Source: Nonomuraea helvata (GTDB lineage: Bacteria > Actinomycetota > Actinomycetes > Streptosporangiales > Streptosporangiaceae). Taken from it: DNA of 64,000 nt. The stretch lies in the NCBI RefSeq assembly GCF_039535785.1, contig NZ_BAAAXV010000009.1, positions 1,550,001-1,614,000 of the forward strand, given 5' to 3'. A model generated the notes under the pieces. It made no database searches, was not told the DNA's origin, and saw nothing but the letters and a program-made list of their open reading frames with translations. Positions within the stretch are counted from its first letter, which is position 1. The number at the start of each line of letters is the position of its first letter. Positions 1-64,000 of this stretch are shown here, in pieces. The translations under genes and the position numbers were made by a program.

Positions 1-225
1 GCCGAGGCACAGGAGCAGCGCGCCGGACTGGCCACCGGCATCAGCGGCGGACTGCTGTCCACGCCGCTCCTGCCGGCCGCCGTCGCCGCCTCCGATGGCC
101 TGCGCACCGCCGGCCTGATCGACGGCGAGCGGCGCGGCACCTGGGTCTACTACCGGATCCTCCCCGAGGCGGTGAGCAAGCTCGGCGCCCTGTTCACCCC
201 GCTGTCCGAGCCCGTCTCCGCGTGA
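1..225 (+). pseudogene. 3' end of an ArsR-type metalloregulator gene (partial, probably broken)
   Basis: Frame 1 is open from the window edge to TGA at 223-225. The last 40 or so residues read GLIDGERRGTWVYYRILPEA and onward, the typical recognition-helix-to-wing segment of ArsR/SmtB repressors, which sense metals or arsenite and release operator DNA. The stretch just before it (LATGISGGLLSTPLLPAAVA) does not resemble the normal SQPTVSHHL recognition helix, so the DNA-binding part looks scrambled. The true start lies outside the window or was lost. Neighbouring fragments at 364-899 come from the same kind of resistance locus. Family assignment of the C-terminus is firm; calling it a pseudogene is inference. 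Confidence 0.6.
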
Positions 226-363
226 TCTCAGCGGCGGGCGAACGATCGCTACCGTGGGCCGTAAGCCTCCGAAGCCGGCCGGCACGCCGGTGATGACGCC
301 GGCCGGAACTGGGTTCTGCGGCGCGGGCTGGTTCGGCATGGCCCTGGCCCGGGCGCTCGCCGG

Positions 364-708
364 ATGAGCCGGGCCGCAACGGCGGGGGCCAGGTGCAGCC
401 GGGTGTGGCTCAACCGCGTCGAGGTCGAGCACCGACTGGTCGGCGTCTTCGCCCTGGGCGCCGTGCCCGCTGCCGCGGTGGGGGCGTGGCTGTTCGCCAC
501 AGCACCGCTGCCCGCCCTCACCCGTGCCATCGGCGTCTTCCTGCTGGTCATAGTCGTGTGGCGGCGCCGGCGACCCCACTCGGCGCGGCTCGACTACGCT
601 GCGTTCGCCGCCGTCGGCGCCGCCTCCGGCTTCGGCTCGGCTCTGGTCGGCTCGGTCGGGCCCATGGTCGCACCGTTCTTCCTGGCCCGTGGCCTGGTCC
701 GCGGCGCG
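364..708 (+). pseudogene. TauE/SafE-type membrane exporter remnant
   Basis: An open frame from ATG 364 carries hydrophobic segments (LVGVFALGAVPAAAVGAWLF, then AIGVFLLVIVVWRRRR) and a glycine-rich segment ASGFGSALVGSVGPMVAPFF, which is the pattern of the TauE/SafE sulfite-exporter family. Normal members have about 250 residues and 7-8 membrane segments; only the middle is recognisable. The first 17 residues and everything after GLVRGA (about 708) do not look like the family, and the frame runs on to 888 as proline/histidine-rich nonsense antisense to other fragments. It is therefore read as a truncated remnant, not a working transporter. Confidence 0.6.
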
Positions 709-720
709 CCCCCAGCACCG

Positions 721-810
721 GGACAAGGTCTGGGCCATGATCCCCGACCCGACCACCACCGTCACCAGCAGTGCGGTGCCGATGAACTCGGCCAGCAACC
801 GGCGCTTCAC
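721..810 (-). pseudogene. Aquaporin (MIP family) N-terminal remnant
   Basis: From GTG at 810 the minus strand encodes VKRRLLAEFIGTALLVTVVV followed by GSGIMAQTLS, a textbook first transmembrane segment of MIP/aquaporin proteins of the kind found beside arsR in actinomycete arsenic operons. After about 721 the similarity stops and the frame enters sequence antisense to the tauE remnant. The start overlaps the stop of the upstream arsR remnant as GTGA, so the original arsR-aquaporin coupling is still visible. Only about 30 of an expected 230 or more residues remain. Confidence 0.6.
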
Positions 811-899
811 CCGCCCGCCTCGGCAGCCGCCTCTGCGGGTACCGGATCGCCCAACGCCTTGAACGCCCGCGCCAATCCCGCCGCCTGAGGCAGGGACAC
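807..899 (-). pseudogene. ArsR-type regulator N-terminal remnant
   Basis: GTG at 899 begins VSLPQAAGLARAFKALGDPV, the conserved first helix of ArsR-family repressors, which normally continues RLRLLSLI. Here it switches at once to PAEAAAEAGG and stops at 807, so the winged-helix core has been deleted. The stop overlaps the GTG of the aquaporin remnant. It may be the other half of the gene whose C-terminus lies at 1-225, separated by an inversion or deletion; that link is inference. Confidence 0.6.
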
Positions 900-940
900 C
901 CCATGATGAACGGCAGATGGCCAGCCGGACGGACCGCTCG

Positions 941-1441
941 TCAGCGCCCCACCGCTGTGCTGCGCCGTTCGATCAGCAGAACGTCGCGCCAGACGCCGTG
1001 GTGGCGTCCGACACGCTCGCGGGTGCCGACCACCCGAAAGCCCAGCGCCTGGTGCAGCGACAGGCTGGCGGCGTTCTCCGGGAAGACGCCGGACTGGATG
1101 GTCCAGACGCCGCAGGCCTCGGCGGCGGCAATGAACGCGGTCAGCAGAGCGCGCCCGATGCCGTGCGCCTGGCAGCCGGGGTGAACGTAGACGCTGCGCT
1201 CCACGACTCCGGCGTAGACGGGCCTGGTGGGGACCGGTGAGGCGGCGATCCAGCCGACGACCTCGCCGGTCTCGGCGTCGGCGGCCACGTAGCGCAGATG
1301 CGGCAGCTTGCCGGCGGTGAAATCCTCCCAGCTAGGCGCCGTGGTCTCGAAGCTGGCCTGCCCGGTGTCGAGCCCCGCCTGGTAGATCGCCAGGCGTGCA
1401 TCCTCCGGCGGAAATCTGCGTGGGCGAATTCGAGGGGCATC
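941..1441 (-). CDS. GNAT N-acetyltransferase, phosphinothricin-acetyltransferase-like; start unresolved
   Basis: A GNAT acetyltransferase that would move an acetyl group from acetyl-CoA to an amine. The frame shows the whole fold: a first strand and helix region (EDARLAIYQAGLDTGQASFE), the strand YVAADAETGEVVGWIAASPV, the motif-A loop CQAHGIGRALL that binds acetyl-CoA, and the last strand GFRVVGTRERVG. The pattern resembles the phosphinothricin/methionine sulfoximine subgroup. There is no ATG, GTG or TTG in frame between the upstream stop (1454-1456) and GTG 1288, although the intervening residues match the family. ATG 1440 is in another frame. Either the 5' end carries a frameshift or only a truncated product from 1288 is made. 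Confidence 0.6.
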   Translation of the reverse strand, partial: DAPRIRPRRFPPEDARLAIYQAGLDTGQASFETTAPSWEDFTAGKLPHLRYVAADAETGEVVGWIAASPVPTRPVYAGVVERSVYVHPGCQAHGIGRALLTAFIAAAEACGVWTIQSGVFPENAASLSLHQALGFRVVGTRERVGRHHGVWRDVLLIERRSTAVGR

Positions 1442-1453
1442 GCAACACAGTGA

Positions 1454-2104
1454 TCAGTTAATGACTGGGGGCAGCGTAGCAAGACGCTCGGCTGGCGTTT
1501 CGGGAAGCCGCCCGACCACCTGGCCCTCGGAGTCCAGCACCTTGATCACCGGCTGGTCGTCGCCATCGATCTCCAGCACAATCCTCGGGCGTCCTCGCGA
1601 GTCGCTGAGCACCAGGAAAGCTCCTTCCGCAGTGCTGTAGCCGAGCTGGACGCGAGGCGGCATGGCGGGCACTTGGTCGATCGGGAGCGCCGGATCAGGC
1701 ATGTGCTTCATCTCCAGCAGCGCCGCGCCGTGGACGCCCTCCCAGCGGGTGGCCATCGTGATCGCCTGCGCGTTGGTGTAGTCGAGCGAGAGGCTGGCCC
1801 CGACAGAGGAGGCAACGATTCCGCCCTTCTCGTTGCCGTCCCCATCATTGAAGATCAGATAGGTGCCTTCGGGCCCCTGGCGTTGGTCGGCGGGGTACGT
1901 CCTGCCCCCAATGATCACCGGAGGTTTGCTCGAGCTCGCCAGGAAACGCTGCCGGCCTCGGCGGTCGACTACCCGGAACGACTCCCGGGCCTGCTCACCG
2001 GAGGACTCCGCTCGGGCGGGTGCGCTGCCCGCCATCACGGTCGCGCCACTCGCCAACAGGGCGGCCGCCGTTCCGATCGCAGCCCGCCGGTCACACTGCT
2101 CCAT
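1454..2104 (-). CDS. Secreted protein of unknown function
   Basis: I do not recognise the family. ATG 2104 is preceded by a good ribosome-binding stretch (AAGGGAAACGGGAG) and opens a typical export signal: charged MEQCDRRAAIG, hydrophobic TAAALLASGATVMAG, and a cleavage-like SAPARA end near residue 33. The mature 180 residues are rich in beta-type sequence, with alternating D/G turns (FNDGDGNEKGG, LSDSRGRPRIVLEIDGDDQP) that resemble the beta-strand repeats of secreted tail-fibre-like or head domains. The frame stays open far upstream of 2104, but that part has no signal and poor composition. Stands alone between an acetyltransferase and another unknown gene on the same strand. Confidence 0.7.
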   Translation of the reverse strand: MEQCDRRAAIGTAAALLASGATVMAGSAPARAESSGEQARESFRVVDRRGRQRFLASSSKPPVIIGGRTYPADQRQGPEGTYLIFNDGDGNEKGGIVASSVGASLSLDYTNAQAITMATRWEGVHGAALLEMKHMPDPALPIDQVPAMPPRVQLGYSTAEGAFLVLSDSRGRPRIVLEIDGDDQPVIKVLDSEGQVVGRLPETPAERLATLPPVIN

Positions 2105-2350
2105 CTCCCGTTTCCCTTCTCGTTGGAGGGCAACCAGTGGATCATGTGCTCGCTGCTGTGTCCCTGCGGCGAGCAGGAGGAACACGGGTCGGGACAGCCT
2201 CCCTGTGCTGATAGGGCCATCCATAGGTCGTACGACGTCACTCGTGGAGAGAGCCCCTACCCACCATGCCCAGCGCCGCTCTCGTCCACGCCGAGCCGCT
2301 CGCGGGTGTGGATGGGCAGGTCGGTGCATGGATGGGTTCAGGTGTCCATT

Positions 2351-3337
2351 TCATAGCTCATAGCGGTACCACCGCCGCGGGTTCCCATCCTCGTGCAGCC
2401 ACAGCGTCCCGTCTCTGCCGATCTTCCCCCGGGCCCAGCCGGTCGGGTGCCGGCCCTCCGGTAGCAGCAGGCGCTCACGGTTCGCCTTGGTGACGGCTCC
2501 GCCCTGACGGCGGGCTCTGCGGATCTCCCAGCGGAAGCCGCCGCCCGCTCGCCGCTGGTCGAGGAAAGCAAGTTCAGCGCCGGAGACGGCAAGGCCGCGG
2601 CATCCCGTGACGGGGTTCGGTGTGACGCTCCGGACGCCGTCAGCGTCGATCTCGATCAGCGGGAAGTCGGTGTAGGGGTACGCGTGGACCAGATCAGAGC
2701 CGACATTGAGCGCATAGCAGTCGCACCAGACGACGTCAGGAGTGTAGGACGGCGCCATCCAGGGCGGGCCTCCGTCGCTGTCCCAGCGCGCCAGACCGAT
2801 CATCAACCCGTAGGAGCGAGTGCCGTCCTGGTTGGGGAACCAGTAGTTCGACTCGTCGAAGTAGCTGATCCAGATGCTGCCCCGAGCATCCGTCATGAGC
2901 TGCTCGATGCCGTCACCGACGTAGAAAGCCGACCGAGTCTGCCCGTCTCCGTCGATCACCCGGACGTTGTCGGTGAGGTGGAGTTCCCCCTCGGGCACCG
3001 GCTCCCAGTGGCGCTCACGGTCGACGCCCACAGGCTCACAGCGGGCGGCGGCCAGCACGATGCCCTCGCCGAGGGTGTCGATGCGGTTGAACCACAGGCC
3101 GAGATCCGTCAGTGGGATCTCGCGGATCTCGGCTCCGTCGCAGATGACGGCGATCGCGTCGTAGCGCGGGGGCGGCCAGAGCTCGGAGAAGCCGGGGATG
3201 GGGGTGAAGTCTTGGCCGGGGTCGGCGACCAGGGCGACGAGTCGGCCACGGTGGTCGATGGTCGAGGTCAGGACCTCATGACGGGCGTAGCGGTCGGGAA
3301 GGGTCGCGTGCAGCGCGAGCCGGCGGTCAGCGACCAT
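2351..3337 (-). CDS. Conserved hypothetical protein, possible beta-propeller
   Basis: 328 residues with no signal peptide or membrane segment. ATG 3337 follows GAGAAAGG at good spacing. The protein alternates short beta strands with D/G turns and aromatic residues (GSIWISYFDESNYW, GTLWLHEDGNPRRWYRYEL), which suggests a WD/Kelch-like propeller of cytoplasmic type. Related hypothetical proteins are common in Streptomyces and Streptosporangiales (recalled, not searched). It is divergent from the SARP regulator at 3454, with 116 bases between them. No catalytic motif could be identified, so no function is proposed. Confidence 0.7.
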   Translation of the reverse strand: MVADRRLALHATLPDRYARHEVLTSTIDHRGRLVALVADPGQDFTPIPGFSELWPPPRYDAIAVICDGAEIREIPLTDLGLWFNRIDTLGEGIVLAAARCEPVGVDRERHWEPVPEGELHLTDNVRVIDGDGQTRSAFYVGDGIEQLMTDARGSIWISYFDESNYWFPNQDGTRSYGLMIGLARWDSDGGPPWMAPSYTPDVVWCDCYALNVGSDLVHAYPYTDFPLIEIDADGVRSVTPNPVTGCRGLAVSGAELAFLDQRRAGGGFRWEIRRARRQGGAVTKANRERLLLPEGRHPTGWARGKIGRDGTLWLHEDGNPRRWYRYEL

Positions 3338-3453
3338 GCGCCTTTCTCGTTGTCATCCATTCATGATCGCATACAAGGCAGCGCCGAGATCCACTCGCGA
3401 GATACTCGTCGCGGTCATGCTCCTGCCATGTGACTCGTCCGTAAGCTGAGGGT

Positions 3454-6400
3454 GTGTCCCCCGCACTGGTCCTGCTCGACGGCGTCCACTGGCGGGGTGT
3501 GCGCGTGGTCGGCGATCGCGCGCAGACCCTGCTGGCCGTGCTCGCCATGCATGGGCGTGCAGGGGTCAGTGACGAGCGCCTGGTCGAGGAGTTGTGGCCG
3601 GACGAAGCGCCCGCCAATCCGACGAAGGCGCTGCAGGTGGTCGTCTCGCGGACCAGGGCGGCGACCTGCGCCGACGTCGCGGTGCGGATCCCGCATGGTT
3701 ATCGGCTCGGGCTGCCCGCTGGTCAGGTGGACGCGCTGCTGCTCGGCGCGCTGGTGGAGCAGGCGCGGGCCGCACTGGGCGAGGACGACATGGTGCTCGC
3801 GCGTCACCGCGCCGAAGAGGCCATGGGGCTCGTGGCCGGGGGCTTGGACGGCGCCACGGGCGCACTCGCCGAGCTGAGGGGCCTCGCAGCGGAGTGGGCG
3901 GCCGAGGCGCGACGTGTGGCGGCGATCGCGCGGGGCCGGAGCGGCGCTCACGAGAGCGCGCTGCCGCTGCTGGAGGAGGCCGCGGCCGATCGGCCGCACG
4001 ACGAGGAGCTGCTCGCCTGCCTGCTGCGCAGCGAGGCCGCCGTACGAGGTGCCGCCGCCGCTCTGGAGCGCTATGAGCGGTATCGCGCCCGCCTGGCCGC
4101 GCGGCTCGGCACCGAACCAGGGCCTGAGCTCGCCCGCGTGTACGCCGAACTCCTCGTCGCGGATCGGCCGGTGCGTGAGGGCATCCTGTTCGACGGTTCC
4201 TCGCTGCTCGGCCGCGACGGCGACATCCGTGCGGTGCACGCCCTGTTGCAGACCAACCGGGTGGTCTCCATCATCGGCCCTGGCGGCCTGGGCAAGACGC
4301 GGCTGGGTCATGTCATCGGCAGGAACGCCGCGCAGCCTGTCGCTCACTTCATCGAGCTCGTCGGAGTGTCCTCCCCGGAGGGCGTGGTGAGCGAGGTGGG
4401 CTCGGCGCTCGGGGTTCGGGACTCGGTCAGCGGGCGTCGTGCCCTGACCGCCGAGCAGCGCTCCGACGTACGCGCCCGGATCGCCCAGCATCTCGACCAG
4501 GCTCCGGCGCTGCTGATCCTGGACAACTGCGAGCAAGTGATCGAGGCCGTCGCCGACCTGGTGGCGTTCCTGACCGTGACGACCCGCGACCTGCGGGTGC
4601 TCATCACCTCGCGCGCCCCCTTGTCGATCCCCGCCGAACGGGTCTACCTGCTCGGCGAGCTGCCCACAGGCGACGCGGTGGAGTTGTTCCGCCAGCGCGC
4701 CACGGCCGCCCGCCCGGGGGTGCGGATCGACGAGGGAGCGGTCGAGGAGATCGTCGCCCGCCTCGACGGGCTGCCGCTCGCGATCGAGCTGGCCGCGGCC
4801 AAGGTGCGGGTGATGTCAGTGGAGGAGATCGCGCGGCGCCTGGCGGACCGGTTCGCCCTGCTGCGCGGCGGGAACCGGACGGCTCCCGACCGGCACCAGA
4901 CGCTGCTCGCGGTCATCGACTGGTCGTGGAATCTCCTGGACGAGCCGGAACGGCAGGCGTTGCGGTGGTTGTCGCTGTTCGGCGACGGTTTCACGCTGAC
5001 CGCGGCCGAGCACGTACTCGGCCCGGACGCCCTGCACGCCGTGGACGCGCTGACCGAGCAGTCGATGCTGAGCGTCCGCGAGACGACGTACGGCCTCCGC
5101 TACCGGATGCTGGAGACCGTCAGGGAATTCGGGCGGATGCGGCTGAGGGAGGCCGGCGAGGAGGCGCCCGCTCGGGCGGCGCAGCGGGACTGGGCGACGG
5201 CATACGTCCTCGAACACGGCACCCAGCTGTTCAGCCCGGCGCAGTTCGCGGCGGCCGACGCGTTGCACGCCGAGGAGAGCAACCTCGCCGATCTGCTCCG
5301 CCAGGCTCTCGGCGAGCCCGATCCCGTCACGACGGTCCAGTTGCTGGCGGGCGTCGGCGCGCTGTGGTTGATCCGCGGCGACCACGCCCGGGTCTTCGTG
5401 CACCGGCACGCGATCGCCCAGGCGACCACCGGCTGGGTGCCGCCGCCGCATCTCGTCGAGGTGACCAGGGCCGCCATGCTGGTCACCCTCATGAACATCA
5501 TGATCGTCAACGACCGCAGCGTCGATCCGCTGCGGGACCTCCTCCGTATGCTCCCCACCAGTGACGCGACGGATTCCCGCGTAGCGGCGATGGCCACGGT
5601 GGCGCTCGCGTGCGACGCGGACGAGGGCGAGCTGCGCCGCCGGCTGGCGGAGCTGTGCCGCAGCGCCGACCATGACGTGGCCTTGGCCGCGATGCGGATG
5701 AGCGTCCACGTCTTGGAGAACGAGGGAGACGCGGCCGGTGCGATCGAGGCCGCCGAGCGGACCCTGACGATGCTCCGCGAGGACGAGGGACCGTGGTTCG
5801 CCGCGATCATGCACGCTGTGCTGGCCCATCTGGTCATGCAGCTCGGCGACCGCCGTCGGGCGGTCGGACACGCGCGGACCGCCATCCCGGTGCTGAGCCG
5901 GCTCGGCGCCATCGACGACGAGACCCAGCTCCGTGCGGTCCTGCTGATCGCCGCACTCGCCGACGGCGACCTCGACACCGCGGAGACCGAGCTCGCCGAG
6001 ATCACCCGGATCAACGACGATGAGGCGGTGCTCGGCGGCGTGGCGATCGTCTCGTTGTGCGCGGCCGAGCTCGCCCTCGCCCGCGGCGAGACGGCCGCCG
6101 CACTCGCGGAGTACCGCCTGGCCGTCCAGCGGGCGCGCGACCTGCGCCTGCCCGGGGTGCCGCGCACGGAGTTCACGCCGTGGACGATCATCGCGGAGTC
6201 GGTCACCCTGACGGCCTACGCGTACCACGCCCCGCCGGAAGACGTCCGGTACGGCGCGGAGCTGTTCTCCACCGCCCGGGGCTACGACCTGCTGACCTGG
6301 GGTAACCCCATCCTGGACTACCCCATGTGCGGCTCGATGCTCTTCGCGCTCGGCGCCTGGGGACTGCTACGGAGAGCCATGGCCCCCCGCGACGCGATCG

Positions 6401-6744
6401 GGCTGCTGGTGCTGGCCGAGCGGTTCGCGTACAACAGGACCATGCCCAGCATGGCCTTCGAGCGGATCGAGCCGTACGCGGAGCGGGCCGCGCCAGGCAT
6501 GATCGCCGCCCTGCGGACCGAGTACGGCGATCGACGCGGCCCAGACCTGCTGGACGAGGCGCGCAGTCTCATCGAGCAGGTCTCCGGCCGTGACGGGCAG
6601 AGGTCACATGTGCCGCTTGTAGCTGCGTACCGACAGCGGCGCGAAGATCGCGATGACTATCAGGCATGCCAGGAGCGTCCAGGCCACCTCTCCGCTGACG
6701 AGGGCGCTGTTGGCGAGGTCGCGGGCGGCCGTGACCAGGTGTGA
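3454..6744 (+). CDS. SARP/AfsR-like ATPase transcriptional regulator (BTAD, NB-ARC-type NTPase, TPR region)
   Basis: A large regulator built as DNA-binding winged helix (about residues 1-80, VSDERLVEELWPDEAPANPT), bacterial transcriptional activator domain (about 95-240), an NTPase with Walker A GPGGLGKTRL (about 273-282) and Walker B LLILDNCE (about 354), then a helical TPR-like region to the end. Such proteins switch on secondary-metabolite or transport genes when ATP/ligand state changes. Start GTG 3454 is the first candidate in frame. The last 47 codons (6604-6744) are antisense to the end of the convergent ABC permease gene and have no family character, so the original stop was probably nearer 6600. 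The adjacent DrrAB-like exporter is a plausible target. Confidence 0.85.
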   Translation: MSPALVLLDGVHWRGVRVVGDRAQTLLAVLAMHGRAGVSDERLVEELWPDEAPANPTKALQVVVSRTRAATCADVAVRIPHGYRLGLPAGQVDALLLGALVEQARAALGEDDMVLARHRAEEAMGLVAGGLDGATGALAELRGLAAEWAAEARRVAAIARGRSGAHESALPLLEEAAADRPHDEELLACLLRSEAAVRGAAAALERYERYRARLAARLGTEPGPELARVYAELLVADRPVREGILFDGSSLLGRDGDIRAVHALLQTNRVVSIIGPGGLGKTRLGHVIGRNAAQPVAHFIELVGVSSPEGVVSEVGSALGVRDSVSGRRALTAEQRSDVRARIAQHLDQAPALLILDNCEQVIEAVADLVAFLTVTTRDLRVLITSRAPLSIPAERVYLLGELPTGDAVELFRQRATAARPGVRIDEGAVEEIVARLDGLPLAIELAAAKVRVMSVEEIARRLADRFALLRGGNRTAPDRHQTLLAVIDWSWNLLDEPERQALRWLSLFGDGFTLTAAEHVLGPDALHAVDALTEQSMLSVRETTYGLRYRMLETVREFGRMRLREAGEEAPARAAQRDWATAYVLEHGTQLFSPAQFAAADALHAEESNLADLLRQALGEPDPVTTVQLLAGVGALWLIRGDHARVFVHRHAIAQATTGWVPPPHLVEVTRAAMLVTLMNIMIVNDRSVDPLRDLLRMLPTSDATDSRVAAMATVALACDADEGELRRRLAELCRSADHDVALAAMRMSVHVLENEGDAAGAIEAAERTLTMLREDEGPWFAAIMHAVLAHLVMQLGDRRRAVGHARTAIPVLSRLGAIDDETQLRAVLLIAALADGDLDTAETELAEITRINDDEAVLGGVAIVSLCAAELALARGETAAALAEYRLAVQRARDLRLPGVPRTEFTPWTIIAESVTLTAYAYHAPPEDVRYGAELFSTARGYDLLTWGNPILDYPMCGSMLFALGAWGLLRRAMAPRDAIGLLVLAERFAYNRTMPSMAFERIEPYAERAAPGMIAALRTEYGDRRGPDLLDEARSLIEQVSGRDGQRSHVPLVAAYRQRREDRDDYQACQERPGHLSADEGAVGEVAGGRDQV

Positions 6745-7440
6745 GACCGGGTTGATCCGTACGAACGCGGCCAGCCAGCCGGGCAGGGTCTCGACGGGGA
6801 CGAACGCGTTCGACAGGAACGTCAGCGGAAACAAGATCATCATGGAGATGCCCTGCACGGCCTGGGCACTCCGGGCGATCGTGCCGACCCAGGTGAAGAC
6901 CCACGCCAGCGACCAGCCCGTGAAGATCGCCAGCAGGATCGCGGCGAGCACGCCGCCCGCTCCGCCGCCCGGGCGGTAGCCCATCACCAGGCCCATGCCG
7001 AAGGTCAGAGTAGCCGCGATCGTGTAGCGCACCAGGTCGGCCACCATCGGGCCGGCGAGCGGCGCGATCCGGGCGATCGGCAACGACTTGAACCGGTCGA
7101 AAACGCCCTTCTCCATGTCCTCGCGCAGTTGCGTGCCCGTGGCCATGCACGTCGTCAACACGGTCTGGGCGAGGATTCCGGGGATCATCAGGGGAAGGTA
7201 GCTCTCCACGTCGCCGGCGATGGCGCCGCCGAAGATGAAGGCGAACATCGCGGTGAACAGAATGGGCTGCAGCGCCACGTCGAAGAACTGCTCCGGGTTA
7301 CGACGCATCTTCTTGAGCGCCCGCCACGCCATCGTCAGGGTCTGGCCGAGCGTCTCCCCCATGGAGACGCGCCGCCTGGCGGCCGCCACGCGGTCGGCGG
7401 CCCGGACCGCCTCGCGGGCGGGTGCGATCACGGTGCTCAT
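6604..7440 (-). CDS. ABC-2 type transporter permease, DrrB-like
   Basis: The membrane half of a drug or lipid exporter. 278 residues from ATG 7440 (MSTVIAPAREAVRAADRV), preceded by AAGGAGGAGAACCG. A cytoplasmic N-terminus of about 50 residues is followed by the first membrane span (DVALQPILFTAMFAFIFGGA), an ABC-2 loop with conserved PLMIPGILAQTVLTTCMATG, and four more spans ending RSYKRHM. The start overlaps the stop of the ATPase gene as ATGA, so the two subunits are translationally coupled. Its last 141 bases overlap the convergent SARP reading frame. Confidence 0.9.
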   Translation of the reverse strand: MSTVIAPAREAVRAADRVAAARRRVSMGETLGQTLTMAWRALKKMRRNPEQFFDVALQPILFTAMFAFIFGGAIAGDVESYLPLMIPGILAQTVLTTCMATGTQLREDMEKGVFDRFKSLPIARIAPLAGPMVADLVRYTIAATLTFGMGLVMGYRPGGGAGGVLAAILLAIFTGWSLAWVFTWVGTIARSAQAVQGISMMILFPLTFLSNAFVPVETLPGWLAAFVRINPVSHLVTAARDLANSALVSGEVAWTLLACLIVIAIFAPLSVRSYKRHM

Positions 7441-8477
7441 CGGTTCTCCTCCTTGCCGGTCTCGGCGTCCCCGTCCGTCTTGTTCTTGTCCGTCTCGTGG
7501 CCGGTGAGGGCGAGGAACACCTCGTCCAGGCTGGGCTTGGCCACGCTCACCGAGGAGATCGACACCCCGGCGTTGCGCAGCGCGATCAGTACGTCGGCGG
7601 CCAGGTCGGCCTGGTCGAGGGCGACGTTGAGGCGGCCCTGCTCTGGACTGAGTACCGGGTCGGAGCCGAGGACGCGCCGCACGACCTCCACGGCGGCGGG
7701 CACCTCGCCCGGCTCGGCGAGCAGCAACTGGAGGGCGGAGTTGCCGACCGCGCTCTTCAGCTCGTCGGGGGTGCCCTCGGCGACTTTGCGGCCGTGGTCG
7801 ATGACGGCGACGCGATCGGCGAGCTGGTCGGCCTCGTCCAGATATTGCGTGGTCAGCAGCACCGTGCAGCCGTCGGCGACCAGACCGCGGATGGTTTCCC
7901 ACATCTGGCCGCGCGTGCGCGGGTCGAGACCGGTGGTCGGCTCGTCGAGGAAGATCAGCGGCGGCCTGGTGATCAGGCTGGCCGCCAGGTCGAGGCGCCG
8001 GCGCATGCCGCCGGAGAACTGCGCGATCGGTTTGTAGGCGGCCTCCTCCAGGCCGAACTGGCCCAGCAGCTCGCCGGCGATGCGCCGGGCACGCGGCCCG
8101 GCGATGCCCTGCAGGCGGCCGAAGAGCCAGAGGTTCTCGCGGGCAGTCAGGTTCTCGTCGACCGACGCGTACTGTCCGGTGACGCCGACCAGCTGGCGGA
8201 TCACGTGCGGGTTGCCGGCCACGTCGACCCCGAAGATCTCGGCACGGCCCGCGTCGATCGTCAACAGGGTGGCCAGCATCCGTAGTGTGGTGGTCTTGCC
8301 GGCGCCGTTCGGGCCGAGGACGCCGAAGATCTCACCGGGGCGTACGTGCAGGTCGATCCCGTCGACGGCACGGTGCTCGCCGAACGTCTTCACCAGCCCT
8401 TCCGCACGTACGGCCAGATCTGCGCCCCCGTCGGGGGCCGGGCCGCCCCCGGTACGTCCGAGTTCTGTGATGCTCAT
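7437..8477 (-). CDS. ABC transporter ATP-binding protein, DrrA-like (daunorubicin-resistance family)
   Basis: ATP-binding half of the exporter with the permease at 6604-7440. 346 residues from ATG 8477. Walker A GPNGAGKTTT lies at about residue 55, the Q-loop in GVTGQYASVDENLT, the signature FSGGMRRRLDLA at about 153 and Walker B LIFLDEPTTGLDP at about 175, followed by the H-loop region LLTTQYLDEADQL. After residue 235 comes the DrrA-type C-terminal domain ending SVAKPSLDEVFLALTGHE, which is typical of this subfamily. Expected role: drive export of a hydrophobic compound. Substrate cannot be inferred from sequence. Confidence 0.92.
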   Translation of the reverse strand: MSITELGRTGGGPAPDGGADLAVRAEGLVKTFGEHRAVDGIDLHVRPGEIFGVLGPNGAGKTTTLRMLATLLTIDAGRAEIFGVDVAGNPHVIRQLVGVTGQYASVDENLTARENLWLFGRLQGIAGPRARRIAGELLGQFGLEEAAYKPIAQFSGGMRRRLDLAASLITRPPLIFLDEPTTGLDPRTRGQMWETIRGLVADGCTVLLTTQYLDEADQLADRVAVIDHGRKVAEGTPDELKSAVGNSALQLLLAEPGEVPAAVEVVRRVLGSDPVLSPEQGRLNVALDQADLAADVLIALRNAGVSISSVSVAKPSLDEVFLALTGHETDKNKTDGDAETGKEENR

Positions 8478-8560
8478 GGCTTCACTCTCGGCGGTGCCGG
8501 TTTCACGGCGCCCTCGGCCGAGTTTCACCGGTTGCCCCGGCGAGAACCGACACCGCGGAT

Positions 8561-9487
8561 TCAGGCCAGCTCGGCCCAGGGGGTCGGTGGGGTTGAGGCG
8601 AAGAAGCGGAGCAGGCCCAGGAGTCGGCTGGCTGGAGGGGCGGTCCAGTGGCGTTCGCCCGGGTGCGGGACGGGATCCGCCAGACGTCCGAGTGCCCAGG
8701 TGAGGTGGAACCACAAGACGCGGGCTTCCCAGCTCGTCGGGGTTTCCTCGCCGGTTTCCTGCCGGTAGCCGTCGAGCATGGCCGGGATGCCGGTCAGGGG
8801 CACCTTGGCGAAGTCGACAGCAGGGTCGGCCCATTGGGCATCGCCCCAGTCCACGATCCCGTTGAGCCGGCCTGTTTCCGGGGAGACCAGGAGGTTCTGC
8901 GGAGCGAGATCGCCGTGCACCAGGACCAAGGGCGGATCCGCAGGCAGGTGCGCCGAGAGCCGGTCGAACCAGCCGGTGAGCCAGCGGGCGGCCTCGGTGT
9001 CGATCCAGCCCGCCACGAGAAGGTGGTCGGTGAGTGCCCAGGGGTCTGCGGTGCCGTCCTCCACGGGGACGGCACGAAGGTCAGGTGCGGTGGCCGGGGT
9101 CAGCCGGTGCAGTTCGGCCAGTTCCCGCCCCACCTGGCGGAAGACGCGGCCGGCGGTGGCGGAAGGCAGGTCGAGGCTTGTGAGATCTACCCCGGGTGCT
9201 CGGGCGAGCAGCATGTACGGCACGTCCACCACCGAACAGCTGTCATCGAAGGCGACGACTTCCGGCGTCCGCACGCCTGCGCGCAGGGCGGCGGGGATGA
9301 CTTCAGCCTCCTTGACCAGGTCGGGGAGGAACTGCTTGGTCCGTGGGATGCGCAGGACCAGGTCGTCTCCGAGAAGGAAGACGTGGTTGGCCACTCCCTG
9401 CGGGAGGGGCCGCACCTGATCGGCGGTGATCCCGTGCAGGCCGGCGATGGCGGCCAATGTCTCGTCGTTCGTCTCGTACTCCAGCAT
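8561..9487 (-). CDS. Aminoglycoside phosphotransferase (APH) family kinase
   Basis: A protein-kinase-fold small-molecule kinase of 308 residues. The catalytic loop VHGDLAPQNLLV (Asp near residue 191) and the metal-binding segment IVDWGDAQWADPAVDFAKV are intact, as is the N-lobe strand FLLGDDLVLRIPRTKQF with its lysine/arginine. This combination is the APH/choline-kinase superfamily, whose members phosphorylate aminoglycosides, macrolides or metabolites; the substrate is not predictable. ATG 9487 lacks a clear ribosome-binding site; GTG about 9502 is an alternative. It is divergent from cvnA, with about 256 bases between them. A resistance role is possible but not shown. Confidence 0.85.
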   Translation of the reverse strand: MLEYETNDETLAAIAGLHGITADQVRPLPQGVANHVFLLGDDLVLRIPRTKQFLPDLVKEAEVIPAALRAGVRTPEVVAFDDSCSVVDVPYMLLARAPGVDLTSLDLPSATAGRVFRQVGRELAELHRLTPATAPDLRAVPVEDGTADPWALTDHLLVAGWIDTEAARWLTGWFDRLSAHLPADPPLVLVHGDLAPQNLLVSPETGRLNGIVDWGDAQWADPAVDFAKVPLTGIPAMLDGYRQETGEETPTSWEARVLWFHLTWALGRLADPVPHPGERHWTAPPASRLLGLLRFFASTPPTPWAELA

Positions 9488-9743
9488 GGTCGAGCATGCT
9501 GACACGGACGTCCGGGACCCGTCTCGCCCTTTTTCCACCGGTTGCGGCCTGGCCGGACGACTGTCATGCCCGCCAGTCTCACAAGATCGAGCAGCTGAGA
9601 ACAGACAGAGCTCCGCCGGGAACGTCCGCTGGACCGCGACGTGCCGAAGCGGCTCGCAGCCGGGCCGGCGGAGTGGGGGCTTTCGACTCATCTGCTGTAT
9701 GGCTACTATCGGGCACCAATCGCCTACTTGGGTGATTGTCGTC

Positions 9744-12212
9744 ATGGACGCACCAATCGGTGAGGAGAGTGTCCCGCGCGTGGCTGGATTGGGCAGGTTC
9801 GGGCGACGACGAACGGGCACCGTGGGCGACGGGAACGGGTTATCGGGGTCAACCAGCGGCGAGCCGCGGCGACCGGCCGGTGTCCGCCGGCTGCCCTTGC
9901 GTACCGTGCTGCTCATTGTCGTGTTCGTGCCGAGCGTGACCTTCACGCCGCTGCTGGCTTCGGGCATGTACCAGCTGGCCACCCAGTGGCGGTCGGAGAA
10001 GGCCCAGATGGATCTGGCCACCAATACTGTCGGCAGACCTGCGGCCAACCTGTTCTTCAGCCTTGACCAGGAGCGACGGCTCACCGCGGAGGTACAGGCA
10101 GACCCCCGCGGCACCTCCCGCGACAAGCTTGCCAAGCAGCGCGCGGTGACCGACCAGGCCGTGGGCGCCTTCCGTCCCCTGGTTGCCCTGGACGTCACCA
10201 ACGGACAGGAGGGGCTCACCGACGCCATCGCCCGGACCGAACGCGGCCTCGGCCTCCTCGATCAGCAGCGCGGAGCGGTGGACGCCGGTTGGTCCAACCC
10301 GCAGAAGGCGTTCGACTACTACAGCGGCGTCCTTGAGTCAGACCTCGGCGTGTTGACCGCCCTCAGCCACACCGAGCACGGTGAGGTGAACACCAAGGCA
10401 CAGACCCTGGTCGACCTTTTCTGGGTCGTCGACATGATCGGCCGCGAAGACGCCGTTCTGGCCCGTGGCTGGGAGACGGGGCGCCTGACAAGGGACGAGT
10501 ACGGCCTCGTCACCGACGCCATCGGCACCAGGGAGCACCTCCTGCGGTCCCGGGTGGTCCCCAGCCTCACAGACGACGAGACCAAGTACAGGACGCTGAC
10601 GACCAGCAAGGCGTGGGAGACCATGACCGCTCTGGAAGGGCGGCTGGTCACCTCCGAGAGCAGCCAGGTGACGCTGCTCCCCGAGGCCGGCACCGTGTGG
10701 CGCTCCTCGGTGGACGCGGTCTCCGGGCAAGTGCTGCAGCTGCTCCGCCTCCGGCTGGAGAACGTCAGCAAGATCGGCTACAGCCACGCCGGCATGCTCT
10801 TCACGATCTTCATCAGCGTCACCACCGTGGGCCTGCTCGCCTTGGGCCTGGTGTTCTTCACCAGCTGGCGCCTCACCGCCATTCTCCGCCGGCGCATCCT
10901 CCACCTGCGCGAAGACGCCCAGGAGCTTCAGGAGCGGCTGCCCACGGTGGTCGCCCGCCTGGAGCGCGGCGAGGACGTCGACGTGGACGCGGAAGTGCAC
11001 ATGGTCGAGCCCACCCCCGACGAGCTCGGCGAGCTCGGGCAGGCCCTCAACCTGGCCAGCCGCAGCGCTGTCCTCACCGCCGTGCGGCAGGCCGAACAGC
11101 ACCGTGGCTTCCAGCGCATGCTCCAGCGCATCGCGCGCCGTACCCAGATTCTCATCGGCCTTCAGCTGAAGAAACTGGACGAACTGGAACGCAAGCACGA
11201 GGACCCGGAGGTGCTGGAGGGCCTGTTCGACCTGGACCACCTCACGGCCCGGCTGCGCCGCTACGAGGAGAACCTGGTGATCCTCGGCGGCGGGCAGCCG
11301 CAGCGCCGCTGGCGGAAGCCGGTACACCTGCTCGACGTACTGCGCGCCGCGCAAGGCGAGGTCCAGGACTACCGGCGGATCACGATCGACGTCGAGGGCG
11401 AATCCTGGATAGCCGAGCGCGCGGTGGGACCGCTGGTCCACGTTCTGGCGGAGCTCATGGAGAACGCCACGACCTTCTCCAAGCCGCTGACCCCCGTCGA
11501 GGTGCGGGCCGCACAGGTCAGCCGGGGCGTCGCCGTGGAGATCGAGGACCGCGGCCTGGGCATGGAACCCGAGCAGTACGCCGCCGCCAACGCCCTGATG
11601 CAGTCGCCGCCGCAGCTCGATGTGATGACACACGCCGACGATGTACGGCTCGGCCTGTACGTGGTCGCCCGGCTCTCCGCGAGCCTGGGCCTCCAGGTGG
11701 AACTGCGGTCGTCGGCCTTCGGTGGCACCCGTGTCATCGTCCTGCTCCCGGAACCGCTGGTGGTCGACCACCCCCAAGCGGTACCGGAGCCGGCCGCACT
11801 CCCCGATGAGGTCCCCCAGGATGCCGCCGATCCACGGCCTCACGCGCAGGAAAGCCACCCGCTCCACGAGGACGCGCAGTTGCCGACCCGCTCCAGGGGA
11901 CGCGTGCCGGCAGACATGACAGCACCCGGCGGGGCACGGAATCGGGGCGACGCACCCCCGTCGTCCAGCCGCCGACCGTTGCCCCAGCGGGTACGCCAGG
12001 CCAACCTGGTCACCGAGCTCAAGGTCCCGGCGGCCAGGGATGAACGCACCGACCAGGAGACCCGGGTCGTACGTGATCAGCCCAGCCGATCCAGTGCCAC
12101 GATCGGCGCGTTCCAGAGGCAGTCTCGCAGGCGCCGGACCGGTGACGACGCCGTGCAGGCCCGGCCGAACGGATCCTCAGACTCCAGCTCCCCTACGACG
12201 GAAGATCGATGA
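9744..12212 (+). CDS. cvnA: Conservon sensor protein CvnA (nitrate/nitrite-sensor-like histidine kinase)
   Basis: First gene of a four-gene conservon. The 822-residue product has a membrane span at about residues 53-75 (TVLLIVVFVPSVTFTPLLAS), an extracellular all-helical sensor domain of the nitrate/nitrite-sensing type, a second span at about 349-374 (GMLFTIFISVTTVGLLALGL), a HAMP-like linker, and an ATPase domain with N-box VLAELMENATTFSKP (about 566) and G-boxes EDRGLGMEP and RLGLYVVARL. A disordered tail of about 140 residues follows. No phospho-acceptor histidine in a normal H-box is seen, as is usual for CvnA. In Streptomyces these form membrane complexes with CvnB-D. ATG 9744 was chosen; ATG 9699 is an upstream alternative. 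The stop overlaps cvnB. Confidence 0.88.
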   Translation: MDAPIGEESVPRVAGLGRFGRRRTGTVGDGNGLSGSTSGEPRRPAGVRRLPLRTVLLIVVFVPSVTFTPLLASGMYQLATQWRSEKAQMDLATNTVGRPAANLFFSLDQERRLTAEVQADPRGTSRDKLAKQRAVTDQAVGAFRPLVALDVTNGQEGLTDAIARTERGLGLLDQQRGAVDAGWSNPQKAFDYYSGVLESDLGVLTALSHTEHGEVNTKAQTLVDLFWVVDMIGREDAVLARGWETGRLTRDEYGLVTDAIGTREHLLRSRVVPSLTDDETKYRTLTTSKAWETMTALEGRLVTSESSQVTLLPEAGTVWRSSVDAVSGQVLQLLRLRLENVSKIGYSHAGMLFTIFISVTTVGLLALGLVFFTSWRLTAILRRRILHLREDAQELQERLPTVVARLERGEDVDVDAEVHMVEPTPDELGELGQALNLASRSAVLTAVRQAEQHRGFQRMLQRIARRTQILIGLQLKKLDELERKHEDPEVLEGLFDLDHLTARLRRYEENLVILGGGQPQRRWRKPVHLLDVLRAAQGEVQDYRRITIDVEGESWIAERAVGPLVHVLAELMENATTFSKPLTPVEVRAAQVSRGVAVEIEDRGLGMEPEQYAAANALMQSPPQLDVMTHADDVRLGLYVVARLSASLGLQVELRSSAFGGTRVIVLLPEPLVVDHPQAVPEPAALPDEVPQDAADPRPHAQESHPLHEDAQLPTRSRGRVPADMTAPGGARNRGDAPPSSSRRPLPQRVRQANLVTELKVPAARDERTDQETRVVRDQPSRSSATIGAFQRQSRRRRTGDDAVQARPNGSSDSSSPTTEDR

Positions 12213-12643
12213 TGACGCAGCGAACCACCGCCACCAACAGAGACCTGGACTGGCTCCTGGACGGTCTGGTCGATCAGGTCGCGGGCGCCCGGCACGCCAT
12301 CGTGCTGTCCGACGACGGCCTGGTGATCAGCCGGTCCCAGACCATCGAACGCTCGGACGCCGAACGCCTCGCCGCGATCGCCACCGGCCAGCAGAGTCTG
12401 GCTCGCGGCGTCGGACAGCTCTTCAGCGGCGGACCGGTCCAGCAAGTCATCATCGAAATGGCCGACCTGTGGCTGTTCGTCACGGCTGCGGGCCGCGGCA
12501 CCCATCTGGCCGTGGTCGCGTCCCAGGAGGTTGACGCCGAACTGATGGCCGTCGCGATGGACACCCTGATCCAGCAGGTCGGCCAGAAGCTGGGCACCGA
12601 TGCGCGTTCGCCGCAGGCCGATGATGCGGGGAGACACGAATGA
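12209..12643 (+). CDS. cvnB: Roadblock/LC7 domain protein CvnB
   Basis: A 144-residue single-domain protein with the roadblock/LC7 fold: helix DLDWLLDGLVDQV, strands ARHAIVLSDDGLVISRS, and the second strand pair QVIIEMADLWLFVTAAGRGT. Roadblock proteins act as partners or regulators of small Ras-like GTPases, here CvnD. ATG 12209 overlaps the cvnA stop (ATGA), and its own end overlaps the start of cvnC, so the unit is tightly coupled. Confidence 0.92.
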   Translation: MMTQRTTATNRDLDWLLDGLVDQVAGARHAIVLSDDGLVISRSQTIERSDAERLAAIATGQQSLARGVGQLFSGGPVQQVIIEMADLWLFVTAAGRGTHLAVVASQEVDAELMAVAMDTLIQQVGQKLGTDARSPQADDAGRHE

Positions 12644-13038
12644 AACACTGGACGGAGGGCTTCGACGACGATGACGCCGATGAGCCTCTTGTCCGTCCCT
12701 ATACGATCACCGGCGGACGAACCACCTCCGAGCGGGACGACCTCACCCTGATCACCCTGGTGACGGCGATCTCCGAGGTCTCTTCGGCAACCGGACGCGA
12801 TCTGAGGAGGATGCAGCCGGAGCACCGCAGCATCGTCGCTCTGTGCAAGCGGCCACTGGCAGTGGCCGAAGTCGCCTCCGCACTGGACCTCCCGGTGTCA
12901 GTGACCAAGATCCTCATCGGCGATCTGATCGAGATCGGTCAGCTGCGGGCCCGCCCACCGTTGGCCTTCGCTCAGGCCGGCGGCTTTCCTGATATGTCAA
13001 TCCTTGAGGCGGTGAGGGATGGATTACGCAAGCTCTGA
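12640..13038 (+). CDS. cvnC: DUF742 family protein CvnC
   Basis: A 132-residue DUF742 protein, the third standard conservon component. The family signature begins PLVRPYTITGGRTTSERDDL and runs through a winged-helix-like core (RPLAVAEVASALDLPVSVTK, ILIGDLIEIGQL). The DNA-binding-like fold is known for the family, but its biochemical role in conservons is not settled. It starts four bases inside cvnB and its 3' end overlaps cvnD by 20 bases. Confidence 0.92.
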   Translation: MKHWTEGFDDDDADEPLVRPYTITGGRTTSERDDLTLITLVTAISEVSSATGRDLRRMQPEHRSIVALCKRPLAVAEVASALDLPVSVTKILIGDLIEIGQLRARPPLAFAQAGGFPDMSILEAVRDGLRKL

Positions 13039-13618
13039 CCACGGGGACACTGCTCCCTTGGCAGTGAAGATCCTTATCGCCGGTGGTTTCGGAGTCGGGA
13101 AGACCACCCTGGTGGGTGCGGTGAGCGAGGTCGCCCCACTGCGTACGGAGGAGTACCTGACCCATGCCAGCGTCGGCGTCGATGATCTGGAAGGGCTGAG
13201 CGGCAAGTCCACCACCACCGTCGCGCTGGACTTCGGACGCATCACCATCAACAGCGAGCTCGTGCTTTACCTGTTCGGCACCCCCGGGCAGGAACGCTTC
13301 TGGTTCATGTGGAACGACCTCGTCCAAGGAGCGATGGGCGCGGTCGTCCTGGTCGACACCCGACGGCTGGATGTGAGCTTCGCGTCGATCGACTTCTTCG
13401 AGAGCCGCGGCATCCCCTTCGTCGTCGGCGTCAACTGCTTCCACGGTGTCAGGGACCGGACGCAGGAGGAGATCCGCAGGGCGCTCGATCTCGATCCGCA
13501 AGTGCCGCTTGTGCTCTGTGACGCCCGTGACCGGGCGGCGGGCCGCGATGTGCTGCTGGCGCTCATCGACCACCTGATGGCCGCCCGGTCCCGCGTCACA
13601 CCGCACCCCGTGGCCTGA
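13019..13618 (+). CDS. cvnD: Conservon small GTPase CvnD (ATP/GTP-binding protein)
   Basis: A 199-residue Ras-like GTPase. G1 is GGFGVGKTTLV (residues 22-32), the switch-II region contains FGTPGQERFWFMW, and the fourth motif, normally NKxD, is replaced by VGVNCFHG, a change usual in this bacterial family and likely to relax nucleotide specificity. In Streptomyces, CvnD with CvnA-C forms a membrane-associated G-protein-like switch that affects development and antibiotic production. It starts within cvnC. A convergent membrane-protein gene ends eight bases downstream. Confidence 0.92.
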   Translation: MDYASSDHGDTAPLAVKILIAGGFGVGKTTLVGAVSEVAPLRTEEYLTHASVGVDDLEGLSGKSTTTVALDFGRITINSELVLYLFGTPGQERFWFMWNDLVQGAMGAVVLVDTRRLDVSFASIDFFESRGIPFVVGVNCFHGVRDRTQEEIRRALDLDPQVPLVLCDARDRAAGRDVLLALIDHLMAARSRVTPHPVA

Positions 13619-13626
13619 CCGGGCCA

Positions 13627-14181
13627 TCAGCTCAGCACCACGATGCCCACGCCGAGGATGAGGTCGAGGACCATGCAGAACTCGGCCATCGATCGCGCCA
13701 CCACCTGCTTGGCCCGCCAGACAAGCACGTCCTGCACGGCGTGGCCGATCAGCGCCGCCGCCACCAGGAAGCCGCCGGCCTGGGGCGAGAGGGTGAGCGC
13801 CAGCAGCGCCGCCCCGCCGAAGACCACCATGGCCGGCACCTGTGCCGCCGTCAGCACCGGCCGGCGTAGCAGCCCGCCCATCAGGCCGATGACGATGAGC
13901 GAGATCGCGCCGCCGACCAGACCGGGCCAGGCGTCGATCTCGAGCCTGTCCAGCACCACCCACGCCACGGTGCTGATGATGAAGAGGGCCCAGACCGTGC
14001 CAGGCTTGCCGAGCACCGCCGTACCGAGGTAGATGAGCGCTGCCAGGAAGACGACGAACGCCAGGCTGCGGCCGTTCTCCATGTCGAAGAGGCTCAAGGC
14101 GGCGAAGGCCAGCCCGAGCAGGGTGGGCCAGCGCTGGGCGACAGCCGGCAGTACGCCCGAAGGCGCGGAAATCTGTGTCAT
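13627..14181 (-). CDS. Membrane protein of unknown function
   Basis: 184 residues from ATG 14181 (MTQISAPSGVLPAVAQRWPT). About five or six hydrophobic segments occupy most of the chain, for example SLAFVVFLAALIYLGTAVLG, GLVGGAISLIVIGLMGG and FCMVLDLILGVGIVVLS. The second half, with GFLVAAALIGHAVQDVLVWR, looks like a small integral protein from the PPOX/MFS neighbourhood rather than a transporter of known type. The next genes upstream on the same strand are an eroded PPOX gene and an MFS exporter. No function is assigned. Confidence 0.75.
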   Translation of the reverse strand: MTQISAPSGVLPAVAQRWPTLLGLAFAALSLFDMENGRSLAFVVFLAALIYLGTAVLGKPGTVWALFIISTVAWVVLDRLEIDAWPGLVGGAISLIVIGLMGGLLRRPVLTAAQVPAMVVFGGAALLALTLSPQAGGFLVAAALIGHAVQDVLVWRAKQVVARSMAEFCMVLDLILGVGIVVLS

Positions 14182-14332
14182 GAACCAAGAGTTGCCGGGG
14201 AGCCTCCGGCGGGACAGGTCTTGCGCGCTCGAGGTCCGAAATCTTGGTGACCTGGTCCCCATGCGTGCCTTCGCGAGCGGGCAGCGGACCCTGCCGGTGG
14301 CTGGCAGGGCCGTTCGCCCCGTGGGCCCGACG

Positions 14333-14637
14333 TCACGCCTCTGGCGCTGTCCAGATGCGGCCGCGCAGGTCCATGCCGCGGATCGCCTGGATGCGCCAGG
14401 GGTCGAGGCGAAGGACGTGTGCGGGTTGACCGCGAGGTGGGCCGTCTTGACCGGGGTCTTGTACGTGGCCAGCCAGCCGCGCGGCTGCCCGTCCACGGCT
14501 TCCCAGACAGGGATGAGGACGCGGGTGCGGGGGCGGTGCTCTGCGTCGACGGTGACCATGGTGGCGTACGCGATGGCGCCGACGAAGGCGTTGAACTCGC
14601 TCTCGATCTCCGCGAAGGAGGTCACCGTCAGGGTCAT
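14333..14637 (-). pseudogene. Pyridoxamine 5'-phosphate oxidase-like (PPOX) gene with frameshift and internal deletion
   Basis: ATG 14637 overlaps the stop of the MFS gene (ATGA) and opens a PPOX-like N-terminus: FNAFVGAIAYATMVTVDAEH, RPRTRVLIPVWEAVDG and a middle segment ending LAVNPHTSF. Family proteins then need about 50 more residues. Here the sequence jumps, in a different frame, to a recognisable C-terminus, LDPWRIQAIRGMDLRGRIW, ending at TGA 14333-14335. The sum is about 100 codons instead of about 150. A deletion with a frame change inside the flavin-binding split barrel explains it best, so the product should be inactive. Confidence 0.7.
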
Positions 14638-16034
14638 CGCCCCCTCCTCAGGCCGAAGGCGCTGACCACGGCGGCCAGGGCCGCGGCGGCGATGGGGACG
14701 GCCAGGGCGGCGCGATAGCCGTCGAGCACGTCGCCCACGCTGCCGTCCGCTGTGGTGGCGACGATGACGGCGGTGCTGGCGGCGAGCCCGAGCGCGGCGC
14801 CGAACTGGAAGGAGGTGTACAGCAGCCCACCGGCCAGTCCCTGCTCGCTCTCCTCCACGCCGTCGGTGGCGACGATGGTCAGCGGCCCGTACGCGAGGGC
14901 GAACGCCACCCCAAGAATGATCATGGTGGGGAACATGGCGAGGTAGACGGTGTCCAGACCGATCGGCAGGAACAGGACATAGGACAGTACGGCAAACAGC
15001 AGTCCGGCCAGGATGACCTTCGGGTTGCCGTAGCGGTTGACCAGCCGGGGCGTGAGGGTGGGGGCGAGGACGGCGTCCGCGCCGATGGCCAGCATGGCCA
15101 GGCTGGTCTGCAGCGAGCTCCAGCCGCGCAGCTCCTGCAGATACAGCACTGCGATGAACTGGAACCCGAAAAAGGCGCCGGAGAACAGCAGGCCCGCCAG
15201 ATTGGCCCGCACCAGCGGCCCGGAGCGCAGGATGCCCAGCCGTACGAGCGGAGCGGCGGACCTGCGCTCGATCACGACGAACAGGGCGACGAGGACGAGC
15301 CCCGCGGCGATGATGGCGGCGGTCCATCCCGCATCCGCATGGGCGGCCCGCTCGACGCCGAGCACCAGCAGCATGATGGCGGCGGTGATGGTGACCGCTC
15401 CGAGCGCGTCCACCCGCCGATCGCCAGAACGTTCCATCGGGGTGGCGGGGATCAGCGGCAGCGCCAGGAGCAGGATGATCAGGGCCAGTACGGCGGGCGC
15501 GAACAGCACCAGCCGCCAGTTCGCGGCCGCCAGCAGGCCGCCCAGCACCAGGCCGAGCGAGAAGCCGCCCGCCGCGGTGCCGGAGTAGACCAGCAGTGCC
15601 TGGTTGCGCTGCGGCCCCTCCTCGAAACTGGTGGTGATGATCGACAGCCCGGCCGGCGTCATGACCGCGGCGGCGACGCCCGCCACGAAGCGGGCGGCGA
15701 TGAGCATCCAGCCCTCGTCGGCCATCCCACCCAGTGCGGAGACGACGAGGAAGATCGCCAGCCAGATCAGGAACATGCGACGGCGGCCGAACAGGTCAGC
15801 GGCTCTGCCCCCGACCAGCATGAACCCGCCATAGCCCAGGACGTAGGCACTGATCACCCACTGCAGCTCCCCGGTGGACAGGCCGAGGTCGGCCCGGATG
15901 GCGGGCAGCGCCACGTTGAGCATGGCGACGTTGATGCCTTCCAGGAAGATCGCTCCGCACAGGACGAGCAGCATTCCCCAGGCCCGCGGCGTCAGGCGCA
16001 AGGACGGCGGCGGTGATTGAACGGTGGTGGACAC
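14634..16034 (-). CDS. MFS transporter, DHA2-like drug exporter
   Basis: A 466-residue major facilitator with about 14 membrane segments. Motif A, GGRAADLFGRRRMF, follows helix 2, and the motif-C-like stretch GLSIITTSFEEG to GFSLGLVLGGLLAA lies at helix 5, typical of proton-driven drug antiporters. GTG 16034 is preceded by GGGAGAGGTTTCCT; the frame extends further upstream but without a ribosome-binding site. It is divergent from a leader-peptide/rsgA unit and coupled to a damaged PPOX gene. Substrate unknown. Confidence 0.88.
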   Translation of the reverse strand: MSTTVQSPPPSLRLTPRAWGMLLVLCGAIFLEGINVAMLNVALPAIRADLGLSTGELQWVISAYVLGYGGFMLVGGRAADLFGRRRMFLIWLAIFLVVSALGGMADEGWMLIAARFVAGVAAAVMTPAGLSIITTSFEEGPQRNQALLVYSGTAAGGFSLGLVLGGLLAAANWRLVLFAPAVLALIILLLALPLIPATPMERSGDRRVDALGAVTITAAIMLLVLGVERAAHADAGWTAAIIAAGLVLVALFVVIERRSAAPLVRLGILRSGPLVRANLAGLLFSGAFFGFQFIAVLYLQELRGWSSLQTSLAMLAIGADAVLAPTLTPRLVNRYGNPKVILAGLLFAVLSYVLFLPIGLDTVYLAMFPTMIILGVAFALAYGPLTIVATDGVEESEQGLAGGLLYTSFQFGAALGLAASTAVIVATTADGSVGDVLDGYRAALAVPIAAAALAAVVSAFGLRRGR

Positions 16035-16216
16035 AGGAAACCTCTCCCATAGTTCTTTTTGGTAACAGAGGAATCTTGCGTGACCGTGGACGACCAGGGA
16101 AGACGGCACTTCAAAGGCACCGAGTTACTGCGCGGGAACCGTGAACGACCAAGGCCATACAGTGCTAAAGTGCCGAATGTTGATGTTGGACATGGGATGA
16201 AGGGAGGTGAGGTTTG

Positions 16217-16285
16217 ATGACCGCGGTGAAGACCGCTGCCCTGCGCAGCGCCCGGACAATCCTCACGTCCCGGGCCCCGGTCTGA
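16217..16285 (+). CDS. Candidate 22-residue leader peptide upstream of rsgA
   Basis: A short frame MTAVKTAALRSARTILTSRA plus PV, stop TGA 16283-16285, with an unusually strong ribosome-binding site (GAAGGGAGGTGAGGTTTG) directly before ATG 16217. It is followed by a small hairpin (16303-16335) and, 92 bases after its stop, the TTG start of rsgA, whose own AAGGTG site can pair with upstream CCTT. This layout fits a translated leader controlling the gene behind it when ribosomes stall. Coding status and regulation are inference. Confidence 0.4.
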   Translation: MTAVKTAALRSARTILTSRAPV

Positions 16286-16302
16286 CCGACTTCTGCCCTC
16301 CT

Positions 16303-16335
16303 GTCATGAGCTGTTCGGCTCACGGAGTGGATGAC
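16303..16335 (+). promoter_or_regulatory. Hairpin between leader peptide and rsgA
   Basis: TGAGC at 16307-16311 pairs with GCTCA at 16318-16322 around a six-base loop, and outer GTCAT (16303-16307) can pair with ATGAC (16331-16335), sharing one base. There is no T-run, so it is not a clear terminator. Its place between a well-initiated leader frame and rsgA suggests a translation or transcription control element. Role is inference. Confidence 0.3.
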
Positions 16336-16377
16336 GCCTGAGTCCTGCCGGGGTCCCTTCCCGCAAGGTGTCTCACG

Positions 16378-17517
16378 TTGAACCCTTCCTTTACGGATTC
16401 CTCAAATCTGTCCCCGTACGGGTGGACGCCGGCACTCGACGACGTCTTCGCCGACCACCGCAGGGCCGGCCTGGTACCCGCCCGCATCATGCGCGTGCAC
16501 CGAGGCTCGTGTGATGCGATCACCGAGCACGGCCCGGTCCGGGCCTCCGTGCCGGTGCCGCAGGCCGCCGATCCCCTGGCCGCGCCGTGCACCGGCGACT
16601 GGGCGGCGCTGCGCCCCGGCCGAGAGCCCGAGTTGGCGGCCGTGCTCCCCCGGCACAGCGCGATCGTGCGCTCGTCGGCGTCACGTACCTCCCACGGGCA
16701 GGTGCTGGCCGCCAACATCGACACGGTCGTCATCGCGGTCTCCCTGACCGCCCCTCTGAACGCCGCCCGCCTGGAGCGCTTCATCGCGCTCGCCTGGAGC
16801 AGCGGCGCGCAGCCGCTGATCGTCCTGACCAAGGCCGATCTGGCGGCCGACGCCGCGCACACCGCCGCCGCGCACACCGCCGCCGCGCACACCGCCGCTG
16901 CGCACACCGATGTAGACGCCACGCACGCCGAGGTCGGCGCGCTCGCGCCCGGCGTCGGCATCGTGGCCACCAGTGCCGCCACCGGCCACAACATCGACGT
17001 CCTGACGGCGCTGCTGGGCGATGGCACCACGGTCCTGCTCGGACCGTCCGGCGCGGGCAAGTCCACGCTCGGCAACGCCCTGCTCGGTGCGGAACTGCTG
17101 GGCACCGGCACGGTGCGGGAGCAGGACGGCAAGGGCCGGCACACCACGGTCCGCCGCGAACTGGTCCGCCTGCCCGGCGGCGGTGTGCTCATCGACACTC
17201 CGGGTCTGCGCGCGATCAGCCTCCATGACGCCGCAGACAGCCTGGAGCAGGTCTTCGCCGAGATCGAACAGCTCGCCGAAGGCTGCCGCTTCGGCGACTG
17301 CGCTCACGACACCGAGCCCGGCTGCGCCGTACAGGCCGCCATCCAGGCAGGTGACCTGGCCGGACGCCGCCTGGACAGCTACCGCAAGCTCCAGCGCGAG
17401 AGCGCCTGGCAGGCTTCGCGCACCGACGCCCGGCTGCGCGACGAGCGCGTGAACCGGCAGAAATCCATCACCAGCCACCTCCGCGCCACCTACAGGTTCC
17501 GGGACCGGCAGCTGTGA
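16378..17517 (+). CDS. rsgA: Ribosome small-subunit-dependent GTPase A
   Basis: RsgA (YjeQ/EngC) is a circularly permuted GTPase that checks late 30S ribosome maturation. 379 residues: OB-fold N-terminus (LSPYGWTPALDDVFADHRRA), G4 motif VLTKADLAAD, then G1 GPSGAGKSTLGNALLG (about 222-237), G3 IDTPGLRAI, and a C-terminal zinc knuckle CRFGDCAHDTEPGC. TTG 16378 is the start, behind AAGGTG; there is no ATG or GTG nearby. Right after G4 the chain carries an extra alanine/histidine repeat coded by 15-base units. Its stop overlaps the GTG of the next acetyltransferase gene. Confidence 0.9.
   Translation: MNPSFTDSSNLSPYGWTPALDDVFADHRRAGLVPARIMRVHRGSCDAITEHGPVRASVPVPQAADPLAAPCTGDWAALRPGREPELAAVLPRHSAIVRSSASRTSHGQVLAANIDTVVIAVSLTAPLNAARLERFIALAWSSGAQPLIVLTKADLAADAAHTAAAHTAAAHTAAAHTDVDATHAEVGALAPGVGIVATSAATGHNIDVLTALLGDGTTVLLGPSGAGKSTLGNALLGAELLGTGTVREQDGKGRHTTVRRELVRLPGGGVLIDTPGLRAISLHDAADSLEQVFAEIEQLAEGCRFGDCAHDTEPGCAVQAAIQAGDLAGRRLDSYRKLQRESAWQASRTDARLRDERVNRQKSITSHLRATYRFRDRQL
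16855..16908 (+). repeat. In-frame 15-base tandem repeat inside rsgA
   Basis: Three and a half copies of a GCGCACACCGCCGCC unit (16855, 16870, 16885, partial 16900) encode AHTAA repeated. The third copy ends GCT instead of GCC. It adds about 18 residues just after the G4 nucleotide-specificity motif and is likely variable in copy number through slippage. Confidence 0.85.
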
Positions 17518-18080
17518 ACGCGCACCACGACCCGGACACCACCATAGAAAAGGACTCCAGCACCGTCATGACCACCCCTTGGATCACCCGTACCGAGACC
17601 GACGCCGACCGTGACCAGATCCGGGAGGTCAACCTCGCCGCCTTCCCCACCTCGCACGAGGCCGACCTGGTGGAGGCGCTGCGCGCCGACCCGGCGGCCT
17701 GGCTGCCCGGCCTGTCGTGGATCACGCAGGAGCCCGACGGCGCCGTCGCCGGGTTCGCGCTGCTCACGCGCTGCCACGTCGACGGCCTCCCCGCCCTCAC
17801 CCTGGGCCCCTGCGCCGTACGGCCCGAGCACCAGCGCCGTGGCGCCGGTTCAGCGGCCATCCGCGCCGCCCTGGACGCCGCCCGGCAGCAGGGTGAGAAC
17901 CTCGTCCTCGTGCTCGGCCACGCCGAGTACTACCCGCGCTTCGGCTTCACGCCGGCCTCGCGCCACGCCATCCGGCCGCCGTTCGACGTCGAGGACAAGT
18001 ACATGATGGCGCTCGTCTTCGACCGCACCCGGCCTGTGCCGTCCGGCACGATCCGCTATCCGGCCGCCTTCGGAGTCTGA
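17514..18080 (+). CDS. GNAT family N-acetyltransferase
   Basis: A 188-residue GNAT enzyme with the acetyl-CoA loop RPEHQRRGAGSAAIRAAL, the preceding strand LTLGPCAVRP and the closing segment HAEYYPRFGFTPAS. The YYxRFGF pattern is that of the YhbS-like subfamily, which acetylates unknown substrates and is often named putative acetyltransferase. GTG 17514 overlaps the rsgA stop (GTGA), giving coupled translation; ATG 17568 behind AAAAGGA is a second possible start that would remove 18 weakly conserved residues. A strong terminator follows at 18089. Confidence 0.88.
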   Translation: MNAHHDPDTTIEKDSSTVMTTPWITRTETDADRDQIREVNLAAFPTSHEADLVEALRADPAAWLPGLSWITQEPDGAVAGFALLTRCHVDGLPALTLGPCAVRPEHQRRGAGSAAIRAALDAARQQGENLVLVLGHAEYYPRFGFTPASRHAIRPPFDVEDKYMMALVFDRTRPVPSGTIRYPAAFGV

Positions 18081-18088
18081 TCCCGTCG

Positions 18089-18133
18089 GCCCGTACGGTG
18101 GGCGCCTGCCCCAAAGGCGCCCGCCGTACGGGC
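18089..18133 (+). terminator. Strong stem-loop after the rsgA/GNAT unit
   Basis: GCCCGTACGG (18089-18098) pairs with CCGTACGGGC (18124-18133), and the stem continues inward through GGGCGCCT/AGGCGCCC around a short loop, with one mismatch. It begins nine bases after the acetyltransferase stop. No long T-run follows, as is common for high-GC actinomycete terminators. Confidence 0.75.
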
Positions 18134-18222
18134 GACTACAATGTGTTCACCATCAATGACCATGGGTAAGCATGCGGGTGGACAGCTTCTCCCGAGCCGC
18201 GACCTGATCTGAGGGGTGGACA

Positions 18223-19311
18223 ATGGCATCCGCCGATCTGCCGACGCCTGACTTCACCTTCGACCCGAATGCGCCCGGGGCGTGTCTCGCCGGGGTCAGG
18301 CCGTACCGTACCGGTTCGTTCCGGCTCGACGCCCAGCTGGATTCCGGCAGGTTCGTCGTGCACAATTACGGCCACGGCGGCTGCGGCATCACGTTGAGCT
18401 GGGGGTGTGCCGCCAAGGTCAAGGAGATGGTGCAGAAGCGCATCGCCGTGGCGCATGACACGGAGGTCGCGGTGCTCGGCGCCGGGGTCATGGGGATGAC
18501 CGCCGCCACTTTGCTGCTCGAGCTCGGCCTCAGGGTCACGATCTATTCGGACCGCGACCCGGCCCAGACCACGTCGTTCAAGGCGGGCGGCCACTGGGCC
18601 GTGTCCGTCGTCAAGTACGAGGGCAAGGAGAACGAGCTCAAGGACATCCTGAGAACGTCCTACACGACCTTCAAGAACAGCATCGGCCATGGGTTCGGCG
18701 TATCCGAGCGCCCCAACTTCACGCCCAAGCCGTCGCCCAATCTCGACGTCGTGGAGCAGCTCGTGCCGGGGCTGCTGCCGGCTCGCGTCCCGCTGACGCG
18801 CCTGCCGTTCGAAGGACACACCAAGCCGGGGTTCAAGTATCAGACGTTGCTGGTGGAGCCGCCGATCTTCCTCCCGCGACTGGAAAGCGACCTGAAGGCG
18901 CGCGGCGTCATGTTCGTGCATCGGAACTTCACGAGCAAGCAGCACGTGTTCACGTCGCTGACGCAGAAGCTCATCGTCAACTGCACAGGACTCGGCGCGA
19001 AGGTGCTGTGGAACGACTCGAAGATGGTTCCCGTCAAGGGGCAGCTCGCGATGCTGCCGGCGCAGCCCGACCTGCAATATCTGTACGGCCAGGACGGCTA
19101 CATGTTCCCCCGCGCGGACCATGTCGTCATCGGCGGCACCTTCGAAGAGGGCGTGAACAACGAGGTGGCCAGCAAAACGGTGTGCAAGGACCTGGTCAAG
19201 CACATTGCCGCGCTCTTCGGCAAGGCGGCGCCCAGGCCGATGCCGGAAATCCACATCCACCACCCGCGCAACACGGCAATGGTCGATCCGGCGATGCCGG
19301 CCCGCGTCTGA
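18223..19311 (+). CDS. D-amino-acid-oxidase-like flavoenzyme with circularly permuted domain order
   Basis: A FAD amine oxidase that would turn a D-amino acid into an alpha-keto acid, ammonia and peroxide. ATG 18223 follows GAGGGGTGG. Oddly, the segment that ends normal D-amino-acid oxidases ([15 protein letters not shown], then [19 protein letters not shown]) is at residues about 24-66 here. The FAD dinucleotide fold [20 protein letters not shown], which normally starts the protein, comes next at about residue 82, followed by [14 protein letters not shown], the substrate domain and IVNCTGLGA. The chain ends at [10 protein letters not shown], the point where the C-terminal motif would normally begin. 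All key FAD and substrate motifs are present once. It is 9 bases upstream of the decarboxylase gene. Confidence 0.85.
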
Positions 19312-19320
19312 TCCGGGTCC

Positions 19321-20949
19321 GTGGAAATGGCCTTCACCGTCGCCGACTACATCCTGACGCGACTGAGCCAGCAGCAGGTCAACACGCTTTTCGGCGTGCC
19401 GGCCGCCTTCTGCGCGCCGCTGTTCGACGCGGTCGGCCCCCATGGCATCAAATCGGTCGTCACCGCGAGCGATCTGGAGGCCGGTTACGCGGCCGACGGA
19501 TACGCGCGGACGAAGGGCCTGGGGGCCGTGGCGGTCGCCAACGGGGTCGGCATGTTGAGCATGATCAACGCGATTGCCGGCGCCTTTGTCGAGCGCAGCC
19601 CGGTCGTCGTCCTCAATGGCGGCCCGAACGCCGGCAACCTCAACAACTTGACGGACTTCGACGTCCTGTTCTCGCATTCGACCGGGCAGCCCGACACGGA
19701 CCTGGCCGCGTACAGGCTCGTCACCGCGAGCGCCGCGCGTGCCGGAAAGGCCTCGGAAGTGCCGGCCGTGGTGGACAGCGCGATCGCGACCGCGATCAGG
19801 AAGAAGCGGCCGGTCTATGTCGAGATCAACAGGGACATCTGGACTCAGGCCTGCCCGATGCCGGCCGGGCCGCTGCCGCTCGCCATTCCGGCGGCGGGCA
19901 CGGAGCAGCAGCTCGCGGCCACGATCGTCGGGCTGATCCGCGCCGCGATGTCGCCGGTCATTCTCGTCGGCACCGAGATCCAGCGTTACGGGCTCGCCGG
20001 CAAGGTGGCCGAATTGATCGCCAAGCTGGGCGTCCGCTGGTCGACCGCGCTGCTCGCCAAGTCGGTGCTGCCCGAGCAGGGCAACGGCTGGGTCGGGGTC
20101 TATGCCCCGCCGCATTCCACCCCTGCCGCCAGGAACGCCGTCGAGCACGCGGATCTGCTCGTGATGCTCGGCTGCGTGTTCCCCAGCAACTACGCGACGC
20201 TGGTGACGACCGGCGGCAACCGCATCGTCTCGGCCTATGACGGCAAGGTGAAGATCAAGGGCGGTCCCAAGCAGAACGCGGAGATCGGCGCTCTTGTGTC
20301 GGCGCTCGTCACCGAGGCGGCGAAAGCGCCACCGAAGCCGGTGCCCGCCGCGGTGGATCCGCCCGCTCCCGCGCCGCCCACAGGCCCGCTGACCTACCGC
20401 CAGGTTTTCGAGCGCATAGGCGCCGCGCTGGACGACTCCTGGCTCGTGGTTCCCGATACGTTCCTGGGCGTCGCCTCGGCCGCGAACCTGCCGGTGAAGG
20501 GGCGCGACTCGTTCATGTGCGGCGCCGTGTGGGCCTCGATCGGGCATTCCGTGGCCGCCGCGGTCGGCGCGTCGTTCGGGTCGAGCAGGCGGCCCCTGGT
20601 CATCTGCGGCGACGGCGGTTTCCACATGACCGCGCAGGCGCTCTCCACTCTCGCGCGGTACGCCCGCGACCCGGTCGTCGTGGTCATCGACAACGGCATC
20701 TACGCCTTCGAACAGTTCCTCATCGACGACGCGTACTTCGGCAATCCGAGCGCGCAGCCGAGGCCGTACGTGGTGCTCAATCGGTGGGACTTCGTCACAT
20801 TCGCCAACGGGCTCGGCGTGCAGTCCGCCCAGTCGGTCAACACCGCGGCGGCCTTCGATCAGGCCCTCGCCACGGCGAAGGCGTCCGGCGCCCCGGCCCT
20901 GATCGTCGCGAAGGTCGATCCGCACGGCCTCCCGGCCGAGCTCTCCTAG
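19321..20949 (+). CDS. Thiamine-diphosphate-dependent alpha-keto acid decarboxylase (pyruvate/indolepyruvate decarboxylase-like)
   Basis: A 542-residue ThDP enzyme that would decarboxylate a 2-keto acid to an aldehyde. Three-domain layout: PYR domain with the catalytic glutamate in ASDLEAGYAADGYAR (residue about 58), central domain (about 190-330), and PP domain with GDGGFHMTAQALS to VIDNGIYAFEQF; the usual NN is DN, keeping the metal-ligating Asn. The HH pair of pyruvate decarboxylases is only SHSTG here. GTG 19321 or ATG 19327 may start it. Immediately behind the oxidase gene, so its keto-acid product is the likely substrate. Confidence 0.88.
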   Translation: MEMAFTVADYILTRLSQQQVNTLFGVPAAFCAPLFDAVGPHGIKSVVTASDLEAGYAADGYARTKGLGAVAVANGVGMLSMINAIAGAFVERSPVVVLNGGPNAGNLNNLTDFDVLFSHSTGQPDTDLAAYRLVTASAARAGKASEVPAVVDSAIATAIRKKRPVYVEINRDIWTQACPMPAGPLPLAIPAAGTEQQLAATIVGLIRAAMSPVILVGTEIQRYGLAGKVAELIAKLGVRWSTALLAKSVLPEQGNGWVGVYAPPHSTPAARNAVEHADLLVMLGCVFPSNYATLVTTGGNRIVSAYDGKVKIKGGPKQNAEIGALVSALVTEAAKAPPKPVPAAVDPPAPAPPTGPLTYRQVFERIGAALDDSWLVVPDTFLGVASAANLPVKGRDSFMCGAVWASIGHSVAAAVGASFGSSRRPLVICGDGGFHMTAQALSTLARYARDPVVVVIDNGIYAFEQFLIDDAYFGNPSAQPRPYVVLNRWDFVTFANGLGVQSAQSVNTAAAFDQALATAKASGAPALIVAKVDPHGLPAELS

Positions 20950-21073
20950 AGCACGCCGAGCTCCCCGAGCGGCGTGCGCCAGTAGTCCTTGTCGAGAGGC
21001 CTGCTCTGGAGCATGGCCTCCGTGTCGGCACGGGTGCCGTGAAGTGCCTTGCGTCGAGGTAACGGGTGGACAT
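20946..21073 (-). pseudogene. Possible frameshifted small gene on the minus strand
   Basis: From ATG 21073 the minus strand reads MSTRYLDARHFTAPVPTR, and in another frame the same stretch ends ADTEAMLQSRPLDKDYWRTP followed by LGELGVL and TAG at 20946-20948, overlapping the decarboxylase stop. Both halves look protein-like, and a single indel near 21030 would join them into a protein of about 43 residues. I do not recognise the family. Low confidence. Confidence 0.3.
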
Positions 21074-21138
21074 CCGCGGCGCCGTTCTGTCACCATCTTT
21101 CACATGATCGTGAGAAAGGACGACGCCACCCTGATCCG

Positions 21139-22209
21139 GTGAGCGATCCGGTGCAGCGGGAAGCTGCCACCATCCGCGAGCAATGGCTGGGCCAGGCGCT
21201 TTCGACGCTGCCCGCCGACCGTCCGGCCGCAGAGGCCGCCATCTCGGCCCTGTACCGCCTGATCGGGCTCCCTCCACCCCGCTTCCGCTGGGTCGCGTCA
21301 CCCGCCGCGGCCCTGACGACCGTCCCGCCAGGGGCGCGAGCCCGCGAATCAGTGGAGCGCATGGCCGCGTGGCCGGCGCGCGGCCGGCTCGAGGCGCTGG
21401 TGCGTGAGCTGTTCAGGGAGCTCGACGCGCGGATCCGGCCGGCGCGACAGCCCATCGACCGGCTCATCCACCACCAGGTTCAGTTTCCGCTGAACCGCTC
21501 GATCTCCGCCACCCTCGTCCCGCCGCTGCGGGCGGCGCACAACGGGCCGTTCCATGAGAGCTTGTACTGGCACCAGCACATTGCCTGGATCGCCCGCTAC
21601 GACGCCCTGCGACAGGTGGCCGGTGTCGCTTTCACCGGCCCTCAGCTGGAGCGGCTCGGGCTCTGGGCGGCCGCCGCCGTGTCGTGCGGCTGGTGGTGGC
21701 CCAGGGAGAGCGTCTGCGTCGTCTCCGAGCGGCCGGTCGCCGTGCACACCGAGGTGTGGGGCGACGCCGGCGAGGTGCGGCTGCACCGCACCGACGGACC
21801 GGCGGTGCGCTACGCGGACGGCTGGGACCTGCACTCCTGGCACGGTACGCAGGTGCCGCCCTGGGTGATCACGGACCCGGACGTCCGGCGCATCGCGGAC
21901 GAGGCCAACGTGGAGGTCAGGCGGTGCGCGATCGAGCGCCTCGGCTGGACCACCTACATCGAGCGGGCCGGGCTCCGGCTCGTGGCCTCCGCGCCCGACC
22001 CCGGCAATCCCGGCTCCGAGCTGCGCCTCTACGACATGCGCAGGGGCACCAGAGTGCTCCTCGCGGTCAACGGGTCCGTCGAACGCGACGGACGCCGCCG
22101 GCGGTACGGGCTGACCGTGCCGGCCTTCCTCGACGACCCGATCGACGCCGCCGGCTGGACCTACGGGCTGTCCGCCGCGCAGTACTCCCGACTTCTCCGC
22201 CGAACCTGA
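21139..22209 (+). CDS. DUF6745-type protein of unknown function
   Basis: 356 residues from GTG 21139; an in-frame start exists at 21049 but adds unlikely residues. The N-terminal half is helical with many tryptophans; the core segment EVRLHRTDGPAVRYADGWDL HSWHG, then VPPWVI, is characteristic of DUF6745 proteins as I recall them. No catalytic motif or membrane segment is evident. The TGA is followed 10 bases later by the ATG of a 145-residue protein that probably forms a pair with it. Confidence 0.75.
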   Translation: MSDPVQREAATIREQWLGQALSTLPADRPAAEAAISALYRLIGLPPPRFRWVASPAAALTTVPPGARARESVERMAAWPARGRLEALVRELFRELDARIRPARQPIDRLIHHQVQFPLNRSISATLVPPLRAAHNGPFHESLYWHQHIAWIARYDALRQVAGVAFTGPQLERLGLWAAAAVSCGWWWPRESVCVVSERPVAVHTEVWGDAGEVRLHRTDGPAVRYADGWDLHSWHGTQVPPWVITDPDVRRIADEANVEVRRCAIERLGWTTYIERAGLRLVASAPDPGNPGSELRLYDMRRGTRVLLAVNGSVERDGRRRRYGLTVPAFLDDPIDAAGWTYGLSAAQYSRLLRRT

Positions 22210-22219
22210 GGTGAACGCC

Positions 22220-22657
22220 ATGACTGTGACTCTCGCCACCCTGACCCAGCAGACCGGACTCGCCGTGCTCGACCATCTCGAGCAGTCGGCACGCATCCCC
22301 GTCGTCGACGGCCTCCAGGCCCAGGGCGACCTCATCGTGATCCCCCACGCGATCGTCGCCGCATCGGTAGGGACCTGGCGCGACGCCCGCTGGCAGCCCG
22401 TCCCCCCGGAGGGCGTCGAACTCCTGCGCGGCGCGGCCGGCGGCAACCCCCACACGCTCGTCGCCGACCCGGGCACCTGCGTCTGGACGACCCAGGTGTC
22501 CGACTCGGACGGGCTGGCGATCGGCATGTTCGAGGCGTCGTCCGCCGTCTACCTGCTGCATCCCGAGCATGGAGGTACGGGCTGCGCGCCGGGCACGTAC
22601 GTCGTGCGGCGGCAGCGCGAGCACGAGGGCCACCGGAGCCGCCTCGTGGCGGACTGA
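22220..22657 (+). CDS. Hypothetical protein, partner of the DUF6745 gene
   Basis: 145 residues, start ATG 22220 behind TGAGGTGA; GTG 22211 is nine bases earlier. The chain is mostly beta-strand with a conserved-looking core (ARIPVVDGLQAQGDLIVIPH, then TWRDARWQPVPPEGVELLRG) and a C-terminal HGGTGCAPGTYVVRRQRE. It has no signal or membrane segment. It follows the DUF6745 gene with a 10-base gap, so the two are likely co-expressed. Family not recognised. Confidence 0.7.
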   Translation: MTVTLATLTQQTGLAVLDHLEQSARIPVVDGLQAQGDLIVIPHAIVAASVGTWRDARWQPVPPEGVELLRGAAGGNPHTLVADPGTCVWTTQVSDSDGLAIGMFEASSAVYLLHPEHGGTGCAPGTYVVRRQREHEGHRSRLVAD

Positions 22658-22684
22658 GCGGGCTGAGCGGACCGAGCGGGCCGA

Positions 22685-23665
22685 TCAGAGCCCGTGCGCC
22701 TCCGCCAGCAGCTCGGCCGAGCGCAGCGCCGCCTTCCTGTCAGGCGCGGAGAAGGCCACGATCAGCTCGTCGGCCCCGGCGTGCTCGGCGAACCGGTCGA
22801 CATAGTCCTTGACCTCGGCCGGATCGCCGACCGCCGAGTATTTTGCCATCTGCACGATCTGCCGCCCCGCCGGAGACTCGAGGATCATGTCCGCCTCCTC
22901 CGGCGTGAACGTGCGCCCCCGCCCCAGGAACCTGCTCACCCGCAGCCGCTTCGAGGCCAGGAACTGCTCCTGCGCCTCCTCCGACGTCTCCGCCGCGATC
23001 ACGTTGAGCGCGGCGATGACGTACGGCCGGTCGAGCTGCACGGACGGCTTGAAGTCGCGCCGGTAGAGCGCCACGGCCTCCTCCAGCGCGGTGGGCGCGA
23101 AGTGGGAGGCGAACGCGTACGGGAGCCCCAGCGCGGCGGCGAGCTGGGCCCCGAACAGCGAGGAGCCGAGGATGTACAGCGGCACGTCCGTGCCCTTGCC
23201 CGGCGTGGCGTCCACACCGGGGATGCGGGACTCGCCCCTGAGGTAGCCCTGCAGCTCCAGAACGTCCTCCGGGAACGAGTCCGCGGACGACGGGGTGCGC
23301 CGCAGGGCGCGCAGGGTCTGCTGGTCGCTGCCCGGCGCCCGGCCGAGGCCGAGGTCGATGCGTCCGGGGTGCAGGGTTTCGAGGGTGCCGAACTGCTCGG
23401 CGATGGTGAGCGGGGAGTGGTTCGGGAGCATGACGCCGCCCGACCCGAGGCGGATCGTCCGGGTGTGGGCGGCGATGTGGGCGATGAGCACGCTGGTCGC
23501 CGAGGAGGCGATGCTCGGCATGTTGTGGTGCTCGGCGTACCAGACCCGCCGGTAGCCCAGCTCCTCCGCTCGCTGGGCGAGGGCCACGCTGGCGGCGAGA
23601 CTGTCGGCTGCCGTCTCCTCCTCACCGATGACCGCCAGATCAAGGATGGACAGCGGCAGTGCCAT
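22685..23665 (-). CDS. LLM class flavin-dependent oxidoreductase
   Basis: A bacterial-luciferase-like monooxygenase of 326 residues that uses FMNH2 or F420. It begins [20 protein letters not shown], has the family helix [20 protein letters not shown], the strand RIRLGSGG-like segment [17 protein letters not shown], the loop [19 protein letters not shown], and the C-terminal [20 protein letters not shown]. These match the alkanal-monooxygenase-like group with MsnO8-type proteins. ATG 23665 follows GGGGAAAGG; the longer frame has no ribosome site. Substrate unknown. A strong hairpin from the upstream cellulase gene lies just before it. Confidence 0.9.
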
Positions 23666-23736
23666 GAGTACGCGCCTTTCCCCGAGGGTGTCGACCTGGC
23701 ACTCTGCAACAGCCGCGAAGGCGCCGTTATTTCGCC

Positions 23737-23762
23737 GGTGGGCCCCTTGACCGGGGCCCACC
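23737..23762 (-). terminator. Perfect 10-bp stem-loop at the end of the cellulase gene
   Basis: GGTGGGCCCC (23737-23746) pairs without mismatch with GGGGCCCACC (23753-23762) around a six-base loop. It lies six bases past the stop of the cellulase gene on the minus strand and upstream of the luciferase-like gene, so it probably separates the two transcripts. Confidence 0.8.
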
Positions 23763-23768
23763 GGGTTC

Positions 23769-25226
<1,458 letters not shown>

Positions 25227-25796
25227 CTAGGAAGGTGAAACTTTCAAGCACGCCTCGAAGACCGCGGTCAGGCGGTCGACGTCGGCCGGGGTGGGCGTCT
25301 CGGGGCCGATGCGGCGGCGCATGGCGCCGACGCCGAGGAAGACCGCCGTGGCCATGCGGGCCCTGGCGTGTGCGTCCGGGCCTTCCAGACGCTCCTCCAA
25401 CGGGTGGAGCACGGCAGTGAGCAGGCGTTCCCGGGCCACCGCCTGAACCTCGGGGTGGCCCGCCGAGCGCTCCAGCGTGCGCAGGATCGGGCTCTCCGGC
25501 GGGTGCTCCATGCGCTCGGCCGCGTATTCGGCCAGCCGCCGCGGCAGGCTCTCGGGGTCGCCGCCGAACAGGTCGCTGAAGGCCGGCTCGCCGTCGAGAA
25601 CCGCGCCGAAGAGTCCGGCCTTGGAGCCGAAGTAGCGCCCCACCAGGGCGATGTTGGCGTCCGCGGCCGCCGCGATCATCCGAACGGTCACCCGCTCGTA
25701 TCCGTGCTCCCCGAACAGCGTGCGGGCCGCACGCAAGATCCTTTCGCGGGTGGCCTCGCGGCCGCGTGGCCGGGCGTCCGTCACCTGGGCGTCCAT
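25227..25796 (-). CDS. TetR family transcriptional repressor
   Basis: 189 residues from ATG 25796. The N-terminal HTH is typical TetR: REATRERILRAARTLFGEHG, then VTVRMIAAAADANIALVGRY, with FGSKAGLF. The C-terminal ligand-binding half is variable, with helix-forming GARMRRRIGPETPTPADVDR-like content. It is divergent from the DHA2 exporter gene; the 95 bases between them hold an 18-bp imperfect palindrome. Expected role: repress the exporter until an inducer binds. Confidence 0.88.
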   Translation of the reverse strand: MDAQVTDARPRGREATRERILRAARTLFGEHGYERVTVRMIAAAADANIALVGRYFGSKAGLFGAVLDGEPAFSDLFGGDPESLPRRLAEYAAERMEHPPESPILRTLERSAGHPEVQAVARERLLTAVLHPLEERLEGPDAHARARMATAVFLGVGAMRRRIGPETPTPADVDRLTAVFEACLKVSPS

Positions 25797-25824
25797 GCTC
25801 GCACTCTACTCAACGGACCCCCAC

Positions 25825-25855
25825 TTGCCGCGCGGCTAGTAAACGCGCGTATACT
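25825..25855 (+). promoter_or_regulatory. Candidate promoter of the exporter operon
   Basis: TTGCCG (25825-25830) and TATACT (25850-25855) resemble -35 and -10 elements with a 19-base spacer, slightly longer than usual. The -10 lies inside the candidate TetR operator, 37 bases before the GTG at 25892, so a bound repressor would block it. Sequence-based guess only. Confidence 0.4.
25838..25855. promoter_or_regulatory. Candidate TetR operator
   Basis: AGTAAAC-GCGC-GTATACT is an imperfect palindrome: the 7-base arms match at six of seven positions around a GCGC centre. It lies between the divergent TetR and exporter genes and covers the candidate -10 box, the usual position for autoregulated TetR operators. 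Confidence 0.5.
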
Positions 25856-25891
25856 CACGTGGAGTAAAGCTGTAGTAAGGGATGTGGTGTA

Positions 25892-27697
25892 GTGGTTGCG
25901 CAGGCTCAGGCCGCACCCCCCGCGAGGCGGCAGTACACCCACCGCGAAATCCTCGAGGTCATGTCCGGGCTCATGCTCGCGATGCTCACGTCGATGATCT
26001 CGACTTCGGTGGTGGGCACGGCGCTGCCGACGATCGTGGGGGAACTCGGCGGTCAGGATCAGTACTCATGGGTCGCCTCGGCGACCATGCTGACGATGAC
26101 GGTCTCCACGCCGTTGTGGGGCAAGCTGTCCGACCTGTTCGGGCGCAAGCTCCTCTTCCAGACGGCCCTGGGGCTGTTCGTGGCGGCCTCGCTGGTGGCC
26201 GGTCTCTCCCAGGACATCGGTCAGCTCATCGCGGCGCGGGCCGTGCAGGGTCTTGGCGTGGGTGGTTTGTCGGCACTCGCGCAGGTGATCCTGGGGGACA
26301 TCGTCTCGCCCCGCGAGCGCGGCCGTTACTCGGGCTACATGGGTGCGGTCTTCGGGATCTCCACGGTCGCGGGTCCGCTGCTCGGCGGGTTCCTGGTGGA
26401 CACCGACTGGCTGGGCTGGCGCTCGTGCTTCTACGTCGTGGTGCCCTTCGCGGTGGTGGCCTTCATCGTGATCCAGAAGGTGCTGAAGCTGCCGAAGGTC
26501 AAGCGGAGCACCTCCATCGACATCTGGGGCGCGACCACGATCACGGCCAGCGCGAGCTCGCTCATGCTGCTGCTGACGCTGGGCGGCGTGGAGTTCGAGT
26601 GGAACTCGTTCTGGACGTACTTCCTGGCGGCGCTCTGCCTGCTCATGCTGGCCCTGGCGGTGGTGTCGGAGCGGACGGCGCGTAACCCGATCCTGCCGCC
26701 GCGCCTGTTCCGCAACCGCACGTTCGTGCTCACCAGCCTCGCCTCGCTGTTCGTCGGCATGGCGATGTTCGGCGCGATGATCTACCTGCCGCAGTACCTG
26801 CAGATCGTCAAGGGGCTCAGCCCGACCAAGTCCGGCCTGATGACGCTGCCCATGGTGGTGGCGCTGTTCCTGGCGGGCGTGATCTCCGGGAAGATCGTCA
26901 CACAGACGGGCAAGTGGAAGATCTTCCCGGTCGCGGGCCTGCTGATCGTGGCCGTCGGGCTGTTCCTGCTCTCCAAGCTCCACGTCGACTCCAGCGAGTG
27001 GCTCATCGGCTTCGACGTGGCGGTGCTGGGCATCGGGCTCGGCCTGTCCATGCAGATGCTCATCCTGGCCGCCCAGAACGGCTCGGAGCTGCGTGACATG
27101 GCCTCGACCACGTCCGGCGTGTCGTTCTTCCGCTCGCTGGGTGGCGCCGTCGGTGTGGCGGCGTTCGGCGCGATCCTGACGAACCGCCTCAAGGACGAGA
27201 TGGCCGACATGCTCAGGGCCGCGCACATCGCGCTGCCCGGCGGCGGGAACGTCAAGCTCGGCAGCCCTGGAGCCATCCAGCACCTGCCCGAGCCGATCAA
27301 GAACATCGTGCTGGAGGCGTTCACCCGGGGCCTGGAGACGGTGTTCCTGGTGGGCGTGCCCATCGCCCTGATCGGGTTCGTGGCCACGGTCTTCCTCAAG
27401 GAACTGCCGCTGCGCGGCTCCTCGACGCCGCCCCCGGCGCCGAAGCCGCTCAGCAAGGACGACCTCGTCCTCGCCGGACTGCTGCTCGAGCTCATCGCCC
27501 AGCGCGTCGAGCGCACCAACGGCGAACGCTCCGCGCTGCTCAGCGCGGTCGCCAAGATGGCGCCGCCGGACGGCCGAACCGAACGTGAGCGGGCCAGGTC
27601 GGTCGCGAACAGCGTGCTGCGACCCACCTCGCGCGCCCTGATCGCCCAGGCCGCGCCCCCGCAGAAAGACCTCGTAACAGGAGGAATCTCACAATGA
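25892..27697 (+). CDS. MFS transporter, DHA2/EmrB-QacA drug exporter
   Basis: A 601-residue exporter with about 14 spans. Helix 1 (VMSGLMLAMLTSMISTSVVG) is followed by TALPTIVGELGG, motif A GKLSDLFGRKLLF, and motif C GAVFGISTVAGPLLGGFLVD, all typical of proton-coupled DHA2 multidrug pumps. A cytoplasmic C-terminal tail of about 100 residues is longer than usual. GTG 25892 starts it behind AAGGG. Its stop overlaps the first small membrane-protein gene (ATGA), so the downstream genes are coupled. Confidence 0.92.
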   Translation: MVAQAQAAPPARRQYTHREILEVMSGLMLAMLTSMISTSVVGTALPTIVGELGGQDQYSWVASATMLTMTVSTPLWGKLSDLFGRKLLFQTALGLFVAASLVAGLSQDIGQLIAARAVQGLGVGGLSALAQVILGDIVSPRERGRYSGYMGAVFGISTVAGPLLGGFLVDTDWLGWRSCFYVVVPFAVVAFIVIQKVLKLPKVKRSTSIDIWGATTITASASSLMLLLTLGGVEFEWNSFWTYFLAALCLLMLALAVVSERTARNPILPPRLFRNRTFVLTSLASLFVGMAMFGAMIYLPQYLQIVKGLSPTKSGLMTLPMVVALFLAGVISGKIVTQTGKWKIFPVAGLLIVAVGLFLLSKLHVDSSEWLIGFDVAVLGIGLGLSMQMLILAAQNGSELRDMASTTSGVSFFRSLGGAVGVAAFGAILTNRLKDEMADMLRAAHIALPGGGNVKLGSPGAIQHLPEPIKNIVLEAFTRGLETVFLVGVPIALIGFVATVFLKELPLRGSSTPPPAPKPLSKDDLVLAGLLLELIAQRVERTNGERSALLSAVAKMAPPDGRTERERARSVANSVLRPTSRALIAQAAPPQKDLVTGGISQ

Positions 27698-28107
27698 TTC
27701 GCAAGTTTGTGGGCACCGTCGCGGCTGCCCTGGCCGTGCTGGCCGGGCTGTGGCTGATGATCGCCCCCTTCGTGCTCGGCACCCAGCCGGAGGACGCCGA
27801 CTGGACGAACGCCACCCAGTCCGAGTTCTTCAGCGGCCTGGGCGTGGCCGTCGTGGGGCTGATCGGCGCGATCTGCTTCGTGGCGGCGATCTACGAGGAG
27901 CTCGTGGCGCGGGGCCTGGTGGTCGTACGTCAGCGCCGGCCCGAGCCGGAGCCCGAGCCCGTGCCGGCGGCGCCCCAGGCGTCGTCCGCCGAGCTGGCGA
28001 CCCTGCTGGCGCCGCTCGTCGAGGCGCTGCGCGAGGACCTCAACAACTCGGGTGAGCACCGCCGCAACGGCAAGGCTCCCCTGGTCGGAGTGGAGGAGAA
28101 CCGATGA
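27694..28107 (+). CDS. Small two-span membrane protein (tandem paralogue 1)
   Basis: 137 residues. Two predicted membrane helices (AAALAVLAGLWLMIAPFVLG and GLGVAVVGLIGAICFVAAIY) flank a short loop with QPEDADWTNAT; a proline/glutamate-rich tail of about 60 residues follows. The LAGLWLMIAPFVLG core resembles SPW-repeat proteins. It is similar to the next gene, which implies a tandem duplication. ATG 27694 overlaps the exporter stop and its end overlaps the next start. Possibly an accessory subunit of the exporter. Confidence 0.75.
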   Translation: MIRKFVGTVAAALAVLAGLWLMIAPFVLGTQPEDADWTNATQSEFFSGLGVAVVGLIGAICFVAAIYEELVARGLVVVRQRRPEPEPEPVPAAPQASSAELATLLAPLVEALREDLNNSGEHRRNGKAPLVGVEENR

Positions 28108-28406
28108 AGGCAAAGCTGGGCGTCTCCGCCCTCGTCCTGCTGTTCCTGGCCGGCCTGTGGCTGGTCGCCGCGCCGTTCGCGGTCGGTTATCAGGACAGGG
28201 GCGCCCCCTACGTGGACGCGACGATCAACGACCTGTGGCTCGGCGGCGCGCTCGCCGGGATCTCGTTCGTGACCCTGGTGATCTACGCGGCCGACGCCCT
28301 GCGCGAGCTGGCCCGCCGCGACGTGCTTGTTGCCGAGCAGCGCTCGGAAAGCCGTGATGGACGTCCCCGCTTCGCTGCGGGTCCAGCACGGCACTCCGAC
28401 GCCTGA
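28104..28406 (+). CDS. Small two-span membrane protein (tandem paralogue 2)
   Basis: 100 residues with the same layout as its upstream neighbour: ALVLLFLAGLWLVAAPFAVG, a loop GAPYVDATINDLWLGG, then a second helix ISFVTLVIYAADALREL. The matching LAGLWL..APF core and loop/helix spacing show common origin. ATG 28104 overlaps the previous stop. Its last 50 bases overlap the universal-stress-protein frame; the C-terminus there has poor codon bias and may not be conserved. Confidence 0.7.
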   Translation: MKAKLGVSALVLLFLAGLWLVAAPFAVGYQDRGAPYVDATINDLWLGGALAGISFVTLVIYAADALRELARRDVLVAEQRSESRDGRPRFAAGPARHSDA

Positions 28407-28896
28407 CGCGGGACATGCCGTGTTCGGCGGTGACACCGACCCCGCGCGGGAGCCTCTGACCGGCAGGCTCCCCGCAGGGGAGTTCGAGATCGGCAAGGAC
28501 GGCGCCGGCCTGCTCGTGGTGGGCTTCGACGGATCGGGCCCGAGCCGCAACGCGCTCGCGTACGCGGCCGGGCTCGCCCGGAGGGACCACGCCGCCCTGC
28601 TCGTCGCCTTCGTGGAATCGCTCAACAGCGCCGCCCTGTGGTTCTTCGCCGGGTCGCCGATCATCCCCGACCCGGCGGGCGACCTGAGCGAGGACCTGCG
28701 GGACGAGCTGAAGGGCTCGGGCGTGCCGTGGCAGTTCGTCAGCCTGCGCGGTGACGCGGCGCGCGAGCTGGAGACGCTGGCCGGCGCGTACATGGCCGAC
28801 GCCATCGTGGTGGGGCGCTCGCGCTCCAGGTGGAACGGCTCGGTGGCGGTCGGGCTGGCGAAAAGGGCTCGCCATACCGTGCTGATAGTACCTTGA
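28357..28896 (+). CDS. Universal stress protein (UspA family)
   Basis: 179 residues with a single Usp domain from about residue 45: LLVVGFDGSGPSRNALAYAA (ATP-binding strand and loop), a helix, and the closing GRSRSRWNGSVAVGLAKRAR, HTVLIVP, which matches the G-x(9)-G-[ST] nucleotide motif only loosely. The first about 45 residues are an unusual extension. ATG 28357 behind GGAAAG overlaps the upstream gene by 50 bases; GTG 28420 would start cleanly after it. The product may respond to stress affecting the exporter locus. Confidence 0.78.
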   Translation: MDVPASLRVQHGTPTPDAGHAVFGGDTDPAREPLTGRLPAGEFEIGKDGAGLLVVGFDGSGPSRNALAYAAGLARRDHAALLVAFVESLNSAALWFFAGSPIIPDPAGDLSEDLRDELKGSGVPWQFVSLRGDAARELETLAGAYMADAIVVGRSRSRWNGSVAVGLAKRARHTVLIVP

Positions 28897-28925
28897 GCTG
28901 CTTGAACGTCGCATATTGTGGCGAG

Positions 28926-29657
28926 ATGAAACGTGCTGCCGCCATGGCGTTCGTGGTGCTCGCCTCCGTTTCGTGCGGGACGCGGGCGCCTGCCGTCACC
29001 GGCTCCTCATCGACGGTGCCCGCGCCCGCGCCCGCGCAACAGCCTGCCGAGTCGGCCACGCCCACACCCACGCCCAGCTCGACGGCCCCGCCGGCGTTCA
29101 GGGCCAAGGTCACGCAGGTCTCCCGCGACCGCCTGCCGTACTCGTGGCGTCCCGGCTGCCCGGTCAGCTACCGCGACCTGCGGCTGATCACGATGACGTA
29201 CTGGGGCTTCGACGACAAGCCGCACACCGGCGAGCTGGTGGTGCGGAAGACGGTCACCGACGACATCGTGACGGTCTTCAGGAAGCTGTACGGCTGGCGC
29301 TGGCCGATCCAGCAGATGAAGCTGGTGGACGCGTTCAAGGCCGACGACTTCGCCTCCATCGAGGCCAACAACACATCGGCGTTCAACTGCCGCCAGGCGA
29401 CCGGGTCAAGTCACTGGTCGAAGCACGCGTACGGGGAAGCGATAGACGTCAACCCGCTCATTAACCCATACATCACTGCAAGTGGCGAAACAGCGCACAA
29501 AGCGTCCAAGAAGTTCACAAAGCGCCCCATGAAGGGGAAGGGCGTAATAAATCCTGGCGACAAGGTGGTAAAGGCCTTCTCTCAGGTCGGCTGGGAGTGG
29601 GGCGGCTATTGGTCGGGCGCCAAGGATCTGCAGCATTTCAGCAAGGGTGGAGGCTGA
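28926..29657 (+). CDS. VanY/M15-type D-alanyl-D-alanine carboxypeptidase-like exported protein
   Basis: 243 residues: short signal with a possible lipobox at residue about 17 (VVLASVSCG, a weak match), a proline/threonine-rich linker, then an M15-like peptidase core. The metal and catalytic signature is visible as SSHWSKHAYGEAIDVNP and later GYWSGAKDLQHF, which together supply two His and an Asp. The family trims or cross-modifies peptidoglycan peptides outside the cell. ATG 28926 has no clear ribosome site. The second half carries a lower-GC patch (29455-29610) unlike its surroundings. Confidence 0.8.
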   Translation: MKRAAAMAFVVLASVSCGTRAPAVTGSSSTVPAPAPAQQPAESATPTPTPSSTAPPAFRAKVTQVSRDRLPYSWRPGCPVSYRDLRLITMTYWGFDDKPHTGELVVRKTVTDDIVTVFRKLYGWRWPIQQMKLVDAFKADDFASIEANNTSAFNCRQATGSSHWSKHAYGEAIDVNPLINPYITASGETAHKASKKFTKRPMKGKGVINPGDKVVKAFSQVGWEWGGYWSGAKDLQHFSKGGG

Positions 29658-29669
29658 GAGAATCACTCC

Positions 29670-30515
29670 ATGGCGGCTAAGGACGGCGACGGCTGGACCG
29701 AGTGCTCCCAGGGCCACCGGCACTGGGGCCTGCACGGCGCCTCCGGGCTCCTCGTCGTCCACCATGACGACCGCGGCGTGCCGTACGTGCTCATGCAGAA
29801 GCGCTCCTGGTGGAGCCATCACGGCGGCACGTGGGGGCTTCCGGGAGGGGCGCGCGACAGCCACGAGGACGCTGTCACCACGGCGCTGCGCGAGGCCCGT
29901 GAAGAGGCCGCGCTCGCCGGCGACGGGCTGCGCGTGCAGGGCGTCTATCTAGACGATCACGGCGGGTGGGCGTTCGAGACGGTGATCGCCGAGTCGGCCG
30001 AACTGCTGGCCGCGGTGCCCGCCAACAGTGAGAGCAGCGAGCTGCGCTGGCTGCCGCTGCCGGAGATCTCCGACCGGCGGCTGCATCCCGGCTTCGCCGC
30101 CACCTGGGACGAGATCCAAGGGGAGATCAGGCCGGAGACCATCGTGCTCGACGTGGCCAACATCGTGGGCGCGCGGGCCGAGCACGGCTGGTGGCGGGAC
30201 CGGCTCGGGGCGGCGACGCGGCTGCTCGAGGACGTGTCGAGGCTGCGCCTGACGCATCCCGTGCTGGCGCAGTGGTACCCGCGCGTCGTCGCCGTCGTGG
30301 AGGGCGCGGCCAGGAGCGCGCCGGCCGTGCCGGGGATCCAGGTGGTCGGGGCCACGGGGAGCGGGGACGACGCGATCGTGGACGTGGTGCGGCAGGCCAA
30401 ACCGTGGGAACGCGTGCTCGTCGTCACCGCGGATCGCGGGCTGCGGGATCGCGTGCACGAGCTGGGCGCCGAGATCGTCGGCCCGAAGTGGCTGCTGTCA
30501 CAGCTCGGCGGGTGA
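29670..30515 (+). CDS. Nudix hydrolase fused to a YacP/NYN-like nuclease domain
   Basis: 281 residues in two parts. N-terminal Nudix domain (about 20-150) with an intact Nudix box: G at GGARDSHEDAV, then ALREAREEAAL, matching G-x5-E-x7-REUxEE. C-terminal about 110 residues start ETIVLDVANIVGARAEHGWW and end VLVVTADRGLRDRVHELGAE, which look like a PIN/NYN-type RNase fold with its Asp residues (VLDVAN, TADRGLRD). Nudix enzymes split nucleoside diphosphate-linked compounds; NYN domains cut or bind RNA. Fusion suggests an RNA or cap turnover role (inference). ATG 29670 lies 12 bases after the previous stop. Confidence 0.8.
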   Translation: MAAKDGDGWTECSQGHRHWGLHGASGLLVVHHDDRGVPYVLMQKRSWWSHHGGTWGLPGGARDSHEDAVTTALREAREEAALAGDGLRVQGVYLDDHGGWAFETVIAESAELLAAVPANSESSELRWLPLPEISDRRLHPGFAATWDEIQGEIRPETIVLDVANIVGARAEHGWWRDRLGAATRLLEDVSRLRLTHPVLAQWYPRVVAVVEGAARSAPAVPGIQVVGATGSGDDAIVDVVRQAKPWERVLVVTADRGLRDRVHELGAEIVGPKWLLSQLGG

Positions 30516-30529
30516 CCCCCGCAGGCCCT

Positions 30530-30880
30530 TCACCGCTCCGCGCGGAGCACGTCGTCGAAGGCGGCCTTGAGGCCCGTCACGTCGAGCACCCGCTGCAGCA
30601 CCCCGTGCACGCCGACCAGGCATAAGGAGCCGGCGCGCGCGGCGACCCGGCGCTGGTGCTCCACCAGCGCCCACAGGCCGCTCGAATCGCAGAACTCCAG
30701 CTCCCCGGCGTCGATGACGACCCTCACCCGCCCCTCGGCGAGCAGCTTGACCAGGCAGTCCTTGAGCTGCGGCGCGGTGAGCTTGTCCAGGTCACCGTCG
30801 AGGCGGACGAGCGTCGCCGCGTCGCCGCGCTCCACCTCAACGTTGAGATCCGCCACCTCCTGAACGTACACCGCTGTCAC
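30530..30880 (-). CDS. STAS domain anti-sigma factor antagonist
   Basis: 116 residues from GTG 30880. It has the SpoIIAA/RsbV-type fold: ATLVRLDGDLDKLTAPQLKD, the conserved FCDSSGLWALVEHQRR with the phosphorylatable serine, and the final KAAFDDVLRAER. Such proteins bind and release anti-sigma kinases depending on phosphorylation. Divergent from the tRNA gene. A second STAS gene occurs at 46296-46643, and a frameshifted anti-sigma kinase at 50254. Confidence 0.85.
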   Translation of the reverse strand: MTAVYVQEVADLNVEVERGDAATLVRLDGDLDKLTAPQLKDCLVKLLAEGRVRVVIDAGELEFCDSSGLWALVEHQRRVAARAGSLCLVGVHGVLQRVLDVTGLKAAFDDVLRAER

Positions 30881-30906
30881 CGCAGCCGCTATCGTGGTTT
30901 CCGCAC

Positions 30907-30993
30907 AGGAGGGTTCGCATAGTGGACGAGTGCAGCCGCCTTGAAAGCGGCCAGGTCAGCGATGGCCTCGTGGGTTCGAATCCCACACCCTCC
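30907..30993 (+). tRNA. tRNA-Ser(UGA)
   Basis: A full cloverleaf folds by hand: acceptor GGAGGGT/ACCCTCC, D arm GCAT/GTGC, anticodon stem GCCGC/GCGGC with loop CTTGAAA (anticodon TGA), a long variable arm, and T arm GTGGG-TTCGAAT-CCCAC. The long variable arm and anticodon identify serine. The CCA end is not encoded. The EspI-like gene ends two bases downstream on the other strand. Confidence 0.93.
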
Positions 30994-30995
30994 GC

Positions 30996-32834
30996 TCACT
31001 TGGGTGCGAAGCCGTCGCCCACATAGGCGGCGAGCTGCAGGAAGGCCTCCCTGGTCGGCTCCTCTAGCCGGTCGAGGTCGATCTCCGCGCCCTCCTCCAG
31101 ATGCGGGTCGTACGGCACCCGGATCACCGCGCGGCACCTGGCGGCGAAGTGGGCCTCCAGCTTTTTGACGTCGACCGCCGACTTCGAGCGCGGCCGGACG
31201 CTGCACAGCACCACGGTCGCGTTCTTCACCAGGTCGGCGTAGTGGTGCGCCTCCAGCCAGTCGAGCGTCGCCGAGGCGGCCCTGGCGCCGTCCACGGACG
31301 GGGAGCTGACCAGCACGATCTGGTCGGCCAGCCCGAGCACACCGCCCATCGCCGAGTGGAGCAGGCCGGTGCCGCAGTCGGTGATGCAGATCGAGTAGAA
31401 GTTCTCCAGCACCTGGGAGACGGCCTGGTAGTCGGCGCCGCTGAACGCCTCGGAGACCGACGGGTCGCGGTCGGAGGCGAGCACCTCGAGGCGTGAGGGC
31501 GCCTGCGAGGTGAACGCCCTGATGTCGACGTAGCGCTTGACCTGGTCGCGCTCGTTGAGCAGGTCGCGCACGGTGGCCGAGGTCTCCAGGACCAGCTTGT
31601 CGGACAGGGTGCCCCTGTCGGGGTTGGCGTCCACGGCGATGACGCGGTCGCCGCGGATCGAGGCCAGGGTGGCGCCGAGCCCGACCGTGGTCGTGGTCTT
31701 GCCCACGCCGCCCTTCAGGCTCAGCACGGCCACACGGTGGTGGCCGGCGGTGACCGGCGTGCGGGCCCTGGTCAGCAGCTCGCGGCGGCGGCGTACCTCC
31801 GGGGGCTCGCCGGGCTTGATCCAGCCTCCCGACGCCTTGTAGACGAGGCGGCGCCAGCCCTTGGAGGGGGCATTACGCCGTCCGCGTATCAGGGACTCCG
31901 GGTCCAGGCTGTCCGCGGTGGGACGCCCGGTGACCGGGGGCCGCGGCGAGGCGGTGAACACCGGGATCGGGGCCGGGCGGCGGTGCCGCTGGGGAGGCGG
32001 CGGGATCTCGCGCTCGGCGGGTCGCCACTCGTGCTGCTGAGGACGTTCGGGCTCGTGGGCCGGCTCCTCCCGTTCCTCCCGTTGGAGGGGCTCCGTCCAC
32101 GACGGCTTGGTCGGCTCCGCCCACGAGTGCCGTTCCTCGGGCTCGGCGTGCTGGGGACGCTCGTCCTGCGCGGAGCTGTCCCGCCACTGAGGAGGCTGGA
32201 TCGTCGGGAGGGTGTCGGACGGCTCCGTCCACTGCGGGCGCTCGTTCTTCGGCGAGGTGTCGGCCCAGGCGGCCTCTTCCTCATCGTCGTCCTCCTCGGC
32301 GGGCTCCTCCTCGGCTTCGGCGGCGGACGCCTCCGGCTCCTCGGGGGCGGGCTCGGGGGCGCGCGCCCACTCGGGCACCGTCGACCAGGACGTGTCCTCC
32401 TCCTCGCCGGCGACCTGCTTGGGGACCTCGGGCGGGGTGAACGACAGCGTGTACGTGTCGGTGTCGTCAGGGCGCGGCAACGGCTTCAGCGGAGCGTGGA
32501 ACGGGTCGTCCTCCACGCTCGGCGCCGCCGGCTCCTTCGTCGCCGCGCGGGCCGTGCCGAGCCACTCGGCCGCCTCGGTCTCTCCCTCGGGGAGGTCCTC
32601 GGCCGCCTCGGCGCCGTACACGGAGTCGACGGCCGCGCGGAACAGCGGTGGCGTCGGCGTGTCCTGCTGTGCCGGGACCAGCCGCCACGGGTCCTGGGGG
32701 TACGGCGAGGCGATCGGCTCGTCAGGAACAGCCGTCGAGGCGCTGACAGAAACGGGAGACTCCTCCGTCTCCTTGATCGCGTCGAGCCAGGCCAGCTGTT
32801 CCTCTAGCGATTCCTCTCGATCGTGTCTTGCCAC
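30996..32834 (-). CDS. EspI-like MinD/ParA-family ATPase with long disordered N-terminus
   Basis: 612 residues from GTG 32834 behind GAGGGGGAACACG. Residues 1-340 are acidic, proline- and glutamate-rich and disordered. From about 360 a MinD/ParA ATPase follows: deviant Walker A LSLKGGVGKTTTT, IAVDANPDRGTLSD, and the later DCGTGLL and VSSPSVDGARAASATLDWLE. This layout matches mycobacterial EspI and similar ATPases near type VII secretion, where they influence secretion or polar positioning. No ESX genes lie in this window. Its 3' end lies against the tRNA-Ser gene. Confidence 0.85.
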   Translation of the reverse strand: MARHDREESLEEQLAWLDAIKETEESPVSVSASTAVPDEPIASPYPQDPWRLVPAQQDTPTPPLFRAAVDSVYGAEAAEDLPEGETEAAEWLGTARAATKEPAAPSVEDDPFHAPLKPLPRPDDTDTYTLSFTPPEVPKQVAGEEEDTSWSTVPEWARAPEPAPEEPEASAAEAEEEPAEEDDDEEEAAWADTSPKNERPQWTEPSDTLPTIQPPQWRDSSAQDERPQHAEPEERHSWAEPTKPSWTEPLQREEREEPAHEPERPQQHEWRPAEREIPPPPQRHRRPAPIPVFTASPRPPVTGRPTADSLDPESLIRGRRNAPSKGWRRLVYKASGGWIKPGEPPEVRRRRELLTRARTPVTAGHHRVAVLSLKGGVGKTTTTVGLGATLASIRGDRVIAVDANPDRGTLSDKLVLETSATVRDLLNERDQVKRYVDIRAFTSQAPSRLEVLASDRDPSVSEAFSGADYQAVSQVLENFYSICITDCGTGLLHSAMGGVLGLADQIVLVSSPSVDGARAASATLDWLEAHHYADLVKNATVVLCSVRPRSKSAVDVKKLEAHFAARCRAVIRVPYDPHLEEGAEIDLDRLEEPTREAFLQLAAYVGDGFAPK

Positions 32835-32948
32835 CGTGTTCCCCCTCGGGTGGGTCTAAAGGGGCAGCAAATACCTTGCAGGTTAACGCCATAGGCCACC
32901 GCGGAGCTCGGCAACCCACAACTTCTTTGCCCGGCTACCGTAGTTCGC

Positions 32949-33905
32949 ATGCGAGCCATTGAGATCGCCGAGCCGGGCGGACCCGAGGTGCTGGAGTGGC
33001 GCGAGGTGCCGGAGCCGCGTGTCGAGCCCGGCGACGTGCTCATCGACGTGGCCGCCTCGGCGGTCAACCGGGCCGATGTCATACAGAGGCAAGGATTTTA
33101 CGATCCGCCCCCCGGCGCGCCGCCCTACCCCGGGCTGGAGGTCTCCGGCGTGGTGGCCGAGGTCGGCTCGGACGTCGAGCACTTCAAGCCGGGTGACGAG
33201 GTGTGCGCCCTGCTCGGAGGCGGCGGTTACGCTGAGCGCGTAGCCGTGCCCTGGCAGCAGGTCATGCCGGTGCCTGACGGGGTGCCGCTGGTGGAGGCCG
33301 CCGGGCTGCCGGAGGTGGCGTGCACGGTGTGGTCCAACGTCTTCATGGTCGGGCGGCTGCGCAGGGGCGAGACGCTCCTCGTGCACGGCGGCGCCAGCGG
33401 GATCGGCACGTTCGCGGTGCAGCTGGCCAAGGCGCTCGGCTCGTACGTCGTCGCGACCGTCGGCAGCGCGGCCAAGGGAGAGCGGGTCAGGGAGCTCGGC
33501 GCGGACGAGGTCGTCAACTACCGCGAGGAGGACTTCGCCGACAAGGTGCAGGCCGACGTGATCCTCGACATCATGGGGGCGAAATACCTGGCGGGAAACG
33601 TCCGCGCGCTGCGCACCGGCGGCCGGCTGGTGATCATCGGGCTGCAGGGCGGCCGCAAGGCCGAGCTCGACCTGGGGACGCTGCTCGCCAAGCGCGCCGC
33701 CGTCCACGGCACGACGCTCCGCTCGCGTTCCGCAGACGAGAAGGGCGCCATCGTCCGTAGTGTCGTGGAGAATGTCTGGCCCCTGGTCGGCGCGGGAGCG
33801 GTGCGCCCTGTGGTGCACGCGGAAGTGCCGATGCGGGATGCCGCTCAAGCGCACCGAATGTTGGATTCGGGGGAGCACGTCGGCAAGATCCTGCTAGTAC
33901 GGTGA
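32949..33905 (+). CDS. NAD(P)H-quinone oxidoreductase, PIG3 family
   Basis: 318 residues, zinc-free medium-chain dehydrogenase/reductase. N-terminal GroES-like part (MRAIEIAEPGGPEVLEWREV to VNRADVIQRQGFYDPPPGAP), then a Rossmann fold with GASGIGTFAVQLAKALG and the segment GLQGGRKAELDLGTLLAKRA. The RQG-FYDPP sequence is typical of PIG3/TP53I3-like quinone oxidoreductases, which reduce quinones with NADPH. Its stop overlaps the start of the Bpa gene (GTGA), and this gene pair is a known actinobacterial neighbourhood as far as I recall. Confidence 0.9.
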   Translation: MRAIEIAEPGGPEVLEWREVPEPRVEPGDVLIDVAASAVNRADVIQRQGFYDPPPGAPPYPGLEVSGVVAEVGSDVEHFKPGDEVCALLGGGGYAERVAVPWQQVMPVPDGVPLVEAAGLPEVACTVWSNVFMVGRLRRGETLLVHGGASGIGTFAVQLAKALGSYVVATVGSAAKGERVRELGADEVVNYREEDFADKVQADVILDIMGAKYLAGNVRALRTGGRLVIIGLQGGRKAELDLGTLLAKRAAVHGTTLRSRSADEKGAIVRSVVENVWPLVGAGAVRPVVHAEVPMRDAAQAHRMLDSGEHVGKILLVR

Positions 33906-34426
33906 GTGTTATGAATGCTGAGGACAACAACACCCCCCACATCGTGGTGGTGGGCCCTGACTTCCAAGGTCAGGGCGATAGCGGTGAAGATGATCGATCG
34001 GTCACGAACCTGGTCGAGCAGCCCGCCAAGGTGATGCGCATCGGCAGCATGATCAGGCAGCTCCTCGACGAGGTCCGTGCGGCTCCCCTCGACGAGGCCA
34101 GCCGCAAGCGGTTGAAGGAGATCCACGAGTCCTCCATCAAGGAGCTCGAGGACGGCCTGGCACCGGAGTTGGTCGACGAGCTGGAGCGCCTGTCGCTGCC
34201 GTTCACGGAGGAGAACGGCGCGCCACCGAGCGAGGCGGAGCTGCGCATCGCGCATGCCCAGCTGGTCGGTTGGCTCGAAGGGTTGTTCCACGGCATCCAG
34301 ACCACGCTGTTCGCGCAGCAGATGGCCGCCCGTGCCCAGTTGGAGCAGATGCGCAGAGCGCTGCCCGGCGTGCCGCAGGGCGATGACCAGCACCGGCCGC
34401 CCGGCGGGTCAGGCCCCTACCTGTAG
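33902..34426 (+). CDS. bpa: Bacterial proteasome activator Bpa (DUF2587)
   Basis: 174 residues from GTG 33902 (or ATG 33911). Bpa forms an ATP-free ring that docks on the 20S proteasome and feeds unfolded proteins into it. The helical core IGSMIRQLLDEVRAAPLDEA to IHESSIKELEDGLAPELVDE and the C-terminal tail GGSGPYL are characteristic: the last residues resemble the Mycobacterium GQYL tail that inserts into proteasome pockets, with P in place of Q. The N-terminus, about 35 residues, is acidic and flexible. Coupled with the quinone oxidoreductase gene; a perfect terminator follows. Confidence 0.9.
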   Translation: MSVMNAEDNNTPHIVVVGPDFQGQGDSGEDDRSVTNLVEQPAKVMRIGSMIRQLLDEVRAAPLDEASRKRLKEIHESSIKELEDGLAPELVDELERLSLPFTEENGAPPSEAELRIAHAQLVGWLEGLFHGIQTTLFAQQMAARAQLEQMRRALPGVPQGDDQHRPPGGSGPYL

Positions 34427-34462
34427 GGGGAGCCGGGCTACCGGTAGCGGCGCAAGCGCCTG

Positions 34463-34495
34463 CTATCGGTAGCTGCTGAACGCAGCTACCGATAG
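34463..34495. terminator. Perfect 14-bp bidirectional terminator
   Basis: CTATCGGTAGCTGC (34463-34476) pairs perfectly with GCAGCTACCGATAG (34482-34495) around a five-base TGAAC loop. It lies between convergent bpa and the HAD gene; the HAD stop codon (34486-34488) lies inside the 3' arm, so the hairpin overlaps the end of that gene. Confidence 0.85.
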
Positions 34496-35283
34496 AGCCG
34501 CTCGATCACCTGGGCGACGCCGTCCTCGTCGTTGGCCGCGGTCACATGGTCGACCGCCGCCAGCACGTCGGGATGCGCGTTCGCGACCGCGTACGACGTG
34601 CCTGCCCAGCTCAGCATGGGCAGGTCGTTCGGCATGTCACCGAACGCGATCGACTCCGAGGGCTTGATCTCGTGCTGCCCGGCGAAGGCCGCCAGGGCCG
34701 ACGCCTTCGTCACGCCCTGAGCGCTCATCTCGATCAGGCCCCTGCGGCTGGAGTGGGTCGCGGTCACCAGATGGCCGACCAGCTCGTGCACGGCGGCCTG
34801 CAACTCGTCCGGGCCCATGACGGGGTGCAGGGCGAGCAGCTTCACGCATGGACGCATGGTCACGGAGTCGACACGTACCGCTCGGGCCTCCTTGTCCAGG
34901 CCGCCGAGCAGGAAATCGGACTCATGCGCAAAACCCACTTCATACTCGACCGAAAATGCGAGATCGGACACGTTCGCTCTTAGCTGATCCACGACTTCCT
35001 GGAGCACGTCCACCGTGATCAGGTGAGATTCCACTATCCGTTCGGTATGAAGATCGTAGATCAGCGCCCCGTTCGCACAGATTGCGAGCCCACGGTGACG
35101 TACGGCACCCGCGACCTCACCCATCCACCGGGGCGGCCGCCCCGTCACGAACACGAGCATGGCTCCCGATTCCTCGACTTTGCCGAAGGCAGCAGCCGTG
35201 CGGGGAGACACGGTTCCGTCGGTGCGCAACGCGGTCCCGTCGAGGTCGGTGGCCACTAGGCGGGGTGTGGGAAGGCTCTGCAT
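34486..35283 (-). CDS. HAD family hydrolase, Cof-type phosphatase
   Basis: 265 residues from ATG 35283. HAD motif I DLDGTALRTDG (residues about 13-23), motif II FVTGRPPRW, motif III lysine in the SAQGVTKASALAAF segment, and motif IV GDMPNDLPML. The long cap insert between motifs II and III is the Cof/C2 type. These enzymes dephosphorylate sugar phosphates, flavin or pyridoxal phosphates; the substrate is not predictable. Convergent with bpa. Confidence 0.9.
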   Translation of the reverse strand: MQSLPTPRLVATDLDGTALRTDGTVSPRTAAAFGKVEESGAMLVFVTGRPPRWMGEVAGAVRHRGLAICANGALIYDLHTERIVESHLITVDVLQEVVDQLRANVSDLAFSVEYEVGFAHESDFLLGGLDKEARAVRVDSVTMRPCVKLLALHPVMGPDELQAAVHELVGHLVTATHSSRRGLIEMSAQGVTKASALAAFAGQHEIKPSESIAFGDMPNDLPMLSWAGTSYAVANAHPDVLAAVDHVTAANDEDGVAQVIERLYR

Positions 35284-35454
35284 AACAGGTTCCAGTTTGC
35301 CCGGTGATGCCGTCTGACAGAAATCTTTGTAGGTACGGGAACACCAACGCTCCAGAATGGTGTTAGATGTGATGGCGTTGTATTAGCTGATCCCGTAGTG
35401 AAAACCAGCATGACTTTGTCTGAGCCACCCCGGGTGCTTGCTGTACGACACACC

Positions 35455-35477
35455 GGGACCCACGAGGTGTGGGTCCC
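35455..35477 (+). promoter_or_regulatory. Perfect hairpin in the cold-shock mRNA leader
   Basis: GGGACCCAC (35455-35463) pairs with GTGGGTCCC (35469-35477) around GAGGT, 30 bases before the cspA-like start and 15 bases upstream of its ribosome site. Cold-shock mRNAs carry long structured leaders whose folding changes with temperature, so a control role is plausible (inference). Confidence 0.45.
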
Positions 35478-35506
35478 ATAGATTCACATCCTGAGGGAGA
35501 GCTTTT

Positions 35507-35710
35507 ATGGCTCAGGGAACCGTCAAGTGGTTCAACGCTGAGAAGGGCTTCGGCTTCATCGCCCCGGACGGCGGTGCGCCGGACGTGTTCGTGCACTTCT
35601 CTGAGATCGTCGGCAACGGCTACCGCAGCCTTGAAGACGGCCAGCGGGTCGAGTTCGAGATCACGCAGGGCCAGAAGGGGCCGCAGGCCTCTCAGGTCCG
35701 AGCCATCTGA
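35507..35710 (+). CDS. Cold shock protein, CspA family
   Basis: 67 residues, [20 protein letters not shown], with both RNA-binding motifs: KGFGFI (RNP1) and DVFVHFSEI (RNP2). These small beta-barrels bind single-stranded RNA and DNA and act as RNA chaperones. ATG 35507 follows GAGGGAGAGCTTTT. It has a long leader with a perfect hairpin and its own terminator at 35726. Length and sequence are standard for actinobacterial CspA/CspB. Confidence 0.95.
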
Positions 35711-35725
35711 CCTGTAGCAGCTAGA

Positions 35726-35763
35726 GAGGCCGGGGTTCGCTTCCAGCGGGCCTCGGTCTTTTG
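35726..35763 (+). terminator. Intrinsic terminator after the cold-shock gene
   Basis: GAGGCC (35726-35731) pairs with GGCCTC (35749-35754), and GGTCTTTT follows. It begins 15 bases after the cold-shock stop codon. The T-run makes it one of the few classic terminators in the window. Confidence 0.75.
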
Positions 35764-35822
35764 CTTGTTCCAGGTTGGTCACGGCCGCGAACCTTCTCCG
35801 CTTCCCGGCCATCCACCTCTAC

Positions 35823-37208
35823 ATGAGGTACGCCTGGTTATGTCACCCCGTGACCGTTGCCGGGGTTTTCGTGCTCTTGGTCAACGACCACCTGCTCAAG
35901 CAGGCCTGGCCCGGGTTCCTCACGGGCAAGCTCAGTGACGTCGCGGGCCTTGTCGTGGCACCCGCGCTGGTGGCGCTGCTCTTCGGGCGGCGGGCCGACC
36001 TGGCGGCCACCGTACTGACCGGAGTGCTCTTCGCGCTCGTGAAAAGCACGGAGACGGGCGCTGAGCTCGCCTCCCATGTCTGGACCCTCGTCTCGGGCCC
36101 ATCGCGCGTCCTGGCCGATCCTACGGACCTCCTCGCCCTTCCCGCGCTCGCCCTGGCCTGGTGGGTCCGCCACCGCAGCCTGCGGGCGCCCTCCGCGCGG
36201 TGGCGGCTGATCGTCACGATGCCGCTGGCCGTGCTGGCGGTGACCGCCACCTCGGCCGCGCCCTCGCCCACCGCCCGCTCCGTCGAGGTGGACGGTGCCC
36301 GGATCGTCGTCCATGTACGGGACGGCGACGCGCGGATCTCCGAGGACGGCGGGGTCACCTGGTCGGAGGGGAACACCTGGAACGAGAAGGAGCGACATCC
36401 GCTCCAGAGCGCCGCCTGCGTGCCCATGCAGGCGACACGGTGCTACCGGGTGGTGGCCGGCCGGATGGCCGTCGAGCAGTCCGACGACGGCGGCAAGACG
36501 TGGGCACCGTCGTGGGCGCTGACCGGCGACGACCGCGACCGACTCGACAGGCGCTACTCCCGCAAGGACGCGCGAGCCTCGATGGCGCTGGCCGTGCAGG
36601 CCCGCCCGGGCGGACACGTCGTGGTCGTCGCGAACGGCCTCGACGGCATCCTGGTCCGCGACGTGTCCGGTGAGTGGCGCCGGGTCGGCTGGCCGGGCGA
36701 TTTCGAGATCGACGCGGTGGACCTGTCCCCGGAGCGCAACGTCGCGCTCTTCCTGGCCGCCTGCATGCTGTTCGGCGGCGCCGGAGCGGGGCTGCGGCAG
36801 TTCACCCGCGCCTATCTCGGCTTCGCGGTGGCCGCCTCCCTGGGCGTGCTCGCCGTTCTCACAGGCTGGTCGGGGACGTGGTCGATGAGCACGAACATGG
36901 CGCCCGTCCTGACGCTCATCGGCGGGCTGGCGACCCTGGCGGGCAGCGTGGTCTGCCTCGTGCTGGCGATCGTCGGCCAGGTCCGGCCCGTGCCCGCCGC
37001 CGTCGGGGTGCTGGCCGCGCCGCTCGTGTTCGCGACCGTCTACACGCCCTTCTACGGCTGGTCGGAGGGCACCCCGGGCCCGTACTGGGCGGCCGTCGTC
37101 CTGGCCGTGGTGCTGACCGCCCTGGTGCTGGCGGGGGGCGCCGTCCTCATCAGGAACGACGCCCGCCGCGCCTACTTGGACGGCTCCAGCACGTCGAGGC
37201 CCACGTAG
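35823..37208 (+). CDS. Membrane protein with extracytoplasmic Asp-box region, unknown function
   Basis: 461 residues from ATG 35823; TTG 35775 is an alternative start. Four spans in the first 160 residues ([29 protein letters not shown] and others), an extracytoplasmic segment of about 175 residues, then four or five more spans. The loop holds two BNR/Asp-box-like repeats ([12 protein letters not shown] and [12 protein letters not shown]), the sialidase-type turn that is common in beta-propellers. Codon 6 is TTA, the rare bldA-type leucine codon. The last 37 bases overlap the end of convergent serS. Function unknown. Confidence 0.75.
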
Positions 37209-38434
37209 GGTCGCAGCGCCTCGGGAACCACCACGGAGCCGTCGGCCTGCTGGTGGTTCTCCAGGATCGCGACGATCCAGCGGGTCGTGGCCAGGGTGCC
37301 ATTGAGCGTGGCCAGGTGCTGCGGCTTGCCGTCCTTGTCGCGGTAGCGGACGGCGAGCCGGCGCGCCTGGAACTCCGTGCAGTTGGAGGTCGAGGTCAGC
37401 TCGCGGTAGCGGCCCTGGGTGGGGATCCACGCCTCGCAGTCGAACTTGCGGGCGGCCGACATGCCGAGGTCGCCCGCCGCCGTGTCGATGATCCGGTACG
37501 GGACCTCGATCTTGGCCAGCATCTCCTTCTCCCAGGCGAGCAGGCGCAGGTGCTCCTCGTGGGCGTCCTCGGGGCGCACGTAGGAGAACATCTCGACCTT
37601 GTCGAACTGGTGGACCCGGATGATGCCCCTGGTGTCCTTGCCGTACGAGCCGGCCTCGCGGCGGAAGCAGGACGACCAGCCCGCGTAGCGCAGCGGCAGG
37701 TCACCGCCGTCCAGGATCTCCTGGGCGTGGTATCCGGCCAGCGCCACCTCCGACGTGCCGACGAGGTAGAGGTCGTCCTCGGGGAGGCGGTAGATCTCCT
37801 TGTCGTGGGCCACGTGGAAGCCGGTGCCCTGCATGGTCTCCGGCTTGACGAGCACCGGCGTGATCATCGGCGTGAACCCGGCCTCGATCGCCTGCTGCAT
37901 GGCCATGTTGAGCAGGCCGAGCTGCAGGCGGGCGCCGACGCCCTTGAGGAAGAAGAACCGCGAGCCGGACACCTTGGCGCCCCGCTCCATGTCGATGGCG
38001 CCGAGCGCCTCGCCCAGCTCCAGGTGGTCCTTGGGCTCGAAGTCGAACGTCCTCGGCTCACCGTGGGTCTCGAGCACGACGTAGTCGTCCTCGCCGCCCT
38101 CCGGCGCGCCCTCCTCGACGATGTTGGGCACCGTCTGCAGGAGCTCGTCGAGCTCGGTCCCGAGCTTCTCCGCCTCCGCCTCCGCGGCCTTGACCTGGCT
38201 CGCGAGGTCCTTGGCGCGCTGGAGCAGCGCGGCCTTCTCCTCGCCCTGCGCCTTGGAGACCGACTTGCCCATGCTCTTCTGCTCGGCGCGCATGGACTCG
38301 AACGCGGTCAGCGCGGATCGGCGGCGCTCGTCGAGGTCGAGCAGCGTGTCGACGACGGAGTCGTCCTCACCGCGGGCACGCTGCGACGCCCGTAGCCGGT
38401 CGGGATCCTCACGAAGGGTACGCAGGTCAATCAC
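37172..38434 (-). CDS. serS: Seryl-tRNA synthetase
   Basis: 420-residue class II synthetase that charges tRNA-Ser. N-terminal long antiparallel coiled coil (about 30-100, [20 protein letters not shown]) binds the long variable arm. Motif 2 is [20 protein letters not shown] and motif 3 GLDVLEP is preceded by [32 protein letters not shown]. The start is GTG 38434, [18 protein letters not shown], the usual family N-terminus. Part of a minus-strand run DUF4446-pheA-serS. Confidence 0.95.
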
Positions 38435-38508
38435 AAGCCAAAGGCTACCGGCGCGCGGTGGCTCCTCGCCCCCGGATTACCGCGTACACGCGGATGCTTG
38501 CCCGGCTC

Positions 38509-39432
38509 TCAGACCTGGCCTGCCCGGATACGCGCGAGCCAGTCGCCCGCCTCGGCGAACTCGGGGTCGGACGTGCCCCGCTTGATCTGCGGCGCGATCC
38601 CGTCGGCCCGCGGGTAACTGCCGAGGAAGCGCACCTCGCCGCAGATGCGGTGCAGCCCGGCGATGGCCTCACCGACCCGGGCGTCGGCGATGTGGCCCTC
38701 GAAGTCGAAGTGGAAGAAGTAGCGCCCGATGCCGTCACCGGTGGGCCGCGACTCGATGCGCGTCAGGTTGACCCCGCGCACGGAGAACTCCGTCAGCATC
38801 TCCAGCAGCGCGCCCGGGTGGTCGTCGGCGAGGAAGACGACCAGCGTGGTGCGGTCGGAGCCGGTCGGCTCGGGCAGCGGACCACCCGGCCGGCTCACCT
38901 TGATGAACCTGGTCACGGTGTCGGACCTGTCGCCGATGTCGGCGGCCAGCTGCACCAGCCCGTAGTGCTCCCCCGCGATGCGGGCGGCGATGGCGGCGTC
39001 GTACGGCGAGCCGGGCAGCGACACCTCCTGCGCCGCCGCCGCGGTCGAAGGGGCGGCCACCACGACGGCTTCGGGCAGCTCGCGCGCGACGTAGGCGCGG
39101 CACTGCGTGATGGCCGCGGGATGCGTGTAGACCCGCTTGATGTGGGGGATCCCGGTGCCGGGCCGGGCCAGCAGCGAGAACTGCACCGGCAGCAGCAGCT
39201 CGGCCGTGATCAGCAACGGCTCGCCCCAGGCGAACTCGTCGAGCGTCGAGGTGATCGCGCCCTCGATGGAGTTCTCCAGCGGGACGACGGCGCCGTCGGC
39301 GTCGCCGGCGCGCGCGGCGTTGAGCACGGCGCTCACGGACGCGCAGGGCAGACGCTCGGCCGTCGGGTCGAGGAGCCGCAGGGCCTCTTCGGTGAAGGTG
39401 CCTTCCGGTCCGAGATAGGCGAGTCTGGGCAT
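38509..39432 (-). CDS. pheA: Prephenate dehydratase
   Basis: 307 residues; converts prephenate to phenylpyruvate in phenylalanine synthesis. The catalytic domain begins LAYLGPEGTFTEEAL and includes the TRF motif in SDTVTRFIKV. A regulatory ACT domain from about residue 200 carries the ESRP motif (NLTRIESRPTGDGIGRYFFH), which binds phenylalanine for feedback inhibition. ATG 39432. Upstream on the same strand is a DUF4446 gene and downstream serS. Confidence 0.95.
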   Translation of the reverse strand: MPRLAYLGPEGTFTEEALRLLDPTAERLPCASVSAVLNAARAGDADGAVVPLENSIEGAITSTLDEFAWGEPLLITAELLLPVQFSLLARPGTGIPHIKRVYTHPAAITQCRAYVARELPEAVVVAAPSTAAAAQEVSLPGSPYDAAIAARIAGEHYGLVQLAADIGDRSDTVTRFIKVSRPGGPLPEPTGSDRTTLVVFLADDHPGALLEMLTEFSVRGVNLTRIESRPTGDGIGRYFFHFDFEGHIADARVGEAIAGLHRICGEVRFLGSYPRADGIAPQIKRGTSDPEFAEAGDWLARIRAGQV

Positions 39433-39465
39433 GCATCAAGAGTATCCGCAGGTGGACCGCCCATG

Positions 39466-39480
39466 CGCCCCTTCGGGGTG
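39466..39480 (-). terminator. Short stem-loop between DUF4446 and pheA
   Basis: CGCCCC (39466-39471) pairs with GGGGTG (39475-39480), with one G-T wobble and a three-base loop. It lies in the 51 bases between two same-strand genes; it could be an attenuating or processing hairpin. No T-run. Confidence 0.3.
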
Positions 39481-39483
39481 TGT

Positions 39484-39903
39484 CTACAGCACCTCTGAGG
39501 CCCGTGACGCGATCATCGGCCCGAGCCCCAGCCTGGCCGCCCGCACCGCCTCTTCCTCCTCGGGCGACAGCGGCTCCCGCCCTTTCCCGCCGACCACAGG
39601 GCGGATGTACGTACGGGTCTCGCTCCGCCCGTTGATCGAGGTCAGCACGATGCCGTCGCCGAGGCCGTTGATCATCGCCACGGAGAACGACAGCCGCCCC
39701 GTCATCTCGGAGAGCGCGTCGTACCGGCAGACGGCCACGTCCCTGATGGCCTTGAGGTCGCCCATGCCCTCGCTGATCTGCCGGGCGAGCATCCGCTGGC
39801 AGTCCTCCACGGCCGCTCTGGCCTGCCGGAGCGCCCTATACCCGATGAACACGCCGCTGACCCCGGCGATGACGCCCACGATCACCCATGTGGTAACGAG
39901 CAC
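39484..39903 (-). CDS. DUF4446 family protein
   Basis: 139 residues from GTG 39903. One N-terminal membrane span (VIVGVIAGVSGVFIGYRAL), a coiled helix, then the DUF4446 signature RYDALSEMTGRLSFSVAMIN and DGIVLTSINGRSETRTYIRP. The C-terminus is LSPEEEEAVRAARLGL. Function unknown. In many Firmicutes the family lies near chromosome-partition genes; here it precedes pheA. Confidence 0.88.
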   Translation of the reverse strand: MLVTTWVIVGVIAGVSGVFIGYRALRQARAAVEDCQRMLARQISEGMGDLKAIRDVAVCRYDALSEMTGRLSFSVAMINGLGDGIVLTSINGRSETRTYIRPVVGGKGREPLSPEEEEAVRAARLGLGPMIASRASEVL

Positions 39904-39925
39904 GGCACAGAGGGTAATGGTTCGG

Positions 39926-41107
39926 TCATGCGATCTCGCGCCGTTTCGGCAACCAGGTCGCCAACAACCACACGAGAGCCAGCGCCCCCAGCCCGAACCC
40001 GTTCTGGACGATCTTCCCCAGCACCAGGCTGACCCCCGGGATGTCGGCCGCCTTCAACGAGACCCCCCACCAAGGGACGGGGACGACGTAGAAGAGCCAC
40101 ACGCCCGCCGCCACCCGCAGCCTGACCGGGTCCCGCCCGTCCCCGACGATCGCGGCGAGCACCACGACCACCCAGGCCAGATGGTGGATCCAGGCGACCG
40201 GCGAGAGCAGCACGGCCATCAGCCCCGTCAGCGCGACCGCGGTCAACTGGTCGTTCGCCCTGTACGCGTCCCGCGCGCCGCGGAACCCGTACCACGCGAC
40301 CGCGGCCACCACCACGATCCAGATCAGGGACGTCGCCGGATCGGGCAGGTAGAGGCGGAGCAGCATGCCGCGGATGGACTGGTTCGTGGTGGCCTCGTTC
40401 GCGCCGACGCGGCCGGGATCGAGCAGCGCCCAGAACCAGAAGTCGGCCGCGTCCCGCGGGATGACCGCGAACGGCAGCAACGTCAGCAGCGCCGCCGTGA
40501 AAGCCGCCATGGAGAACGTCCGCCACTGCCGCGTGAGCAGCAGGTAGATCAGGAAGACGCCCGGCGTGAGCTTCACGGCCGTGGCGAGACCGATCAGGAA
40601 CCCCCGCGGCCACCAAGGCTTCTTCGCCAGGCAGTCGGCCGCGCAGAGCGCGACCAGCAGGATGTCCACCTGCCCGAACCGCACCTGGTCCCTGATCGGC
40701 ATCAGGTAGGTGCAGGCCACCATGAGCGCCGCGAACGCCCACGGCACGTACTTCCGCAGCGCCTCTCCTCGCAGGACCTCCCTGAACGAGAACCCCACGG
40801 TCACGGCCAGCGCCACGAAGATCCCGGCCGTCCACACCCACTGGGCCGTCCCCCAGGACATCTCGGCCAGCGCCACGGCCATCATCGCCGCGATGGGAGG
40901 ATAGGTGAACGGCAGCAGCTGCGGGGCCGGCGTGACGTACTCGTACACCGGCCGGCCCTCGAGCAGCATCTGCCCGCCGGTACGGTAAACGTCGAGGTCG
41001 ACCAGGCGTTGATCGTCGGGATTGGTGAGCCACATGTGCACCAGGGGCACGGCGGCCGCGGCGACCACGAGCCCCGCGACCGCCCACGCCCACCACTGCC
41101 GCCGCAT
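39926..41107 (-). CDS. Glycosyltransferase 87 family mannosyltransferase-like membrane protein
   Basis: 393 residues from ATG 41107 behind GAGGTACG. About ten membrane segments. The loop after helix 1 carries DLDVYRTGGQMLLEGRPVYE, the GT87/DUF2029 motif with conserved acidic residues that bind polyprenyl-phosphate sugar donors; the segment FGQVDILLVALCAADCLA follows. These GT-C enzymes add mannose to lipids or glycans on the outer face. Divergent from the 816-residue membrane protein at 41191. Probably part of an envelope polysaccharide cluster. Confidence 0.85.
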   Translation of the reverse strand: MRRQWWAWAVAGLVVAAAAVPLVHMWLTNPDDQRLVDLDVYRTGGQMLLEGRPVYEYVTPAPQLLPFTYPPIAAMMAVALAEMSWGTAQWVWTAGIFVALAVTVGFSFREVLRGEALRKYVPWAFAALMVACTYLMPIRDQVRFGQVDILLVALCAADCLAKKPWWPRGFLIGLATAVKLTPGVFLIYLLLTRQWRTFSMAAFTAALLTLLPFAVIPRDAADFWFWALLDPGRVGANEATTNQSIRGMLLRLYLPDPATSLIWIVVVAAVAWYGFRGARDAYRANDQLTAVALTGLMAVLLSPVAWIHHLAWVVVVLAAIVGDGRDPVRLRVAAGVWLFYVVPVPWWGVSLKAADIPGVSLVLGKIVQNGFGLGALALVWLLATWLPKRREIA

Positions 41108-41190
41108 CACGCGTACCTCGCCACTTGTCACGATGTGGCACGTTACCGTGGCTGTTATTGATCGAGGGGCAATCACTGGGGGTTCCGTCC

Positions 41191-43641
41191 ATGCCACATG
41201 CGCCAACGCCGAAGCACGTCCTCGACGTTCTGACGCGCGCACGGGCTCTCGCGACCCGGGCAATCAGGCGCGCCCTCGCCGCCCGGACGAGCCGACGGAC
41301 CTTCGCCGCGCTCATCCTCAGCATGGCCGCGGCGACCTGCCTCCTCTCCTCGACGGCCGCCGCCGCCCCTCTCACCAGGGCCACCAGCACTGATCTCCAC
41401 ACACGCGCACCAGCCCCCGCGGCCCTCCGAATCGCCAGGAAAGAGCCGGTCGCCCAGGCGGCTCGGGTCGCCCTCATCGGCGTACCCGGTCTCGAATGGA
41501 GCGACCTGGACGCGTCACGAACCCCCCACCTGTGGGCCCTCGTCGGCCAGGGCGCCTCAGGCTCTCTCTCGACGCGTGCCGTGCCGCCCCCGGACCGCGG
41601 CACCACCTGCCCCACAGCGGGCTGGCTGACCATCTCAGCAGGCCAGCGAGCGGGCGCCGCAGGCAAGGGCTGCCCTCAGCCCCCGGTCCCACAACCCACG
41701 GGAGAGGGCGCCAGGATCCCGAACTGGCAGGCCCTGACCGCGTACCAAGCCGAAACCGGCTACGACGCCCAGCTCGGCACCCTGGGCCAGTCGGTGGCGG
41801 ACAACGGGGGCAAGGTCGCCGCCGTAGGCCCGGGCGCCGCGATCGCTGCCGCCGACAAGTCCGGAAATATTGCCAAATACGTCCCCGCCGTCGACGCTGT
41901 CGACTCCATCGGCGCCCTGGACCCGTACAACCTGATCATCATGGAGGCCGCCGACCTGGCCACCGCCTGGGCCAGGCAGCCCCTGGACGAGTACGGCGTC
42001 CCCACCCCGCTGCCGACCGCCGACCGCCAGGCAGCCGCAGCCCGAGCGGACCAGCAGGTCGGCGCCCTGCTCGCCAAGCTGCCTTCCGACACCACCGTCC
42101 TGGTGGCAGGCGTCTCTGACGTGACCCCGAACGCCCACCTCCACGTGGCGATCGCCAAGTCCCCGAACGGCCGGCCGTACGGCCACGGCTATCTGACCGC
42201 CACCTCCACCCGCCAGGACGCTCTGGTCACGATCACCGACCTCACCGCCACCACCATCCAGCTCCTCGGCCTTCCCGTCCCGCGCCAGGTGGTCGGCCGT
42301 CCCTGGCAACCCGACGGCACCGCCTCCGCCACACCGGGCGACACGGTGTCGGGGCTGGCGGACGGCGACCTCGCCAGCCAGGTGCTGCGGGAGGTCCGCG
42401 GACCGTTCTTCACCGTCCTGGTGACGGTCCAGCTCCTCTTCTACGCTCTCGCCGCCCTGGCCCTCCGCCGCCGCCGCTCCCCGAACCGCCCGGAAACGGC
42501 CGACTCGGCGTCCCGTGCCACCTCCCCTGGCACCAGCACTGGAGCGACTCTGCCCGCCGACTTCGCGGAGACCTCCAAGCTTCTCAAAGCCGTCCAGATC
42601 GTGGCGGTGATCAGCGGCTCCATCGCCATCTCCACATTCCTGGCCCAGCTGGTGCCGTGGTGGACGCTGCCGGTGCCGATGCTGTCGGTGATCGTGACGA
42701 TCGTGGCCATCGCCGGTCTGTTCACCGCCCTGGCCTTCGCCGGCCCCTGGCGGGCTCACGTGCTGGGCCCGCTCACCGTGGTCGCCGCCGTGACCTCCCT
42801 GGCCCTCCTCATCGACGTCATGACCGGCTCCAAGCTCCAGGTGAACGCCGTGACCGGCTACGAGCCCGTGACCGGAGGACGGTTCTACGGCTTCAGCAAC
42901 ATCGCCTTCGCCGTCTACGCCACCGGCACCATCCTCGGGCTGGCCGGGGTGTCGCAGTGGCTGCTCGGCCGGGGCGTGTCCAGGACCGTGGTCGTCGGGG
43001 TGTGCGCCGTGTACGGAGGGATCGCGGTCTTCGCTGATGGATGGCCTTCGTGGGGGGCGGACTTCGGCGGTGTCCCGGCGTTCGTGATCGGCCTGGCGGT
43101 CTTCCTCATACTGCTCTCCGGCAGGCGCGTGTCGGTGCTGAGGCTGCTGCTCGTCGGCCTGGTGGGGGCCGGGCTCGTGGGCACGCTCTCCGTCGTCGAC
43201 TGGCTGCGTCCCGATGACCAGCGGACCCACCTGGGCAACTTCGTCCAGCAGATCATCGACGGCCAGGCGTGGACCGTCGTCTGGCGCAAGTTCAGTGCCA
43301 TGATCGGCGTAACCGTCGGGAACTGGTCACTGACCCTCCTCTCGCTGGTCGCGCTGGCCTTCCTCTTCCTGGTGCTCGCCCGTCCGTCGCGCTGGGGCGT
43401 CTCGGCCCTCAGCCAGGCGTACCACCTGGCCCCGACGCTCCGCGCGGGCCTTTTCGGCGCTCTCACATGTGCCTTCGTCGGCTTCCTGATGAACGACTCC
43501 GGCATCGCCATCCCCGCTATGGCCCTGACGGTGGCCGTGCCTCTGACGCTGGCGGCCTGCGTCCGTGCCCTGCAGCTCGCCAGGCCCACAGGATCAGCCC
43601 CGCCGTCAGAGCAAGCAGCGCCCACGCGAGCTGAGGCCTGA
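41191..43641 (+). CDS. Large polytopic membrane protein with alkaline-phosphatase-like exterior domain
   Basis: 816 residues from ATG 41191. A cleavable or anchoring N-terminal hydrophobic stretch (about 40-62), an exported domain of about 330 residues starting RVALIGVPGLEWSDLDASRT PHLW, whose order of Asp, Thr-rich and VLVAGVSDV segments resembles the alkaline-phosphatase superfamily, then about ten membrane spans from residue 415. Related proteins are widespread in actinomycetes near glycosyltransferases (recalled). No function known. Its last 125 bases overlap the convergent gene at 43517. Confidence 0.78.
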   Translation: MPHAPTPKHVLDVLTRARALATRAIRRALAARTSRRTFAALILSMAAATCLLSSTAAAAPLTRATSTDLHTRAPAPAALRIARKEPVAQAARVALIGVPGLEWSDLDASRTPHLWALVGQGASGSLSTRAVPPPDRGTTCPTAGWLTISAGQRAGAAGKGCPQPPVPQPTGEGARIPNWQALTAYQAETGYDAQLGTLGQSVADNGGKVAAVGPGAAIAAADKSGNIAKYVPAVDAVDSIGALDPYNLIIMEAADLATAWARQPLDEYGVPTPLPTADRQAAAARADQQVGALLAKLPSDTTVLVAGVSDVTPNAHLHVAIAKSPNGRPYGHGYLTATSTRQDALVTITDLTATTIQLLGLPVPRQVVGRPWQPDGTASATPGDTVSGLADGDLASQVLREVRGPFFTVLVTVQLLFYALAALALRRRRSPNRPETADSASRATSPGTSTGATLPADFAETSKLLKAVQIVAVISGSIAISTFLAQLVPWWTLPVPMLSVIVTIVAIAGLFTALAFAGPWRAHVLGPLTVVAAVTSLALLIDVMTGSKLQVNAVTGYEPVTGGRFYGFSNIAFAVYATGTILGLAGVSQWLLGRGVSRTVVVGVCAVYGGIAVFADGWPSWGADFGGVPAFVIGLAVFLILLSGRRVSVLRLLLVGLVGAGLVGTLSVVDWLRPDDQRTHLGNFVQQIIDGQAWTVVWRKFSAMIGVTVGNWSLTLLSLVALAFLFLVLARPSRWGVSALSQAYHLAPTLRAGLFGALTCAFVGFLMNDSGIAIPAMALTVAVPLTLAACVRALQLARPTGSAPPSEQAAPTRAEA

Positions 43642-45202
43642 GCACGGTCCTGAGCCAGTCGAGGTCCTGTGGCGGCCCCACCACCCTCGCCGGGAGGTAC
43701 GCGAGCGACAGGACCAGCAGGTGCGCGACCACGAACCCGTCCAGCGCGGAGGCCCCCACCAGCGCCAGCAGGCCGAGCGCCAGGCCGTCGTACCAGGGCA
43801 GGATGTACGGCGTGGCGAACAGGTAGGCCACCACCAGCCCCACCGCGACAACCGGCGCCGCAAGCCCACCGGTCCTCCGGGAGCCGCCTCCCCCGCCCGC
43901 TGCATGGTGATCCACCTCGCCCTGCACGGCATCGCCAGGACCGCGCCCCGCCGCGGCGGCGCGTCCCAGCGTTGGAGCAGTGTGGCTGCCCTCCCCGGCC
44001 GACTCGATTCCCGGCGCGCTCGCCGCGAGCCCGTCCGGGCGTCGTGAGGCCAGGCGGAGCAGGGACCAGGCGACGAGTATGAGAACAAGGAGGGAACCGA
44101 TCTGGATCTCCGCCCGGTAAGCGCTGCCGGTGCCCACGACGGCCTGGAACCAGCCCTGGACCAGCTTCCAGAACGAGACGTGGGAGATCGACTTGCTGGT
44201 GCGGGTCACCGGGGCGATCGCCTCCGGGCCGACGATCGCGTACCCGGCGACCACCACCACGAGCGCGCACGCCGCCATGAGAGCCAGGCGGCCGGGTCGT
44301 CGTCGTAGCTCCCAGGCCGGGCCGAGCGCCACCAGGCCGGCGTTGACCTTGATCGCCACGCCTAGCCCCAGCAGGAGACCGGAGCCCATGGGGCGGCTTC
44401 TGGCCAGGAGGGCGGCGACCATGCAGGCGATGGCGAGGGTGTCGACATGCATGCCCGCCACCAGCTGGTAGAGCAGGAGCGGGTTGGCTGTCCACAGGAG
44501 AGCGCCCCGCAGCCGCCTGATCGAGTCGTCTCGGGTGAAGCGATCTATGAGGAGGCCCGTCACGATGAACGCGGCGGCGTTGAACAGGGCCAGCACGAAT
44601 ATCGTCAGGCGGAGCGAGTCGCCGCCGATCCAGCTCGCCATGGCTTGCAGAGCCGTTGCCACGGGGCCGTACACGCTCGGCTCCTCACGCCACGGATCCT
44701 CGACCGCGTCGGCGATGGGGTCGCCCGGCAGGTCGACCGCCCCATGGGTGTACGGGCTCAGGCCGAGCGTCACCATGCGCCCGTAGGCGGCGTAGTTGAG
44801 GTGGTCGCCGGAGCCGGAGGGAGGCAGGAACGCGAGGATCGCGGCGGTCACGCAGCCCGTGAGCACGAGGATGCGGGCGCTGGGCACCAGCCGATGACTC
44901 CACACGCCGCTCCTTGAGCCGAGAAGCCCTGGGTCAGGGGTGCGGATCAAGGCGAGGGCGGTCAGAAGACCGAGGCCGCCCAGGATGAGCGCGCTCGCGG
45001 CGAGGGCGATCACCAGGTGGGGCTCGGGGTGGACGTCCAGAGAGAACGGCGGGTGCCGGTCCGGGCCGGTCAACGCGGGAACCATCGGCGAGGGGCCCAG
45101 CAGGCCTATGGTGATCGTCAGCAGGATCGAGGCGCCGATCGCCGCCGTGGCCGCCCCCGCGAGCCGGCCTCGTGCCTTGTCGTGCCGCTTCTCCGAAGTC
45201 AC
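43517..45202 (-). CDS. Polytopic glycosyltransferase-like protein (mannosyltransferase superfamily)
   Basis: 561 residues from GTG 45202 (a longer start at 45283 is possible). About a dozen spans. The family marker is HLNYAAYGRMVTLGLSPYTH with SVYGPVATALQAMAS, close to the MptA/MptB alpha-1,6-mannosyltransferases of actinobacteria. A long basic-acidic loop (about 390-450) is typical. It would extend a mannan or similar glycan using decaprenyl-phosphate-mannose. Convergent and overlapping with the 816-residue protein; the GT2 gene lies 124 bases upstream on the same strand. Confidence 0.82.
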   Translation of the reverse strand: MTSEKRHDKARGRLAGAATAAIGASILLTITIGLLGPSPMVPALTGPDRHPPFSLDVHPEPHLVIALAASALILGGLGLLTALALIRTPDPGLLGSRSGVWSHRLVPSARILVLTGCVTAAILAFLPPSGSGDHLNYAAYGRMVTLGLSPYTHGAVDLPGDPIADAVEDPWREEPSVYGPVATALQAMASWIGGDSLRLTIFVLALFNAAAFIVTGLLIDRFTRDDSIRRLRGALLWTANPLLLYQLVAGMHVDTLAIACMVAALLARSRPMGSGLLLGLGVAIKVNAGLVALGPAWELRRRPGRLALMAACALVVVVAGYAIVGPEAIAPVTRTSKSISHVSFWKLVQGWFQAVVGTGSAYRAEIQIGSLLVLILVAWSLLRLASRRPDGLAASAPGIESAGEGSHTAPTLGRAAAAGRGPGDAVQGEVDHHAAGGGGGSRRTGGLAAPVVAVGLVVAYLFATPYILPWYDGLALGLLALVGASALDGFVVAHLLVLSLAYLPARVVGPPQDLDWLRTVLRPQLAWALLALTAGLILWAWRAAGHGRRPPASEARPPSGP

Positions 45203-45325
45203 CGGCAAATTCCAGCACACTCGCAGGGCGGCCTTGGACGGGCGAGGCGTGGCTGTGGATAACGCCGCGGCCCCGCGCCGCACAGCCCGGATGATCAGAT
45301 CGACGGTTGAAAGGTGTGGAGATGG

Positions 45326-46060
45326 TCAGCGATTGAGGCGGAGTTTGTCGAGATTTTGGACGACAAGCGGGTCTCTGGTGGCCAGGGCGAGCGCCACGTC
45401 CCGAAGTTGTCTGGCTCGATGGAGCTGTGCGCGCCAGTCCGTCCCCGTGGCGCGGTGCGCCATCTCGACCTCGACCTCGACCACCCGGAACCTCTTGCGC
45501 AGCAGGTCGATCGTCATGGCCGTCTCCACCCCGAACCCGTGCGCCAGCGGGCGCGCCGCCTCGAAGGCGGCTCTGGTGAGGCAGCGCTGACCGTTGAGGG
45601 GCTGCGCCGGATCGAAGCCGGTGGCGCGGCGGATGCCCTCCTTCGACAGGCGTACGACTAAGCCGTGGCCGCCCAGCTTCACCCTCGTCGTGAAGACCGC
45701 GACGGTCATGTCGGCCTTGGACGCGCGTACGGGCTCGATGAGAGGCGCGGCGGCGCCGGCCGTCGCGCCCAGGTCGGCGTCCAGGAAGAGCAGGTGGCGA
45801 GGGCTGCGGTCCTCGTCGAGGAGGCGGACCGCCTCCGCTCCTGTCTCCATCGCGGCGGCCTTGCCCTTGTTGCGGCTGTGACGCACCACCCGGGCTCCTG
45901 CCGCGCGCGCCACCCTGCCGGTCTGGTCGGTCGAGCCGTCGTCCACGACCACGACCAGATCCACGCCGGGCAGATCCGCGGCGGCCGCGACGGTGGCCGC
46001 GATGCGGTCGGCTTCGTTGACGGCCGGGATGATCACCGCTGTGTCACCGCCACTGCTCAC
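45326..46060 (-). CDS. Glycosyltransferase family 2
   Basis: 244 residues from GTG 46060, behind GGAGGTGATGCTCG. GT-A fold: VIIPAVNEADRIAATV, the nucleotide-sugar Asp in VVVVDDGSTDQTG, and DXD-like LFLDADLGATAG. The C-terminal region holds GFGVETAMTIDLLRKRFRVV, similar to polyprenol-phosphate sugar transferases of the glucosyl-3-phosphoglycerate/dolichol-P type. It probably makes a lipid-linked sugar donor for the neighbouring GT-C enzymes. Confidence 0.88.
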   Translation of the reverse strand: MSSGGDTAVIIPAVNEADRIAATVAAAADLPGVDLVVVVDDGSTDQTGRVARAAGARVVRHSRNKGKAAAMETGAEAVRLLDEDRSPRHLLFLDADLGATAGAAAPLIEPVRASKADMTVAVFTTRVKLGGHGLVVRLSKEGIRRATGFDPAQPLNGQRCLTRAAFEAARPLAHGFGVETAMTIDLLRKRFRVVEVEVEMAHRATGTDWRAQLHRARQLRDVALALATRDPLVVQNLDKLRLNR

Positions 46061-46157
46061 CGAGCATCACCTCCGCACACCACACCCTCCCGAAGCCGAG
46101 CACCATGGCCTGGCACCATGGCCGACCCCGAACACGGCCCTGCCCGAGCACCGCTGC

Positions 46158-46181
46158 CATCGCCCCGCGCGCGGGGCGATG
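46158..46181. terminator. 24-base perfect palindrome between STAS and GT2 genes
   Basis: CATCGCCCCGCGCGCGGGGCGATG reads the same on both strands. It is 115 bases past the STAS gene stop and about 98 bases before the GT2 start (both minus strand). It can form a very stable stem in RNA and may end STAS transcription, or serve as an operator. Role uncertain. Confidence 0.5.
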
Positions 46182-46295
46182 AGCACCGGCGGCCCTGGCC
46201 AGGTCACCATCGCCACCGTAGCCGACATCCGTGCCCCTGCGCGGCACGCCACCGGCCGGGAGGCGCGACGACGCGCCGCCCGCGCACGGATACCG

Positions 46296-46643
46296 TCACG
46301 ATCCCTCGGTGATGAGGAACTCCTGCGGCACCTCGTCATGCACGGTGAACACCGAGTCGAGCCCGGTGACCTGCAGAATCTTGCGTACGGCAGGACGCGG
46401 GGCGGCCACCTCGAGCGTCCCTCCCTGCTCCTTCATCCGTTTGAGCGCCGACAGCAGCACGTTCATCCCCGTGGAGTCGCAGAAATCCACGGCGGACATG
46501 TCGATGACCACCCGGCTGGGCCCCTCCTTCAACAGCCGAGTGAACTCGGTCTGCAGGTGAGGCGCCGTGTACAGGTCGATTTCTCCGGTGATGGCAACGA
46601 GTGCTGACCCGGCATGTGATCGAGTCGAGACCTTGAGCTCCAC
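46296..46643 (-). CDS. STAS domain anti-sigma factor antagonist
   Basis: 115 residues from GTG 46643. SpoIIAA-like: VAITGEIDLYTAPHLQTEFT, VVIDMSAVDFCDSTGMNVLL with the regulatory serine/threonine (CDSTG), and GLDSVFTVHDEVPQEFL at the end. It would bind an anti-sigma kinase in a partner-switch. Divergent from a Cys-rich hypothetical gene. Related in design to the STAS gene at 30530. Confidence 0.88.
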   Translation of the reverse strand: MELKVSTRSHAGSALVAITGEIDLYTAPHLQTEFTRLLKEGPSRVVIDMSAVDFCDSTGMNVLLSALKRMKEQGGTLEVAAPRPAVRKILQVTGLDSVFTVHDEVPQEFLITEGS

Positions 46644-46830
46644 ATGGGCAGGCTAGCGGCGCGGAGGCTTCCGGTCACGTTCTCACGCCGATAGGGGAAC
46701 CACAGGTTTTTGTCCTCCGTTTGGGCTCCATGGAAACGGAGAGTACGCGAAGCTTGACAGCGTGATACCAGAACCAGCACAGCCTCATGGAGAGGGAGGG
46801 GCTGGGGCAGGACAGACGGGCCCCGCATCG

Positions 46831-47259
46831 ATGAAAACAGACAAACCTGAAGACCCCCAGCGCCAAGGGCTCCGGGAGAGCCTGGAGGCCATCCTCATCC
46901 GCACGGAGAAGGCCACGTCATGGCATGAAGAAGCGGAACGCCTCCGCGGCCTGGTCAACCGCGAAGGCTACGTCCCCATCCGCACCCGGCTCGCGGTCGA
47001 GGACCTCGACTTCCTGTCGGGCGCCCGCAGTGATCTGCTCAGGTTCTCGGAGCTCGGGCTGAGGCTGCTGGATCTCCATCAGCCGAGGGACGCGGGGGGC
47101 ATCACCAGCGACACCGCCAACCCGATCCTGCGGTGCCGGAGCTGCATGTGGCGCTGGCCTTGCCCGACATTTCGAGCGATGTTGGAGTCGTTCGGCGTCC
47201 CCAGGGACTCGGCGGACGCGCCACCACCACCCGGAACGACACTTCCCGAAAGCGCCTGA
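46831..47259 (+). CDS. Hypothetical protein with C-terminal Cys motif
   Basis: 142 residues from ATG 46831; GTG 46762 would add 23 low-complexity residues, and neither has a good ribosome site. Helical N-terminal part (SLEAILIRTEKATSWHEEAE) and a C-terminal CRSCMWRWPCPTFRAM, whose Cys spacing (C-x2-C-x5-C) is common to short actinomycete proteins and could bind metal. No known function. A convergent histidine kinase gene ends 19 bases downstream. Confidence 0.65.
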   Translation: MKTDKPEDPQRQGLRESLEAILIRTEKATSWHEEAERLRGLVNREGYVPIRTRLAVEDLDFLSGARSDLLRFSELGLRLLDLHQPRDAGGITSDTANPILRCRSCMWRWPCPTFRAMLESFGVPRDSADAPPPPGTTLPESA

Positions 47260-47278
47260 GACGGGGCGATCCAGGAGG

Positions 47279-48382
47279 TCAACCGACGACCGGCGGGAGC
47301 CGGATCTCGAACCGGCAGCCCGGCCCGTCGTTGACCACCCCGATCACCCCGTCGTGCGCCTCCACGATCCCTTGCGCGATGGCCAGCCCCAGCCCCGCCC
47401 CGCCGCCGGCGGCAGGACTACGGGCCGCCTCCCCCCGGAAGGCCACCTCGAACACCCGAGTCAGGTCCTCCTCAGGAATCCCCCCACAGCAATCAGCGAC
47501 CGACAGACAGGCCATCCCCTCGTCATCCACCCCGGCCCGCAGCACCACGGTCCGGTCCGACGGCGTGTGCCGGATGGCGTTGACCACGAGATTCCCCAGC
47601 GCACGGCCCAGCGCCCCCGCGTCGGCCTCCACCGGCACGGACTCCGACGCCTCTGCCGTGAGCACCACGCCCTTGGCCCTGGCGAGCGGCTCGGCCCCGG
47701 CGAGCGTGTCGGCCACGAGGTCGGCCAGCCCGATGCGCGACCGGGAGAGCCGCAGCGCCCCCGCGTGGATCCGCGACAGCTCGAACAGGTCGTCCACCAT
47801 CGCCGAGAGCCGCTCCACCTCCAGCTTGATCTGCGCGTGGTAGCGCGCGACCGTCGGCGGGTCCGACACCACCCCGTCCTGCAGCGCCTCGACCATCGCC
47901 CGCATCCCGGCCAGCGGCGTACGCAGGTCGTGGCTCACCCAGGCGACGAGCTCCCGCCGCGCCCCTTCCAGCGCCCGCTCCCGCGCGTACGCCTCCTCCA
48001 GGGTGTTGGCGATGGTCTGGAGCTCGGCCGGCAGCCCCCGCGGCGCCTCGAACGGCACGGCCCGCACGGCGGACACCAGCCTCCTGCTCTCCCCGACCAC
48101 CCGCCTGGCCAGCACGAACGCGACTCCGAGCCCGACCAGCCCACCCACGGCCACCACGCTCAGCACGAAGTCCTTGACGCCCCCGCCGATGATCATCTTC
48201 ATGATGATGGCCACGACCCCGGCCAGCGTCGCCGCCACGGCGACCACCACGACCACGGCCAGCATCACCCCGATGGACCGGGTGCGCAGGCGCCACATCA
48301 CCCCGATGCCGAGCAGCGCGATCACCAGGCCGAGCCCCGCGGTGACGGCCACGACCATGAGCAGCTCGCCGGAGCGCACCAT
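47279..48382 (-). CDS. Sensor histidine kinase of an OmpR-type two-component system
   Basis: 367 residues from ATG 48382. Three membrane spans ([60 protein letters not shown]), a HAMP-like linker, H-box [20 protein letters not shown] (His about 150), and ATPase boxes [13 protein letters not shown] and [18 protein letters not shown]. It phosphorylates the regulator encoded immediately upstream; the ATG overlaps that stop by one base (TGATG). The sensed signal is unknown. Confidence 0.92.
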
Positions 48383-49080
48383 CAGGTGCCGCCCTCCGTC
48401 GGCTCGTACCGGTAGCCGACCCCCCACACCGTGACGATCCTCTGCGGCTCGGTCGGATCCTGCTCGATCTTCTCCCGCAGCCGCCGGACGTGCACGGTCA
48501 CGGTGGATGAGTCGCCGAACGACCACCCCCACACCTGGTTCAGCAGCGCGGAGCGGCTGAAGGCCTGCCGCGGATTGCGCATGAGGTAGGTGAGCAGATC
48601 GAACTCCCGGGCCGTCAGCATCACCTCGTCACCCCGCAGGCGTACCTCATGAGCCCCCACGTCCACCACCAGGTCCCCGTCCCGCAGCACGCCGGTGCCA
48701 CCGGTGACGGAGGCCCCGCGGGCCCGCCGCAGCACGGACTGCACGCGCAGCGCCAGCTCGCGCGGGCTGAACGGCTTGACCACGTAGTCGTCGGCCCCCG
48801 TCTCCAGCCCCACCACCCGGTCGATCTCCTCGCCGAGCGCGGTCAGCATGATCACGGGTACGGGCCAGCGCTCCCGGAGCTTCCTGCACACCTGCAGCCC
48901 GTCGATCTTGGGCAGCATCAGGTCGAGCACCATGAGATCGGGCGGGTCGGCCAGCGCCCTGCGCAGCGCCTCCACGCCGTCGCCGACGCATTCGACGTCG
49001 TGCCCGTCACGCTCCAGATAGCGCGCGACGACCTCGGAGACGGTCGGATCATCATCGACGACCAGGATGCGCGTGTTCAC
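48382..49080 (-). CDS. OmpR/PhoB-family response regulator
   Basis: 232 residues from GTG 49080. Receiver domain: [20 protein letters not shown], phospho-acceptor Asp in [13 protein letters not shown] (about 53), and the conserved lysine in [17 protein letters not shown]-binding winged helix: [40 protein letters not shown] and GVGYRYEP. Coupled to the kinase at 47279. Confidence 0.95.
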
Positions 49081-49174
49081 GCCTTCACGGTACGGCCAGG
49101 GCCCGGGGAAGTGTCATGGACGTCATTGGTTCGTAAGCCTCGCGGATCATGGTCCGAGGACGTACGGTGGCTGC

Positions 49175-49348
49175 ATGAGTAGAGTCGTGATGCTCGTCAT
49201 AGGGACCCTGCTGGGCCTCTTCGTGCTCTTCAACTTCTTGCTGCCGATGGTGATGGGCCTGCTCAAAATCGCCCTGATCATCGGTGTGGTCGCCTTCCTG
49301 GTCTTCCTCGTGGTGACCGTGATGGGCAAGTCCTCCCGGTCGAGTTGA
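49175..49348 (+). CDS. Small two-span membrane protein
   Basis: 57 residues from ATG 49175: VVMLVIGTLLGLFVLFNFLL and LKIALIIGVVAFLVFLVVTV fill the chain; the tail is KSSRSS. Overlaps the TTG of the next gene by four bases, so it sits in the DUF6412/YidC-like unit. No family recognised. Confidence 0.6.
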   Translation: MSRVVMLVIGTLLGLFVLFNFLLPMVMGLLKIALIIGVVAFLVFLVVTVMGKSSRSS

Positions 49349-49545
49349 CGTCTTTCCTCTTCGACCCGTGGCTGATCGGGATCACCATGATGGCGATCCT
49401 GCTGCTGGCCACGTGGGCAGCCATGTTGCTGCCCGTTCTCAGTGGGGAGCCGGCGAGCTTTCCGCTGACGTACGCGCGCCGCACGGCCTTCCAGCGCCAG
49501 CGCGACCCGGACGCGGCAGGCCGCTCGCGTCCACGAGCTCCTTGA
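49345..49545 (+). CDS. Small DUF6412-like membrane protein next to YidC-like gene
   Basis: 66 residues: one membrane span (LIGITMMAILLLATWAAMLL) and a basic tail ending RQRDPDAAGRSRPRAP, the pattern I recall for DUF6412 proteins beside a second YidC gene in Streptomyces. TTG 49345 overlaps the previous stop. A 9-bp hairpin follows. Family assignment is from memory. Confidence 0.6.
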   Translation: MTSFLFDPWLIGITMMAILLLATWAAMLLPVLSGEPASFPLTYARRTAFQRQRDPDAAGRSRPRAP

Positions 49546-49549
49546 GCAT

Positions 49550-49574
49550 GCCCCGCTTCGACGTCAAGCGGGGC
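49550..49574 (+). terminator. 9-bp stem-loop between the small membrane gene and the YidC-like gene
   Basis: GCCCCGCTT (49550-49558) pairs perfectly with AAGCGGGGC (49566-49574), loop CGACGTC. It follows the DUF6412-like stop by four bases. No T-run; may be a partial terminator or RNA-stability element. Confidence 0.5.
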
Positions 49575-49628
49575 TCCTCGAACGCGACGGGTGAGCCCTG
49601 ATCCTTTCGAACACTCGAAGTAGGGCTC

Positions 49629-50270
49629 ATGATCGATTCTCTTGTCACGTTCGTCGTCAACATGTCCGGGGGCAGCGCCGCGCTCGGGATCGTGCTGTTC
49701 ACCCTGGCCGTACGGCTCATGCTGCTGCCGCTCAACGTACGCAGGGACCGCGCGATGAAGATCCGCGAACGGCTCGCCCCCAAGCTGCGCGAGCTGCAGA
49801 AACGCCACGCGCGCAACCCTGAGCGCCTGTCCGGGGAGATGTCCGCGCTCTTCGCCAAGGAAGGCACCTCGCCCTTCGCCGGATACCTGCCCATGCTGGC
49901 GCAGCTGCCGTTCATGTGGCTGATGTACCGGGTGGCCACGCATCCGACCGCACTGGTGGGCCATGACCTGTTCGGGGCTCCCCTGGGGCAGCAGGTGGCG
50001 GGCGTGGTAGCTAATTACGGTCTGGTCAGCATGCCGGTTTTGGTCTTTGTTATGGTCATCGCGCTGGTCGCAGCGGTGGCGTGGCTTTCCGCCCGAAACA
50101 TCAAAGTTGCAGAAGATCAACCGCAGTGGCTGAGGAGGCTTCTGCCGTGGATGCCGTACGGCTCCGTGCTCGCCACGCTGGTGCTCCCGCTCGCGGGCGC
50201 GCTCTACCTGCTGGTCTCCACGGCGTGGGCCGCGGGCGAGCGGGCAGTGCTCGCTAGCCGGCCTCTTTAA
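49629..50270 (+). CDS. YidC/Oxa1-family membrane protein insertase (short paralogue)
   Basis: 213 residues from ATG 49629. YidC core with the hydrophilic hairpin between spans: GIVLFTLAVRLMLLPLNVRR, MKIRERLAPKLRELQKRHAR, then FAGYLPMLAQLPFMWLMYRV. The conserved arginine in the first helix (AVRLMLLP) lies where insertase client contacts are made. It is shorter than the main cellular YidC, which is usually linked to rpmH-rnpA, so this is likely a second, specialised copy. Confidence 0.88.
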   Translation: MIDSLVTFVVNMSGGSAALGIVLFTLAVRLMLLPLNVRRDRAMKIRERLAPKLRELQKRHARNPERLSGEMSALFAKEGTSPFAGYLPMLAQLPFMWLMYRVATHPTALVGHDLFGAPLGQQVAGVVANYGLVSMPVLVFVMVIALVAAVAWLSARNIKVAEDQPQWLRRLLPWMPYGSVLATLVLPLAGALYLLVSTAWAAGERAVLASRPL

Positions 50271-50686
50271 GGGCCTTGACCTGCCCGTTCAGCGACGCTC
50301 GAGGAGCGGGCAGGATGGCCCACACCGTCGTCGTGTCGCCGTCGTGCCGGACCCCCCAGCTCTCCGCCACGTACTCCACGATGCCGAGCCCCCGGCCCCC
50401 GAGCGATGAGAGGGTCGGGCGGCCGGCCCGCGGCTCGGTCGCCGCGCCCCCGTCGCTCACCGCCACCTCGAGGTGATCGTCACTCCGCAGCCAGGCCACT
50501 CTGACCATGCCCGACGGCAGGGGGTGCGCATGCCTAAGCGCGTTGCTCAGCAGCTCGCTCACCACCAGCACGGCATCGTCGATCGCCGCGGAAAAAAACC
50601 CCGCTGTCCTGCAGCTCATTGCTCAGACGCTGGCGGGCGACGGCGACGCTGGACGGCGCGTACGGCAGCAGCACCACGCTTGACAC
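50254..50686 (-). pseudogene. ATP-binding anti-sigma kinase (RsbW-like), frameshifted at a seven-base T run
   Basis: Without the frame break the gene starts at GTG 50686 behind GGGGAGGTGG and reads SSVVLLPYAPSSVAVARQRL, NELQDSGVF, then continues with SAAIDDAVLVVSELLSNALR, the HATPase N-box of RsbW-type kinases, and G-box GGRGLGIVEYVAESWGV. The two parts are in different frames. On the minus strand a run of seven T's (50591-50597) in the GVF/SAAI junction would restore the frame if it were six. A sequencing error, slippage or true mutation all explain it. The 3' part (from 50619) is open alone. Confidence 0.8.
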
Positions 50687-50828
50687 ACCCACCTCCCCGT
50701 TCCCTGTGCCCCCCGCGGGAACACTCCCCGGTACGACCGAAATGCCCCGTTACTCGATCCCAGAAACCGCATCTCGATCACAGCTTGTGCACATTGGACG
50801 ATAGATCAGCGGAACTGTGACCACCTCG

Positions 50829-52712
50829 TTACCGCATCGGTGTGTCGGATCGGATAGGGGAAACAGCTCGTAGTAAGAGCCGCATTCTCGTCCCCCCTTC
50901 CGGTCGCGGATGGGCGCTCACATCTCCGCCCTGGGCTCTCGCAAGGCTGCGGACGATGTAAAGACCGAGCCCTACTCCACCAAACCTTCTCCGGTCCCCG
51001 CTGTCCACCTGGACAAACCTCTCAAAGATCCGCTCGCGGTCAGTCGGCGCGATACCCACGCCTTCGTCATCCACGACCACGACGACGTTGTCGTCCTCCG
51101 GCCAGGCCGCCACGCTGATCAGTCCGCCCTCGGGCGAGTACTTGAACGCGTTCTCCAGCAGCTGCCCCAGGACGATGTCCGTGGCCAGCGCGTCACCCAG
51201 CACGTACGGCAGCCCGTCGTGGATGTCCACCTCGACCCGGTGCTTGTCCGACAGCGCGGGCAGCCCCAGGGTGGCCGCGTCGATCCGTTCCGCCAGGTCG
51301 AACTCCTCGATGCGCACCTTCAGCTCGTCCGCCCCCGCCCTGGCGCCGAGCAGCAGGTGGTCCATGAGCTCACCCAGCGACCTGGCGCGCTCGGCGATCG
51401 TGTGGACGGCCGAGCGGCGCTCGGGGTCGCTCATCTTGTCCCAGCGCCTGTCGAGCGTGCTGGCGAACCCGCGCACGATCGTGATGGGCGTACGCAGCTC
51501 GTGGCTGGTCGTGGCCAGGAACAGGTCCTTGGCCTCCTCGAGCTCCTTGGCCGTGGTCACGTCGCGGAAGTCGATGACCACTTCGCCGGTCTCCTCGATC
51601 CGCGCGCTCACGACGTCCAGCCACCGCCCGGTCTCCATCTGGAACGTGACCTTCTCGCCCGGCTTGGGCAGCGGGAACGGCGGTGGCCCGCCGATGACGG
51701 CCTCGGCGGGGAACGCGGTGAGCTCGACGGCGGCCGGGTTCCACCGCACCACGCGGCCGGCCTCGTCGAGCACCGCGATGCCGTCGGCGCTGGCGTCGAA
51801 GACGGCCTGCTCGTGCGCCCGCTGCCGCACCGCCTCCTGGTAGGCCACCGCGTTGCCGACGGCGATGCCGGCGTGTCCGGCCAGCAGCTCCAGCAGCTCC
51901 AGCTCGAGGTGTCCTGGCGTGCTCTCGGCGAACAACGCGTACAGGGCCCCGTAGGGGCGCCCGCCGACGGCGGCCAGGCCGAGCGCGATCGTGTGCAGGC
52001 CCTTCAGCCGGGCCCACACCAGGTCGTCCAGCTCGTCCGACTGCAGCAGGACGGTCTTGCCGGTGCGTAAGAGCTTGTCCACGAGACTCGTACGAAGGTC
52101 CGTGGTGGTGCCCCTGATGGCGGCCGGCAGCTGGTACGTGCTGACCAGGCGTAACCGGTCGCCCTCGATCAGCACGAACCCGCCCGCGTCCGCCCCCGTG
52201 AGCTCGGTGAGGCTGGCCGAGATCCGGTCGAGCACGGCGGAGAGCTCAAGTTCGGAGTTGATGTCGCCGACCACGTCGGTCAGCCTGCGCACCAGCCGCG
52301 CCCTGCGGGCCATGCGGTTCCTGGCCAGCTCGTCGGCGCGCGCGAGATGGTGGACGCAGACGTACCCGGCCACGGCGCTGCCCAGGCGCAGCGCGCTGAT
52401 GTCGACCCGGACGTCCAGAACGGTCCCGTCGCCGCGCAGGCGTTTGGTCCGGACCGAGACCTGGCCGCCGGTGCGTACGCGCTCCAGGACGGCGTTGTGC
52501 TCGGCGGTGAGCTCGCCGGGCACGATCGGCGCCCGGCGCCCGAGCATCTCCTCCGCCGTCCACCCGAACAGCCGCTCGGCAGCCTCGTTCCAGACCAGCA
52601 CGCTCTGGTCCCGGTCGACGACCACGACGGCGTTGGGCGAACTGGCGAGGGCAGCACGAGCTATCTCGTCGTCACTCCCGGCCCATTCGTCCCCCACTCC
52701 TCCATAGTGCAC
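50829..52712 (-). CDS. PAS-GAF-PAS histidine kinase
   Basis: 627 residues from GTG 52712 (GTG 52697 is also possible); the much longer open frame upstream lacks coding features. First PAS about 15-115 (ASSPNAVVVVDRDQSVLVWN), GAF about 150-290 (LTGADAGGFVLIEGDRLRLV), second PAS about 300-390 (VFDASADGIAVLDEAGRVVR), H-box LATTSHELRTPITIVRGFAS (His about 402), and HATPase boxes LLENAFKYSPEGG, DEGVGI and GVGLGLYIVRSL. No membrane span, so it senses a cytoplasmic signal. No response regulator is adjacent. Confidence 0.85.
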   Translation of the reverse strand: MHYGGVGDEWAGSDDEIARAALASSPNAVVVVDRDQSVLVWNEAAERLFGWTAEEMLGRRAPIVPGELTAEHNAVLERVRTGGQVSVRTKRLRGDGTVLDVRVDISALRLGSAVAGYVCVHHLARADELARNRMARRARLVRRLTDVVGDINSELELSAVLDRISASLTELTGADAGGFVLIEGDRLRLVSTYQLPAAIRGTTTDLRTSLVDKLLRTGKTVLLQSDELDDLVWARLKGLHTIALGLAAVGGRPYGALYALFAESTPGHLELELLELLAGHAGIAVGNAVAYQEAVRQRAHEQAVFDASADGIAVLDEAGRVVRWNPAAVELTAFPAEAVIGGPPPFPLPKPGEKVTFQMETGRWLDVVSARIEETGEVVIDFRDVTTAKELEEAKDLFLATTSHELRTPITIVRGFASTLDRRWDKMSDPERRSAVHTIAERARSLGELMDHLLLGARAGADELKVRIEEFDLAERIDAATLGLPALSDKHRVEVDIHDGLPYVLGDALATDIVLGQLLENAFKYSPEGGLISVAAWPEDDNVVVVVDDEGVGIAPTDRERIFERFVQVDSGDRRRFGGVGLGLYIVRSLARAQGGDVSAHPRPEGGTRMRLLLRAVSPIRSDTPMR

Positions 52713-52793
52713 GTGGCAAGGTGGGTCCGTCGGGCGATCCGTCCGATACGCTGCGGTCACGGTGATTCTCGGTGGGTGGGGACGGGTGGGCGC

Positions 52794-53366
52794 ATGTCGA
52801 GTGGCGATCTTGAGGCCCTGTTGCGCGTGACCTCCAGCACCTATCGAGGTGAGACGCCCCCTGACATCGCGTTCGGCACCTATGACGGCGCCGTCGGCAG
52901 GCTGGTGCTCGCGGTGACGGCCAAGGGCATCGTGGCGTGCAGCTTCGAGCCGGAGAACAATGTGTTCGAGCTGCTCACCAGGCATGTGGGCAGCTTCATC
53001 GGGCAGGACGCCCGCCGGCTCGACCCGGTGCGCAGGGAGCTCGACGCGTACTTCTCCGGCCGCCTGCGCGCGTTCGCCACACCGGTGAACCTGACGCTGG
53101 CCACGCCGTTCGCCCGCACGGTGCTGCAGAAGACGATGGCGATCCCGTACGGCACGACGACGACCTTGGAGGAGATCGGCGCGAGCATCGGCAGACCGCG
53201 CGCGCTGCGGGCGATCGGCAACGCGCTGGCCTCCAACCCCGTGTGCGTGATCGTGCCGTGCCACCGGGTGGTGCGCGAGGACGGCGGGATCGGCGACTAC
53301 GCGGGCGGCCCGGCGGCCAAGCAGCACCTGCTCAACGTCGAGCAGCGCGCGTCAACACGCCGATGA
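52794..53366 (+). CDS. Methylated-DNA--protein-cysteine methyltransferase (MGMT)
   Basis: 190 residues from ATG 52794. DNA-repair alkyltransferase that takes methyl groups from O6-methylguanine. Helix-turn-helix YGTTTTLEEIGASIGRPRAL, and the active site ASNPVCVIVPCHRVV, with the acceptor Cys in PCHR (about residue 156). The N-terminal RNaseH-like part contains FGTYDGAVGRLVLAVTAKGI. The adjacent MHGIV-type asparagine is replaced, as is usual. Gene stands alone; convergent permease gene follows closely. Confidence 0.92.
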   Translation: MSSGDLEALLRVTSSTYRGETPPDIAFGTYDGAVGRLVLAVTAKGIVACSFEPENNVFELLTRHVGSFIGQDARRLDPVRRELDAYFSGRLRAFATPVNLTLATPFARTVLQKTMAIPYGTTTTLEEIGASIGRPRALRAIGNALASNPVCVIVPCHRVVREDGGIGDYAGGPAAKQHLLNVEQRASTRR

Positions 53367-54663
53367 GCAGGGTGACCAGCGCGGCCACGACGGCCGCGCC
53401 GAGCGCCCCGTTCATCCACGACTGCCGGGTGAAGCCGATGGCCTCGCGGACCGACTGCCAGTAGGCGTCCCACTGCGGGAGCGTGGGCGTGGAGGTCGTC
53501 AGCCAGTACGCCACGAAGCCGAGTGCCCACGGCACCAGCCTCGACCAGCGCGACGGCGCGTGCTCCTCGGTGTTCCAGCTGTGCGAGCCGCCGAGCACGA
53601 AGTAGTCCACGGCCAGCACCGCGAACATCGGCACGAACACCGCCCCGATCACGCCCAGGAACGCCCCGTACGAGTTGACGTCCACGAACAGGGCGATCGC
53701 GACGGTCAGCACGCCGATGGCGGTGGAGAAGATGCGCCGGTCCACGCGCGGCATCAGGTTCTGCAGCGAGAGCGTGGTGGAGTAGACGTTGGCGAACGAC
53801 TGGTCGGTCTCGCGCAGCACCAGGATCGCGAAGAACAGCGCGCCCAACGGCACCGCGACGAACGGGCCGAACACCGACGTCCCGTCGGCCTGCACCGCGT
53901 CCGCCCCCGCCAGGGCCACCGCGTACACGCCGAGCCCCAGGCAGGCCACCTGCGCCAGCGTGTACCCGCCGACCACGCCGGTGAACGCGGCCCCGCTCGA
54001 CCGGGAGTGCCGGGCGAAGTCCGCCGCCATCGGCACCCACGACACCGACAGCGCGATCACGTAGTCCACGGCCGGGGCGAACGCCGCCCAGGACCCGCCG
54101 GTGTGCACGGGCGCCCGGGTCAGGAAGAACCAGGCGAACCACACCATCGACACGATCACGCCGATGGTGACGTACCGCCGCAGGATCCGCACCGACCCGA
54201 GCGGCCAGATGGTGAGCGCGGTGGTCAGCGCCCCTGCCGCGATCACCCACACCTGGTACGGCACCGCGCCGAAGATCGCGCCGGCGGCCTTGGCGATCAC
54301 CCACAGCTCGAACGCGCCCCAGCCGATCATCTGCACGATGTTCAGCACCGTGGGCACGTACGAGATCCGCGCCCCGAACAGCCCCCGCAGCAGCACCATC
54401 GCGGGCTGCCCCGTCCGCGTGCCCGGGACGGCGGACAGGCCCACCATGGCCGTGCCGACGAGGCTGCCCACCACGACGGCCACCAGCGCGGCGGTCAGGC
54501 TGAGCGGGGCGCCGCCGAGCGGGTCGAGCAGGAGCAGCGCCCCGGAGAAGCCCAGAAGGCTGACGCCGAGGTTCGCCCAGAGCGCACCCTGGTCGAGCAC
54601 GCCCAGGGTCTTCGGCGGCCTGCCCTCGAGGGTCAGGGGAACTTCGTCGGCGACATGCGTCAT
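53332..54663 (-). CDS. cytX: CytX-like hydroxymethylpyrimidine/thiamine-precursor transporter
   Basis: 443 residues, 12 membrane spans of the NCS1 purine/cytosine permease family. Helix 1 LGVLDQGALWANLGVSLLGF and the substrate-helix stretch GQPAMVLLRGLFG are typical. The upstream TPP riboswitch marks it as the CytX-type transporter that brings in hydroxymethylpyrimidine or thiamine precursors. ATG 54663. The last 35 bases overlap the MGMT gene. TenA at 56555 fits the same salvage pathway. Confidence 0.85.
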   Translation of the reverse strand: MTHVADEVPLTLEGRPPKTLGVLDQGALWANLGVSLLGFSGALLLLDPLGGAPLSLTAALVAVVVGSLVGTAMVGLSAVPGTRTGQPAMVLLRGLFGARISYVPTVLNIVQMIGWGAFELWVIAKAAGAIFGAVPYQVWVIAAGALTTALTIWPLGSVRILRRYVTIGVIVSMVWFAWFFLTRAPVHTGGSWAAFAPAVDYVIALSVSWVPMAADFARHSRSSGAAFTGVVGGYTLAQVACLGLGVYAVALAGADAVQADGTSVFGPFVAVPLGALFFAILVLRETDQSFANVYSTTLSLQNLMPRVDRRIFSTAIGVLTVAIALFVDVNSYGAFLGVIGAVFVPMFAVLAVDYFVLGGSHSWNTEEHAPSRWSRLVPWALGFVAYWLTTSTPTLPQWDAYWQSVREAIGFTRQSWMNGALGAAVVAALVTLLIGVLTRAARR

Positions 54664-54669
54664 CGCACA

Positions 54670-54762
54670 CTCCCTACGCCGGCATTACCCGGACAGGTTC
54701 AGGCGGTCGGCAGCGGATCTCTGCTGCCCTCTCAGCCCGGCGAACCCCGAGCTCCCGCGACG
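54670..54762 (-). ncRNA. TPP (THI-box) riboswitch
   Basis: On the minus strand the leader reads ...TCGGGGTTCGCCGGGCTGAG AG..., then after the P3 arm ...CCTGAACCTGTCCGGGTAAT..GCC..GTAGGGA, the core sequence of thiamine-pyrophosphate riboswitches (CTGAGA and GAACCTG..TAATGCC..GTAGGGA). It ends six bases before the cytX ATG, so thiamine would turn off translation or transcription of the transporter. Confidence 0.92.
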
Positions 54763-54786
54763 ATCTGAAGTTGGCGCCCTCATCAT

Positions 54787-54819
54787 GCCTCAGTGGCGGC
54801 GGAAATGCCACAGGGAGGC
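54787..54819 (-). terminator. Interrupted 10-bp stem-loop after the rhodanese gene
   Basis: GCCTC and GTGGC (54787-54797) pair with GCCAC and GAGGC (54807-54819) with a small internal loop, 24 bases past the rhodanese stop on the minus strand. It may separate that operon from the riboswitch leader downstream. Confidence 0.45.
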
Positions 54820-54842
54820 TTTACGCCCGCTTTTTGAGCTTT

Positions 54843-55166
54843 TTACGCCACGAAGGGCGTTTGCCCGGTCTCGCTCACCATCGGGCGGCGCGCGAACTCC
54901 CACGACTGCATGCCGCCGCCGACGTTGACCGCGTCGCGCCCGAGCTGGTTGAGCCAGGCCGCCACCTGCAGGGACCGGCCACCCACCCGGCAGACGACGT
55001 AGACCGTGCGGTCGCCGGGCACCTCGTCCACCCGCCCCTGGATCTGGGTCATGGGGATGTGGACTGCCTCAGGCGCGTGCCCCGCGACCCACTCGTCCTG
55101 CTCTCGGACGTCGAGCAGGTAGGCATCGTCGGGAACTGCACTGGCCTCGATCTCAGGAACGGTCAT
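54843..55166 (-). CDS. Rhodanese-like sulfurtransferase
   Basis: 107 residues, a single rhodanese domain with the active-site loop VCRVGGRS, whose Cys (about residue 58) would carry persulfide, and start YLLDVREQDEWVAGHAPEAV. No signal peptide, so cytoplasmic. The start overlaps the end of the HxlR regulator gene (ATGA), giving a two-gene operon that may handle thiols or respond to electrophiles. Confidence 0.9.
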   Translation of the reverse strand: MTVPEIEASAVPDDAYLLDVREQDEWVAGHAPEAVHIPMTQIQGRVDEVPGDRTVYVVCRVGGRSLQVAAWLNQLGRDAVNVGGGMQSWEFARRPMVSETGQTPFVA

Positions 55167-55606
55167 GCTTCCATCATCTCGCGCCTCGAGTCATAAGCGG
55201 CACGCGCGGCGGCGATCTCCTGCTGGTGCTCCTCCGTCCAGGTGACCAGCGTCTTGATGGTCTGGTGGAGCGTACGGCCGAGCGGCGTCAGCGCGTAGTC
55301 GACCCTCGGCGGCACGACGGGGTGGACCGTGCGGGTGACCAGGCCGTCGCGCTCGAGCTGGCGCAGCGTCACGCTGAGCATGCGCTGGCTGACGCCGTCG
55401 ATCTCGCGGCGGAGCTGGGTGAAGCGCAGGCTCTGGCAGTCGAGCAGCGCGATCACGAGCAGCGACCACTTGTCCGCGATGCGGTCGAGTATCTGACGGA
55501 CCTCGCAGTCCTCGCGCGTGTCCCACTGACGCACGTCGTAGTCGTCGTCCATCGTGCTGTCGCAGTGATCGTGTGATTCCACGGTGCCCATGCTCGCCGA
55601 AAACAT
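55163..55606 (-). CDS. HxlR family transcriptional regulator
   Basis: 147 residues from ATG 55606; ATG 55591 is also possible. HxlR-type winged helix: REDCEVRQILDRIADKWSLL, FTQLRREIDGVSQRMLSVTL, and VDYALTPLGRTLHQTIKTLV. The Cys before the first helix (EDC) is the residue that reacts with quinones or aldehydes in family members. Controls the coupled rhodanese gene, presumably (inference). Confidence 0.88.
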   Translation of the reverse strand: MFSASMGTVESHDHCDSTMDDDYDVRQWDTREDCEVRQILDRIADKWSLLVIALLDCQSLRFTQLRREIDGVSQRMLSVTLRQLERDGLVTRTVHPVVPPRVDYALTPLGRTLHQTIKTLVTWTEEHQQEIAAARAAYDSRREMMEA

Positions 55607-55657
55607 GTCCCGGTTACAAGAGAGAACCGACCTCCTGAGCAGTAACCGGAACGCGGC

Positions 55658-56536
55658 TCATTTCAGCAGGCGGGACAGGCGCCGGTCCGCGAGCGGCTTG
55701 CCTCCGGTCTGGCAGGTGGGGCAGTACTGCAGGGACGAGTCGGCGAAGGAGACCTCGCGGATCGTGTCACCGCACACGTCGCACGGCTGCCCCGCACGGT
55801 TGTGGACGCGCAGCCCGGACTTCTTCTCCGCCTTGAGGTCCTTGGCCGCCAGCCCGTGCGCCCGCTCCACCGCCTCGCCCAACGTGGTGACGATGGCCTC
55901 GTGCAGGTCGGCGATCTGCGCGTCCGTCAACGACGACGCGATCTTGAACGGGGACATCCTGGCCGCGTGCAGCACCTCGTCCGAGTACGCGTTCCCGATG
56001 CCCGCGATGACCTTCTGGTCGCGCAGCAGCCCCTTGATCTGGGTGCGGTTGCCGCTCACGATGCGCTTGAGCGCGTCGACGGTGAAGGACTCGTGGAGGG
56101 GGTCGGGGCCGAGAGAGGCGATGCCGGGGATTTCCTGCGGATTTTTCGTGACATAGACGGCGAGGCGCTTCTGCGTCCCCGCCTCCGTCAGCTCGAACCC
56201 GGGCGCCAGCCCCTCGTCGTCGGGCGCCAGCCGGACCCGTACCGCCAGCGGCCCCTTGCCAGGACGCACCGGCTTCGCGCCCGAGAGGTCGTCGCGCCAG
56301 CGCAGCCACCCCGCCCTGGCCAGGTGGATGACCAGGTGGAGGCCGTCGCAGTCGAGGTCGAGGAACTTGCCGTGCCGCGACACGCCGGTGACGGTCAGCC
56401 CGCCGAGCGCGGTCACAGGCGGGTCGAACGTCTTGAGCGCCTGGATGGCCACGACGTCGACCCCGAGAACCGTACGTCCCACGGCCCGCTCGCGCAGGAA
56501 GTGGGTGAGAGACTCCACTTCAGGAAGTTCCGGCAT
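55658..56536 (-). CDS. Formamidopyrimidine-DNA glycosylase/Nei family
   Basis: 292 residues. Catalytic N-terminus PELPEVESLTHFLRERAVGR (Pro-2 and Glu-3), the helix-two-turn-helix VIAGIGNAYSDEVLHAARM, and a C-terminal zinc finger CDVCGDTI ... YCPTCQTGG. Removes oxidised bases from DNA. Actinobacteria have several Fpg/Nei paralogues; this lacks features to decide between Fpg and Nei. ATG 56536. Confidence 0.92.
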   Translation of the reverse strand: MPELPEVESLTHFLRERAVGRTVLGVDVVAIQALKTFDPPVTALGGLTVTGVSRHGKFLDLDCDGLHLVIHLARAGWLRWRDDLSGAKPVRPGKGPLAVRVRLAPDDEGLAPGFELTEAGTQKRLAVYVTKNPQEIPGIASLGPDPLHESFTVDALKRIVSGNRTQIKGLLRDQKVIAGIGNAYSDEVLHAARMSPFKIASSLTDAQIADLHEAIVTTLGEAVERAHGLAAKDLKAEKKSGLRVHNRAGQPCDVCGDTIREVSFADSSLQYCPTCQTGGKPLADRRLSRLLK

Positions 56537-56554
56537 GCCACCAGCGTACGGCGG

Positions 56555-57160
56555 CTACGGGACGTTCCAGAAGGCCAGCTCGTGCGCCATCCCCTCGGTG
56601 AACAGCGCCTCCGCCCGCGCCGGGTCCGGCTCCGCCTCGTCGATCATCTGCGCGATCCGCACGGTCAGCGCCGCGAACCCCGAATCCGCGTACGTGTTCA
56701 CCCAGGCCCGATATCTCGGCTCCGCGGGCGGGTTCTCCGCCAATATCCGCCCAAGGCTCGAATAACCCCACATGCACGGATAAAGCGCAGCCAACCCCTC
56801 CCCATACGACGCCGCGGACTCCAGCAGGAACGCCGTGTACGCCGCGCACGCCGGCCCCTTCACCGCCCCCTCCAGATCGGCCCCGAACTCCGCCGACAGC
56901 GACCTGTGCAGGCTCAGCTCGTCGTGGTACGTGGTGTGCGCCAGGTCCACCAGGTCACCCAGGTGCCCGGCCGGAGCCTGCCAGGCCAGCCGGGCGAAGA
57001 CCCGTACGTAGTCGAGCAGGAACAGGTAGTCCTGCTCCAGCCACGACCTGAACACCGGCTCGGGCAGGTCGCCCCGCCCGATGCCGGCCACGGTGGGATG
57101 CTCCAGCTGCGCCTGGAGCAGCGGCCGGCCGATGGTGTGCAGCTTCTCCGAGATGGCCAT
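56555..57160 (-). CDS. tenA: TenA family aminopyrimidine aminohydrolase (thiaminase II)
   Basis: 201 residues from ATG 57160; all-helical TenA fold. The N-terminus LEHPTVAGIGRGDLPEPVFR, the active-site Cys in ALYPCMWGYSSLG, and a Glu in the last helix (TEGMAHELAFW) are kept. TenA makes hydroxymethylpyrimidine from thiamine breakdown products, matching cytX about 1.9 kb away. No riboswitch was found at its start. Confidence 0.88.
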   Translation of the reverse strand: MAISEKLHTIGRPLLQAQLEHPTVAGIGRGDLPEPVFRSWLEQDYLFLLDYVRVFARLAWQAPAGHLGDLVDLAHTTYHDELSLHRSLSAEFGADLEGAVKGPACAAYTAFLLESAASYGEGLAALYPCMWGYSSLGRILAENPPAEPRYRAWVNTYADSGFAALTVRIAQMIDEAEPDPARAEALFTEGMAHELAFWNVP

Positions 57161-57177
57161 GGCCGGCAGGTTAGTGC

Positions 57178-58419
57178 TCAGTTGCTGTCGATGATGCTCT
57201 GGGGGACCGGCTTGTCGGTCTTGAGAGCGTCGAAGAGGGCCAGGGCCTTGGCGCGGTCCCACTTGACCGCCGTGCCGCCGCTCGGGACGGTCTCGTTCCC
57301 GCCGAACGGCACCACCGTCGTCACCGGGCTGTCGCCCATCGCCAGCCCCAGCGACAGCATGTCGAACGCGCCCGTCCCCGAGTCGACGGCGACCGCGTCA
57401 GTGGCGCTCATCGCCAGCGGGATCGAGGTGAACGGGTTGATCAGCACCCCGGGACTGGCCGCCTTCTTCACGACCGCGCCCAGGAACTGCCGCTGCCGTT
57501 TGGTCCGCTCGAAGTCGGGCAGCGCGCCGCCCTTGCGGGTCCGTACGTATCCCAGGGCCTGGGCGCCGTTGAGCACCTGGGTGCCCTTCTTCAGCTTGAG
57601 CCCCGCCTTCGGGTCGTCCACGGCGGCCCGTACGTTGATCTCGACCCCGCCGATGGCGTCCACGATGTTCACGAACCCGGCGAACCCGATCTCCATGTAA
57701 TGGTCGACGTGCACGCCGGTGACCGACTCCACGGTGCGGACCAGCAGTTGCGGCCCGCCGTTGTAGGCGGCGTTGAGCTTGTCGCGCCCCTTGCCGGGGA
57801 TGGTGACCGCCGAGTCGCGCGGCAGGCTCACCAGCGTCGGCTTGTCGCCGGTGTCGGGAATGTGCAGCAGCATCATCGAGTCCGTACGCTGCCCGACGGC
57901 CTTACCGGTGGCCAGCTTCTTCCGCTCCGCGGCCGACAGGCCTTTGCGGCTGTCGGAGCCGACGAGCAGCCAGTTGGTGCCCGGAGTATCGGCGATACGG
58001 CCCTGATAATCATCCAGCACACCCTCGATGCCGGTGATCCTGGAGTTGATCCAGAAGAACAGGCCCACGGCCCCCACAAGCAGGACGACCAGCACCCCAG
58101 CCACGATCTTCAGTATCGTCCTGCCGGACAGCCGCAAGCGGGGCCCCGCGGGGCCGGACGGCTCATCGCCCTTGGAGCGCAGCGGCCGGACCGGACCGTC
58201 GCCGGAGCGGGCCTTGCCGTACACGCGCCCGGCCTTGGGCGGCGCATCCGATGGGGGCGGAGCTGCCGGAAGCTTGTGCGTAGGCGCGCCCGGACCTCCG
58301 AACGGACTCTCGTGGGCAGGCGCACCCCCTGAACGCAGCCGCCCGTCGCCGGGCTTCGGTGGCAGCGGGCGGCCGTCGCCTGGTGACCGCATGGCCCGCG
58401 TCCGGTCGTCCTCAGACAC
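57178..58419 (-). CDS. LytR-CpsA-Psr (LCP) family cell-wall ligase
   Basis: 413 residues from GTG 58419. Proline-rich cytoplasmic tail (1-95), one span (KIVAGVLVVLLVGAVGLFFW), then the LCP domain: NWLLVGSDSRKGLSAAERKK, RTDSMMLLHIPDTGDKPTLV, SLPRDSAV, and LNAAYNGGPQLLVRTVESVT. LCP proteins join polysaccharides from lipid carriers to peptidoglycan. Arginine and aspartate residues at the active site are present (SLPRDS, DSRKGLS). Confidence 0.92.
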   Translation of the reverse strand: MSEDDRTRAMRSPGDGRPLPPKPGDGRLRSGGAPAHESPFGGPGAPTHKLPAAPPPSDAPPKAGRVYGKARSGDGPVRPLRSKGDEPSGPAGPRLRLSGRTILKIVAGVLVVLLVGAVGLFFWINSRITGIEGVLDDYQGRIADTPGTNWLLVGSDSRKGLSAAERKKLATGKAVGQRTDSMMLLHIPDTGDKPTLVSLPRDSAVTIPGKGRDKLNAAYNGGPQLLVRTVESVTGVHVDHYMEIGFAGFVNIVDAIGGVEINVRAAVDDPKAGLKLKKGTQVLNGAQALGYVRTRKGGALPDFERTKRQRQFLGAVVKKAASPGVLINPFTSIPLAMSATDAVAVDSGTGAFDMLSLGLAMGDSPVTTVVPFGGNETVPSGGTAVKWDRAKALALFDALKTDKPVPQSIIDSN

Positions 58420-58658
58420 TGTGCCCTCTTCCTTCGGTTGTCATAAACGCTACGTCGAACCCCGCAGCAGTGAAGACTCTCGGCCAAGGTTTTCCCACGT
58501 AAAAGTACGCGGAACCAGTGAAGAGTCACTTCGGAAACATAGACGCCAACCGCATCGTTACGGTTATGGACGACCTCTATCGAAGGGATGATCGTGTCCG
58601 CTCCGGACCCGTGGAGTCTTCGCCCGTGCTCTGGCACGGGTTCCTCTGAGGGCTCACC

Positions 58659-60008
58659 ATGGTGAGCGCTTATCTGGGCCTACTGGCCCTCTTCCTCCTC
58701 ACGGCGGCGACCGGCTACTTCGTCGCCCAGGAGTTCGCCTTCGTAGCCGCAGACCGCGCACTCCTGCGCGAGCAGGCCGCGGCGGGCGACCAAGCCGCCG
58801 ACAAGGCGCTCCAGGTCACTTCCCGCCTCTCCTTCATGCTCTCGGGCGCCCAGCTCGGCATCACCGTCACAGCGCTGCTGGTCGGTTTCCTGGCCGAGCC
58901 GGCCATCGCCACGATCGTCCGGCCGTGGCTGGCGGACACCGCCATGCCCGACACCGTGATCACCGGCCTCTCGGTCGCCATCGGCGTCTTCGTGGCGACC
59001 GTCGTCCAGATGGTCCTGGGCGAGCTCGCCCCCAAGAACCTGGGCATCGCCAGGCCTGAGCCGGTGGCCAAGTTCCTGGCGAGCTCGACGCTGGTCTATC
59101 TGGCCGTGGTGGGGCCGGTGGTCAAGCTGTTCGACTCCGCGGCGACCGGCCTGCTCAGGCGTCTGGGCATCGAGCCGGTCGAGGAGGTCGAGCACGGCGC
59201 GACGCCGGAGGAGCTCTCCCGCATCATCGAGGAGTCGACGAGGGCCGGCGAACTGCCGGCGAGGCTCTCGGACCTCCTGGAAAGGGCCCTGGAGTTCGGC
59301 GACAGAACCGCGGAGGAAATCATGGTCCCCCGCCCCCGCGTGGTCGTGCTCCGCGCCGACCAGCCGATCAGCGACCTCATCGAGATCATGCGCAGGTGCG
59401 GCCACTCCCGCTATCCGGTACTCAACGAGGACGGCGACGTAGCGGGCGTGACAGGCGTACGCGAACTCCTCTCCTCGGGCCTCGAGGAGGGCGAGATCGC
59501 GGAGATCTCACGGCCTGCCCTGCTCGTCCCCGATTCAGTGCCGATCCCGGCGGTCCTGGACAAGATGCGCGCGGCCAAGGACGACATCGCCTGCGTCATC
59601 GACGAGTACGGCGGCCTGGCCGGCGTCATCACGGTGGAGGACCTGGCGGAGGAACTGGTCGGCGAACTCGTCGACGAGAACGACCCCGAACCGGTCGGCG
59701 CGGTGGAGCAGCCGGACGGCGTCTGGGAGGTGCCCGGCACCCTGAGACTCGACGAGGTGGAGCGGGCAACCGGCGTGGCACTCCCGGAGAGCGACGACTA
59801 CGACACACTCGCGGGCCTGATCCTCGCGAAGCTCGGAAGAATGCCCGACGAGGGCGACACAGTGACGGTCCCGATCGAGCAGGACCCCGACCCGTTCTCG
59901 GAAGACGAACAGGAACACCTGGCAGAGCTGACAGTGATCTCCCTCAACCGCAGGGTGCCCGAATGGGTCCGCCTGTCCCCGGTCACGCACGCGGAGGCGG
60001 CACGATGA
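58659..60008 (+). CDS. CNNM/HlyC-CorC family transporter-like protein (first of pair)
   Basis: 449 residues from ATG 58659. DUF21/CNNM membrane domain (about 1-190: VAQEFAFVAADRALLREQAA; LGELAPKNLGIARPEPVAKF), a pair of CBS domains (about 200-330, including IMVPRPRVVVLRADQPISDL and ACVIDEYGGLAGVITVEDLA) and the CorC/HlyC FAD-like domain at the end. Members handle Mg or Co ions or membrane stress. The TGA overlaps the second gene (ATGA). Confidence 0.92.
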   Translation: MVSAYLGLLALFLLTAATGYFVAQEFAFVAADRALLREQAAAGDQAADKALQVTSRLSFMLSGAQLGITVTALLVGFLAEPAIATIVRPWLADTAMPDTVITGLSVAIGVFVATVVQMVLGELAPKNLGIARPEPVAKFLASSTLVYLAVVGPVVKLFDSAATGLLRRLGIEPVEEVEHGATPEELSRIIEESTRAGELPARLSDLLERALEFGDRTAEEIMVPRPRVVVLRADQPISDLIEIMRRCGHSRYPVLNEDGDVAGVTGVRELLSSGLEEGEIAEISRPALLVPDSVPIPAVLDKMRAAKDDIACVIDEYGGLAGVITVEDLAEELVGELVDENDPEPVGAVEQPDGVWEVPGTLRLDEVERATGVALPESDDYDTLAGLILAKLGRMPDEGDTVTVPIEQDPDPFSEDEQEHLAELTVISLNRRVPEWVRLSPVTHAEAAR

Positions 60009-61021
60009 CCCTGCTCATCCTCAGCCTGGCGCTGCTGGCCTTCAACGCGCTGTTCGTGGCGGCGGAGTTCGCCTTCGTCTCCTCGAGGCGCCACCGCCTG
60101 GAGGAGATAGCCTCCCGCAACAACAACCGCCTGATCAGACTGACGGCAAGATCGGCGATCGGCGGCGGCAAACAACTGTCCCTCATGCTCGCCGGCGCCC
60201 AGCTGGGCATCACCCTGTGCACCCTGGGCCTGGGCCAGGTAACGGAGCCGGCCATAGAACACACCCTGGAGCCGGTCTTCGCCGCCGTAGGCATCCCGGA
60301 GTCCCTACGCCTCCCCATAGCCCTCACCATCGCCCTGGCCCTGGTGACCTTCCTCCACATGGTGGTAGGCGAAATGGCCCCCAAATCCTGGGCCCTGACC
60401 CACCCGGAACGCTCGGTCCTCCTCCTGACCCTCCCGTTCCGAGCCTTCACCTGGCTGATGCGCCCCCTCCTGTCAGCCCTGAACGGCCTGACGAACGCCA
60501 TACTCCGCCTGTTCGGCGTAAAACCAAGAGACGAGCTCGCAACAACCAGAACCCCCCGCCAACTAGCCATGCTGGTAGGCGAGTCCGGCAGAATGGGCCT
60601 CCTGGACAGAGAGGAACACGACCTCCTGACCAGAGCCCTGAGACTGGACGACGAGGGCATAGAACGCCTGATGGTCCCCATAGACCAAGCGGTAATGGTC
60701 CACCCATCGGCAACCGCGTCCCAGATCCGAGCAGCAGCAGCAACCAGCGGCCACCTCCGCCTCCTGGTAGGCACCCCAGGAGACGTAAAAGGCGCCCTAC
60801 ACGCCCGAGACGCCCTCCTACAGCCATCAAGCAGCGCAGAGGCCCTCTGCCGCCCCCTGCCGAAACTGCCCTGCGTGACCCAGGTCCCAGAGGCGGTAAC
60901 GGCCCTCCAAGAGGCAAGAGCCCACCTGGCCCTGGTCACCAACCAACCAGGCGAGGTGATCGGCATGGTCAGCCTCACAGACCTCTTGAGCGAACTCCTG
61001 GACACCAAAGCCGCAGCATAA
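60005..61021 (+). CDS. CNNM/HlyC-CorC family protein lacking the C-terminal CorC domain (second of pair)
   Basis: 338 residues: CNNM domain (FVAAEFAFVSSRRHRLEEIA; HMVVGEMAPKSWALTHPERS) and two degenerate CBS repeats ending VIGMVSLTDLLSELLD. It lacks the CorC domain of its upstream neighbour. Coupled to it by ATGA. Codon usage shifts toward A-ending codons (AGA, ATA, CTA, GTA) in the second half, unlike the preceding gene. The pair probably works as heteromer (inference). Confidence 0.9.
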   Translation: MTLLILSLALLAFNALFVAAEFAFVSSRRHRLEEIASRNNNRLIRLTARSAIGGGKQLSLMLAGAQLGITLCTLGLGQVTEPAIEHTLEPVFAAVGIPESLRLPIALTIALALVTFLHMVVGEMAPKSWALTHPERSVLLLTLPFRAFTWLMRPLLSALNGLTNAILRLFGVKPRDELATTRTPRQLAMLVGESGRMGLLDREEHDLLTRALRLDDEGIERLMVPIDQAVMVHPSATASQIRAAAATSGHLRLLVGTPGDVKGALHARDALLQPSSSAEALCRPLPKLPCVTQVPEAVTALQEARAHLALVTNQPGEVIGMVSLTDLLSELLDTKAAA

Positions 61022-61062
61022 TCCTTGCGACGAACCAAACCCGACCACAAGGATGGAGGGCC

Positions 61063-61080
61063 CGGGAGGGAGACCTCCCG
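61063..61080 (+). terminator. Stem-loop in the region after the CNNM pair
   Basis: CGGGAGG (61063-61069) pairs with CCTCCCG (61074-61080), loop GAGA. Further G/C-rich inverted repeats follow to about 61115. Together they probably end the CNNM operon transcript. Confidence 0.55.
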
Positions 61081-61219
61081 GACAGGGGGTCTGGGGACTC
61101 CCCCCCTTTCCCGAAGGGAAGGCGACCAAGAGCCCCCAGTCACCGAGTGGGCACCGACGAAACCCCTTTGACCTCGAGCAAAGCACACTCGAAACCAAAG
61201 CGTGTTCCGCGCTAACTAA

Positions 61220-61468
61220 GATCATCTTCCAACGCTGGCCGGCGTCGGGCCCGAGCACCTGCTGTACGGGGTGCTGGGCGACGCGCTCGACCCGGGGGCC
61301 ACCCAGACGCGCATGAAGGGACGTCGGCAGCTCGCCGAGTACGGCTGGCGGCCCGGCAGCCCCAACCCGGCGCAGCTACTGTTCGAATCCCGCGATCTGG
61401 ACGCGGCCCGCCTGCGCAACTGTCCGCGCGTGCATGAAACGCCTAACTGCGCCTTCAGGTTTGGCTGA
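61220..61468 (+). pseudogene. Clp N-terminal-domain-like protein remnant
   Basis: The frame reads DHLPTLAGVGPEHLLYGVLG, then DALDPGATQTRMKGRRQLAE, YGWRPGSPNPAQLLFESRDL and ends in unrelated residues and TGA at 61466-61468. EHLLYGVLGD and RRRLAEYGW-like segments match the small actinomycete proteins with a Clp N-terminal (ClpA/B N) fold. A TAA (61217-61219) precedes it and there is no start or ribosome site, so the 5' half is missing. Its end overlaps the GlxA-type gene by 14 bases. Confidence 0.5.
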
Positions 61469-62405
61469 AGGTCCGCCGGTAAGCGCCGGGTGTGGTGCCG
61501 AGATGCGCCCGGAACCGGCGGCGCAGGTTGGCCGCCGAGGCGAGTCCGACCCGGGTGGCGATGGCTTCCACCGGAAGGTCGGTCTGTTCCAGCAGTATCC
61601 GTGCAGCATCAAGGCGCTGGCCGAGCAGCCACTGTCCCGGGCTGGTGCCGAGCTGTTCGGTGAACCTCCGGGCGAGGGTTCGGCTGGACAGGCCGGCGCG
61701 TTCGGCGAGGTGGTCGAGGGTCAGTCTGCTGTCGAGGTGGGAGGTGGCCCACTCCAGCAGTGGCGCCAACGACTCGTCCGTCTTGGCCGGTGCGGGCTGT
61801 GCGGCGTACTGGAGCTGGCTGCCCTCCCGGTGCGGCGGCAGGACCATGCGCCGGGCGATCTGGGAGGCGTACGCCGCCCCGTGGTCGGAGCGCACCAGGT
61901 GCAGGCATAGGTCGATGCCCGCGCCGGTCCCGGCACTGGTCGCCACGTCGCCGTGGTCGACGAAGAGCACGTCCGGATCCACGTGCACCTCAGGGAAGGC
62001 GGCGGCGAACCGGTCGGCGCTGCGCCAGTGGGTGGTGGCGCGGCGGCCGTCGAGCAGTCCGGCTTGTGCGAGGACGAACGCTCCCGTGCAGATCGCAACG
62101 ATCCTCGCCCCGCGCCGGTGGGCGCCTCGCAGCGCCTCGATGACGTCCGGCAACACAGGGGCGTCGGGAGGCTGCCGGCCGGGGACGACCACGGTGTCCG
62201 CCTCCCCTAAAGCGGACAGCCCCGCCTCGACGAGCATCGTGTAGCCGGCGCCGGTCGATAGGAGTCCGGGATGCTCGGCGCAGACCCGGAAGCTGTAGCG
62301 GGGCGGCGCGTCCGGCGGGGCGATACCGAAGACCTCGAAGGCACAGGCCAGCTCGAAGGGCGACTGCGGCGGGGTGACCAGGGCCACCACGCGATGAAGC
62401 GACAT
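61455..62405 (-). CDS. GlxA family transcriptional regulator (DJ-1/PfpI plus AraC HTH)
   Basis: 316 residues from ATG 62405. N-terminal glutamine-amidotransferase-like (DJ-1/PfpI) domain with AICTGAFVLAQAGLLDGRRA, holding the nucleophile-site Cys, and THWRSADRFA; then an AraC HTH: LTLDHLAERAGLSSRTLARR and LGTTPGAYRR. Members regulate stress or quaternary-amine genes. Divergent from the alpha/beta hydrolase at 62477 with 71 bases between, a common regulator-target layout. Confidence 0.9.
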   Translation of the reverse strand: MSLHRVVALVTPPQSPFELACAFEVFGIAPPDAPPRYSFRVCAEHPGLLSTGAGYTMLVEAGLSALGEADTVVVPGRQPPDAPVLPDVIEALRGAHRRGARIVAICTGAFVLAQAGLLDGRRATTHWRSADRFAAAFPEVHVDPDVLFVDHGDVATSAGTGAGIDLCLHLVRSDHGAAYASQIARRMVLPPHREGSQLQYAAQPAPAKTDESLAPLLEWATSHLDSRLTLDHLAERAGLSSRTLARRFTEQLGTSPGQWLLGQRLDAARILLEQTDLPVEAIATRVGLASAANLRRRFRAHLGTTPGAYRRTFSQT

Positions 62406-62476
62406 GGCAAGAATGTACCTAAGAGTGTCATTCCAGACTCTCGGCCGGGGAGACCGGCCTCGGCCACAGTGGGCCC

Positions 62477-63316
62477 ATGAGCGAAATCATCGAATCGACG
62501 TTGCTGCGGACCGAGATCCAGATCGACGGCGAGCCGGCCAGCTACCTGACCGTGGAGCAGGACGGCCCCGCCGTGCTCCTGCTGCACGGAACCTACTGGA
62601 GCCGGGTCTGGCTCCCGGTGATGGACCACCTGGGCACGGCGGGGCTGCGGCCCATAGCGGTTGACCTCCCCGGACTTGGGCGCTCGGGAGGCGAACTCAC
62701 CCTGGAAACGGGCACAGTCCCAGCCCTCGCGGACTGGGTGGCGCGCTTCGCCTCCGCGCTGAAGCTCTCCGGGCCGATCGCCGTAGCGGGTCATGACATC
62801 GGCGGCGCCGTCGCTCAGCACCTCCTCGTCCACGACCGGCTGGAGGTGTCTCGGTTGGCATTGGTCAACTCGGTCACCTACGACTCCTGGCCGGTGTCCA
62901 GCGTGGCCCGATTCCGAGACCCGGTGGTCGTCGCCGCGACCACCGCCGACGAGATTCTCACCGCCCGCCGACAAGCCGTGACACAAGCGCTGGCCGGTGC
63001 CGCCACGGAGCAGCGGATCACGGACTATCTGGACCCGTGGACCGATGCGCGGGTTCGCCGCTCCTGGATGGCCATGGTGGGCGCAGCCGACAACCGCTAC
63101 ACCCGGGATCTCGTCCCCGCCCTGCGACAGAACGCGACACCCAAGCTGCTGATCTGGGGCGAGGACGACGGCTTCCAGAAGGTGGAGTACGCTGAGCGGT
63201 TCGCCTCGGAGATCCCGCATACCCAACTTATACGCATCCCGGATGCAGGACACATCCCCACGGAAAACGCGCCCGGCCAGATCGCACGCGCACTCGTTGA
63301 CTTCTTCACGGCATAG
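62477..63316 (+). CDS. Alpha/beta hydrolase with Asp nucleophile (epoxide-hydrolase/dehalogenase-like)
   Basis: 279 residues from ATG 62477. Oxyanion-site HG in LLLHGTYWSRVWLP, the nucleophile elbow AGHDIGGAVAQ, where Asp (residue 107) replaces the usual Ser, acid Asp in LLIWGEDDGF, and His in DAGHIPTENAPG. GHDxGG is the epoxide-hydrolase and haloacid-type elbow, so the enzyme would open epoxides or remove halogen rather than cleave esters. It is probably controlled by the divergent GlxA-type regulator. Confidence 0.88.
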   Translation: MSEIIESTLLRTEIQIDGEPASYLTVEQDGPAVLLLHGTYWSRVWLPVMDHLGTAGLRPIAVDLPGLGRSGGELTLETGTVPALADWVARFASALKLSGPIAVAGHDIGGAVAQHLLVHDRLEVSRLALVNSVTYDSWPVSSVARFRDPVVVAATTADEILTARRQAVTQALAGAATEQRITDYLDPWTDARVRRSWMAMVGAADNRYTRDLVPALRQNATPKLLIWGEDDGFQKVEYAERFASEIPHTQLIRIPDAGHIPTENAPGQIARALVDFFTA

Positions 63317-63339
63317 AGGCTGAGTGGGCGGTAGGTGAA

Positions 63340-63496
63340 CTGCCGTCGGGTGCGGGCTGGTAACCGGCATGGTGGAGAGTTTCATAATCGATTTGAGGGT
63401 GGTGATCTTGGGCATGATGATGGCAAGGGTCTGGGCGATCATCCCGCCCAGCGAGATGCCGGCCAGGTGCGCGGACTGCCATCCGAGGGCCGGATA
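63340..63496 (-). pseudogene. Alpha/beta hydrolase fragment
   Basis: On the minus strand the frame reads ALGWQSAHLAGISLGGMIAQ and then TLAIIMPKITTLKSIMKLST, a hydrolase nucleophile elbow with serine (GISLGG) and the following helix. About 50 residues are left; there is no start and the frame continues into antisense of the intact hydrolase gene. It is a relic of a second, serine-type hydrolase. Confidence 0.55.
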
Positions 63497-63594
63497 ACGA
63501 TGGCACCGGCGCTGCGGGCAGCATAAGCATCGCTGATAGACCGTGCAGAAATCATCATTGGTGCTTTAACTCATCGACAGAACAGAATGCCCAC

Positions 63595-64000
63595 ATGTCT
63601 GGTTCCACAGGCCCTCAGGCCGATGCCACACGTCATCCCCGCGAACATCTGACTGTGACGCCTTCTCCGGAAGCGTTCCGCCGGGCCAGAGCCGACGGAA
63701 ATGAGCGCCTGCGCGGCAGCGGCTCGTTGTTCGAATCCTTCTTCGCATTGGACGGAGCAGCGTACGCGCCCGGCGCCCTGCCCGTCTCGGTCAAGGAACT
63801 GCTCGGCCTCGTGGTGTCCGTGATGAAGGACTGCGAGGAATGCGTCTACTACCACCTCGAACGATGTGACGAAGAGCGGGTCGCTCGTGATCAGGTGGTC
63901 GAGGCGCTGCAGATCGCCCTCATAGGAGGCGGGTCGGTCACCATTCCGCTCCTTCGCCGGGCCGTCTCTTACATGGAGAAACTCCCGAACCTCGGCGATG
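63595..64000 (+). CDS. Carboxymuconolactone decarboxylase (CMD/AhpD) family protein, 3' end outside window
   Basis: ATG 63595 opens a frame that is open to the window edge (135 codons). The CMD domain shows VKELLGLVVSVMKDCEECVY YHLERC with the redox or decarboxylation CxxC pair (CEEC), and the helix RDQVVEALQIALIGGGSVTI. It lacks a clear ribosome site. Members are AhpD-like peroxidase partners or decarboxylases. The protein probably ends just beyond this window. Confidence 0.82.
   Translation, partial: MSGSTGPQADATRHPREHLTVTPSPEAFRRARADGNERLRGSGSLFESFFALDGAAYAPGALPVSVKELLGLVVSVMKDCEECVYYHLERCDEERVARDQVVEALQIALIGGGSVTIPLLRRAVSYMEKLPNLGD

Follow-up and report, generated by a model that had tools for sequence, protein, structure and literature searches.

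Sequence comparison confirms a naturally occurring, circularly permuted D-amino-acid oxidase (DAAO) in Nonomuraea helvata, encoded by one open reading frame and with its two segments in inverted order. DAAO, a flavoenzyme familiar from textbooks, finds use in biocatalysis. The frame lies in a stretch of 64,000 nucleotides (the window) covering positions 1,550,001 to 1,614,000 of contig NZ_BAAAXV010000009.1. The 16S rRNA of this genome shares 99.1% identity with that of Nonomuraea gerenzanensis, whose genome also aligns with 5 kb of the window at 86.4%, in keeping with Nonomuraea or a near relative within Streptosporangiaceae. Taken as a whole, the data are best explained, with considerable confidence, by a permuted DAAO for which one permutation event suffices, which would oxidise a D-amino acid by means of FAD and would have a ThDP-dependent partner. 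The features of the locus are as follows.

18211..18216, + strand: GAGGGG, read directly, a probable ribosome-binding site of the permuted gene
18223..19311, + strand: circularly permuted DAAO-like FAD enzyme, ATG start, 362 aa
18223..18288, + strand: residues 1-22, new N-terminal tail
18289..18441, + strand: residues 23-73, transposed canonical C-terminal segment (GVRPYR strand, HNYGHGG, then helix)
18442..18462, + strand: residues 74-80, join of the old C-terminal helix to the old N-terminal strand
18463..19215, + strand: residues 81-331, Rossmann start (GAGVMG) through the substrate domain
19216..19308, + strand: residues 332-362, new C-terminal tail past the cut
19321..20949, + strand: ThDP-dependent 2-oxo-acid decarboxylase-like enzyme, 542 codons, starting 9 bases past the stop of the permuted gene

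A profile built from 11 canonical bacterial DAAOs (alignment A6) matches the window protein in two pieces of inverted order, with residues 23-72 corresponding to positions 283-332 (i-E 7.9e-21) and residues 77-331 to positions 13-269 (i-E 1.2e-43). A sequence-only reading of this DNA had proposed a circular permutation of DAAO, with the motif that normally closes the enzyme near the N-terminus and the FAD dinucleotide fold behind it. The comparison supports that proposal and both placements, the C-terminal motifs lying at residues 24-35 and 45-63 and the FAD fold at 82-101. The chain had also been said to stop about where the C-terminal motif would begin, and it ends 31 residues past the last canonical match at residue 331. 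The inverted order is confirmed as far beyond chance: residues 1-77 alone score 67.1 bits against the canonical profile, compared with a best of 7.8 bits in a shuffle control (2000 shuffles, 1197 reported). The Pfam DAO profile finds the window protein at 2.2e-28, likewise in two stretches. In the window's genome its positions 2-298 fall at C9:1568466-1569221 (5.6e-21), with positions 305-351 upstream in the same frame at C9:1568280-1568423 (5.7e-4). A phmmer search of the PDB aligns human D-aspartate oxidase (6rkf) in the same manner, its residues 13-252 with 80-313 of the window protein and 270-336 with 13-72, and a profile-profile match to the canonical DAAOs (A6) reaches E 8.5e-44 over residues 76-336.

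The YGHG, RPxR and Rossmann GxGxxG motifs are each present once in the window protein, as the earlier reading held, the GxGxxG pattern additionally matching GHGGCG within the HNYGHGG motif. Reading all three + strand frames by eye, across 18081-18222 and the 300 bases past the stop, revealed no second motif copy. Nor did a scan of 73 motif-bearing ORFs (several of them the same gene listed under different ids) find any with the motif twice, using a pattern that misses many canonical DAAOs.

The same arrangement recurs throughout the family. The C-terminal segment comes first in all 39 permuted proteins (one per record, the window's among them), and the canonical DAAO profile matches 33/33 canonical proteins in one piece, 11 of these having built the test profile. 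The permuted rows comprise 24 from Alphaproteobacteria (named records or class and family samples), eight from a Pseudomonadota sample whose class is not given, six from Streptosporangiaceae, the window among them, and one metagenomic contig. Left out of the 39 were interrupted copies (L010, L052), near copies (L033, L079, L088), the incomplete L089, seven further matches from the genus and the second locus of genome G428; left out of the canonical set were L047, which lacks the motif, and L137-L139, weak DAO matches also without it. The permuted order is inherited across the family, and its genes are under purifying selection, with dN/dS of 0.09-0.43 in nine permuted pairs and values below 1 in both segments in the three pairs split by segment. 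An artefact of misassembly, gene fusion or chance has nothing in its favour and is rejected as vanishingly improbable given the same order in 39 different records, complete plasmids among them, the one copy of each motif, the purifying selection and the shuffle control.

Close relatives of the window protein occur in both actinobacteria and proteobacteria. Five other genomes of the window's family hold whole-length matches of 63-72%, a Bradyrhizobium zhengyangense homologue (L009) matches at 66% over nearly its whole length, and a homologue in a Xanthobacteraceae metagenome-assembled genome matches at 69%, also over nearly the whole length, in an interrupted copy. Permuted order was further found in records of Nonomuraea gerenzanensis, Bradyrhizobium elkanii, Rhizobium ruizarguesonis, Niveispirillum and Kozakia, and in one of Mesorhizobium onobrychidis, where the copy is interrupted. 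Genome samples were scored on the best few candidates per genome, so that the counts are lower bounds. In the window's genus, full-length collinear matches occur in at least 8/54 genomes, counting the window's own, and three more have partial matches. Around the Bradyrhizobium genome, at least 14/385 genomes of its class and at least 10/248 of its family match at 1e-30, the centre genome being in both counts, and at least 15/299 of its phylum match at 1e-12, seven of which are genomes already found. A sample of the window's phylum gave matches at 1e-10 in 32/396 genomes, the sole full-length one being the window's own genome, and 19 other matches of this sample, fetched as loci, have canonical order.

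Interrupted permuted copies span 2206-3280 of locus L010 (Xanthobacteraceae metagenome-assembled genome) and 7983-9046 of L052 (Mesorhizobium plasmid). One genome of the window's family carries a second, distant gene (G428:C104:2384-3337) with one collinear match to residues 23-343 at 26%.

The number of permutation events was addressed with a tree for which the two segments were aligned separately and then concatenated, so that segment order is absent from the data. All 39 permuted rows fall on one side of one branch (bootstrap 100, SH-aLRT 99), and the split between permuted and canonical is present in 100% of 200 bootstrap trees, in a tree that has no outgroup, draws its canonical rows almost only from the window's phylum and includes twelve rows of odd letter make-up, the window's among them. 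Since the permuted rows lie on one side of one branch, a single permutation event suffices on the sampled tree. Canonical order is probably ancestral, judging from the order of the wider DAO family, as the Pfam DAO profile and the other DAO proteins of the window's genome are canonical. The missing outgroup and the narrow canonical sampling speak for more than one permutation event, or for a reversion to the canonical arrangement. Both are improbable given that one change suffices, that the aligned members, judged by eye, have their new ends in a common stretch and that the DAO profile and the genome's other DAO proteins share the canonical arrangement. The window's own clade (10 rows) brings together Streptosporangiaceae, Bradyrhizobium and its kin, and a metagenomic contig, a mixture of taxa that fits horizontal transfer.

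Over 190 Alphaproteobacteria genomes, scored on the best 11 candidates per genome, the canonical profile matches at least 13 at 1e-12. Of these, 11 carry the permuted form already in the set, and two (G666, G776) are weak matches without the motif, which is why the canonical rows of the tree include no Alphaproteobacteria. Counts of bacterial DAAOs would change accordingly, with the permuted form in 11/13 of the alphaproteobacterial genomes matched among these best candidates.

The ancestor of the family would have been a canonical DAAO with the FAD Rossmann strand first and the GxRPxR strand, HNYGHGG and helix last. At the sequence level, its C-terminal helix is seen to have been fused to its N-terminal strand almost without a linker, and new ends to have been opened between the last helix of the substrate domain and the GxRPxR strand. 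Between GHG and the opening G of GxGxxG, the permuted proteins carry 29-38 residues (for L051 the script's pattern misfired and gave 66, against 33 counted by eye). In canonical proteins, GHG is followed by at least 19 residues and the Rossmann motif is preceded by as few as ~10; by this comparison the ends are fused almost directly. The natural permutant shows that the ends of DAAO can be joined nearly linker-free and reopened elsewhere, making it a ready scaffold for engineering.

The permutant protein should fold like DAAO. AlphaFold models made from 5 and 7 sequences have mean pLDDT of 50.1 and 53.5, with a pTM of 0.61 for the second. In the second model (pLDDT 53.5), a short turn links a helix at residues 56-77 to Rossmann beta-1 at 81-85, with block pLDDT of 76-90 over residues 61-110. 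The earlier expectation that the N-terminal segment would sit at the FAD site is borne out in part: the modelled run of helix 56-77 into beta-1 fits a placement of the transposed motif's helix there, and the models leave residues 1-32 and 269-362 without confident structure. Foldseek gives a DAAO (1c0k) as the top match of both low-confidence models, and VIA-align places DAAOs and D-aspartate oxidases at Z of about 9. The unrelated Rossmann protein 2dg2 comes first for the first model (Z 10.2, above DAAO), and other unrelated Rossmann proteins are close behind for the second, one at Z 8.8. DAAO is among the best fold matches of models that are poor outside the FAD core.

Many permuted proteins begin with a putative export signal. 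A Tat-like signal, scored by a simple pattern as RRxx plus a hydrophobic stretch before the domain, is predicted in 25/39 permuted and 0/33 canonical proteins, a contrast confounded with taxonomy because nearly every canonical row belongs to the window's phylum. Scoring is limited for L072, which starts at a contig edge, L125, which has a stop just upstream, and the canonical L048, cut by a false anchor. By group, the signal was found in 18/24 Alphaproteobacteria, 7/8 of the Pseudomonadota sample and 0/6 Streptosporangiaceae, and 16 of the 25 Tat-like proteins also have a lipobox-like motif. From these patterns, most proteobacterial permuted members appear to be Tat-exported, many with a lipobox. 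By the same simple pattern the window protein has no twin-arginine signal before its domain, and its clade and the two rhizobial plasmid rows have no Tat-like signal. The co-occurrence makes it testable whether a natural permutation alters the destination of an enzyme.

Among known enzymes, the family is closest to the DAAOs and D-aspartate oxidases (PF01266 DAO; 6rkf, 1c0k, 1an9, 7ct4). These share the FAD Rossmann motif, HNYGHGG and the equivalents of R283 and Y228, and match the window protein significantly over both segments; the permuted family differs in its inverted segments, in ends that lie elsewhere and in the Tat-like start of many relatives. The canonical bacterial DAAOs (A6) match both parts of the window protein but have canonical order (33/33) and showed no Tat-like signal by the simple pattern. 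ThiO and monomeric sarcosine oxidase belong to the same FAD fold class with weak sequence and fold matches, although the window protein scores 49.6 bits against the ThiO model TIGR02352, far below the cut-off of 250.8. The profile matched 60 PDB sequences, and no solved permuted relative was seen in this set: 17 are DAAOs or D-aspartate oxidases that align in two blocks, the FAD block lying towards the N-terminus or, in 9vpf, the motif block towards the C-terminus, and the remainder are Rossmann-only or marginal. In one study (PMC2916828), monoamine oxidase and electron transfer flavoprotein are described as having sheets that are permuted relative to each other. A search of the open-access PMC full-text literature found no description of a permuted DAAO. 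The Tat-like export signals of many members and the ThDP neighbour are new here.

The residues expected of a DAAO are retained in the window protein. R283 and Y228 are the substrate-binding residues of DAAO; those of the pig enzyme align with R26 and Y293, respectively, and R26 is invariant in 26/26 aligned permuted proteins. The Y228 equivalent is kept in the window's branch and absent from the Tat-lipoprotein subgroup. The HNYGHGG signature stands at residues 47-53 and the GxGxxG of the FAD-binding beta-alpha-beta unit, GAGVMG, at residues 86-91, a motif from which FAD binding is very likely. In the proposed reaction, R26 and Y293 would hold a D-amino acid while its alpha carbon is oxidised, giving an imino acid and FADH2. 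The imino acid would hydrolyse to a 2-oxo acid and ammonia, and O2 or a respiratory carrier would take the electrons and reoxidise the flavin.

A true permutant may instead have changed its chemistry, acting as an FAD amine/imino-acid oxidase or dehydrogenase on a substrate other than a free D-amino acid. Such a change would suit an identity to canonical DAAOs of just about 23-30% over the main part, the loss of the Y228 equivalent in the Tat-lipoprotein subgroup and a Kozakia cytochrome c gene after the permuted gene, which hints at a dehydrogenase. It is nonetheless unlikely: the window protein keeps both substrate-binding equivalents and HNYGHGG, and in the PDB its sequence is matched best by oxidases of D-aspartate and D-amino acids, with glycine oxidases far weaker.

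The ThDP enzyme encoded next to the permuted gene in the window has three TPP domains, as do indolepyruvate, phenylpyruvate and pyruvate decarboxylases, and it matches pyruvate decarboxylases along most of their length. It scores 215.3 bits against TIGR03394, below the cut-off of 554.5. A homologue was found in the fetched flank of 11/30 permuted loci (window, L050-L053, L091-L094, L100, L102; L107, a duplicate of L055, was excluded, and L087, L088 and L099 are short contigs), and the adjacent pairing persists in loci whose permuted protein is as little as 32% identical. The other 19 loci, some with short flanks, have no adjacent ThDP gene of this type; one of the loci, L098, has a different TPP enzyme nearby and is excluded from the 11. 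The permuted and ThDP genes converge in L100 and L102, where both ThDP enzymes begin Tat-like by eye. E464 and H119 are kept in the window ThDP enzyme and its eight aligned relatives, and in all nine an invariant Asp (D51) takes the place of the Glu of pyruvate decarboxylase. In pyruvate decarboxylase this Glu is the cofactor-activating residue, and its replacement by Asp makes the reaction of the ThDP enzymes uncertain.

Where the two genes are adjacent, the 2-oxo acid of the permuted enzyme probably passes to the ThDP decarboxylase, which would probably turn it into an aldehyde and CO2. An obligatory ThDP partner is ruled out by the 19/30 loci with no adjacent gene and by the genomes behind them: of 16 permuted-gene genomes with no adjacent partner, three have one elsewhere at 1e-60, leaving 13 with no close homologue at that threshold. 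These same counts lend some weight to a further reading, in which the decarboxylase is an unrelated neighbour and the permuted enzyme works alone in D-amino-acid catabolism. That reading is a serious minority possibility, opposed by the adjacency of the pair in Streptosporangiaceae and on three rhizobial plasmids, its convergent arrangement in two more genomes and the Tat-like beginnings of both proteins in those two. Transfer of the 2-oxo acid to an adjacent partner is still preferred.

A broader history can be put forward tentatively. One ancient permutation may have founded an exported class of DAAO or dehydrogenase (Tat, often lipoprotein) that is now the main alphaproteobacterial form, and the moved N-terminus may ease export. 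A cytosolic branch would later have passed to plasmids and actinobacteria as an oxidase-decarboxylase cassette. This reading is weakened by the confounding of the Tat contrast with taxonomy, and is rather doubtful as a whole.

Several loci have other neighbours. Two rhizobial plasmids (L051 6414-10741 and L053 6539-10765) carry a cassette of three genes, for a berberine-bridge-like FAD oxidase, the permuted DAAO and the ThDP enzyme, in which the berberine-bridge-like oxidase, called from domains in L051 and from homology in L053, precedes the pair; transposase genes are annotated nearby. In the Kozakia locus (L056 7890-9550), hydrolase genes lie before the permuted gene and a cytochrome c gene after it. 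Phage records gave no match to the window protein, and scans of viral contigs found three distinct contigs with a relative of the permuted protein. The copy on L089 is without its C-terminal part. In two IMG/VR contigs (L087 1882-4983 and L089 1-2454), the permuted gene adjoins an ORF that by eye resembles a phage terminase.
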